Source: Bacteroidales bacterium (lineage in GTDB: Bacteria; Bacteroidota; Bacteroidia; Bacteroidales; UBA932). Taken from it: a stretch of DNA of 36,670 nucleotides. Below are positions 1 through 36,670 of this stretch, in pieces. Location: NCBI GenBank assembly GCA_024398295.1, contig JAKSJL010000015.1, forward strand, positions 1-36,670, written 5' to 3'. The notes beneath the pieces are model-generated. The model made no database searches. It was not told the DNA's origin and worked only from the letters and a program-made list of their open reading frames with translations. The first letter of the stretch is position 1, and each line of letters opens with the position of its first letter. A program made the translations under genes and the position numbers.

Positions 1-18
1 CAGCTGCCGTTCTTCGGA

Positions 19-53
19 GAGCTCGAGACTATGCGTCTCGGGCTCTTTTTTTT
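19..53 (+). terminator. Intrinsic terminator of an upstream unit
   Basis: An 11-bp stem (19-29 with 35-45, one internal mismatch) encloses the loop TATGC and is followed by eight T residues (46-53). It probably ends transcription of a plus-strand unit lying left of the window. No stop codon of such a gene is visible in bases 1-18. Confidence 0.85.
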
Positions 54-121
54 GTACCATGTCGCCTTTTATTGGAAAGATTTTTAAGTGTAAAGAAGAA
101 CCAAATCTTGCGAGGAATCCG

Positions 122-129
122 TATATTTG
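122..129 (+). promoter_or_regulatory. Candidate -7 promoter element of the HAD operon
   Basis: TATATTTG matches the Bacteroidota -7 consensus TAnnTTTG exactly. It ends only 4 bases before the ATG at 134, so the expected start point falls at or next to the start codon, implying a leaderless or nearly leaderless mRNA. I see no convincing -33 TTTG at the usual distance. Confidence 0.5.
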
Positions 130-133
130 AAGT

Positions 134-781
134 ATGAATTATTCACATGTCATATTTGATATCGATGGTACTCTCGTAGATACTGAGAGAACTCTGGTGT
201 TTTCACTTCAGAAAACGCTGAAGGACTTGATGGGTTTAGAAAAGAGCTATGATGAGCTTTATCCTTATTTTGGTATCCCTAGTGCTGTGGTGGCAGAAAT
301 GTTTGCTTATGAGGACCTTCAGAAGTTCGGCCATGAGTGGGAAAAGAATTTTCTCGGGTTCTCAAATCTGATGGTCGCATTTGAAGGCGTACCGCAGATG
401 CTTGCAGACGTCAAGTCCGCAGGTATTGTGACTGGAATTGTCACTTCTCGCTCTCATCACGAGATCGAGCATGACCGTATATTGCACGAATTCATTGACA
501 AGTTCGATTTAATCATCTGCGCAGGCGATACAGAAAGACCCAAGCCATATCCTGACCCAATGTTCAAGTTCATTGAACTCGCTTCTGAGAAGGCTGGCAG
601 AAAGGTTTCTAAGGAGGAGTGCGTGTATCTTGGAGATACGAAGCACGACTGGGAGAGCGCCCACGGCGCGGATATCGACTTCTGCCTCGCTGACTGGAGA
701 GGCAGGGGGCTTCAGGGAATAGATGCGCAGCATCGTTTCACTAGCGCGGATGAATTACGACAGATACTTGATATATTATAA
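134..781 (+). CDS. HAD-superfamily hydrolase (phosphoglycolate phosphatase-like)
   Basis: This 215-residue protein is a HAD phosphatase. Motif I, DIDGT, is at residues 9-13 with D9 the expected nucleophile and D11 the acid/base. Motif II is the VTSRS segment near residue 100, a Lys-containing KPYPDP segment supplies motif III, and GDTKHD near residue 168 supplies the metal-binding acidic motif IV. The length and the alpha-helical cap inserted after motif I fit the Gph/PGMB-like C1-cap group. The substrate cannot be told from sequence; small phosphate esters are usual. It is the first gene of a tight operon, 19 bases ahead of a histidine phosphatase that is followed by a glycerol-1-phosphate dehydrogenase, so a phospho-polyol or phospholipid-head-group substrate is possible (inference). 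ATG at 134 follows the predicted promoter closely. Confidence 0.9.
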   Translation: MNYSHVIFDIDGTLVDTERTLVFSLQKTLKDLMGLEKSYDELYPYFGIPSAVVAEMFAYEDLQKFGHEWEKNFLGFSNLMVAFEGVPQMLADVKSAGIVTGIVTSRSHHEIEHDRILHEFIDKFDLIICAGDTERPKPYPDPMFKFIELASEKAGRKVSKEECVYLGDTKHDWESAHGADIDFCLADWRGRGLQGIDAQHRFTSADELRQILDIL

Positions 782-800
782 TTTTTCTAACTTGACACAT

Positions 801-2084
801 ATGAAAAGAACACTATCATTATTCGTTGGATTTGCATTTAGCCTTGCGGCATTGGCCCAGCCGCATCAGAGTCCCGTGCTCGTCAATGCTATCAAGGCTG
901 TTCCTGATCGCACCTACGGAAACCATGACCCTTACGAGGTACCTCTCATTCATGATACGAAGGCACCGAAGGGCTATCAACCATTCTATATCAGCCACTA
1001 TGGACGCCACGGTTCTCGCTCCGCTTGGGGAGGACCGCTGTACCAGACCTTCCCAGAGGCATTGGCCAAGGCGAAGGCTGCTGGCCTTCTTACTGCATCA
1101 GGAGATTCCCTCATGAATGATGTAAACACCATCGTGACACTCCACGATGGCATGGACGGCCGCCTCACGAAGCTCGGCTTCAAGGAACATCATGGCATCG
1201 CGAATAGAATGTATCATCGCTATCCACGCGTGTTCCAGAAGGGCAGCAAGCGTGTCGTGGCGATGTCCAGCACAGTTCAGCGCTGCATCATCAGCATGAC
1301 TGCGTTCACCAATGAACTGAGTGCGCTAGACCCAAGCCTCGACATCTTCTGTGATACAGGCGAGTCCATCATCGCCTACATCTCGAATGGCGCATCGGAG
1401 TATGTCTCCAAGGAGTCTAGAAAGCTGTTGAAGCAGCTCGATGATAGAGTAGTCAACGACACTCTATATACCGCCAGGGTCATTTTCAATGACGTCGACG
1501 CCGCTCGCGAGCTTCTCGGTTTCAGCATGAAGTCGCTGGAGGGTATGGTTTACTCATTCGCGAGCATCGCAGGCTCATTTGAGATTGGTCACGACATGTT
1601 CCACTATTTGCCATTCGACTTTCTCTATAAGGCATGCGAGCACACAAATATGGACATCTACCTGCGCCAGGCGAACTCAGTGGAGCTCGGTGACGAGCGT
1701 ATGGTGACCACCGTGCCGCTCATCAAGGACATCCTGAAGAGGGCAGACAGCGCCCTGGAGAAGGGCGATGTCGCTGCGGATCTTCGCTTCGGTCATGATT
1801 TTCCTTTCGTGGCAATGTGCTCGTTCCTCGGTGTCGAAGGCATTGGCGACAGAATGTCGCTCGAGGAGGCAAGATACAAGTGGTTTGCTTATGAGAATAC
1901 ACCATTTGCGGCAAATCTCCAGATGATCTTCTATAAGAACAAGTCCGGCGATGTGCTGGTGAAGTTCCTGCATAATGAGAAGGAGACCCATATCATCGGC
2001 CTTCAGGCCGTCTCAGGCCCATACTATCGCTGGAGTGATGTGCGTGCACAGATAGAACAAAACATACATAAATACGAAAGGTAA
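801..2084 (+). CDS. Secreted histidine acid phosphatase, MINPP-like
   Basis: A 427-residue clade-2 histidine phosphatase. The start is ATG 801, giving a clean signal peptide (MKRTLSLFVG then a hydrophobic run ending ALA-Q near residue 19); the open frame extends upstream into the HAD gene but that part is not signal-like. The catalytic RHGSR motif is at residues 69-73, with H70 the expected phospho-acceptor, and the distal HD pair is H332-D333 in a GHDFPF segment. The family includes multiple inositol polyphosphate phosphatases and phytases of gut Bacteroidota, so dephosphorylation of phytate or another phosphoester in the periplasm or outside is likely. The stop codon overlaps the next ATG by one base (TAATG), so it is probably translationally coupled to the downstream dehydrogenase. 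Confidence 0.88.
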   Translation: MKRTLSLFVGFAFSLAALAQPHQSPVLVNAIKAVPDRTYGNHDPYEVPLIHDTKAPKGYQPFYISHYGRHGSRSAWGGPLYQTFPEALAKAKAAGLLTASGDSLMNDVNTIVTLHDGMDGRLTKLGFKEHHGIANRMYHRYPRVFQKGSKRVVAMSSTVQRCIISMTAFTNELSALDPSLDIFCDTGESIIAYISNGASEYVSKESRKLLKQLDDRVVNDTLYTARVIFNDVDAARELLGFSMKSLEGMVYSFASIAGSFEIGHDMFHYLPFDFLYKACEHTNMDIYLRQANSVELGDERMVTTVPLIKDILKRADSALEKGDVAADLRFGHDFPFVAMCSFLGVEGIGDRMSLEEARYKWFAYENTPFAANLQMIFYKNKSGDVLVKFLHNEKETHIIGLQAVSGPYYRWSDVRAQIEQNIHKYER

Positions 2085-3421
2085 TGGATATTATCGAAGA
2101 AGCACTGAAGAGAGCATCGGATACCAAGGCCCTCTTCATCGGTGAAGGAGCCATAAAGAAGGTTCCTGAGATGTTCAGACAGCTCTTTGGCGAAGCCAAG
2201 GCTATCGTCGTTGCAGATACAAACACCTGGAAGGTGGCAGGCGAAGCTGTCCAGAAAGAACTCGTGGCAGCTGGCATACAGACAGACGAGCCATTTATTT
2301 TCAATGATCCCGAACTCTATGCGGAGTGGGGTTATCTCATGCAGCTCGAAGAGCGCCTGAAGGGCACCGAGGCCATGGCTGTCGCTGTGGGTTCAGGTGT
2401 GATCAATGACCTCACGAAGCTTTCGTCACATCACCTCGGAAAGAGGTATATGATAGTAGGTACAGCTGCTTCCATGGATGGCTATACAGCCTACGGAGCA
2501 TCTGTTTCATTTGAAGGAAACAAGCAGACCTTCGACTGCCGCGCTCCTTTTGGAGCCATCATCGAGCCAAAGGTCTCTGCTGAGGCGCCTAAGGCCCTGG
2601 CTGCGTCCGGCTACGCCGACCTCATCGCCAAGGTCCCTGCCGGCGCCGACTGGATCCTCGCAGAGGCTGTGGGTGTAGAACCTATCGACCAGTTCTCGTT
2701 TGACCTTGTGCAGAAGCCTCTGAGAGAGTCCCTCTCGAAGCCAGATGCAGTGTTCCAGGGCGATGTGGAGTCTACCAGGCTTCTTGCCGAGGGCCTCATC
2801 ATGAGCGGTTTCGCTATGCAGGCACTCCAGTCAAGCCGCCCAGCTTCAGGTACTGAGCATCAGTTCAGCCACTACTGGGATATGGAAGGTCTCTGCTACG
2901 AGGGAAAGCACGTCTCACATGGTTTCAAGGTGGGTATAGGAACATTGGTTTCTACAGCCTGTTTGGAGTATCTTCTTTCGAAGGATGTCGAGAATCTCGA
3001 CGTCGATGCATGCGTCGCAGCATGGCCAAGCTGGGAGGAGATGGAGGCACAGATCCACTCTATCTTCGACGGACGCCCAGGACATCTCTCAAGGGCCCTC
3101 ACAGAGTCAAAGAACAAGTACTGTGACAAGGATGCGCTTCGCAAGCAGCTTGAGGCACTCAAGGCCGGCTGGCCTGAGACCAAGGAGCGCATCAAGGCTC
3201 AGATCATGACATTCGAAGAGGTGAAGGATTCACTCAAGAGAGTACACGCTCCATACGAGCCAGAGATGATAGGTGTGTCCAAGGAGAAGCTTAAGGACAC
3301 ATTCCGCGGCATCCCATTCATGCGTAGTCGCTTCACCGGTATGGATATCCTCTATCGCTGTGGCTTCATGGAAGAGGTTACAGAGAAGCTCTTCGGCAAG
3401 GGAGGATACTGGGAAATCTAA
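2084..3421 (+). CDS. sn-glycerol-1-phosphate dehydrogenase (AraM/EgsA family)
   Basis: A 445-residue member of the iron-containing alcohol dehydrogenase/dehydroquinate synthase fold. The nucleotide-binding GSGVINDLTK loop is near residue 104 and the family hallmark ASMDGYTAYG near 129 corresponds to PSMDGY in AraM/EgsA. Likely metal ligands are the Asp of SGYADLIAK and the His residues of EHQFSHYWD and VSHGFKVG. The family reduces dihydroxyacetone phosphate to sn-glycerol-1-phosphate with NAD(P)H, the stereoisomer used for archaeal lipids and, in some bacteria, for rare heptaprenylglyceryl compounds. It is about 50 residues longer than B. subtilis AraM, mostly at the C-terminus. It is last in the operon, overlapping the phosphatase stop by one base and ending just before a strong terminator. 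Function of G1P here is not known to me. Confidence 0.87.
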   Translation: MDIIEEALKRASDTKALFIGEGAIKKVPEMFRQLFGEAKAIVVADTNTWKVAGEAVQKELVAAGIQTDEPFIFNDPELYAEWGYLMQLEERLKGTEAMAVAVGSGVINDLTKLSSHHLGKRYMIVGTAASMDGYTAYGASVSFEGNKQTFDCRAPFGAIIEPKVSAEAPKALAASGYADLIAKVPAGADWILAEAVGVEPIDQFSFDLVQKPLRESLSKPDAVFQGDVESTRLLAEGLIMSGFAMQALQSSRPASGTEHQFSHYWDMEGLCYEGKHVSHGFKVGIGTLVSTACLEYLLSKDVENLDVDACVAAWPSWEEMEAQIHSIFDGRPGHLSRALTESKNKYCDKDALRKQLEALKAGWPETKERIKAQIMTFEEVKDSLKRVHAPYEPEMIGVSKEKLKDTFRGIPFMRSRFTGMDILYRCGFMEEVTEKLFGKGGYWEI

Positions 3422-3440
3422 TTCTTGAATAATAATGAGA

Positions 3441-3479
3441 AAGCCCTGAGGATCGTATGGATCTTCAGGGCTTATTTTA
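3441..3479 (+). terminator. Intrinsic terminator after the G1P dehydrogenase operon
   Basis: AAGCCCTGA at 3441-3449 pairs with TCAGGGCTT at 3465-3473, with GATC/GATC continuing the stem inside, giving a 13-bp stem with one bulge. A TATTTTAT tract follows. It lies between the convergent dehydrogenase and trpB2 genes and may serve both strands, because the minus-strand side is also A/T rich. Confidence 0.85.
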
Positions 3480-3493
3480 TGAGTAGGGGGGGA

Positions 3494-4864
3494 TTACTCT
3501 ACCTTAGGGAGCTTAGAGAGTGCCTCCTGGATCTCCTCGTCGGTAGGGATGCTGTCAGTCATGGTGCCTTCGTTGAACTGCTTGTAAGCATAGAGGTCGA
3601 AGTTACCAGTACCTGAGAGGTTGAAGACGATGGTCTTCTCCTCGCCGGTCTCCTTGCACTTGAGAGCCTCGTCGATAGCAGCGCGGATAGCGTGGCTTGA
3701 CTCTGGTGCAGGAAGAATACCCTCAGCGTGTGCGAAGGTGACAGCTGCATCAAACACTGCAGTCTGCTCGTAAGCACGTGCCTCGAAGAGTCCCTGGTGA
3801 TAGAGCTCAGAAAGGATAGGGCTCATTCCGTGGAAACGGAGACCACCAGCGTGGTTTGCAGAAGGGATGAACTGGCTACCGATGGTGTACATCTTAGCGA
3901 GAGGGCAGATCATACCGGTGTCGCAGAAGTCGTAAGCATAGACTCCACGGGTGAAGCTAGGGCAAGAAGCAGGCTCAGCGCCAATGATCTTGTAGTTTGC
4001 CTCTCCACGGAGCATCTCACCGAGGAATGGTGCTGCGAATCCTCCGAGGTTTGAACCACCACCAGTACAGCCGATGAGGATGTCTGGCTTGATGCCGTAC
4101 TTCTTGAGGGCAGCTTGGGTCTCGAGACCGATGATAGACTGATGGAGAAGAACCTGGTTCAGTACTGAACCGAGCTCATATCTGTAGCCCTCGTTTGTAA
4201 CTGCTACCTCTACAGCCTCTGAGATGGCGCAACCGAGTGAACCAGTGGTTCCTGGATGCTCAGCGAGGATCTTGCGTCCTACCTCTGTGGTGTCACTTGG
4301 GGAAGGGACAATGTCTGCACCGAAGGTACGGATAACCTCACGACGGAAAGGCTTCTGCTCGTAAGAGCACTTTACCATGTAGACCTTACAGTCGAGTCCG
4401 AAGTACTGACAAGCCATTGAGAGAGCTGTACCCCACTGACCAGCACCGGTCTCTGTGGTTACACCCTTGAGGCCCTGCTTCTTCGCATAGTAAACCTGAG
4501 CGATGGCTGAGTTAAGCTTGTGGCTACCAGAGGTGTTGTTTCCCTCGAACTTGTAGTAGATCTTGGCTGGGGTGCCAAGAGCCTTCTCAAGGAATGTAGC
4601 GTGTACGAGAGGGGATGGACGGTACATCTTGTAGAAGTTGCGTACTTCCTCAGGGATATCGAAGAACTTGGTATCGTTGTCGAGCTCCTGCTTTACGAGT
4701 TCCTCGCAGAAGATGCCACACATTTCCTCTGCCTTGAGAGGCTGGCCGGTTCCTGGGTTAAGGAGTGGTGCAGGCTTAACCTTCATGTCTGCACGTACGT
4801 TATACCACTGCTTAGGCATCTCGCTTTCCTCGAGATAGATCTTGTAAGGAATTTTCTCTTCCAT
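3494..4864 (-). CDS. trpB2: TrpB2-type tryptophan synthase beta chain
   Basis: A 456-residue PLP enzyme of the TrpB2 group, longer than canonical TrpB (about 400) by the typical N-terminal extension (YNVRADM, then PLLNPGTG). The PLP lysine is K116 in SGSHKLNSA, and the glycine-rich phosphate loop is GCTGGGSN in the second half. TrpB condenses indole with serine to give tryptophan; TrpB2 proteins lack the usual TrpA contacts and often act alone, so indole salvage is plausible. No trpA or other trp gene is adjacent. The gene is preceded by a Trp-rich leader peptide and an intrinsic terminator (4905-5033), direct sequence evidence that it responds to charged tRNA-Trp, which supports a role in Trp supply rather than another beta-replacement reaction. 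ATG 4864 matches the family N-terminus. Confidence 0.93.
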   Translation of the reverse strand: MEEKIPYKIYLEESEMPKQWYNVRADMKVKPAPLLNPGTGQPLKAEEMCGIFCEELVKQELDNDTKFFDIPEEVRNFYKMYRPSPLVHATFLEKALGTPAKIYYKFEGNNTSGSHKLNSAIAQVYYAKKQGLKGVTTETGAGQWGTALSMACQYFGLDCKVYMVKCSYEQKPFRREVIRTFGADIVPSPSDTTEVGRKILAEHPGTTGSLGCAISEAVEVAVTNEGYRYELGSVLNQVLLHQSIIGLETQAALKKYGIKPDILIGCTGGGSNLGGFAAPFLGEMLRGEANYKIIGAEPASCPSFTRGVYAYDFCDTGMICPLAKMYTIGSQFIPSANHAGGLRFHGMSPILSELYHQGLFEARAYEQTAVFDAAVTFAHAEGILPAPESSHAIRAAIDEALKCKETGEEKTIVFNLSGTGNFDLYAYKQFNEGTMTDSIPTDEEIQEALSKLPKVE

Positions 4865-4904
4865 GATTCAGAAATTTTATTTGTTAAGTATTAAGTAATT
4901 ATTC

Positions 4905-4943
4905 AAAAAAAAGAACTCAGTCGTCGTAATACGGCTGAGTTCC
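4905..4943 (-). terminator. Trp attenuator terminator
   Basis: On the minus strand, GGAACTCAG (4943-4935) pairs with CTGAGTTC (4920-4913) and is followed by eight T residues (4912-4905), 40 bases ahead of the trpB2 ATG. A competing pairing exists: AGTCGTAA at 4984-4977, overlapping the leader-peptide stop codon, can pair with the TTACGACGACT stretch at 4929-4919, which forms the loop and first bases of the 3' arm of the terminator. That is the expected antiterminator geometry: a ribosome stalled at the Trp codons leaves 4984-4977 free, while a ribosome at the stop codon covers it. Confidence 0.85.
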
Positions 4944-4982
4944 TATGCTTGTATATGCACGCAGGTTTCTGACCTCTTACGA

Positions 4983-5033
4983 CTAGTTAAGCTGTAACAG
5001 GCACCACCACCAATATGAGCGTGAGTTGAACAT
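4983..5033 (-). CDS. trpL: Trp leader peptide (16 aa, three tandem Trp codons)
   Basis: This tiny minus-strand frame reads MFNSRSYWWWCLLQLN and stops at TAG (4985-4983). Three consecutive TGG codons in a 16-codon frame, located between a promoter and an intrinsic terminator ahead of a tryptophan synthase gene, are the hallmark of ribosome-mediated attenuation. The peptide itself need have no function; its translation senses charged tRNA-Trp. The predicted start point is about 12 bases upstream of its ATG, and no Shine-Dalgarno is visible, as usual in this phylum. It is not homologous in sequence to E. coli TrpL beyond the Trp run. Confidence 0.88.
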   Translation of the reverse strand: MFNSRSYWWWCLLQLN

Positions 5034-5051
5034 AATTTCTTGTTTCTGAGC

Positions 5052-5082
5052 GCAAGTTATGTATTCGATTTTTAAAATCAAA
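5052..5082 (-). promoter_or_regulatory. Promoter of trpL-trpB2
   Basis: On the minus strand TTTG (5082-5079) is followed after 19 bases by TAACTTGC (5059-5052), which agrees with TAnnTTTG at six of the eight positions, counting both free ones. The expected start point is near 5048-5045, just upstream of the leader peptide ATG at 5033. There is no GC-rich terminator between the purA stop and this promoter, so some purA readthrough could also enter the attenuator. Confidence 0.6.
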
Positions 5083-5105
5083 GAAAATTTTAAAAAAGTT
5101 CTAGA

Positions 5106-6398
5106 TTATCTGAAAATAGTAGCCTTGCGGTCAGGTCCGAGAGAGATGATCTTGATAGGTACACCGAGGTATGACTCCATGAAAGCTACATAGTCGGTGA
5201 ACTCCTTAGGAAGGTCCTTCTCCTCGGAAATCTGGGTAAGGTCGCAGTTCCATCCCTTGAACTCTGTATATACTGGCTTGATAGGGGTAGAGATGTCAAA
5301 TGGAACCTCATTTGTCTCCACACCGTTTACCTTGTATGAGGTACATACCTTGATGGTTTCGAAGTCGTCGAGGCAGTCAGACTTCATCATGATGAGGTCG
5401 GTGACTCCGTCAATGATGCAGGCGTACTTGAGTGCGACGAGGTCGAGCCAGCCGCAGCGACGAGGACGACCGGTGACAGCACCGAACTCATGGCCAACGG
5501 CCCTGAGGTGCTCTCCGGTCTCGTCGAGGAGCTCGGTAGGGAACGGACCGCTACCTACTCTGGTACAGTATGCCTTGAAGATACCATATACACTGCCGAT
5601 CTGCTGAGGAGCGACACCGAGGCCGCTGCATGCGCCAGAGCATGATGTGGTAGAAGAGGTGACGAATGGATATGAGCCATAGTCTACATCGAGCATGGTG
5701 CCCTGTGCGCCCTCAGCGAGGATGGACTCCTTCTGGAGTACATCATTAATATAATACTCGCAGTTCACTGTCTTGAACTCCTTCACGAACTCCACAGCAT
5801 CGAAGAATGCTTTCTCTTCATCCTCGAAAGAGCCAGAGAGTGGGGCTACTGGATTCTGCTTCCAGTCGTAGTCGAGCCTCTCGATGTCAGCGATGTGACG
5901 GTCTCTGAGCTTCTCGTACTTAGCCTTGAAGTCTGGGTCGAGGATATCGCCGATGCGAAGTCCATGACGGCTAATCTTATCTGTATAGCAAGGACCGATA
6001 CCCTTGAGGGTAGAACCGATCTTTCCCTTCTTTGCGGCAGCCTCATTTGCTGCGTCGAGGAGTCTATGGGTAGGGAGGATGATGTGAGCCTTGCGGCCGA
6101 GCACCAGGCGCTCTTTGATAGGAACTCCCGCAGCGATGAGCTCGAGGCACTCCTTGCGGAACGCGATAGGGTCAAATACGACACCGTTTCCAATGATGTT
6201 TGTGGTCCCGTCTCTGAAGATACCAGAAGGAATGGAGCGGAGCACGAAGCTCTTGCCATCGAAATGCAGCGAATGACCAGCATTTGGACCTCCCTGGAAT
6301 CTGGCTACCTTGGTGTAGCGCTCAGCGAGTACGTCCACGATTTTTCCCTTTCCTTCATCTCCCCACTGGAGACCCAGGATGACATCGATCTTTTTCAT
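5106..6398 (-). CDS. purA: Adenylosuccinate synthetase
   Basis: A 430-residue PurA, the usual length. It condenses IMP and aspartate using GTP to make adenylosuccinate, the first committed step to AMP. The N-terminal GTP-binding loop GLQWGDEGKGK occupies residues 9-19, with D14 and K17 matching catalytic E. coli D13 and K16, and the GGPNAGH segment supplies H42, matching H41. The family segment GIGPCY and a C-terminal SLGPDRKATI near the end also fit. It is cytoplasmic. It lies 30 bases downstream of tcdA on the same strand and upstream of the trp leader. ATG 6398 gives the canonical N-terminus. Confidence 0.97.
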   Translation of the reverse strand: MKKIDVILGLQWGDEGKGKIVDVLAERYTKVARFQGGPNAGHSLHFDGKSFVLRSIPSGIFRDGTTNIIGNGVVFDPIAFRKECLELIAAGVPIKERLVLGRKAHIILPTHRLLDAANEAAAKKGKIGSTLKGIGPCYTDKISRHGLRIGDILDPDFKAKYEKLRDRHIADIERLDYDWKQNPVAPLSGSFEDEEKAFFDAVEFVKEFKTVNCEYYINDVLQKESILAEGAQGTMLDVDYGSYPFVTSSTTSCSGACSGLGVAPQQIGSVYGIFKAYCTRVGSGPFPTELLDETGEHLRAVGHEFGAVTGRPRRCGWLDLVALKYACIIDGVTDLIMMKSDCLDDFETIKVCTSYKVNGVETNEVPFDISTPIKPVYTEFKGWNCDLTQISEEKDLPKEFTDYVAFMESYLGVPIKIISLGPDRKATIFR

Positions 6399-6412
6399 AA
6401 AGTATGTGTGTT

Positions 6413-6431
6413 CAAATATCTCTCAAATTTA
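6413..6431 (-). promoter_or_regulatory. Candidate purA promoter elements
   Basis: Two -7 candidates lie just before the purA ATG on the minus strand: TAAATTTG (6431-6424), an exact TAnnTTTG match overlapping the tcdA stop codon, and GATATTTG (6420-6413), one mismatch. No clear TTTG lies at the right distance upstream, so this is a weak call. Confidence 0.35.
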
Positions 6432-7187
6432 GCAATTCTTTTGGGATTTCTCTGCTATGTCCTGAAGAATTAAGCCGGAAATGGTGAAACCGAAAATGGC
6501 TGTCACGTGGGCCGTGGTACCATTGACCTGCGCCTTGGTGTAGAGAAGGGCTTCCTCCTCTCCTTCGTGGTTTGGGCCAATGTTCTCGAGCAGCTCGTCG
6601 CTGTACACGCATGGGAACTTGTGAAGCGGCTTCAGCCCCTGCTTGCTCATCTTCTTACGCAGCGCCCTGCCGAGAGGACAGCCGAGCACCTTCCAGAATT
6701 CGGCCACCTTGATGCGGGTCGGATCCATCTTGAGCGCGGCGCCCATCGATGACACGAAGAACGCGTCTGTGCTGGATGCATGCATGATGAGCTTCATTTT
6801 CGAGTCGAGGCTGTCGATGGCGTCCACGATGTAGTCGAAATCCTCCAGATGGAAGCTTTCTGCTGTCTTGTCGTCATAGAACTCCTGAAGGGCAATGATC
6901 TCGGCCTCTGGGTTGATCTCCAGCAGCCTCTCCTTGAGAGCCTCCACCTTTACCTGGCCTACTGTCTTCGTCGTGGCCATGAGCTGCCTGTTTACATTTG
7001 TGATGCTTACCTTGTCAGAGTCGACCAAGGTAAGATGCTTGACTCCGGAGCGCACGAGTCCTTCTGCGCACCAGCTGCCTACGCCTCCCACACCGAAGAT
7101 TATGGCTTTCCTTGTGGCGACGAATTCCATGAATTTCTCGCCAAGGAGCCGCTCTGTGCGGTTAAAGATAGCCTTGTTCGTGTTCAT
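6429..7187 (-). CDS. tcdA: tRNA threonylcarbamoyladenosine dehydratase (TcdA/CsdL, ThiF/E1-like)
   Basis: A 252-residue E1-like protein. The N-terminus has the RTERLLGEKF segment typical of TcdA, followed by the nucleotide-binding GVGGVGSW near residues 32-39, then a D-K-V-NRQ adenylation region and the DAIDS motif. TcdA uses ATP to dehydrate t6A37 in ANN-decoding tRNAs to the cyclic form ct6A. Length matches the family (about 240-270). The open frame continues 76 codons upstream, but that stretch is antisense to the divergent hydrolase gene and unlike the family, so I choose ATG 7187. It is divergent from the serine hydrolase gene at 7249 and probably shares a transcript with purA. Confidence 0.92.
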   Translation of the reverse strand: MNTNKAIFNRTERLLGEKFMEFVATRKAIIFGVGGVGSWCAEGLVRSGVKHLTLVDSDKVSITNVNRQLMATTKTVGQVKVEALKERLLEINPEAEIIALQEFYDDKTAESFHLEDFDYIVDAIDSLDSKMKLIMHASSTDAFFVSSMGAALKMDPTRIKVAEFWKVLGCPLGRALRKKMSKQGLKPLHKFPCVYSDELLENIGPNHEGEEEALLYTKAQVNGTTAHVTAIFGFTISGLILQDIAEKSQKNC

Positions 7188-7191
7188 TGCG

Positions 7192-7225
7192 TTTGCAAAG
7201 ATAATATAAAAAATGACTACCTTTA
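7192..7225 (+). promoter_or_regulatory. Candidate promoter of the serine hydrolase gene
   Basis: TTTG (7192-7195) is followed after 22 bases by TACCTTTA (7218-7225), one mismatch to TAnnTTTG. The predicted start point near 7229 favours ATG 7249 as the translation start. Confidence 0.45.
7196..7203 (-). promoter_or_regulatory. Candidate -7 element of tcdA
   Basis: TATCTTTG on the minus strand (7203-7196) is an exact TAnnTTTG match and ends 8 bases before the tcdA ATG, so the mRNA leader would be only a few bases long. It overlaps the plus-strand promoter candidate at 7192-7225. Confidence 0.45.
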
Positions 7226-7248
7226 CGCAGAAGTCAAATAATGAGCAT

Positions 7249-8400
7249 ATGAATAGAATCATCAAGTCTTTGGCGCTAGTAGGCACAGCCTTGGCGCTTG
7301 CGGCCTGCCAGGGGACATCCCAGGAGGCGGAGTTTGAAAAGGATATGGAAGCATTCCGCGAGAGTGTGGGGAATGTGGCGTTGAGCGTGGCTGTCGTGAA
7401 GGACAACCAGATCATCTACACCCATTCTTTCGGAGACGCTGACCTGGAGGCTGGCGTGCCTGCCACCGATGAGACCCTCTATAGGATCGCCTCCATCTCG
7501 AAGTCATTCACAGCCACATCCATCATGCAGATGGTCGAGCAGGGAAAGGTCTCCCTTGACATGGACGCAAGCGAGCTCGCTGGTTTCCCTATCCGCAACC
7601 CTAAGTACCCAGATACAGTCATCACCCTTGAGATGATGATGTCTCATACTTCCAGCCTCAATGATTCCCAGGGCTACTTTGATTTCCTTGGCATCAATCC
7701 ATCGACAAATCCTGATTTTGCGAAGTGTTACAATGATTACGAGCCTGGCAAGGGCTACGAATACTGTAACCTTAACTATAACCTCATCGGTTCCTTCCTT
7801 GAGAAACTGAGTGGGGAGAGGTTTGACCAGTACGTGGTGAACCATGTCCTGAAGCCGCTGGGTGTGTATGGCGGTTACTGCGTGGATTCATTGGATACAT
7901 CACGCTTCGCTCACCTTTATAACTGGGATGGCGAGAAGTATCTCGACAGAAGCGATGATGCGTATGAGAGAAGGAGCGAGAAGATCGCGAACTACGTCCC
8001 AGGCGAGCAGACAGCTGTATTCTCGCCTACCGGTGGCATGAAGATCACTGCATCCGGACTGGCACGTGTCATGACAATGCACATGAATTATGGTACCACT
8101 CCAGACGGTGTCAAGCTCATCAGTGAGGAGAGCTCGAAGAACATGCAGACACCGAGGTCCTCTGACGAGAACTACGGCCTCGCGCTCTGGGTGGACGACT
8201 GCGGCTACCTTCCAGGTATACGCCTTGTCGGCCACACCGGCGGTGCTTACGGTCTTAATTCGGCCATGTTCTTCAATCCTGAGGAAAAGTATGGCTTCGT
8301 GATGATGAGCAGCGGTACCAAGGTCCAGGGAGATACCGACGAGACAAGCATCATCAGGGGCTCGATCCAGAGAATGTACAAGCATTTCATCGCCGAATAG
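7249..8400 (+). CDS. Serine hydrolase lipoprotein (class C beta-lactamase/DD-peptidase fold)
   Basis: A 383-residue serine hydrolase of the beta-lactamase-related (Pfam Beta-lactamase) group. The chosen ATG 7249 gives a lipoprotein signal with lipobox LAAC (C20); the frame is open to an ATG at 7213, but that lies within the promoter. The catalytic SISK tetrad (S82, K85) follows LYRIA, the YCN segment near residue 170 fits the YxN motif, and HTGG near residue 330 matches the KTG-like box. The group includes DD-carboxypeptidases, D-aminopeptidases and esterases, and sequence does not separate these. It is expected on the periplasmic or outer membrane face. It stands alone, divergent from tcdA, and a second protein of the same group is encoded at 22137. 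Confidence 0.88.
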   Translation: MNRIIKSLALVGTALALAACQGTSQEAEFEKDMEAFRESVGNVALSVAVVKDNQIIYTHSFGDADLEAGVPATDETLYRIASISKSFTATSIMQMVEQGKVSLDMDASELAGFPIRNPKYPDTVITLEMMMSHTSSLNDSQGYFDFLGINPSTNPDFAKCYNDYEPGKGYEYCNLNYNLIGSFLEKLSGERFDQYVVNHVLKPLGVYGGYCVDSLDTSRFAHLYNWDGEKYLDRSDDAYERRSEKIANYVPGEQTAVFSPTGGMKITASGLARVMTMHMNYGTTPDGVKLISEESSKNMQTPRSSDENYGLALWVDDCGYLPGIRLVGHTGGAYGLNSAMFFNPEEKYGFVMMSSGTKVQGDTDETSIIRGSIQRMYKHFIAE

Positions 8401-8477
8401 TCTTTTCCTGAAAAATTGTTTTAACATTTCGGCACAATAGTTGTCTATTTGAGAGAAAACGATAAATATTTACCACT

Positions 8478-9896
8478 ATGAGAAGTTTTATCCATACATC
8501 ATTAGCAGCTTTTGTCGCTATTGCGATGATCGCTTGCCCATTGGACTCATCAGCGCAGTCCCGTAGAGGTGGTGGCAGTTCTTCAAGCTCGTCGAGCAGC
8601 TCTTCGCACAGCTCTTCACATAGCTCGTCGCACTCGTCAGGCTCGTCATATTCAGGCGGCTCATCACGTGGTAGCTATTCGTCAAGTTCATCTCGCGGTA
8701 GCTACTCGTCAGGATCGGCTACCCCAAGGTCTTCCTCTTCGTCAAGCTCTTCTTCACGCGGAAGCAGCTACTCTTCAGGTAGCCAGCAGCGCAGCTCGTC
8801 TTCAGCGAGCCGCGGAAGCAGCAGCGTTGGCACTAGATCGTCCTCTTCATCAAGCTCTTCTTCACGCGGAAGCAGCTACTCTTCAAGCAGTCAGCAGCGC
8901 GGCTCTTCATCAGCAAGCCGCGGAAGCAGCAGCGTAGGCACCAGATCATCGTCTTCTGCCAGCCGTGGAAGCAGCAGCGTAGGCACCAGGTCGTCTTCAA
9001 GCAGCAGCCGCGGAACAGCGGCCAGACCATCGTCTGGCAGCGTTCAGCGTAGCAGCGGCAGCGCGTCGAGAGCCTCTGGCGCTCGCCACCAGGCGACGAC
9101 CGTAGACCGTCGCGGCGGCAGCCGTGCTCCTGCAGGCACCAGAGTGACCCCTACCCGCACTCCTCAGCGCGGCGTGAATTTCCACAATGGAAATGGTCGC
9201 CCTATGCAGCACCCTCATCATAGAGATTTCATCCCATACGATCGTCCAGGACATTTCTTCGGACATCATCATCACTACTTCGGATACCGCATCCATGCGT
9301 TGCCTCCACACTATGTGATGCATCACTATTGGGGACATCCTTATTATTGCTACGACAATATCTGGTATCGTCCATGGGGTGACTATTATGTAGTCTGCCG
9401 TCCTCCTTACGGAGTTTGCTTCCACCCTTCACTTGTGGACCTTACCCTCAGCGCAGTGTCATTCGCATACTATTATGATCTCTATCATACCTACAATGTG
9501 ATCGACTCGAACTGGGATACCATTGCGGAGCAGAACAGGACCATTGCAGCAAACAACGCCGCTATCGCTGCTCAGAATGCCCAGATGGCCTCTCTCGCAG
9601 CTACCAAGGCTCCTGAGTCTTACTCTCTCGCGACAAGCCTTGGCCTCATCCAGAGCTTCGCAGATGCTTCCGCTACATATTATTATGAGGATGGAGTATT
9701 CTTCGTTATGGGCGCGGACGGCGAGTATCACGTGATCGTTCCTCCTGCAGGTGCGCTTGTGGACTCTCTTCCTGATGACTATGAGGTGGTAAACCTCGGG
9801 GGAGATCAGTATTACAGGGTGGATGACACCATCTATCGCACAGTGGTTATCGATGGCACCCCTCGTTTCGAGGTCCTCGGTCAGATGCAGAACTAA
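8478..9896 (+). CDS. Exported Ser-rich low-complexity protein with DUF6515-type C-terminus
   Basis: A 472-residue exported protein. The signal peptide runs to about residue 27 (SAQS; the MIAC at residues 17-20 could alternatively be a lipobox). Residues 30-210 are almost only Ser, Gly, Arg, Tyr and Gln, built from repeats such as SSSSSSRGSSYSS, QQRSSSSASRGSS and VGTRS. Residues 240-310 are rich in His and Tyr, then comes a short Ala/Asn/Gln helix (IAANNAAIAAQNAQ). The last 80 residues (YYYEDGVFFV, VPPAGALVDSLP, YYRVDDTIYR) look like DUF6515, seen in Bacteroidota envelope proteins. Function is unknown to me; a flexible cell-surface or wall-spanning stalk is an inference. The DUF456 gene follows after 3 bases. 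Confidence 0.75.
   Translation: MRSFIHTSLAAFVAIAMIACPLDSSAQSRRGGGSSSSSSSSSSHSSSHSSSHSSGSSYSGGSSRGSYSSSSSRGSYSSGSATPRSSSSSSSSSRGSSYSSGSQQRSSSSASRGSSSVGTRSSSSSSSSSRGSSYSSSSQQRGSSSASRGSSSVGTRSSSSASRGSSSVGTRSSSSSSRGTAARPSSGSVQRSSGSASRASGARHQATTVDRRGGSRAPAGTRVTPTRTPQRGVNFHNGNGRPMQHPHHRDFIPYDRPGHFFGHHHHYFGYRIHALPPHYVMHHYWGHPYYCYDNIWYRPWGDYYVVCRPPYGVCFHPSLVDLTLSAVSFAYYYDLYHTYNVIDSNWDTIAEQNRTIAANNAAIAAQNAQMASLAATKAPESYSLATSLGLIQSFADASATYYYEDGVFFVMGADGEYHVIVPPAGALVDSLPDDYEVVNLGGDQYYRVDDTIYRTVVIDGTPRFEVLGQMQN
8733..8993 (+). repeat. 108-bp tandem repeat within the Ser-rich gene
   Basis: Bases 8733-8840 and 8841-8948 are near-identical 108-bp units (36 codons), and 8949-8993 repeats the last 45 bases of the unit. 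The period is a multiple of three, so copy-number change would keep the frame and only alter stalk length. Confidence 0.85.
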
Positions 9897-9899
9897 GCT

Positions 9900-10382
9900 A
9901 TGTCGATATTGACAGTATTTGCTATCATCCTCGGATTGATAGGTATCATAGGAGCGGTGGTCCCAGGTATTCCGGGACCACCACTCGGCTGGATAGGCCT
10001 CCTGCTCACATACCTTGCCGGTGGCCTGCATGATGGAAGTCCACTTTCTCTGACAGTCCTCTTCGTGTGGCTGGCGATCACGGTGATAGTCACCATCATG
10101 GATTATGTGGTCCCTGCCTACTTCACGAAGATGACCGGAGGTACGAAGGTGGCGGCGACAGGAGCCATAGTCGGGCTTTTCGCCGGCCTGTTCATCCCTC
10201 CTGTGGGAATGATTCTCGGCAGCTTGCTGGGTGCGTTCCTGGCGGATTTCCTCATCGAGGACAGAGGCGTATGGGCTGCATTCAAGTCTTCAGTAGGTGC
10301 CTTTCTGGGCTTCCTCTGCGGGACAGGATTCAAACTTATCGCTTCAGGAGTGATGCTTTATTACATCATCGCATATATCTAA
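9900..10382 (+). CDS. DUF456 family membrane protein
   Basis: A 160-residue, very hydrophobic protein with about four membrane segments. The N-terminal VVPGIPGPPLGWIGLLL and the Gly-rich GAIVGLFAGLFIPPVGMILG are hallmarks of DUF456, whose members contain glycine-zipper-like repeats. No biochemical role is established to my knowledge. ATG 9900 comes 3 bases after the stop of the Ser-rich gene, so the two are probably co-transcribed. A strong terminator follows at 10387. Confidence 0.85.
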   Translation: MSILTVFAIILGLIGIIGAVVPGIPGPPLGWIGLLLTYLAGGLHDGSPLSLTVLFVWLAITVIVTIMDYVVPAYFTKMTGGTKVAATGAIVGLFAGLFIPPVGMILGSLLGAFLADFLIEDRGVWAAFKSSVGAFLGFLCGTGFKLIASGVMLYYIIAYI

Positions 10383-10386
10383 ACTG

Positions 10387-10420
10387 GATGTCGTCTCGGG
10401 CTCGGGACGACATCTTTTTT
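10387..10420 (+). terminator. Intrinsic terminator after the DUF456 gene
   Basis: GATGTCGTC (10387-10395) pairs perfectly with GACGACATC (10406-10414) around a 10-base loop, followed by six T residues. Confidence 0.9.
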
Positions 10421-10431
10421 ATAAAAATGCT

Positions 10432-10461
10432 TATATTTGTCATTCACGGCAATTCCGTGAA
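10432..10461 (+). promoter_or_regulatory. pepP -7 element with 5'-terminal hairpin
   Basis: TATATTTG (10432-10439) is an exact -7 match. Starting only 4 bases later, TTCACGG (10443-10449) pairs perfectly with CCGTGAA (10455-10461) around a 5-base loop. The transcript would therefore begin almost exactly at the base of this hairpin, which could protect the 5' end or be an operator. Confidence 0.55.
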
Positions 10462-10470
10462 CCGAAAACT

Positions 10471-11904
10471 ATGTTTGAAAAAGACGTGTATGTTCAGAGG
10501 CGTCAGACGCTTCTGAAGAAGATGCAGGAGGCTGGCCAGAAGGGCCTGATGCTCTTTGTGGGCAATGTTGAGGCTCCTGCACAGTATAGGGACAATGCCT
10601 ATAAGTTCCGTCAGGATAGCTCTTGGCTGTATTTCTTCGGCATCGATGAGCCTCGTTTCGCGGCTACCATCGACATCGAGAGCGGCGTGGAGACCATCTT
10701 CGCCGACGATGTGGAGATAGACGACATCATCTGGATGGGGCCACAGCCTTCCGTAGCTTCCGTGGCTGCAGGCGTGGGCGTGGAGCATTCTGCTCCGTAC
10801 TCGGAGCTCTTCCAGAGCGTAGAGGCCGCACGCCGTCAGGGACGCGCACTTCACTTCCTTCCTACATCGCGTTACGCGACAGCTATCACTGTGGGCAGGC
10901 TCGCGGGCATAGATCCATACGAGACCTTCACTGCAGGCAAGAAAGGATGCCCTAAGGCATCCGAGGCCATGGTACGCAGCGTGATATCGATGCGTCTGGT
11001 GAAGGAGGTAGTAGAGCTCGAAGAGCTCGAGAAGGCCGGCAAGTACGGCTACGAGATGCATACTGCGGCACGCAAGGGCATCCGCCCTGGCGTGATAGAG
11101 CAGCAGATCGTAGGCGACATGGAGGCCGTCACACTCGCTCATGGATGGGGCGTGTCTTTCGCTACCATCCTTACTCAGCACGGTGAGATCTTCCATTGTC
11201 ATTCGCATGAGAATGAAGTGGTTCCAGGCAAGCTCATGGTGGTAGACGCCGGTTTCGAGTCGAACAGCCACTATGCTTCTGACCACACCCGTACATATCC
11301 TACCGGAGGCAAGTTCACCGCGAAGCAGCGCGAGATCTATCAGATCGTGTATGAGTGCAATGAGCTTGCTTTCAGCCTCATCAAGCCAGGTGTAGCCTAC
11401 CTCGATGTGCATCAGGCAGTATGCCGTCACATGCTCGACAGGCTTCAGTCAGTGGGTCTGGTGAAGGGTGATCTCGACGAGATGCTGGCCGCAGGCATCG
11501 CAGGTCTCTTCATGCCTCATGGACTTGGCCACAATATGGGTATCGATGTCCACGATATGGAGGACTACGGCGAGAACCTTGTCGGTTACGACGATGACCA
11601 GAGCCGTTCACCGCTGCTCGGACTCGGAAGCCTCCGTATGGCGCGTCGACTTGTTCCTGGCAATGTCATCACCGATGAGCCAGGTATCTATTTCATTCCA
11701 GCTCTCATCGAGCAGTGGAAGGCAGATGGCACCGACAAGGGCTTCGTATGCTATGACAAGCTTTCAGAGTATTACGATTTCGGCGGCATCCGTCTTGAGG
11801 ATGATGTCCTCGTGACTGCCGATGGTGCCCACAGAATAGGAGAGAATAGGCTTCCTATCGCACCTGATGATGTGGAGGAGGCTATGGCTAAAGACAAGGA
11901 ATAG
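10471..11904 (+). CDS. pepP: Xaa-Pro aminopeptidase (M24B, aminopeptidase P)
   Basis: A 477-residue cytoplasmic metallopeptidase that removes N-terminal residues preceding proline. The N-terminal creatinase-like domain includes the YRDNAYKFRQDSSWLYFFG segment typical of aminopeptidase P. The five dinuclear-metal ligands of the pita-bread fold can be placed: D259 and D271 (VVDAGFES...SDHTRTYP), H354 (GLGHNMG), E403 (TDEPGIYF) and E443 (GIRLEDD). Length agrees with long-form bacterial PepP. It starts at ATG 10471 after a 30-base leader containing a hairpin, and fabG follows after a 3-base gap, making a two-gene operon. Confidence 0.93.
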   Translation: MFEKDVYVQRRQTLLKKMQEAGQKGLMLFVGNVEAPAQYRDNAYKFRQDSSWLYFFGIDEPRFAATIDIESGVETIFADDVEIDDIIWMGPQPSVASVAAGVGVEHSAPYSELFQSVEAARRQGRALHFLPTSRYATAITVGRLAGIDPYETFTAGKKGCPKASEAMVRSVISMRLVKEVVELEELEKAGKYGYEMHTAARKGIRPGVIEQQIVGDMEAVTLAHGWGVSFATILTQHGEIFHCHSHENEVVPGKLMVVDAGFESNSHYASDHTRTYPTGGKFTAKQREIYQIVYECNELAFSLIKPGVAYLDVHQAVCRHMLDRLQSVGLVKGDLDEMLAAGIAGLFMPHGLGHNMGIDVHDMEDYGENLVGYDDDQSRSPLLGLGSLRMARRLVPGNVITDEPGIYFIPALIEQWKADGTDKGFVCYDKLSEYYDFGGIRLEDDVLVTADGAHRIGENRLPIAPDDVEEAMAKDKE

Positions 11905-11907
11905 GCT

Positions 11908-12654
11908 ATGGGACTTCTTGAAGGAAAGATTGCTCTTGTCACAGGAGCATCCAGAGGCATTGGCAAGGCCATTGCCCTGAAACTCGCCTCAGAAGGCGCA
12001 GATGTGGCATTCACTTATGGCAGATCGAAGGAGGGCGCACTTGCCGTGGCCGCCGAGATCGAAGCGATGGGCCGCAAGGCTATCGCGTATGCTTCTGATG
12101 CCAGAAGCTTCGCCGACGCGCACAGCGTAGTGGAGCAGGTGGTAGCTGATTTCGGCAGGATCGATATCCTGGTGAACAACGCAGGCATCACGAAGGACGG
12201 CCTTCTGCTCAGGATGACCGAGGAGCAGTGGGATGATGTCATCGAGGTGAACCTCAAGTCAGTGTTCAACTACTCGCAGGCCGTAGTGCCAGTGATGGCG
12301 CGTCAGCGCGCCGGCAGCATCATCTGCATGTCGTCGGTAGTCGGCGAGCATGGCAATGCTGGCCAGTGTAACTACAGCGCGTCCAAGGCCGGTATCATTG
12401 GCCTCACCAAATCCATAGCGAAAGAGATGGGCGCGCGCGGTATCAGGGCAAACTGCATCGCGCCTGGCTTCATCGAGACCGACATGACCGCAGCTCTTCC
12501 ACAGGACCTCCGCGACCAGTACGCGAAGACCATCCCGCTCCGCCGCGCCGGCACGCCAGACGACGTAGCCAAGGTGGCGCTCTTCCTCGCCAGCGACCTC
12601 TCGTCGTATGTCAGCGGTCAGGTGATCAATGTCTGCGGCGCGATGAACAGCTAG
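11908..12654 (+). CDS. fabG: 3-oxoacyl-[acyl-carrier-protein] reductase
   Basis: A 248-residue short-chain dehydrogenase of the FabG group, which reduces 3-ketoacyl-ACP with NADPH in fatty acid elongation. Motifs seen are TGASRGIG (residues 13-20) for cofactor binding, NNAG, and the catalytic S143, Y156 and K160 (YSASK). The C-terminal SSYVSGQVINVCGAM matches FabG closely. It is cytoplasmic. It sits 3 bases after pepP and ends shortly before a terminator at 12709. Other fab genes are not in the window, so a paralog with another ketone substrate cannot be excluded. Confidence 0.93.
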   Translation: MGLLEGKIALVTGASRGIGKAIALKLASEGADVAFTYGRSKEGALAVAAEIEAMGRKAIAYASDARSFADAHSVVEQVVADFGRIDILVNNAGITKDGLLLRMTEEQWDDVIEVNLKSVFNYSQAVVPVMARQRAGSIICMSSVVGEHGNAGQCNYSASKAGIIGLTKSIAKEMGARGIRANCIAPGFIETDMTAALPQDLRDQYAKTIPLRRAGTPDDVAKVALFLASDLSSYVSGQVINVCGAMNS

Positions 12655-12708
12655 CTTAATCGGCGCACAAGATTGCGAAGTCCCCCTTTTGGGGTGACGA
12701 CATATGAT

Positions 12709-12741
12709 AAACGGCCTTGCAGTTATCTGCAGGGCCGTTTT
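12709..12741 (+). terminator. Intrinsic terminator of pepP-fabG
   Basis: AAACGGCC (12709-12716) pairs with GGCCGTTT (12733-12740); inside, GCAG (12719-12722) pairs with CTGC (12727-12730) around TTAT. A T-rich tail with a few interruptions follows. Confidence 0.85.
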
Positions 12742-12765
12742 GCTTTCTCATTTCAGTGGCTCCGC

Positions 12766-12896
12766 TTGCCCTTTTGCTGGATTTATCGTAATCATTTCAG
12801 GCTCGCCAACTCTGCTTGCCCTTCTGCTGGATTTATCGTAATTCGATAAAAATGGGACTACTGCGCCGCACCTCGTGGTTGAGTAGTCGAAATTTT
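12766..12896. repeat. Intergenic repeat, copy I (about 130 bp)
   Basis: This copy holds the core GCTTGCCCTTYTGCTGGAT followed by TTATCGTAAT twice (ending 12792 and 12842). The first core is followed by CATTTCAGG. The second is followed by TCGATAAAAATGG and then an inverted repeat GACTACT (12857-12863) with AGTAGTC (12882-12888). The TTTATCG-TAATT-CGATAAA dyad spans the second junction. Copy II lies 248 bases to the right. Neither copy is coding as far as I can see. Confidence 0.8.
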
Positions 12897-13013
12897 ATCG
12901 CGATCTGTGTCGAGATGCTGAGGGACACCGACCAGATCGAGAGAATCGTCCACGACCTGGAGAGGTAGCTCGCCGCGGTGGCCGGCCTTCGCGGCGCGAC
13001 ATGTCGCTCCAGT
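12897..13013. other. GC-rich spacer between the two repeat copies
   Basis: This 117-base spacer is richer in GC than the repeats and contains GCCGCG (12972-12977) with CGCGGC (12990-12995) as a possible hairpin. A 38-codon frame runs from ATG 12852 in copy I to TAG 12966 and ends MLRDTDQIERIVHDLER, which looks protein-like and might be the tail of a decayed gene. I find no family match and do not call a gene. Confidence 0.4.
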
Positions 13014-13144
13014 GCGCCCTTCCGCAGGATTTATCGTAATCATTTCAGGCCCGCCAGCTCTGCTTGCCCTTCTGCTGGGTTTATCGTAATTCGATAAAAA
13101 TGGGACTACTGCGCCGCACCTCGTGGTCGAGTAGTCGAAATTTC
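13014..13144. repeat. Intergenic repeat, copy II (about 130 bp)
   Basis: Same order of parts as copy I: core ending TTATCGTAAT at 13040, CATTTCAGG, core ending at 13090, TCGATAAAAATGG, then GACTACT (13105-13111) and AGTAGTC (13130-13136). Differences from copy I are scattered single bases, with the first core being the most divergent. From 13145 to 13240 I see only A/T-rich non-repeat sequence. Confidence 0.8.
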
Positions 13145-13246
13145 ATGGATTCGTTCATATTTTCAGCATTATCTCCCGATTGTGTCATAGATAAAATGGC
13201 CTTGTAGGGAGCTGTGGGGCTGTTTTTCGATTTTATCTGTTTCCAT

Positions 13247-13278
13247 TTTGGGTAAACGGATAGGTCTGCGGAACTTTG
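13247..13278 (+). promoter_or_regulatory. Candidate promoter of comF
   Basis: TTTG (13247-13250), a 20-base spacer, then GAACTTTG (13271-13278), one mismatch to TAnnTTTG. The expected start point near 13282 lies 12 bases before ATG 13294 and excludes the upstream TTG at 13276 as a start. Confidence 0.55.
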
Positions 13279-13293
13279 CAGGGGAAACTGGAG

Positions 13294-14082
13294 ATGGATG
13301 GGTTTGAGATGAAGACTGTTTTCGAAAACATTGGCTTGAAAGAGGTGGGTGTGGCGCTTCTGGACCTGGCTATGCCGAGGCGATGTGTGGTGTGTGGGGG
13401 GAGGCTGATGCTTCGCGAGCGCTTCATTTGTCTGGAGTGCCTTGCAGACCTGCCGCTGACTTATTATTGGCAGCTCTCGCATAATCCTATGGCGGATAAG
13501 TTCAATGCCCGGGTCCAGGCTGATCTGGATAAGGCCTTTCAGGCCAATGATCCAGTGCCTGCAGAGCCGTACGCGTACGCGACGGCGCTTTTCTTCTATA
13601 ACTCGGAGTCTGGCTACAAGAAGATATGCCAGCATCTGAAATACCATGCTGGAATCGCCTCTGGGAGGTATTTCGCTTCCAAACTCGGACGCTTCATGGC
13701 GCGCTCCGAGCTGTACGGGGATGTCGATGTCGTCATCCCGGTGCCGCTGCACTGGACGCGCCGCCGCTCGCGAGGTTACAACCAGGCGGAGATCATCGCG
13801 CGAGAGCTCGCGGCGGCGCTGGGCGCATCCCTTCGCACTGACGTGCTCGTCCGCGCCAGGCGCACCCGCACCCAGACCCGCATGTCCGTGTCGTCCAAGG
13901 CGGACAATGTTTCTGGTGCATTCGTTGTTCGAAACCATTGCCCTGAAGCCCACCACGTGCTTCTGGTAGATGACACCTTCACTACCGGCTCCACGCTGAA
14001 CGCTTGCCGTGGCGCCCTGCGTCGCGACCTTCCTGCGTCAGTCCGCATCTCGGTCGCCACTCTCGCCTTTGTGGTGGTGTAA
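13294..14082 (+). CDS. comF: ComF-family phosphoribosyltransferase-like protein
   Basis: A 262-residue ComF/GntX-type protein. A four-cysteine zinc-binding knuckle is at C31, C34, C46 and C49, and the C-terminal PRTase domain ends with VLLVDDTFTTGSTL, the PRPP-binding motif. ComF homologs are needed for DNA uptake in naturally competent bacteria, but in many species the role is unproved. The YNQAE segment in the middle is also family-typical. ATG 13294 is preferred over ATG 13309 because it follows the predicted promoter and keeps the N-terminal helix; an in-frame TTG upstream lies inside the -7 element. The GH2 gene follows after 44 bases with its own -7 element. Confidence 0.85.
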   Translation: MDGFEMKTVFENIGLKEVGVALLDLAMPRRCVVCGGRLMLRERFICLECLADLPLTYYWQLSHNPMADKFNARVQADLDKAFQANDPVPAEPYAYATALFFYNSESGYKKICQHLKYHAGIASGRYFASKLGRFMARSELYGDVDVVIPVPLHWTRRRSRGYNQAEIIARELAAALGASLRTDVLVRARRTRTQTRMSVSSKADNVSGAFVVRNHCPEAHHVLLVDDTFTTGSTLNACRGALRRDLPASVRISVATLAFVVV

Positions 14083-14096
14083 CGTGTTTTTTTCTT

Positions 14097-14104
14097 TATA
14101 TTTG
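14097..14104 (+). promoter_or_regulatory. -7 element of the GH2 gene
   Basis: TATATTTG exactly matches TAnnTTTG and lies 22 bases before ATG 14127. The nearest TTTG (14068-14071, inside the end of comF) is 25 bases upstream, slightly too far. Confidence 0.5.
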
Positions 14105-14126
14105 CGAAGAACTAATTACCAATCAG

Positions 14127-16034
14127 ATGATGAATAGAAAAACTATGGCTGTCTGGAGCATGCTGCTTCTCTCGATGGCTTCTTTTGCGCAGAACTGGGC
14201 CCCTGCGGGGGATAGGATCAAGAGCCCTTGGGCTGAGAAGGTGGATCCAGCGAATCCATTGCCAGAGTATCCGCGCCCTCAGATGGTACGCCCTGAGTGG
14301 CAGAACCTGAATGGCCTTTGGGATTATGCCATCACTCCTGTAGATGCTGACTATTCTCCTGAGGGTCAGATACTTGTGCCTTTCTGTGCTGAGTCCTCGC
14401 TCTCCGGTGTACAGAAGACCGTGGGGGAGAAGAATGCATTGTGGTATGAGCGTACTTTCACTGTTCCTAAGAAGTGGAAGGGGAAGCAGATTCTCCTGCA
14501 TTTCGGCGCCGTGGACTGGAAGTCTGAAGTGTGGGTGAATGGCCAGAAGCTTGGCACACACACTGGTGGTTACACTCCGTTTTCTTATGATATCACTTCT
14601 GCGCTGAAGAAGTCGGGCAAGCAGACAGTACGAGTGAAGGTTTGGGATGCTACAGATAATTCCTATCAGCCACGCGGCAAGCAGGTGTGCGCTTCCAGCG
14701 GCATCTGGTATACTCCTGTCACCGGCATCTGGCAGACAGTGTGGCTGGAGCCTGTGGGCGCGACCAGCATAGTGGCTTACAATCCTGTCTTCTCCGCGAA
14801 GGAGAATACATTGACCGTCGAGGTGACTTCCCAGGGTGTCGTTGAGGGTGATGTCATAAAGGTAGCCCTTCGCCCGGGAAAGCTTATGTATAGCGCAGAA
14901 ACTCCTGCAAATGAGGTGCTTAAGGCAGCGGAAGTAAAGGATGGCAAGGCCGTTATCCCCGTGGAGGACGCGCAGCTCTGGTCTTCCGAGCATCCTTACC
15001 TCTATGGCCTGAATATCTCCATCTCCAGGGCAGGAAAGCTTATCGACAGCGTGGAAGGTTACACCGCTCTCAGGACCGTATCAGTCGTGGCGGATCCGAA
15101 GATTGACCGCAACATGAACTCATATAAGAGGCTTGGCGTGAATGGAAAGCGCACCTTCATGTATGGCCCTCTCGATCAGGGCTGGTGGCCGGATGGACTC
15201 TATACTGCCCCTACCGATGAGGCGCTGAAGTTCGACATCCAGAAGACCAAGGACTGGGGCTGGAACATGATCAGGAAGCATATCAAGGTAGAGCCTGCCA
15301 GATGGTACTACTGGTGCGACGCTATGGGCATCATGGTATGGCAGGACATGCCTTGCATCGGCGACTATAGCTCGAGAGTGACAGAGTACCGCGACCCTGA
15401 GATCAGGGAGAATACCAGAAGCGTATGGTCTCGCGACAGCTTCCTTGGTGGCAAGGATGCCGTGATTCCAGAGCAGTGGAAGGCAAACTACTATAAGGAG
15501 TGGGGCGAGATCATCAGCGCGCTGAAGCCATTCCAGTGCATCGTGGTATGGGTGCCGTTCAATGAGTCCTGGGGCCAGTTCGACACCCCAGAAGTGGTGA
15601 AGTTCACCCGCGCGCAGGATCCGACCCGCCTCATCAATGAGGCTTCAGGCGGAAACTTCACATTCTCAGGCGATATCATTGACGTACATCATTACTCATG
15701 CCCTGCGATGAACGCGTTCGAGGCGAAGATGGTCAATGTCCTCGGCGAGTACGGCGGCCTCGGCTACCCAGTGGAGGGCCACCTCTGGCAGCAGGACAAG
15801 AACTGGGGCTACGGCAAGGTGCTGGAAAGTGGCGAGGAAGTACTCGCGCTCTATGACACATTCGCGCAGATGCTGAAGACCTTCATCAGCACAGGCTGCT
15901 CTGCCGCCGTCTACACCCAGACCACCGACGTCGAGATCGAGGTGAATGGCATCATGACCTACGACCGCAAAGTCGTCAAGGTCAATGAAAAAGCCTTCCA
16001 TGACATCAATGCTTCTGTCGTAAACTCTTTGTGA
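14127..16034 (+). CDS. Secreted glycoside hydrolase family 2 enzyme
   Basis: A 635-residue GH2 enzyme with a type I signal peptide (cleavage near SFAQ-N). Domains in order are a sugar-binding jelly roll (about 40-210, PEWQNLNGLWDYAI and FGAVDWKSEVWVNG), an Ig-like sandwich (about 215-320) and a TIM barrel. E480 in PFNESWG is the expected acid/base and E541 in LGEYGG the expected nucleophile; WDP-like WCDAMGIMVWQDMP is also present. GH2 includes beta-galactosidases, glucuronidases and mannosidases, and this compact form without C-terminal domains does not reveal which. It probably acts in the periplasm on a plant or host glycan. No SusC/D pair is adjacent, so it is not in an obvious polysaccharide locus. 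It ends 6 bases from the convergent M3 peptidase. Confidence 0.9.
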   Translation: MMNRKTMAVWSMLLLSMASFAQNWAPAGDRIKSPWAEKVDPANPLPEYPRPQMVRPEWQNLNGLWDYAITPVDADYSPEGQILVPFCAESSLSGVQKTVGEKNALWYERTFTVPKKWKGKQILLHFGAVDWKSEVWVNGQKLGTHTGGYTPFSYDITSALKKSGKQTVRVKVWDATDNSYQPRGKQVCASSGIWYTPVTGIWQTVWLEPVGATSIVAYNPVFSAKENTLTVEVTSQGVVEGDVIKVALRPGKLMYSAETPANEVLKAAEVKDGKAVIPVEDAQLWSSEHPYLYGLNISISRAGKLIDSVEGYTALRTVSVVADPKIDRNMNSYKRLGVNGKRTFMYGPLDQGWWPDGLYTAPTDEALKFDIQKTKDWGWNMIRKHIKVEPARWYYWCDAMGIMVWQDMPCIGDYSSRVTEYRDPEIRENTRSVWSRDSFLGGKDAVIPEQWKANYYKEWGEIISALKPFQCIVVWVPFNESWGQFDTPEVVKFTRAQDPTRLINEASGGNFTFSGDIIDVHHYSCPAMNAFEAKMVNVLGEYGGLGYPVEGHLWQQDKNWGYGKVLESGEEVLALYDTFAQMLKTFISTGCSAAVYTQTTDVEIEVNGIMTYDRKVVKVNEKAFHDINASVVNSL

Positions 16035-16040
16035 TTCTGA

Positions 16041-18131
16041 CTAGAGACCGCGGTTCTTCAGGAGGCCTTCGACCTCTGGCTGGCGGCCGCGGAACTGCTG
16101 GTACATCTCTGTGCCCTTGGAGATGCCTCCTGGGGTGAGGACGTACTTGCGGAAGCGCTCTGCGACTTCCTGGTTGAAGATGTCGCCGGTCTCGACGAAT
16201 GCCTGGAAGGCGTCGCAGTCGAGAACCTCTGACCAGATGTAGCTATAGTATCCGGCGCTATACCCACCACCGATAGAGTGGCTGAAGTTTGTGACTGAGT
16301 AGCGAGGGAGGATCTGCGTAGGGATGCCTCTCTGGGCCATCTTCTGGTCCTGGAACTTCATCACGTCGAAGTCTGCAGGGATCTCTGTGAGGGTATGGAG
16401 GTCCATATCCACAAGAGCGGCAGCCACGAGCTCTACGGTAGCGAAGCCCTGGCCATACTTGCTGCTTGCCTCGATCTTCTCAATGAGCTCGTCAGGAATC
16501 ACCTCGCCAGTCTTGTAGTGGCGAGCATATACCTTGAGGACTTCAGGCTCGAAAGCCCAGTGCTCATTGATCTGTGAAGGGAGCTCCACGAAGTCACGCT
16601 CTACGCCTGAGGTTCCGCTGTAGTGAACATTGCGGAAGAAAGAGTGGAGCGCATGACCGAACTCATGGAACATGGTCTCTACATTGTCAAGAGTCTGAAG
16701 AGCTGGCTTGTCGCCTGAAGGGAGTGACATGTTGCACACATTGGTCACGATAGGCTGCACGCGTGCCGCTCCGTCGTAGCTCTGGCTGCGGAATGCTCCG
16801 CACCACGCGCCAGCGCCCTTTCCGTCGCGAGGGAAGTAGTCGCTGTAGAAGATGGCGATCACGTGGCCGTTCTTGTCGATCACATCCCACGACTTAGCGG
16901 TGCTTTCGTATACTGGATAGTCCTCAGTGCGCTCGTTGAAGCTGAGGCCATAAAGCTTGTTTGCTACATAGAAGATACCCTGCTGAACAGCGTTAATCTC
17001 CAGATACTCAGATATTTCGCCCTCGTCTACATTGAACTTGGCCTTCTTCGCCTTGTCGAGATAGTACATGTAGTCCCAGCGCTGAGGCTGTCCCTTCACC
17101 TTGTCGGCCTTCATCATTGCTTTGATATCCTTGATTTCTTCCTGAGCCTTGGCAACTGCCGGGGTCCAGATCTGGTCGAGGAGGGCGTAAACATTGGCAG
17201 CATTGCCAGCCATCTTGGACTCAAGAGGACGGTCAGCGTAGCACTTGTCGCCCATGATCTGTGCTCTCTGCAGGCGCAGTGAGATGATCTCCTTGGAGAT
17301 CTCCTTGTTGTCATACTCGTCGCCGTGGTTGCAACGGTCGTTGTACATAAGGTACACCTTCTTGCGGAGCTCGCGGTTCTTCGCGTACTGGAGCACAGGG
17401 TTACAGCTGGTGCGCTGCATGTTGAATGCGTACTTGCCAGGCTTGCCTATCCTCTCTGCGAGTGCGGCTGCCTGCTCTACATTTGCCTGAGGCAGTCCCT
17501 CGAGCTCGCTGAGCTTGTCGACGATCACGTAGGAGTTGTTTGTGTCATGCATCAGGTTGTTCGAGAACTGAAGCTGAAGCTCAGAGAGCCTGAGGTTGAT
17601 CTTCGCGATCTGCTCCTTCTTTGCTGGGTCGAGCAATGCTCCACCGTTCACGAAGCGCTTGTAGGTCTTCTCCAGCAGAGACGCCTGCTCCTTGTTCAGA
17701 CCAGCCTCTGCCTGATGGTCATAGACATACTTGACCTTGGCGAAGAGCTCCTCGTTCATGTTCACGAAGTTCGAGAGCTCTGAGCTCAGCGGCGACATCT
17801 CCTTGGCGAGTGCACGCAGCTCTGGGGTGGAATTCATCCGATTCAGGGAGCTCCATACGCTTGCCTTGTCGAGGATCTCGCCACTCTTGTCAATGGCTAC
17901 GATCACATTCTCAAAGCTAGGTGTGTCTGGGTTTGCGATGATGTCGAGTATCTCCTGGCGCTCCTGTGCGAAGCCGGCGAGCATAGCCTCGCGATAGTTT
18001 TCAATGGTGAGTTTCTCAAAAGGCGGGATCTCGTAAGGCGTGCTGAAACGCTTCTGTAAGAGTGGGTTCTGTGCAATGCTCATGCTGCAGATGCCAAGCG
18101 CGAGTGCTGTGGCGAGGATAGTTTTTTTCAT
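16041..18131 (-). CDS. dcp: M3 family peptidyl-dipeptidase (Dcp-like)
   Basis: A 696-residue zinc peptidase of the M3 family, closest in layout to dipeptidyl carboxypeptidase Dcp. A signal peptide is present (MKKTILATAL, cleavage after SIA near residue 20), so it acts in the periplasm on short peptides, unlike cytoplasmic E. coli Dcp. The zinc motif HEFGH is at residues 489-493, with the third ligand expected about 28 residues downstream in the DFVELPSQ segment. The C-terminal GGGYSAGYYSYIWSEVLDCDAF is family-typical substrate-binding sequence. It lies 23 bases downstream of the lipoprotein gene on the same strand and may share its transcript. Confidence 0.92.
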   Translation of the reverse strand: MKKTILATALALGICSMSIAQNPLLQKRFSTPYEIPPFEKLTIENYREAMLAGFAQERQEILDIIANPDTPSFENVIVAIDKSGEILDKASVWSSLNRMNSTPELRALAKEMSPLSSELSNFVNMNEELFAKVKYVYDHQAEAGLNKEQASLLEKTYKRFVNGGALLDPAKKEQIAKINLRLSELQLQFSNNLMHDTNNSYVIVDKLSELEGLPQANVEQAAALAERIGKPGKYAFNMQRTSCNPVLQYAKNRELRKKVYLMYNDRCNHGDEYDNKEISKEIISLRLQRAQIMGDKCYADRPLESKMAGNAANVYALLDQIWTPAVAKAQEEIKDIKAMMKADKVKGQPQRWDYMYYLDKAKKAKFNVDEGEISEYLEINAVQQGIFYVANKLYGLSFNERTEDYPVYESTAKSWDVIDKNGHVIAIFYSDYFPRDGKGAGAWCGAFRSQSYDGAARVQPIVTNVCNMSLPSGDKPALQTLDNVETMFHEFGHALHSFFRNVHYSGTSGVERDFVELPSQINEHWAFEPEVLKVYARHYKTGEVIPDELIEKIEASSKYGQGFATVELVAAALVDMDLHTLTEIPADFDVMKFQDQKMAQRGIPTQILPRYSVTNFSHSIGGGYSAGYYSYIWSEVLDCDAFQAFVETGDIFNQEVAERFRKYVLTPGGISKGTEMYQQFRGRQPEVEGLLKNRGL

Positions 18132-18154
18132 GTCGTATAGTTATGATTCTTGTG

Positions 18155-18772
18155 TCATTTGAATACCGCACGGACTGGTAGGCCCACGAAGCGGTCCTCG
18201 TAGTTGTAACCGGAATCTGTGCTGTTTATGATGTATATGGTAGACGCGTTCTGCGTCCAGTAAAGGCCGTTGACATCCAGGCTGAGATGGAGGCCATTCT
18301 CACGCCATCCTGCTGCAGGAAGGAAGATGTGCTGTCCCTGGTATCCAGGTTTCTTGCCGGAGATGATGTATCCGGAGATGAGCATGCCGTTGTACTGGTC
18401 CACCCAGAGCCAGTTGCAGCCACTCTTCAGCTCGAAGAATTCTTCCTTGGATGGAGTGCGCCATTTCCCACCCATGTTTGCAGTCGCGGCGTCCGCCTCG
18501 GCAGGGAGGATGGAAGGGGAGTCCTTGTAGCTGTATGAGTGCTTGCTATATTCCTTGGAGTGCTGAGGCATGGTCTCTCCCCAGGCGAAGAAGTCTCCCA
18601 GCTGTTCCGCGCTGGAGGCACCCACATTTGCCGCAGCCCATTTTACCGAGAGTCCGAGGTCCACGTACTCGAAACCGTTCTCCTTCGGAACCACTGGCTC
18701 TGCGGGATTCTGCTTGGTGCAGCTCAGCGCCAGGAGGCAAAAAAAGGCAATGACTGTGACTTTATTTTTCAT
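18155..18772 (-). CDS. Lipoprotein with Fib_succ-major/DUF1566-like domain
   Basis: A 205-residue lipoprotein. ATG 18772 yields a short signal with lipobox ALSC (C18); the frame is open further upstream but that part is antisense to the S41 gene. Residues 35-205 carry YVDLGLSVKWAAANVGAS, FFAWGET, GGKWRTPSKEEF and a C-terminal GLPVRAV, the signature of the Fibrobacter succinogenes major paralogous domain abundant in Bacteroidota surface proteins. These domains resemble a C-type-lectin-like fold, but ligand and function are not known. It is probably surface or periplasmic. It is divergent from the S41 protease gene and upstream of dcp. Confidence 0.82.
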   Translation of the reverse strand: MKNKVTVIAFFCLLALSCTKQNPAEPVVPKENGFEYVDLGLSVKWAAANVGASSAEQLGDFFAWGETMPQHSKEYSKHSYSYKDSPSILPAEADAATANMGGKWRTPSKEEFFELKSGCNWLWVDQYNGMLISGYIISGKKPGYQGQHIFLPAAGWRENGLHLSLDVNGLYWTQNASTIYIINSTDSGYNYEDRFVGLPVRAVFK

Positions 18773-18791
18773 TTTGAAATGGCTTATCACA

Positions 18792-18799
18792 CAAATATA
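18792..18799 (-). promoter_or_regulatory. -7 element of the Fib_succ lipoprotein
   Basis: TATATTTG on the minus strand (18799-18792) is an exact match and lies 19 bases before ATG 18772. No TTTG is seen at the proper -33 position. Confidence 0.5.
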
Positions 18800-18824
18800 C
18801 TCTTTTTTGTCTATTTTTACATCC

Positions 18825-20285
18825 ATGAGATACTGGAAGACTCTTTTGGCCGCTGTTCTTGTGGCGGTGTCGTGCACAAAGGACCCCGTAGACGGGCCCC
18901 TGCCATCATTCGCGACCTCGTTTGATGAGAATTATGTGGCGAATCTCTTTGCCAGACGCATCATGAGCCAGTACTATCTCTGGAATCAGGAGATGGATGA
19001 GTACATCGTGGACTGGCCTACGGGTGTGGATCCGAAGGAGAAGGTGAATTCACTTCGCTACAAGCTTTCAGATGGCACCATGGTAGACAGGTGGACGGCA
19101 TTTTACGATGATATCTATTCGCTGAGCGCTTCCATATCCGGCGAGTCGCTGACCACTTATGGCTATGAGTATCAGCTATGGTATAAGGACCAGACGAAGA
19201 AGAACATTGTCCCGGTGGTGATCTACACCTATCCCGGAGGCCCTGCCGACAAGGCTGGACTCAGAAGGGGAGATGTCATCCTCAGGGTGAACGGAAAGGA
19301 ACTGACCCCAGATAACTACAGGAGCATTGTGAATGAAGAACTGACCGGATCTGCGCAGGTGGAACTTGATGTCGAGGCACATTCATCGCCTGTGAGGCTG
19401 ACTTCGGAGAAGATGTATGAGGACCCAGTGCTCATGTACCGCAGCTACGACTGCGGGGACAAGAAAGTGGGTTATATGGTGTATACTTCATTCACAGCCG
19501 CATCCTGCTCGAGCCTTGTCAATGCCTGCAAGGCCATGAAGAAAGAGGGCGTCTCTGAGCTCATACTTGACCTAAGGTACAATGGAGGCGGCCTTGTGGC
19601 TACGGAGAGACTGCTCGCCTGCCTGCTCGCGCCGGAATCTGCAGTGTCCGGGAAGGAGGTATTCACGACTGAGCTTTACAATAATTACCTTTCCAGTGCA
19701 ATGGACTCGAAGAGCTACTTCAGCCCTATAGTAGATTTCTCATACGGGGAGACTCAGTATTCGTACAATGTACTGGAGGCGAACCTTGGCATAACGAAGC
19801 TCTATGCCCTCATATCAAGTGGCTCTGCATCGGCCTCGGAGGCGCTCCTGACAGGACTTTTCCCTTATCTGGACATAGAGATGATAGGTGAGAAGAGTCA
19901 CGGAAAGTTCTGCTCGGGTATCCTGCTGCCTGCCGCTGAGTGGTATGCAGACATGAAGGAGGAGTTCAGCTCCGACCAGATGGCTGCAGCCGAGAAGCAT
20001 GCCGGCAGGACTGGAATATATGTGATGATAGGCAGATATGGCGACAAGAACGGCACGACCCCTTGCATGCCAGATGGTTTCGTGCCGGATATCGCCGTCA
20101 AGGATAACCCTCTGGATGGTTTCCAGCTGGGAGACCCTCGTGAGTCACTGCTTTGGGTGGCTCTCGCTGAGGCAGGCTACTTCGGACCCGCTCCGGTATC
20201 AGCACCCAAGTCCATCCCTCGCCAGACGGCTCGTGAGCCTTTCGCCGATCCTGATGCCTTCTATGGCCTGCGCATCCTTAAGTGA
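18825..20285 (+). CDS. S41 family C-terminal processing protease, lipoprotein
   Basis: A 486-residue protein beginning MRYWKTLLAAVLVAVSC, a lipoprotein signal with C17. A PDZ domain spans about 120-195 (YTYPGGPADKAGLRRGDVIL), followed by the S41 catalytic region: LILDLRYNGGG, then GSASASEALL at residues 333-342, where the middle Ser of the repeat is the expected nucleophile, and EKSHGKF holding the catalytic Lys. The family cleaves exported proteins near their C-termini. The open frame reaches back to 18570, but that stretch is antisense to the divergent lipoprotein, so ATG 18825 is chosen. The N-terminal 90 residues contain an extra helical domain common in Bacteroidota members. Confidence 0.9.
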   Translation: MRYWKTLLAAVLVAVSCTKDPVDGPLPSFATSFDENYVANLFARRIMSQYYLWNQEMDEYIVDWPTGVDPKEKVNSLRYKLSDGTMVDRWTAFYDDIYSLSASISGESLTTYGYEYQLWYKDQTKKNIVPVVIYTYPGGPADKAGLRRGDVILRVNGKELTPDNYRSIVNEELTGSAQVELDVEAHSSPVRLTSEKMYEDPVLMYRSYDCGDKKVGYMVYTSFTAASCSSLVNACKAMKKEGVSELILDLRYNGGGLVATERLLACLLAPESAVSGKEVFTTELYNNYLSSAMDSKSYFSPIVDFSYGETQYSYNVLEANLGITKLYALISSGSASASEALLTGLFPYLDIEMIGEKSHGKFCSGILLPAAEWYADMKEEFSSDQMAAAEKHAGRTGIYVMIGRYGDKNGTTPCMPDGFVPDIAVKDNPLDGFQLGDPRESLLWVALAEAGYFGPAPVSAPKSIPRQTAREPFADPDAFYGLRILK

Positions 20286-20347
20286 CAGATTGGCAGACTT
20301 CGGGATTGGTCTACAATTTGCCGTATTTTCTGTAAAAACATAGGATC

Positions 20348-20815
20348 ATGTTCTCTACAAAAAATATCACCATGGGCCTTACTGGCCTGATACTTATCGT
20401 GCTGGGATCGCTTTGCATAAGTCATCCTGGCCCCATCCTTCTCTCGCTGTCGTGGCTGGTGGGCATTTTCATTGTCTGCTCCGGCCTCACGCGCTTCATC
20501 ATGTGGGCGCAGAACCGGGCGCAGGGCTTTCCTGGAAGCATCCTCTTCTCAGGACTGTTTCAGACCCTTCTGGGAGCGCTTTTCATTAAGTATCGCGCCA
20601 TCCTCACCTCGACTTTCGGCATCGGCCTCATCGTGGTGGGTGTATTCTATTTTCTGGCATTGTTCGGCATAGCCCATGTGGAGCATATAGTCCGCAAGGG
20701 CGGTGATGACACCTGGTTTGGCGGCTTCCACAGACATAATGAGCCTGAGACTCCTGTGGATATGGAAATCAAGTCTACGGTGGACCATGATTCAGAGTGG
20801 ATTGACGAGCAGTAA
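20348..20815 (+). CDS. DUF308/HdeD-like membrane protein
   Basis: A 155-residue protein with about four hydrophobic segments in the first 110 residues (GLTGLILIVLGSLCI, LLSLSWLVGIFIVCSGL, GLFQTLLGALFI, FGIGLIVVGVFYFLALFGI), then a charged hydrophilic tail. Spacing and Gly-rich helices resemble DUF308/HdeD proteins; HdeD is linked to acid resistance in E. coli, but that role cannot be transferred here. It lies between the protease and the aminotransferase and is closed by a terminator. Confidence 0.75.
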   Translation: MFSTKNITMGLTGLILIVLGSLCISHPGPILLSLSWLVGIFIVCSGLTRFIMWAQNRAQGFPGSILFSGLFQTLLGALFIKYRAILTSTFGIGLIVVGVFYFLALFGIAHVEHIVRKGGDDTWFGGFHRHNEPETPVDMEIKSTVDHDSEWIDEQ

Positions 20816-20848
20816 TGCAGTGGATTTTTAATCCACTCTGCAGTTTTT
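20816..20848 (+). terminator. Intrinsic terminator after the DUF308 gene
   Basis: TGCAG-TGGATT (20816-20826) pairs with AATCCA-CTCTGCA (20830-20842, two-base bulge), followed by a run of T residues (20844-20850). The predicted -7 element of the next gene overlaps its end. Confidence 0.85.
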
Positions 20849-20852
20849 TTGC

Positions 20853-20860
20853 TATCTTCG
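20853..20860 (+). promoter_or_regulatory. Candidate -7 element of the aminotransferase gene
   Basis: TATCTTCG has one mismatch to TAnnTTTG and lies 23 bases before ATG 20883, directly after the preceding terminator. The -33 region would fall inside that terminator stem. Confidence 0.4.
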
Positions 20861-20882
20861 CACTCGAATTATTACAACAACA

Positions 20883-22076
20883 ATGGGAACACTTTCAAAT
20901 AGATTACAGAATCTCTCTCCTTCGGCTACATTTGCCATGTCGCAGAAGAGCAGCGAGCTCAAGGCTCAGGGTATCGACGTCATTAACATGTCGGTAGGAG
21001 AGCCTGATTTCAATACACCTGACCATATCAAGGAAGCAGCGAAAAAGGCTGTAGATGAGAACTGGTCCAGATATTCTCCAGTGACCGGCTATCTCGACCT
21101 GCGAAAGGTCATCTGTGAGAAGCTCCTGAATGAGAACGGCCTGGAGTACACCCCAGCGCAGATCGTAGTGTCAAACGGAGCCAAGCAGGCCATCACAAAT
21201 ACAGTCCTCACCTTGGTGAATCCAGGTGACGAGGTCATCATCCCAGCACCATACTGGGTGAGCTACCCTCAGATGGTGAAGCTCGCAGAAGGTACTCCTG
21301 TGTTTATCGAGGCACCTATCGAGCAGGACTTCAAGATCACTGCGGAGCAGCTCGAGAAGGCCATCACTCCTAAGACTAAGCTCCTCATTCTCTGCTCGCC
21401 ATGTAACCCTACAGGCTCTGTCTATACCGCAGAGGACCTCAAGGCTCTCGCAGAGGTGATCACCAAGCATGACGATCTCTATGTGATCTCAGACGAGATC
21501 TACGAGCATATCAGCTATTGCGGAAAGACAGTGTCTTTCGCCACTTTCCCAGGCATGAAGGAGCGTACTGTGGTCATTAACGGAGTGTCCAAGGCATACG
21601 CCATGACAGGCTGGCGCATAGGTTTCAGTGCGGCTCCAGACTGGATCACCAAGGGCATAAACATGCTTCAGGGCCAGTATACCAGCGGTCCTTGCTCTCT
21701 CAGCCAGAAGACAGCTCAGCTCGCATGGGAGGCCGATCAGCAGTGCGTTGAGGATATGCGCGTAGTGTTTGAGCGCCGCCGCGACCTCATCGTGAAGCTC
21801 GCAAGCGAGATCCCAGGACTCGAGGTGAATGTCCCTCAGGGAGCGTTCTACCTCTTCCCTAAGTGCTCATCATTCTTCGGAAAGAGCGATGGCGAGCGCG
21901 TGATAAACAGCTCTACCGATCTCGCGATGTATCTTCTCGAGGTGGGTCATGTGGCTACTGTAGGCGGCGATGCCTTCGGCTCGCCTGAGTGCTTCCGCAT
22001 GTCATACGCTACTTCAGATGAGAACATCATCGAGGCGCTCCGCCGCATCAAGGAGACTCTTGCACGTCTTAAATAG
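20883..22076 (+). CDS. aspC: Aspartate aminotransferase (PLP class I, subgroup Ib type)
   Basis: A 397-residue fold-type I aminotransferase. N-terminal RLQNLSPSATFAMS and NMSVGEPDFNTP are typical of the thermophile-type AspAT subgroup Ib, the YSPVTGYLDLRK segment follows, and SKAYAMTGWRIGF holds the PLP Schiff-base lysine K237. The conserved CNPTGSVY and the C-terminal FRMSYAT arginine (binding the substrate carboxylate) are present. It interconverts aspartate and oxaloacetate with glutamate and 2-oxoglutarate, in the cytoplasm; some relatives also accept prephenate or aromatic acids. It has its own start site after a terminator. Confidence 0.92.
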   Translation: MGTLSNRLQNLSPSATFAMSQKSSELKAQGIDVINMSVGEPDFNTPDHIKEAAKKAVDENWSRYSPVTGYLDLRKVICEKLLNENGLEYTPAQIVVSNGAKQAITNTVLTLVNPGDEVIIPAPYWVSYPQMVKLAEGTPVFIEAPIEQDFKITAEQLEKAITPKTKLLILCSPCNPTGSVYTAEDLKALAEVITKHDDLYVISDEIYEHISYCGKTVSFATFPGMKERTVVINGVSKAYAMTGWRIGFSAAPDWITKGINMLQGQYTSGPCSLSQKTAQLAWEADQQCVEDMRVVFERRRDLIVKLASEIPGLEVNVPQGAFYLFPKCSSFFGKSDGERVINSSTDLAMYLLEVGHVATVGGDAFGSPECFRMSYATSDENIIEALRRIKETLARLK

Positions 22077-22099
22077 TAAATAACCATCATAATTCATTG

Positions 22100-22119
22100 C
22101 CCCTGGGACCTCCCGGGGG
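22100..22119 (+). terminator. GC-rich hairpin after the aminotransferase
   Basis: CCCC-T-GGGA pairs with TCCC-G-GGGG around a two-base loop (22100-22119). The downstream tail is only moderately T-rich, so termination may be partial; the next ATG is 17 bases further on. Confidence 0.5.
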
Positions 22120-22136
22120 TATTGGCTTTTAAGTAT

Positions 22137-23558
22137 ATGTCTAGATCACTCAAATCACTGCTTTACGTCGCTCTGGCGGGGTTTGTCCTGATTTCCTGCC
22201 ACAAGCAGGAGCCAGACCAGGTGACGGTGAAGCCCTCTGAGGACAAGGCGCTTCTCACCTCGATGGAGTTCAACACAAAGATGAACCCACAGATGGTGTC
22301 GAAGTCTTCATGCACGAAGGGCAATGGCTACGTGTACGCCAGTGTGCCTGACTATGTAGACATCACCAAGCTGGTGCCATCCATGTCCATTTCGGAGAAT
22401 GCCTCTGTGGAGCTGAATGGCGTGAAGTACGAGGAGGGTCAGCCTTTTGACTTCTCGGAGCCGGTGAAACTCAAGGTAATCTCAGGCACAGGCAAGAACA
22501 AGTCTGAGTATACTGTACTTGTAAAGTATGGCGACAAGGATATAGACAAGAAAGCCTATGAATTCATGATAAAGTATTCCATACCAGGCGTTTCTGTATC
22601 TGTGATGAAAGACGAGAGGATAGTCTACGCATCTGGTTTCGGACTCGCAGATGTGGAGCATCAGGTCAAGGTGACGCCAGATCATCTTTTCCGCCTGGCA
22701 AGCATCTCAAAGACCTTCACGGCCGTGTGCATCATGAAGCTCATAGAGGATGGCAAGCTGTCGCTTGATAGCCATGTGTTCGGAGCAGACGGAGTGCTCG
22801 ACAGCGTCTTCCCTGGGGTCACTGGCCAGGAGACAGAAGTGACTGTAAGGAACCTTCTGCATCATAACAGCGGCTTCAAGACCAGCCCGGATCCCGTCTT
22901 TGACTATGACTCGAGCATTGGCACAGATGAGATCATACGCCGAAGGGCGCTTGGCTGCATGGTGGAGAAGCCAGGTGTGAAGTATTCATACTCAAACATT
23001 GGCTTCCTCATACTCGGTCGCGTGGTTGAGGTGGTCAGCGGCAAGGATTACGAGTCCTTCCTGAAGGAGGACGTCCTGGCTCCAGCGGGCATCACCGACA
23101 TCCATGTGGGCGGAAACAAGCAGCAGCGCAGGCCTAATGAGTGCATCTATTATTCGCAGAGCGGCACCAATGGCTACGGAAACAACATGCCTGTCATCAA
23201 GGCGCTTGGCGGCCTCATCGCATCCACAAACCAGCTCATGGACTGGCTAGCGCATATCGACGGCAAGCCTGGCGTACCGGATATACTCAAGCCAGAGACA
23301 TTGGATGTCATGTACCATACCGTGGCGTCGACAAACAGCCAGCGCGCCCTGGGATGGAGTGTGAACCATAGCATACTTTTCCCTGGCGGGCATTTCCATA
23401 GCGGAAATCTCTCGGGCACAGCGACTTACTATGTGGGAGGCACCACTGAAGGGATGAGCGGAGCGGTACTCTGCAACTCCCGCAGCTACACGTCTGGATT
23501 TGATACTGACCTGGTCCTTCTCACTAACGACTTCACCCAGTATTTCAAGAACTATTAG
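22137..23558 (+). CDS. Serine hydrolase lipoprotein with N-terminal Ig-like domain
   Basis: A 473-residue protein from ATG 22137 (a TTG five codons upstream is a weaker start). The signal ends at lipobox LISC (C21). Residues about 35-140 form a small beta domain (VPSMSISENASVELNG, FDFSEPVKLKV, EYTVLVKYG) like the DUF5018 or Ig-like domains in Bacteroidota lipoproteins. The rest is a beta-lactamase-related serine hydrolase with S189-I-S-K192 and a YSN triad element in KYSYSNIGF. It differs from the hydrolase at 7249 by the extra domain. It precedes an M14 peptidase by 18 bases, so the two may act on peptides or peptidoglycan fragments at the envelope (inference). Confidence 0.85.
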   Translation: MSRSLKSLLYVALAGFVLISCHKQEPDQVTVKPSEDKALLTSMEFNTKMNPQMVSKSSCTKGNGYVYASVPDYVDITKLVPSMSISENASVELNGVKYEEGQPFDFSEPVKLKVISGTGKNKSEYTVLVKYGDKDIDKKAYEFMIKYSIPGVSVSVMKDERIVYASGFGLADVEHQVKVTPDHLFRLASISKTFTAVCIMKLIEDGKLSLDSHVFGADGVLDSVFPGVTGQETEVTVRNLLHHNSGFKTSPDPVFDYDSSIGTDEIIRRRALGCMVEKPGVKYSYSNIGFLILGRVVEVVSGKDYESFLKEDVLAPAGITDIHVGGNKQQRRPNECIYYSQSGTNGYGNNMPVIKALGGLIASTNQLMDWLAHIDGKPGVPDILKPETLDVMYHTVASTNSQRALGWSVNHSILFPGGHFHSGNLSGTATYYVGGTTEGMSGAVLCNSRSYTSGFDTDLVLLTNDFTQYFKNY

Positions 23559-23576
23559 AAAACTGACTTATTGACT

Positions 23577-25367
23577 ATGAAAAAAGTATTTGTGACCTTG
23601 GCATTGGCATTGACTGCGGTGTCGGCGCTTGCCGGTGTCAGGAACATCCCGCAGGAGTGGATGACCCTCGCGGAGAAGACAGATTTCAGGAAGACCCCTA
23701 GATTTGACGAGACCATGGACTTCTTCCGTCGCCTCGCTGACAAATCCTCGATGGTGAGCTTCTCATCATTCGGCATGAGCCCGCAGGGGAGGGAGCTGAA
23801 CCTGGTCATTGTCGACAAGGATGGACTGACCACGCCCGAGCAGATCAGGGCCAAGGGGCGCGTGATCGTGCTCGTGCAGTCCTGCATCCACAGCGGTGAG
23901 CCAGATGGCAAGGATGCTTCCATGATCTGGCTGCGCGACATGATACTCTCTGGCAAGGACAAGGCGCTGCTAAGTGATGTGAGCTTCCTGATGATCCCCA
24001 TCTTCAATGTAGACGGTCACGAGGACTTCCGCGCCACAAACCGCATAAACCAGAACGGCCCGGATGAGCTGGGTACCAGGAACACAGCGCAGCTGCTGAA
24101 CCTGAACCGCGATTTCCTCAAGGCGGACTCGCCGGAGATGAAGGCGTGGCTCAGGCTGTACTCAGCCTGGGAGCCAGAGCTCTTCATCGATTGTCATGTG
24201 ACCAATGGTGCTGACTTCCAGTATGTCATGACCTACGACATAGAGAATCACGGCTCAGCGATGGCTGAGCCTCTGCACAGCTTCTCGAAGGAGGTCTTTG
24301 AGCGCGAACTGAACGAGAAGATGGCTGCGGCTGGGTTTCCGATGTTCCCTTACTGCGAGTATGAGCGCACCTATGCGCCTGAGCTCGGGGCCTCGCTCGA
24401 TGTGTTTGACCCGAGGTACTCCCAGAGCTATGCCGCATACAGGAATCGTCTCGGACTGCTTCTGGAAACACATATCTACAAGCCATATAAGTCCAGGGTG
24501 ATGGCGACGCTTGAGTCCATCCGCCAGTGCGCGTACATCCTGAAAGAGCATAAGAAAGAACTGCAGAAATCCATCGCTGAGGCTGACAAGGCTACGGCAA
24601 GTGACGCGTTCCGTGAGCAGCCTTTCCCATTGAAATATGAGATAGACAAGAGCATTGTCACATATGTCGATTACCTTGGCTGGCAGCGCGACACGGTGAA
24701 GAGCGACCTCTCCGGTGGCATGTGGGTGAAGCATAACTATGATAAGCCGTTCACCTATAATGTGCCGCTGTATCAGAGCCAGAAAGTGGCCTATGCGGTG
24801 CGCGTGCCGAAGGCCTACGTGCTGATGCCGCAGTATAGTTATCTGACGGAACTGCTTGATCTTCATGGCATCAGATATGAGGTGGCTGCGGAAGCGGCCG
24901 AGCTGGAGGTCGAGACGTACCGTTACACTGAGGGCAGGTTTTCGACTAGGCAGCGTGAGGGCCGCGTGCCGCTGGTAGCGTGCGCCTACACTACCCAGAC
25001 GGAGAGGCTCACATGCCCTAAGGGGAGCATCATCATCGACATGGCGCAGCCCAAGGCCAAGCTGGCCATCTATCTTTTCGAGCCGGATGCGCCAGGGTCA
25101 TTGACCTACTGGGGATTTTTCAATGCTCACGTCCAGTCTGACAATGAGTTCTGGGTGAACCCAGCATACATGGAGTTCAAGGGCAGGGAGATGCTTCAGG
25201 AAAACCCTGCGATCAAGGCTGAGTTCGATGCCAGGATGCAGGACCCTGAGTTCGCTGGAAGTCCTGATAAGATACTCGGTTTCTTCTATGCGATCTGCCG
25301 TAAGCAGTCGCACCAGGACAACGAACTGCACCCAGTATGGAGAGTGCTTAGAAACTCACGGCCGTAG
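23577..25367 (+). CDS. Exported M14 family zinc carboxypeptidase
   Basis: A 596-residue protein with a signal peptide (MKKVFVTLALAL, cleavage near SALAG). The zinc ligands are H105 and E108 in CIHSGEPDGKD and H207 in DCHVTNG, and E297 in LLLETHIY is the expected general base. The layout matches large M14 proteins of Bacteroidota, with a C-terminal half (from about residue 330) of beta-rich unknown function. Substrate is probably peptides or modified peptides in the periplasm. The translation start is ATG 23577; an in-frame TTG two codons upstream is unlikely. It follows the serine hydrolase by 18 bases and is probably in the same operon. Confidence 0.88.
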   Translation: MKKVFVTLALALTAVSALAGVRNIPQEWMTLAEKTDFRKTPRFDETMDFFRRLADKSSMVSFSSFGMSPQGRELNLVIVDKDGLTTPEQIRAKGRVIVLVQSCIHSGEPDGKDASMIWLRDMILSGKDKALLSDVSFLMIPIFNVDGHEDFRATNRINQNGPDELGTRNTAQLLNLNRDFLKADSPEMKAWLRLYSAWEPELFIDCHVTNGADFQYVMTYDIENHGSAMAEPLHSFSKEVFERELNEKMAAAGFPMFPYCEYERTYAPELGASLDVFDPRYSQSYAAYRNRLGLLLETHIYKPYKSRVMATLESIRQCAYILKEHKKELQKSIAEADKATASDAFREQPFPLKYEIDKSIVTYVDYLGWQRDTVKSDLSGGMWVKHNYDKPFTYNVPLYQSQKVAYAVRVPKAYVLMPQYSYLTELLDLHGIRYEVAAEAAELEVETYRYTEGRFSTRQREGRVPLVACAYTTQTERLTCPKGSIIIDMAQPKAKLAIYLFEPDAPGSLTYWGFFNAHVQSDNEFWVNPAYMEFKGREMLQENPAIKAEFDARMQDPEFAGSPDKILGFFYAICRKQSHQDNELHPVWRVLRNSRP

Positions 25368-25452
25368 ATCTGTTTAGCCTTGGGATGACCTTGCTGCGAA
25401 TGTCAGGAGAAAGAAATAGTGCCAAAACTCTTATAAATTGAAAGATTTAGCC

Positions 25453-25478
25453 TATATTTACATTCTAATTCAGAATGT
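25453..25478 (+). promoter_or_regulatory. -7 element and start-site palindrome of the Fe-S protein gene
   Basis: TATATTTA (25453-25460, one mismatch to TAnnTTTG) is followed at once by ACATTCT (25460-25466), AATTC and AGAATGT (25472-25478), a perfect 7-bp inverted repeat ending at the ATG. Position over the start point suits an operator or a 5' hairpin hiding the start codon. Nothing else notable is seen between 25368 and 25452. Confidence 0.5.
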
Positions 25479-27560
25479 ATGAAGTCTAAATCACTTATCA
25501 AAAGAAATTGGCAGAGGTATGCTCTACAGTGGGGCGTTCTCTTTCTTCTCGTTGTGTTTATGTCCGGGCTGGCGAACTTGCTCAGTTCGAAGTCGGAAGC
25601 TCCTGACCCGGAAGCTCTTTGCCCACTTGGTGGCATAGAGGCTCTCGCTACATACATTCAGAGAGGTTCGTTACCTTGCAGCATGTCCACCCTGGAGATC
25701 GTGATGGGAGTGGCTCTCGCTGCGGCAGTGATACTTTTCAGCAAGCTCTTCTGCGGGTATCTCTGTCCAGTCGGTACCATCGAGGATCTCATGATAAAGC
25801 TTCGCAGAAGGCTTAAGATCAAGGAACTCACCATAAAGTCAGGTTCTGTACTGGACAAGCTCCTTCGCGTCGTGAAGTATATCGTCCTGTTCTGGATATT
25901 CTATATGACCGTCAGTGACAGTGAGCTTTTCTGCAAGAACCTCGACCCATATTATGCGGTCGCTACAGGATTCAAGGGTGAGATCACCCTCTGGATGTCC
26001 ATAGTTACCGTTTCCATCGTACTGTTCTGCGGCCTCTTCATCAATATGTTCTGGTGCAAGTATATCTGTCCGCTTGGAGCTATCTCGAATACCTTCAAGT
26101 TCTGGGCGTGGGTACTTGGCCTCGGACTCGTGTGGTGGGTGGTCTCAATCATTGGCATAGACTTCCCATGGTGGCTGATCCTTGCGTCATTCTGCCTGGC
26201 AGGCTATCTGCTGGAAATCCTTTGCGGCAAGCCAAAGATGCAGATTGTGAATATCGTGAAGGATGGTGACGCATGCAATGGCTGTGGACTTTGTACAAAG
26301 AATTGTCCTTATCATATCGACCTGGCGACCATCAAGAATGGTAGACTGAATGCTGTGGACTGCACCCTGTGTGGAGAATGTGTGGCTTCATGTAATCAGA
26401 ATGCCCTGAATATCGGTGTGTGCAAGAAAAAGGACAGTGCGTTCCTTAAGTTTGTGCCTGCCATCATCACCGTAGTGCTGACAGTGGCAGCGTACTTCAT
26501 CGGTAGCTCATTCGAGATTCCTACCATCAGTGAGACGTGGAATCTGGAGCTTCTTGACGCTGAAGGCAATGTTATCAGCCGTAAGGACCCATCCCAGCTG
26601 GAGACACTCAGGCTTGAGGGCCTGCAGTCTGTGAAGTGCTATGGAAGCTCCATGGCGTTCAAGGCCAAGGCAGAGGGTATCCGCGGAGTCTATGGCGTGA
26701 AGACTTATGTCAAGAAGCATAATGTAGATGTGCTGTATGATCCAAACATGGTCACCCCGGAGCGTATTCAGGAGGAGGTATATGTACCTGCTAAGTTCAG
26801 GGTTACAGCTCCTGACCCTACTGTATATGACAGTCTCAAGGTCGTTACCATACGCACTGAGAAGATGTACGATAATACCGATATATATATGCTCGGCCTT
26901 CAGTTCGGACTCTCAGGAAAGAAGATCTATGGCCTGGAGAGCGAGTTCGCATGTCCTCTTATCGTGCATGTCATGATGGCTCCTGACGAGACCGTCACCG
27001 AGGAGGAATTCAAGGAACTTGTGAACAAGAAGGTGCTCAGGATGCCTCTGCATGGCGGTACCAAGTTCAAGGAAACGCCTGTGGATTACGAGTTTGTGCG
27101 ACTCGAGCCAGGTGAGTCCAGGAAGAATACGATAGAGTTCCTCGAAGAGATGTTCGAGGAGTTCGAGGCTCCTTGCTTCGGCCTTTACAATGATGCCGAG
27201 GGTAAGGAATTCATAGAGAAGCGCGCTGATCACTATAAGGATGCTCAGCAGTATGTCTACGAGATAGTGAATACTGAGTATGACAAGCCTATCGTGAAAA
27301 TGATGATGCCGTTCCTGTCAAATCACCTCTCTCGCCATGAGGGCGTGATCAGTGTGGGACTTCATCTGAACTGTGACTACAAGCCAGCCATCATGATACG
27401 CTTCGCCAAGCCAATGACTGCTGAGGAGATCTGGAAGCTCATTACGCTTGAGACATGGACCATCACATACTCGGAAGAAGATGTACGTGATGAACCTGCC
27501 AAGCTTCTTTTTGAGAAGCCTGGCGAGGTCTATGAGGTGGATCCAAGTATGCTGAACTAG
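25479..27560 (+). CDS. Membrane 4Fe-4S protein (NapH/NosR-type) with HMA-like repeats
   Basis: A 693-residue membrane protein. About six membrane segments lie between residues 14 and 345. Two CX3CP motifs (C92/C96 and C193/C197) are as in the NapH/NosR/CcoG polyferredoxin group, and two 4Fe-4S clusters are bound by C266-C269-C272-C276 and C295-C298-C301-C305. The last 320 residues are not typical of NapH. I see three weakly similar stretches (about 377-437, 454-521, 604-660) with the beta-alpha-beta-beta-alpha-beta order of HMA domains, including EGIRGVYGVK and DPNMVTPERI, but without the CxxC metal site. An electron-transfer role at the inner membrane is likely; partner and substrate are unknown. 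It converges on the TonB-receptor operon, sharing a CTAG stop. Confidence 0.82.
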   Translation: MKSKSLIKRNWQRYALQWGVLFLLVVFMSGLANLLSSKSEAPDPEALCPLGGIEALATYIQRGSLPCSMSTLEIVMGVALAAAVILFSKLFCGYLCPVGTIEDLMIKLRRRLKIKELTIKSGSVLDKLLRVVKYIVLFWIFYMTVSDSELFCKNLDPYYAVATGFKGEITLWMSIVTVSIVLFCGLFINMFWCKYICPLGAISNTFKFWAWVLGLGLVWWVVSIIGIDFPWWLILASFCLAGYLLEILCGKPKMQIVNIVKDGDACNGCGLCTKNCPYHIDLATIKNGRLNAVDCTLCGECVASCNQNALNIGVCKKKDSAFLKFVPAIITVVLTVAAYFIGSSFEIPTISETWNLELLDAEGNVISRKDPSQLETLRLEGLQSVKCYGSSMAFKAKAEGIRGVYGVKTYVKKHNVDVLYDPNMVTPERIQEEVYVPAKFRVTAPDPTVYDSLKVVTIRTEKMYDNTDIYMLGLQFGLSGKKIYGLESEFACPLIVHVMMAPDETVTEEEFKELVNKKVLRMPLHGGTKFKETPVDYEFVRLEPGESRKNTIEFLEEMFEEFEAPCFGLYNDAEGKEFIEKRADHYKDAQQYVYEIVNTEYDKPIVKMMMPFLSNHLSRHEGVISVGLHLNCDYKPAIMIRFAKPMTAEEIWKLITLETWTITYSEEDVRDEPAKLLFEKPGEVYEVDPSMLN

Positions 27561-29155
27561 AAATTGCAGCCGATAGAAATGGTTGTCGCATTTCTGAAAC
27601 GGCCATCGAGATATTCGGGTTTCTTCAAGAGAGACCCGAATTTTTCTTTAACCCCGATAAAGACTGAGAGGTCTTTGCGTATGGTGCGAGTATAGGTGAA
27701 AGAGAGACCGGAGGCAGCAGCTGCCGCCGTGCGGAACTCCCAGGATGCATCGAGGTATTCCTGGGCGGTGCGTGGCGCCGGACCGTAGATGTCCACGAGG
27801 ACATTGTCACTCGCCTTGTCGCCCCTGCCGGCCTTGAATAATGCATCAACGCCTACCTCAAAGATGTTTTTCCTGTAGACTGTGGCGTGGGTCGCGCTGA
27901 GCGCAGCGCTGGCGATGTCTGCTCTCTGGTGGCGTGTGTAAGGGTAGTAGTACGCCTCCACGTCGTCACGCGTCAGGCTCAAGTCGGCAGCGAAGCGCCA
28001 TGATGGGCGGAAGCGGCTGCCTCCGATGAGCGCCTCGTACCCTAGGCTTCCCGCCATGATGGCGCGCGCCTGGGTCTGTGCATCGCCATAATACTCCACC
28101 TCGAGGTTCTCGCCTGGGTTGCTGAGCACGCTGAACGAGTTCAGGTAGTTCTCGGTGGTGGCCGACTCCATGACAAAGAAAATGTGGTGTTCGGCCGTCT
28201 CGCGCACAGTGACTACTCCCTTGTAGGCGAACTCATTGCCATGGTTATGCGAGAAAAGGATCTCGCTGGATGCCTTGTCGCCATATGAGCCGGCGCGTCG
28301 AGTGTACGCGAACTCATTGAAGAATGAGTGACCTTCTTCGGGGTCGCCGAGCTCGATCTGGATGGCGCCGCCGAAATAGTTGTTGAGGACTGGGCGCTCG
28401 GTGCTGCTGGAGATGAAGTAGTTGTCAGAGCCCAGCACCTCCACCTTTCCCAGCGATGCGCCGTAGTCCACGAAATAGAAATAATTCTGCCCTGTGACGC
28501 CGTAGATGCGGGATGAGATGGACTCCACGCTTCTTCTATATCTGATGTCTGCGCCTATGGCAATGCTCTCGGAGAAGCGGTTCATGATGCCCATGGACAG
28601 TCCCAGCTCCATCCATCGATTCAGGTTTCTTGGGTCTTTGCGCTTGGAGTAGTTGCCTGACTGGTAATGCCCCGAAACGCCGAGCGAGAAGGCATCATTC
28701 AACCTGTATGACATCCCTCCATCGAGGGTGTAGAGTTCCTTGGTCTTTGTGCCAATGTTCTCGTCAGGGTATTCATAGAAGTTGATGGAGTTCTCGTCAG
28801 GATTCATCAGCACAGGGCCTCCCATGCTCTTTCCTTGGAAGTAACTGTAGCTCATATCGCCGTAGAATGACACCTTTTCTGACACCTTGGTGTATGTCTG
28901 GGTCTTTACGCCGCCTTCCATGGCGTCCGGTGACTCTGAAGGGTCCTTGTACCCGCCGTCTGCCTTCTGGACATCTATCTGGGCGTTTACAGCCTTCAGG
29001 ACGGGGAGATTGTACAGTCCCGCTCTGTTCTGGCATGTGAGCCATGGAGAGGTGCTCTGGACTACACCGAAATCATACGCTGCTGGTTTCTGTGCGAATG
29101 AACGTATCGGCGACAGAAGTAAGAGCGCCGCCATTATATACAATACTTTTCTCAT
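27557..29155 (-). CDS. DUF6850-type outer-membrane beta-barrel protein
   Basis: A 532-residue protein with a signal peptide (cleavage near SFAQ-K at residue 22) and many alternating hydrophobic beta strands ending in an aromatic residue (SIGCNF, terminal Phe), the sign of BAM-inserted barrels. It resembles the DUF6850 family. ATG 29155 overlaps the stop of the DUF4876 gene by four bases (ATGA), so it is translationally coupled as the last gene of a four-gene operon beginning at 34561. Function is unknown; a channel or assembly partner for the adjacent receptor is an inference. The gene end overlaps the convergent Fe-S gene by four bases. Confidence 0.75.
   Translation of the reverse strand: MRKVLYIMAALLLLSPIRSFAQKPAAYDFGVVQSTSPWLTCQNRAGLYNLPVLKAVNAQIDVQKADGGYKDPSESPDAMEGGVKTQTYTKVSEKVSFYGDMSYSYFQGKSMGGPVLMNPDENSINFYEYPDENIGTKTKELYTLDGGMSYRLNDAFSLGVSGHYQSGNYSKRKDPRNLNRWMELGLSMGIMNRFSESIAIGADIRYRRSVESISSRIYGVTGQNYFYFVDYGASLGKVEVLGSDNYFISSSTERPVLNNYFGGAIQIELGDPEEGHSFFNEFAYTRRAGSYGDKASSEILFSHNHGNEFAYKGVVTVRETAEHHIFFVMESATTENYLNSFSVLSNPGENLEVEYYGDAQTQARAIMAGSLGYEALIGGSRFRPSWRFAADLSLTRDDVEAYYYPYTRHQRADIASAALSATHATVYRKNIFEVGVDALFKAGRGDKASDNVLVDIYGPAPRTAQEYLDASWEFRTAAAAASGLSFTYTRTIRKDLSVFIGVKEKFGSLLKKPEYLDGRFRNATTISIGCNF
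27613..27645 (+). terminator. Terminator of the Fe-S gene inside the opposing barrel gene
   Basis: ATTCGGGT (27613-27620) pairs with ACCCGAAT (27634-27641), the stem extended by TCT/AGA after one mismatch, followed by five T residues (27641-27645) on the plus strand. It lies 53 bases past the Fe-S stop, wholly within the coding sequence of the minus-strand barrel gene. Confidence 0.6.
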
Positions 29156-30447
29156 TTCTTGATAGAAGCCACCTTGCGGAGGTGAAAGTCCTTGGAGGAG
29201 TTGTTTGTGTCTTGGTAGATGATATGTGCGCCATTGGACATGGAAGCCTCGGCGTCTATGCCAGATGGGTCTGTGGAGCCACTTTCGAGATCTGAAGTGC
29301 CTCCTGCATAGTTGTATACGAGCTTGCCGGCATTCTCCTTCAGAGCTTCGGTGGCCTTCTTGTCTACATTACGATAGACTGAGTGACCATTGCGCTCTAT
29401 GGAGACTACATATCCAGCGTCAACTGACGAAGCCAGTCGCTTGTGGCTTGCTGAAATGTCCTTGGAATCAAATACTTCCACGCCATCAAGTACCCACTCG
29501 ATATTTACCTTGGCGCAGTTCTGGGTGCCTTTTCCGTCTGGGTCTTCAATGTTCGCCATGTTCTTTACGAACTCTTCCGGACTCACGTCCTCGCTCTGGA
29601 AAATGAAGAAGCATGGGGACTTGAAGCTGATACCCCAGGAGTCAGCTTCTGCCGCATACGAGAGGGTTCTCATATAGTGGCTCTTGTCGATGCCAGAGTA
29701 AGGGGAGAAGTAGTATCTCGTGTTTCCAAATACCTCAGGGTCGTACATGACGTAGTCTGCCGTGGAGAGGTCTACGGAGTTTGGAATCTCCACGGTATGG
29801 TCAATGGCTGTGTAGATCGAGACTACTATCTGTGAGAACGGAGCCATGGTCACGTCCTGCTGGAACCACCAGACGGCGGACAGGGCAGGGACATATCCGA
29901 GCTCGTCGATGCCTCTCTTCTGGTATGGGTTTGAACTGTCAGCCTTCGATGGGCAGCCCTGTGCAATGGCGAAATTGTGCAGGGTGAAGTCTTCGGAAGA
30001 ATTGTTATAGAGTATCATGTACGCTGCCGACGAATAGAGCTTGCCCACAGGGTCCAGGCAGCGGGAAAAGTAGATTTCCTTTATGATGATGGGGTTTGTC
30101 CTCACGAAATTCAGGTTCATCAGGCATGAGTTCTCCTTGCCACGGAACACCTTGATCATGGAGATGGTGCCGTTGAAGTCGCCCTGGTCCTTCGCAAAGG
30201 CGCAGGTGGCGTCGTACACGCCTGGCATCACAGAGAAGGTGGCGGAGCCATCCGCATCGGTGGTGGCGTGATACTCAAATGATGAGGACAGCGCCCTCAG
30301 GGTGATCTCTATGCCACTCTCGGCGTATGAGGCGCCATCGTTTACCAATGCTACCGTGAGCTCACACGTCTGCATGCCTGTCTTTGTGCAGGCAATGCTG
30401 ACCAGGGCAGTGAGCGCCATGACGAATATTTGTGATCTGAACTTCAT
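29152..30447 (-). CDS. DUF4876 lipoprotein
   Basis: A 431-residue lipoprotein with lipobox VSIAC (C20). Residues 25-105 look like a carboxypeptidase-regulatory or prealbumin-like beta sandwich (ITLRALSSS, TTDADGSATFSVMPGVYDA); the rest fits DUF4876, with IIKEIYFSRCLDP, MILYNNSSEDFTLHN and an ALSAVWWFQ segment. The IYFS/YNNSS pattern recalls lamin-tail-like sandwich domains (inference). It lies 3 bases after the TonB-dependent receptor and overlaps the DUF6850 gene by four bases. Such partners are commonly surface-exposed ligand-binding lipoproteins; here the ligand is not known. Confidence 0.8.
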   Translation of the reverse strand: MKFRSQIFVMALTALVSIACTKTGMQTCELTVALVNDGASYAESGIEITLRALSSSFEYHATTDADGSATFSVMPGVYDATCAFAKDQGDFNGTISMIKVFRGKENSCLMNLNFVRTNPIIIKEIYFSRCLDPVGKLYSSAAYMILYNNSSEDFTLHNFAIAQGCPSKADSSNPYQKRGIDELGYVPALSAVWWFQQDVTMAPFSQIVVSIYTAIDHTVEIPNSVDLSTADYVMYDPEVFGNTRYYFSPYSGIDKSHYMRTLSYAAEADSWGISFKSPCFFIFQSEDVSPEEFVKNMANIEDPDGKGTQNCAKVNIEWVLDGVEVFDSKDISASHKRLASSVDAGYVVSIERNGHSVYRNVDKKATEALKENAGKLVYNYAGGTSDLESGSTDPSGIDAEASMSNGAHIIYQDTNNSSKDFHLRKVASIKK

Positions 30448-30450
30448 CTT

Positions 30451-33414
30451 CTAGAATTTCAATCTTAGGGACAGTCCATAGTAGAACGATGGGACATATC
30501 CTGTGATAGACGAGTACTGCTGGGTCTTCGTCGAGTATACCTGACCTGTGTTTCGGAAGAAATTGTTTGCATAGAAGGAGATGGAGGCCAGGTCTCCGAT
30601 CTCTTTGGTGACGCTGAAATTTGCTGAGAAATATGGCGTTATATACTCGTCGCAGAAGGTATAGTTGACATTTGTCTTCTTGACAAGCTTGCAAAGATTT
30701 GTGTAGAGGTCGGGGTCATTGGCCTTCGCCCAGATGAGCTTGTTCATGAAGGCTGTCTGTGTGGTAGGGTCATCAAGCTCCGTGTAGTAGAGTGGATAGG
30801 TGACAGCCATGCGTCTTTCTCCATCAAACTCGGCGCTGGCGCCAGGGAGGTAGTCGGAGATGTCGTCTATCCCGTACGTCCTGCTGCCTCCATCCAGGCC
30901 CTCGCTACGGGCCTTTGAGTAGGTCATCAGCGTGCTTTCCAGCTTAAGGGACATGATCATACGCACAGCGGGGATGTGTGTGGTGATGGTCACGTTGTTA
31001 CGCAGGCTCTTGCTTGTCATGCCATTGGCATTGCCGAAGCCGCCCACATAATAGCCCACGTAGCGATATGGATTTCTGTCCGTCATCGTGACGTCTGTCG
31101 GGCTGTACTGTGCCATGATGGTGCTCAGGGCGTTGTATGAGTAGTACGCACCATCCATCCTGACGGTCGTGCGGAGGCTCTTTATCCTCGGGAAGTCCAC
31201 CACCCATTCCAGTCCCAGTCGTTCGATAGGGGACTCTGCATTTACGGCCACGCTACGGCCGTAGAGGGCTTCCTTCTCCTTGTATGGCAATGCCTGGGAC
31301 TCGTATCCATTGCCCGAAACGGTGACCACGCCGGTGGCATTGTCGATACGGTAGACGCGCTCGTTCACGGGTATGGTCACGCCGGCAAGGCTGCTCTGGT
31401 CCGTGTATTTATACGCGTATGAATAGTAGTGACTCTGGATCTCGTACGCTCTGAGCGTCTTGTTGTCAAACACCGCAAGTGAAAAGCGTGTGCCGGCGAG
31501 GTCGAACTCGATACCGAGCTCGGCAGAATGATTCCTCTGCCAGACGAGGGCTGAGTTATATTCCATGCCGGTCGGGATGGTGAAGTATCCCGTCGCGGCG
31601 GAGATGTCGTCGCCGGAGTCTGGATTGAAGACATTTATGTCAATGTATCCGGGCTGCGGGTAGAGGATCTCGAATGAAGGCTGCTTCACTGCTACACCCC
31701 AGCCTCCACGAATCGACAGCGCTCTTAGGAAGTCCTCTTCGTGCCCCTGCTGGGAGCGGATGGTGTATTTGGCGTTGAAGCGAGGGGAGAGGCTGTTCGT
31801 TACCCCATAAGCAGATCCTGCGATGATGGTCATGTCGGAGCGCAGTCCTCCTACAAGGTTGAGGTTTGTGCTTCCGATAGGGATGCCAATGTTTTCCTCT
31901 GCAAACATTGCCACATTATGCATTGTAGGCACCTTGCTGAAGTCGTATGGCCTGTATGACACGGAAGTGGCGTAATCCTCAGAATAGCGCCCGACACCGA
32001 GATTCTTGTCCCCACTATAGTCTACGCCAGCCTTGACCTTGCTGCTGACGCTGCCTAGGCGAGTCGTCCAGTTTGCCTTGAGCGCAAGCTTCCACGAGAG
32101 GGGCTTGTCGTCAAGGCACATGACATTGTAACGCGACTCCTTAGGAATGAGTATGACGGCGGCGCTTGGGTCGATTTCGTAAGGAATGGCCAGGTTATAG
32201 CCTTCTTCCACTCCGTGCAGCGCCGCCTGGCTGAAGCCTCCCTGTATGTAGCTCTTTGTCCTGTTTAGACGGTCACTGTAGTTTATTGATCCGTCAAACT
32301 GGAGGTTTGTGATCCATCTTTTGCTGAGGAGCCAGTTTGCGGAAATGTTTCCGCGCAGAGCATTGTCCCGCTCCTTGGTGAACACATTGGCCAGAAGGTC
32401 TGGATCTGACTCCGAATCCATGCCTCCCAGGTTACCTGTGACGCCTACGGACACTCGTAGAGGCATACGCTCCATGGCTTTCTTGTTGAAGAAGTTTGAC
32501 CATGTGAGTGAGGCCTGGCGTCTCGTGTATGATGTGTAAGGTGAACGCGGGTCGCTGTAGGCATTTGTGTACTCTACATTTGCGTTCAATGTGCCTAGTG
32601 AAGGCCTGCTGCCTTTTCGCTCCAGGTCGAAGCCCTTGCTAAGTGAAATCTGCTTGGTGTTTGGGTTCGAGGTCATGGTGACCATATAAGGCGACTTTCC
32701 CTTTTTCGTGTGCACCCTGACGATTCCGGAACCTACGTCTCCGTACTCGACGGAGGGGATTCCCGAGATCACCTCTACAGACTCTACGTTGCTTGAGGCT
32801 ATGTTGTTTGTGGAGACTCCCTTGGTGCCAGAGAAACTGGCATTGTTTGATAGACGCACTCCATCCACTTCCACGGCGGTTCCGAAAGATGCGTTTCCTG
32901 ACTCTCCAGAGCCTCCGGAGCGGATGCTGAAGCGCTGCTCTGATGTGAGGTTGTTGTTTGATGTGACTCCTCCAGGAAGAAGGCTTGAGATGTCTGTCAC
33001 ATTCAGCACTTGAACATGATTCAGGGCAGTCTTGTCTATCATCCTTGAGGTCGCGGCACTGCTTTCATTTTCCTTGGCGGTGACGACCACGGTCTCAAGC
33101 GTGAGGTTGTCCAGGCGCATCATCAGGTTCAGGTCCTTGATGCTCTTCGTCAGATCAACCTGCTGCTCAAGGTCTACGTACCCCAGGCATGATGCCTTGA
33201 CTGTGTGCTTTCCTGAAGGGATGTTGCTGATGCTGAATTTTCCATTTGCGTCTGCGACTGCCCACTGCTCCGTCTCAGGAAGCAGGACTGTCGCAAACTC
33301 AATGGGCTTCCCGGTAGTGGCATCAGTGACCACTCCGGACAATGAAATGCCCTGTGCCTGAAGCCAGACACAGGACACTAATGATATAAGCAGCGTAAGC
33401 GCTTTTCGGATCAT
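30451..33414 (-). CDS. TonB-dependent outer-membrane receptor
   Basis: A 987-residue receptor. The signal peptide ends near WLQAQ-G; residues 23-105 are a carboxypeptidase-regulatory-like domain (LSGVVTDATTGKPIEFATVLL), then a plug (LETVVVTAKE, FSIRSGGSGESG, VEVISGIPSVEYGDVGSGIV) and a long barrel ending YGLSLRLKF with the C-terminal aromatic. TonB-dependent receptors import metals, siderophores, cobalamin or glycans using the proton motive force. It is not a SusC, since there is no SusD next door and the plug lacks the SusC signature as far as I can see. It begins one base after the lipoprotein gene stop and is followed by DUF4876. Confidence 0.92.
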   Translation of the reverse strand: MIRKALTLLISLVSCVWLQAQGISLSGVVTDATTGKPIEFATVLLPETEQWAVADANGKFSISNIPSGKHTVKASCLGYVDLEQQVDLTKSIKDLNLMMRLDNLTLETVVVTAKENESSAATSRMIDKTALNHVQVLNVTDISSLLPGGVTSNNNLTSEQRFSIRSGGSGESGNASFGTAVEVDGVRLSNNASFSGTKGVSTNNIASSNVESVEVISGIPSVEYGDVGSGIVRVHTKKGKSPYMVTMTSNPNTKQISLSKGFDLERKGSRPSLGTLNANVEYTNAYSDPRSPYTSYTRRQASLTWSNFFNKKAMERMPLRVSVGVTGNLGGMDSESDPDLLANVFTKERDNALRGNISANWLLSKRWITNLQFDGSINYSDRLNRTKSYIQGGFSQAALHGVEEGYNLAIPYEIDPSAAVILIPKESRYNVMCLDDKPLSWKLALKANWTTRLGSVSSKVKAGVDYSGDKNLGVGRYSEDYATSVSYRPYDFSKVPTMHNVAMFAEENIGIPIGSTNLNLVGGLRSDMTIIAGSAYGVTNSLSPRFNAKYTIRSQQGHEEDFLRALSIRGGWGVAVKQPSFEILYPQPGYIDINVFNPDSGDDISAATGYFTIPTGMEYNSALVWQRNHSAELGIEFDLAGTRFSLAVFDNKTLRAYEIQSHYYSYAYKYTDQSSLAGVTIPVNERVYRIDNATGVVTVSGNGYESQALPYKEKEALYGRSVAVNAESPIERLGLEWVVDFPRIKSLRTTVRMDGAYYSYNALSTIMAQYSPTDVTMTDRNPYRYVGYYVGGFGNANGMTSKSLRNNVTITTHIPAVRMIMSLKLESTLMTYSKARSEGLDGGSRTYGIDDISDYLPGASAEFDGERRMAVTYPLYYTELDDPTTQTAFMNKLIWAKANDPDLYTNLCKLVKKTNVNYTFCDEYITPYFSANFSVTKEIGDLASISFYANNFFRNTGQVYSTKTQQYSSITGYVPSFYYGLSLRLKF

Positions 33415-33415
33415 C

Positions 33416-34561
33416 TTACTTCTTTGTGAAAGCTGCAGGTGCAGAGAACTTTACAGAAGGAAGCTCCTTGTCCCAGTCGATAGGATGAGCTACTGTAGAC
33501 TCTACGAGCTTAGCTGTGGCTGTGTATACGTCACCATTCTCAAGAGTGATGTCAATGGTGTAGTCATACTTGAGGGCAGTAGCCTTGTCGCAGCAGATCG
33601 CAAACTTGGCAGAGATGGAAGTGCTTGACTTCTTGGCAACGAGTGAGATGGTGTTTACAGCCTCTCCGTTGAACTTCTCTGCGGTAAGGTCAAATGAAGG
33701 ATTCTTGTATGCGATGGTTCCATTTGCAGTGATAGTGATGCTCTTGAGGGCGATAGAGGCAGCCTCTTCTGGGAGTGTGAAGTAGTCGCTTCTTACTGCA
33801 CCATTGTTAACCTGAGTGTAAGGACAAACGAGGTTGAGCTCTACAGGGTCAAGGCTCTTTACTGTGGTCTTGGCGTACTGGAAGATCCAGTCGGTCTGGA
33901 GGAACTGCTTGCCATAGCCTACGCCAGTGATGTCCTGAGTGGTGAGATCCTTGACTGGAACGGCCTTGATGTCTGCAGCCTCAACATATGGAAGATATGC
34001 ATAGATGGTATGCTCTCCCTTGCTGAAGGTTGCAGGCTCGCCACCGGCAACGAGAGCTGAAGAAGGAACCTCCTTGGTGAGCATGAACATTGTGCCGAAG
34101 TCGTCAGCCTCGCCTACCTCTGCAGGGGTGTACTTGAGGTTTGACTGTGTAGCCTCGCCAGCAGTTACAAATACACCGAGTACATCCTCTGGCATGAAAG
34201 AGATGTATCTTGCATAATTGTCTGCAATGTTTGCCTTGAGTGAAAGTGCACCGGCTACTACTACCTCGCAGGTGGCATTCTGCTCACCAGAAGTGGCAGT
34301 GATGGTAGCGACACCGGATGCTACAGCTGTAACGACACCTTCTGCTACTGTAGCGATGGAAGCGTCAGAGGTGGCCCATGTGATGGTCTTGTCCTCTGCG
34401 TTCTCTGGAAGGACGGTAGCGACGAGTTTAGCTGTCTCTCCGGCCTTGAGGATGATTTCTGACTTGTCGAGAGTTACAGAAGAAACGAGTACTGGCTCTT
34501 TCTTACAGCCAGTCAGCGCGAGTACGAAAAGTACTGCAGCAAGAGCAAAAAACTTTTTCAT
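33416..34561 (-). CDS. Lipoprotein with BIG2 Ig-like and fimbrillin-like domains
   Basis: A 381-residue lipoprotein with lipobox LTGC (C19). Residues 28-105 form a bacterial Ig-like group 2 domain (VTLDKSEIILKAGETAKLVATVLP, TITWATSDASIATV). The rest resembles fimbrillin/Mfa-type folds: MPEDVLGVFV, FSKGEHTIYAYLPY, FQYAKTTV and repeated strand patterns to the C-terminal AFTKK. In fimbrillins these domains polymerise or bind at the surface; here, ahead of a receptor, a surface accessory or ligand-binding lipoprotein is as likely. It is the first gene of the operon, from a strong promoter at 34634-34665 with an inverted repeat in its leader. Confidence 0.72.
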   Translation of the reverse strand: MKKFFALAAVLFVLALTGCKKEPVLVSSVTLDKSEIILKAGETAKLVATVLPENAEDKTITWATSDASIATVAEGVVTAVASGVATITATSGEQNATCEVVVAGALSLKANIADNYARYISFMPEDVLGVFVTAGEATQSNLKYTPAEVGEADDFGTMFMLTKEVPSSALVAGGEPATFSKGEHTIYAYLPYVEAADIKAVPVKDLTTQDITGVGYGKQFLQTDWIFQYAKTTVKSLDPVELNLVCPYTQVNNGAVRSDYFTLPEEAASIALKSITITANGTIAYKNPSFDLTAEKFNGEAVNTISLVAKKSSTSISAKFAICCDKATALKYDYTIDITLENGDVYTATAKLVESTVAHPIDWDKELPSVKFSAPAAFTKK

Positions 34562-34594
34562 TCGTTATATTGTTAGATATTTTTGACGAAATAA

Positions 34595-34633
34595 GCGCCG
34601 ATTTGCATTATAAATTGTAACGCAAATCGGCGC
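34595..34633 (-). promoter_or_regulatory. 12-bp perfect inverted repeat at the operon start site
   Basis: GCGCCGATTTGC and its exact complement (34595-34606 and 34622-34633) flank a 15-base A/T-rich loop. On the minus strand the first arm starts directly after the -7 element, so the start point falls within it. It could fold as a 5' stem-loop of at least 8 bp in the RNA or act as a DNA operator. Confidence 0.75.
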
Positions 34634-34665
34634 CAAAGGTACAGATAATAATTTATTCCGCCAAA
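34634..34665 (-). promoter_or_regulatory. Promoter of the receptor operon
   Basis: On the minus strand TTTG (34665-34662), a 20-base spacer and TACCTTTG (34641-34634) match the Bacteroidota promoter consensus exactly. Expected start point is near 34630, about 70 bases ahead of the lipoprotein ATG at 34561. Confidence 0.75.
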
Positions 34666-34749
34666 AATACCAAAGTATTATAAGTGTGAGAAAAAAAGCG
34701 TCTGCCTGGTCAACTGATGCATATGAGCGTGCGGAGCATCCTCTTGAGC

Positions 34750-35247
34750 CTAGTCTTCCTTGATCATATCAGGGGCGGCTGGGATAGGGATGCCGTTCGT
34801 CTGCTTGACACTGTTCATCACAAATGCGGACTGGACTGAACCGAGTGAGTCAATGGTTCCCAGTACATTGATGAGGAACTCATTGTAGTACTTCATATCC
34901 GGTGCGTGAATCTTGAGGAGATAATCAAATTCGCCGGATACATTGTAGCACTCTGTCACCTGAGGAATATCCTTGATCCTTGAGGTGAAGTCACGGGCGA
35001 TTTCCTTTCCCATCTGACGAAGTTTAACACTGCAGAATACTACGAAGCCCTGGTTGAGCTTCTCGGCATCAAGGACTGCCACATACTTTTGGATGTATCC
35101 CTCACGCTCCAGCCTTTTGAGCCTTTCAAAGACAGGAGTCGTTGAAAGGTTTACCTTCGCCGCAAGTTCCTTGGTGGTGACCCTTGCGTTCTCCTGCATG
35201 CATCGGAGTATCTGGATGTCTGTGCTGTCAATCCGGCTGTCAATCAT
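34750..35247 (-). CDS. Lrp/AsnC family transcriptional regulator
   Basis: A 165-residue regulator. An N-terminal winged-helix DNA-binding domain (DSTDIQILRCMQENARVTTKELAAKVNLSTTPVFERLKRLE, about residues 6-50) is followed by the RAM/AsnC ligand-binding domain with the VTECYNVSGEFDYLLKI segment. ATG 35247 gives the normal N-terminus; an upstream in-frame GTG at 35265 lies inside a palindrome and is less likely. It is divergent from metY, so control of sulfur amino acid synthesis or of its own gene is plausible, with an amino acid as effector (inference). Confidence 0.9.
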   Translation of the reverse strand: MIDSRIDSTDIQILRCMQENARVTTKELAAKVNLSTTPVFERLKRLEREGYIQKYVAVLDAEKLNQGFVVFCSVKLRQMGKEIARDFTSRIKDIPQVTECYNVSGEFDYLLKIHAPDMKYYNEFLINVLGTIDSLGSVQSAFVMNSVKQTNGIPIPAAPDMIKED

Positions 35248-35262
35248 AATAGAAAAATATTC

Positions 35263-35278
35263 CACGGGTACCCCCGTG
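35263..35278. promoter_or_regulatory. Palindrome in the lrp-metY divergent region
   Basis: CACGGG-TACC-CCCGTG is an inverted repeat with 6-bp arms lying 16 bases upstream of the Lrp ATG. It could be an operator for the regulator itself or a leader hairpin. A TAttTTcG-like -7 candidate for lrp lies further upstream on the minus strand. Confidence 0.5.
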
Positions 35279-35374
35279 ATGGGTTTATATGTTTTTGTTT
35301 ATTCTGTATTATCTGCGAAAATAGTGATATTTTCTTATTATTCAAGGTTGCTTGTTTGAAAATTCTTTTGAGTA

Positions 35375-35382
35375 TACCTTTG
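35375..35382 (+). promoter_or_regulatory. -7 element of metY
   Basis: TACCTTTG is an exact TAnnTTTG match, with CTTG 20 bases upstream. The start point would be near 35386, giving a short leader to ATG 35394 or 35406. Confidence 0.6.
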
Positions 35383-35405
35383 CATAGAACAAAATGAGAA
35401 AACAT

Positions 35406-36670
35406 ATGAGCAAGAAACTACACCTCGAAACCCTCGCCCTTCATGTAGGACAGGAGACTCCAGATCCAGCAACAGATTCACGCGCGGTTCCAATCTATCA
35501 GACGACATCGTATGTGTTCCGCGACAGTCAGCATGCGGCAGACAGATTTGGCCTTCGCGACGCAGGTAATATATATGGTAGACTAACTAATTCGACACAG
35601 GGAGTCTTCGAGGACCGTATTGCAGCCCTTGAAGGTGGTGTCGCTGCTCTTGCTGTCGCATCTGGCGCGGCTGCAGTCACATACGCCCTTCAGAATATTG
35701 CGCAGAATGGCGACCATATCGTTGCGGCGGACAACCTCTACGGTGGCTCATTCAATCTGATTACCCACACCCTCAGCACGCAGGGCGTGTCCAGCACAAT
35801 AGTCAATGTTAATGACCTGGAAGCCCTTGAATCTGCGATTCAGCCTAATACAAAGGCCGTGTATGTCGAGACCTTCGGCAATCCTAATTCCGATGTTACC
35901 GATATCGATGCCATTGCTGAGATCGCCCATAAGCACAATGTCATCCTTATTGTAGACAATACTTTTGCGACTCCTCTTCTCCTTCGCCCAATCGAGCACG
36001 GGGCTGATGTGGTAGTTCACTCAGCTACAAAGTTCATCGGTGGCCATGGCTCAAGCCTTGGAGGCGTAATTGTGGATGCCGGAAAGTTCGACTGGAAGGC
36101 AAATGCAGACAAGTATCCGACTCTGGCGAAACCAGATCCAAGCTATCACGGAGCTGTATTCGCAGATGTTGCAGGTGCGGCGGCTTTTGTCACAAGAATC
36201 CGCGCCGTGATACTTAGGGACACAGGGGCTTGTATCTCTCCATTCAATGCTTGGATACTCCTCCAGGGAGTGGAGTCTCTTCCTCTCAGGATTGTGCGCC
36301 ATGTCCAGAATGCCCTCAAGGTCGTTGATTATCTTTCAAAGAACCCTAAGGTGGCGAAGGTAAATCACCCATCGCTTGCCGATCATCCAGACCACGCACT
36401 CTATGAGAAGTACTTCCCAAATGGTGGCGGTTCGATCTTTACCTTTGAAATAAAAGGGACGCAGGAAGACGCCTGGAAGTTCATCGATTCGCTAAAGATA
36501 TTCTCGCTTCTGGCAAATGTAGCCGACGTCAAGAGCCTTGTCATTCACCCTTACACGACGACGCATTCCCAGATGACTGCTGAGGAGCTGTCCCAGCAGC
36601 ATATCACTCCTACGACTGTGCGCCTATCGATAGGTGTTGAGCATATCGAGGATATCATAGATGACCTTGA
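35406..36670 (+). CDS. metY: O-acetylhomoserine sulfhydrylase, 3' end cut by window
   Basis: 421 codons of a PLP enzyme of the Cys/Met metabolism family are present; the family is about 425-430 residues, so only the last few are missing. The N-terminus KLHLETLALHVGQETPDPATDSRAVPIYQTTSY, the YGRLTNSTQ segment and the PLP lysine K209 in SATKFIGGHG are typical of MetY, which makes homocysteine from O-acetylhomoserine and sulfide; cystathionine-type enzymes are usually shorter, about 380 residues. ATG 35406 gives the usual MSKKLHLET start; an in-frame ATG at 35394 adds four residues and is also possible. It is divergent from the Lrp gene, which is its likely regulator. Confidence 0.93.
   Translation, partial: MSKKLHLETLALHVGQETPDPATDSRAVPIYQTTSYVFRDSQHAADRFGLRDAGNIYGRLTNSTQGVFEDRIAALEGGVAALAVASGAAAVTYALQNIAQNGDHIVAADNLYGGSFNLITHTLSTQGVSSTIVNVNDLEALESAIQPNTKAVYVETFGNPNSDVTDIDAIAEIAHKHNVILIVDNTFATPLLLRPIEHGADVVVHSATKFIGGHGSSLGGVIVDAGKFDWKANADKYPTLAKPDPSYHGAVFADVAGAAAFVTRIRAVILRDTGACISPFNAWILLQGVESLPLRIVRHVQNALKVVDYLSKNPKVAKVNHPSLADHPDHALYEKYFPNGGGSIFTFEIKGTQEDAWKFIDSLKIFSLLANVADVKSLVIHPYTTTHSQMTAEELSQQHITPTTVRLSIGVEHIEDIIDDL

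Follow-up and report, generated by a model that had tools for sequence, protein, structure and literature searches.

A probable Bacteroid-trp-type attenuator ahead of a stand-alone trpB2 gene in Bacteroidales

In classical attenuation, the tRNA is sensed through tandem Trp codons. In the trpL attenuator of E. coli, known from the work of Yanofsky, strand 3 of the leader RNA is the 5' arm of the terminator. A different signal is read through TnaC, where free tryptophan or indole acts on the nascent peptide. In Bacteroidota, the Bacteroid-trp leader RNA is described as Rfam family RF01692 (Weinberg 2010, PMC2864571).

A tryptophan leader family of Bacteroidota is therefore already known from Rfam. 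What is new in the case described here is the target gene, the lack of a trp operon in the majority of the genus, and the difference from T-box control. No earlier description of a trpB2 leader in Bacteroidota was found in the parts of the open-licence literature that were searched.

The locus lies in a window of 36,670 nucleotides, which is the whole stretch of DNA analysed, from a Bacteroidales bacterium (assembly GCA_024398295.1, contig JAKSJL010000015.1). On the minus strand, 241 bases separate purA (5106-6398) from trpB2 (3494-4864). The features of the locus are as follows.

5079..5082, minus strand: -33 element TTTG of a predicted Bacteroidetes-type promoter, with a spacing of 19 nt to the -7 element.
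5052..5059, minus strand: -7 element TAACTTGC of the same predicted promoter.
4983..5033, minus strand: leader peptide frame MFNSRSYWWWCLLQLN of 16 codons, with ATG at 5033-5031 and stop codon TAG at 4985-4983; its translation is presumed.
5004..5012, minus strand: WWW, three consecutive Trp codons read from the sequence, the presumed sensor.
4990..5002, minus strand: strand 1, within the codons right after WWW; together with strand 2 it forms the protector hairpin 1:2.
4972..4984, minus strand: strand 2, the antiterminator strand, which starts inside the stop codon; its first part, AGTCGTAA, occupies 4984-4977.
4911..4944, minus strand: intrinsic terminator hairpin, from RNA folding.
4923..4929, minus strand: strand 3 (TTACGAC), the partner of strand 2, formed by the terminator loop and the start of the terminator 3' arm.
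4905..4912, minus strand: T tract of the terminator, a run of eight T's ending 40 nt ahead of trpB2.
3494..4864, minus strand: trpB2, a stand-alone tryptophan synthase beta chain of the TrpB2 type, 456 aa, with ATG at 4864.

The leader is confirmed as real at these coordinates, beyond chance. The leader frame, the WWW run, the strand at 4984-4977, the terminator and the T run lie where a sequence-only reading of the locus had placed them, as direct reading of the letters confirms. That reading did not include strand 1 (5002-4990), the protector partner of strand 2, which forms 11 pairs in helix 1:2 when this leader is folded. When the 241-nt intergenic region was shuffled with its dinucleotides preserved, an ATG frame of 6-40 codons containing WW arose in 16 of 20,000 shuffles, and one containing WWW in 0 of 20,000. 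The fold of the 156-nt leader is better than that of 199 of 200 shuffled sequences (z -2.9).

The sequence-only reading had also claimed a promoter. Bacteroidetes-like elements are present as claimed, but their score of 8/10, against what is taken to be the Bacteroidetes promoter consensus, is reached by 112 of 400 shuffled upstream regions and is weak and not significant for this sequence alone. The signal is clearer in the class as a whole: 40 of the 80 leaders retained from the genus score 9-10, compared with 19 of 400 shuffled regions. The 7-bp antiterminator is likewise not significant alone (shuffle p 0.07), and its support therefore comes from relatives.

At gathering scores, Rfam gave no match anywhere in the window. 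A scan of 261 bases at E<=10 returned eight matches to unrelated families, all far under their cut-offs.

Relatives of the gene are common, and trpB2 was found in 132 of the 161 genomes of the genus (E<=1e-40). The upstream set covered 127 of the 132 genomes with 128 trpB2 regions; left out were G172, whose sequence was absent from the set, and G085, G117, G154 and G170, whose trpB2 matches had no N-terminal end. A leader was classed as full when a short frame containing WW or W-x-W had, no more than 130 nt after it, a hairpin (-8 kcal/mol or lower) and a T-rich stretch. This class initially held 82 of the 128 regions, and 80 were kept, all with WW. The candidate leaders of G113 and G115 were rejected because their W codons lie in the apparent end of the upstream gene.

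In the 80 leaders, the leader stop codon marks the typical start of the best-scoring strand 2, with a median offset of -4 nt and the middle half of the values between -8 and +2. Contiguous 2:3 pairing exceeds that of shuffles (p<0.05) in only 40 of the 80, and no significant contiguous antiterminator was found in the other half. Two subtypes, RWWRLA (G009, G125, G131) and WWRLKDISGQ (G004, G011, G023, G071), have no clear contiguous antiterminator; their terminator may be controlled differently.

The leader could in principle be a relic or a hitch-hiker. The terminator would then serve the upstream transcript, which is that of purA in the window, and the W-rich frame would be a functionless remnant of a lost trp operon. 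Such a reading can draw on the short distance in the window, where trpB2 begins 241 nt past purA, and on the 46 regions outside the full class, 29 of which are "T only", with a terminator-like hairpin ahead of a leaderless trpB2. Of the 29 "T only" regions, 26 were inspected by eye; a WW frame was seen in none of these 26, and most of them appear to hold the tail of an upstream gene together with that gene's own terminator.

Two observations speak against a relic. Within the flanks fetched, purA is found upstream of trpB2 only in the window's genome, G000, and in 0 of 35 other loci tested, so the leader appears to travel with trpB2 and not with the neighbouring gene. Moreover, across trpB2 genes only 53-59% identical to that of the window, the leaders retain their WW runs, the competing helices and a strand 2 located at the stop codon. 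A functionless remnant is thus very unlikely.

By eye, leaderless trpB2 genes (for example in G025, G068, G159 and G182) often follow the tail of a putative succinate dehydrogenase membrane subunit gene together with its terminator.

Covariation was examined in the main type of leader. Of the 80 leaders, 53 matched the strand-2 motif after the Trp codons, and 52 remained once G180 had been dropped as different: 12 with the window's type of trpB2 and 40 with a trpB2 that is 53-59% identical. Because the leaders were chosen by this motif, the conservation of strand 2 is partly selected; its partners were not chosen in this way.

The shared core of helix 1:2, six pairs long, is 93.5% paired in 51 distinct leaders, compared with 28-47% when slid. 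Helix 2:3 is 89.9% paired, compared with 20-57% when slid, and has 34 cells changed on both sides, a number that no shuffle equalled; swaps between the two trpB2 groups include C-G to U-A and U-A to C-G. The terminator helix is 92.5% paired in the 52 leaders, compared with 31-49% when slid, and all 11 of its pairs show both-sided changes (137 cells, with no shuffle as high). In the other two helices, the count of such pairs is unremarkable: two of six in helix 1:2 (158 of 500 shuffles as high) and five in helix 2:3 (reached by 88 of 500). The covariation score exceeds all 500 shuffles for each of the three helices, but the slid controls weigh more, since related sequences can beat covariation shuffles without any structure. 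With this comparative evidence and the state folding described next, a mutually exclusive antiterminator and terminator can be regarded as established for the 52 main-type leaders, and not for the other 28 of the 80.

The competition between these helices can be followed by folding the leader in different states. The ribosome was placed on the second Trp codon or on the stop codon, with an assumed footprint of 13 nt, counted from where the A-site codon begins, and the terminator 3' arm was either complete or shortened by 5 nt. With the ribosome at the second Trp codon and the shortened 3' arm, the antiterminator wins in 51 of 52 leaders. The terminator wins in 51 of 52 when the ribosome is at the stop codon and in 48 of 52 when the RNA is ribosome-free. 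The leader of G000 itself gives 1.00 for the antiterminator in the stalled state, and 0.99 for the terminator both at the stop codon and without a ribosome. Once the full 3' arm is out, the terminator outweighs the antiterminator at equilibrium in 39 of 52 leaders even when the ribosome is stalled (0.85 versus 0.15 in G000). The switch must therefore be kinetic and be decided during transcription.

The origin of the leader can be approached with a model, R1, that was built solely from the 52 trpB2 leaders and run over the genus and the order. In trpA-bearing members of the genus, R1 finds trp-operon leaders near trpB1/trpA, with at least 33.9 bits in 11 of 14 stretches; two of the other three gave weak matches (about 20 bits) and one gave none. 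The peptides of these operon leaders (NAYWWWRLLQL, NKYWWWRLLQL) resemble those of the trpB2 leaders, and peptides like NAYWWWRLLQL are also found ahead of trpB2. G012, for instance, has the leader peptide MIANNAYWWWRLLQL ahead of trpB2 and MYMMNAYWWWRPLQLRQS ahead of its trp operon. The latter leader (G012 C20) is a member of RF01692 and is found by R1 at E 2.8e-13, overlapping the RF01692 match. Within G000, where a wider regulon was sought, the trpB2 leader is the only R1 match at E<=0.01 under strict filters.

Among 149 genomes of the order, 70 were matched by R1 at E<=0.01, many of the matches being partial and near chance. Twenty-one R1 loci were read, consisting of 20 loci of the order and L265, with the window included; a WW peptide is present in 20. 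The next gene is trpB1 in nine, trpE in nine (calls whose best match is TIGR00564, under its cut-off) and trpB2 in three, namely the window, L281 (from another family) and L285. At L285 (G205 C180), the match precedes a short TrpB2-like frame and a WW leader frame was not found; this is maybe a decayed copy or the end of a contig.

RF01692 itself matched 1 of 61 genus genomes, at the trp operon of G012, and 11 of 149 order genomes (seven above the cut-off), and R1 overlaps 10 of these 11. The next gene at the 11 matches is trpB1 in eight (two of them, in G046 and G054, judged from positions only), trpE in one, a TrpE-like gene by eye in one (L294) and unassigned in one (L297); as far as these genes are identified, trpB2 is never among them. 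Even at E<=10, RF01692 did not hit the window. Since a model made from trpB2 leaders finds both trp-operon leaders and RF01692 members, the trpB2 leader appears to be a divergent branch of the Bacteroid-trp family that is attached to another gene. It may have been copied from the operon or inherited otherwise.

The related operon leaders bear on a further alternative, in which the element is a true attenuator with another signal. Free tryptophan or indole would act on the nascent peptide, as with TnaC, and the W run would be part of an arrest peptide. Residues do recur around the W run (N-rich before it; RLLQL or RTCS after it), but strand 1 overlaps the codons that follow W, which means that RNA pairing can account for their conservation, and the N-terminal parts vary. 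Tandem Trp codons point instead to their classical role in sensing tRNA, and the related leaders serve loci that begin with trpE and with trpB1. An arrest peptide is a most improbable explanation.

The anatomy of the leader, its conservation, its covariation and its homology to trp-operon leaders can all be followed in the sequences themselves. Most likely, the element is a ribosome-mediated, Bacteroid-trp-type attenuator that controls the stand-alone trpB2 and either derives from the trp-operon leader or is its paralogue. Stalled-ribosome attenuation had been proposed from the single sequence, and it is now supported by conservation, by covarying and competing helices, by state folding and by homology to trp-operon leaders of the same genus. 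The same holds for two of its details. The antiterminator strand had been said to lie where a terminating ribosome would mask it, which agrees with where strand 2 starts relative to the stop codon in the 80 leaders; and the stalled and released states switch between antiterminator and terminator as expected (51 of 52 each, the stalled state with the 3' arm 5 nt short).

In such an attenuator, translation of the leader would couple the supply of tryptophan to transcription. When charged tRNA-Trp is ample, the leading ribosome would pass the WWW codons to the stop codon and cover strand 2; alternatively, it would leave and hairpin 1:2 would form. With strand 2 covered or held in 1:2, the terminator hairpin would form and transcription would end before trpB2. 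In a shortage of tryptophan, the ribosome would presumably stall at the Trp codons and cover strand 1. Strand 2 could then capture strand 3, and RNA polymerase would continue into trpB2. The resulting TrpB2, whose synthesis would respond to tryptophan, would probably convert community-derived indole to tryptophan.

The protein scores 674.7 bits against NF009057 (cut-off 366) and 586.4 bits against TIGR01415 (cut-off 518.85). Its score against TIGR00263, the trpB family, is only 151.6 bits, so far under the cut-off of 392.45 that the protein is not a TrpB1. In a PDB sequence search, the near chains are named tryptophan synthase beta chain 1 or 2, and the best is 6hul (beta chain 1).

The genome of the window, G000, comprises 2.09 Mb in 125 contigs. 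Matches to trpA, trpC, trpB1 and tryptophanase were all not found in it, although at 76% completeness the apparent lack of trpA, trpB1 and trpC may reflect missing sequence. G012, the closest genome by trpB2 (93%), has trpA and an operon leader. In the genus, trpC is present in 22 of 161 genomes and full-length trpA in 22 of 161. Because trpA and trpC are absent from most of these genomes, TrpB2 probably makes tryptophan from indole supplied by the community; a lone TrpB2 without trpA, trpC, trpB1 and tryptophanase would need external indole. Indole salvage by TrpB2 would fit this gene content. In T. kodakarensis, both TrpB1 and TrpB2 are involved in the salvage of indole (Hiyama 2014, as cited in PMC11085991).

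The leader is also distributed according to trpA. It stands ahead of trpB2 in 76 of 107 genomes without a found trpA (a count that excludes the second G067 region, with only 81 nt upstream), in 4 of 18 with full-length trpA and in 0 of 2 with trpA fragments. Fisher p is 1.2e-4 for 76/107 versus 4/18, and 0.001 for 35 of 49 trpA-less versus 1 of 9 trpA-bearing genomes among those at least 90% complete, but both values are too strong because the genomes are related and species are not independent, and an absent trpA may be a gap in a draft assembly. The sequence-only reading had tied itself to the recurrence of the leader ahead of trpB2 in relatives. The outcome is mixed. Most trpA-less genomes do keep it, whereas 31 of 107 trpA-less and 14 of 18 trpA-bearing genomes lack it.

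This distribution helps to weigh a third alternative, in which the attenuator works as proposed and TrpB2 does not serve indole salvage. The enzyme could be an auxiliary beta chain acting with TrpA, or a serine or phosphoserine enzyme whose product is not mainly tryptophan. Such roles would be compatible with the 4 of 18 trpA-bearing genomes that keep the leader, with the trpA and operon leader of G012, the genome closest to G000 by trpB2, and with the beta chain 1 name of the best PDB match, 6hul. The association of the leader with the absence of trpA, drawn from related genomes with possible draft gaps, argues against them, and a role other than salvage is rather unlikely.

Tryptophanase shows a pattern of its own. 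A trpB2 match is missing in 7 of 15 genomes with a tryptophanase-like match above 500 bits and in 22 of 146 others (Fisher p 0.007), in a post hoc comparison on drafts where all tryptophanase-like matches are under the TIGR02617 cut-off of 825.8 and four of the seven are counted as missing because the list of matched genomes does not contain them. The production and the use of indole may fall to different species.

As for the gene neighbourhood, a conserved association with PurA was rejected on the count of 0 of 35 other loci in the fetched flanks. On the plus strand of the window, a glycerol-1-phosphate dehydrogenase-like gene lies at 2084-3421 (NF002022, 158 bits; cut-off 413), and it adjoins a gene at 723-2084 for a 453-aa protein without an NCBIfam match.

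Further relatives of the enzyme were taken as the best 80 of 592 confirmed contig matches, which are 77-81% identical to the TrpB2 of the window. In a tree of 96 TrpB2 proteins, the window's type falls with Bacillota, apart from the other TrpB2 of the genus (support 100). In this tree, made by a quick method with a midpoint root and giving no direction of transfer between the two phyla, 31 Bacteroidota rows cluster together next to Bacillota (support 97).

The upstream regions of these 80 relatives, assigned to phyla by their record titles, differ. The T-box core pattern occurs in 47 of 64 Bacillota regions (one more was too short) and in 0 of 15 Bacteroidota regions; the Rfam T-box cut-off was reached by 2 of the 10 Bacillota loci scanned. 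An R1 leader is present in 4 of the 15 Bacteroidota relatives (L034, L036, L041, L051), and the other 11 have neither the leader nor the T-box core.

These observations can be joined in a tentative history, which is possible though far from assured. The trp-operon leader would have outlived its operon, and a native copy would have taken over a trpB2 of a type shared with Bacillota, replacing the T-box under the same signal. Bacteroidales that have only trpB2 would then be conditional tryptophan prototrophs, switching to community indole as charged tRNA-Trp runs low.

The attenuator would link trpB2, whose role is unclear, to a lack of tryptophan in a large Bacteroidales genus. It leads to the prediction that species scored as tryptophan auxotrophs may live on indole. 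In the parts consulted of a reconstruction of gut amino-acid metabolism (PMC9026213), the variants include TrpAB-only and longer partial ones, and a TrpB2-only variant is not among them. One presumed signal would act on nearly the same enzyme through two RNA mechanisms, the leader peptide and the T-box. For Rfam, the Bacteroid-trp model misses the branch of leaders found on trpB2.

Compared with known systems, the protein belongs with TrpB2 (COG1350, TIGR01415), being above the family cut-off. The T-box found on trpB2 in Bacillota shares with the leader the type of gene, the attenuation of transcription and, presumably, the signal, uncharged tRNA-Trp; a T-box is a tRNA-binding RNA, unlike the leader peptide arrangement, and the window has no Rfam T-box match. 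RF01692 shares with the leader its occurrence in Bacteroidota, the tandem Trp codons and homology to R1, and the strand AGUCGUAAG of its consensus is common to the leader of the window. It differs in that its model misses the window and that its next genes, as far as identified, are trpB1 or trpE, whereas here the gene is trpB2.

The trpL attenuator of E. coli has the same tandem Trp codons, protector 1:2, antiterminator 2:3 and masking of strand 2 at the stop codon. Its antiterminator takes the 5' arm of the terminator, whereas here the corresponding alignment columns, 93-104, are the loop and the 3' arm, and strand 3 in the window (4929-4923) is likewise loop and 3' arm. Finally, the target in the window is a lone gene and not the operon of a pathway.
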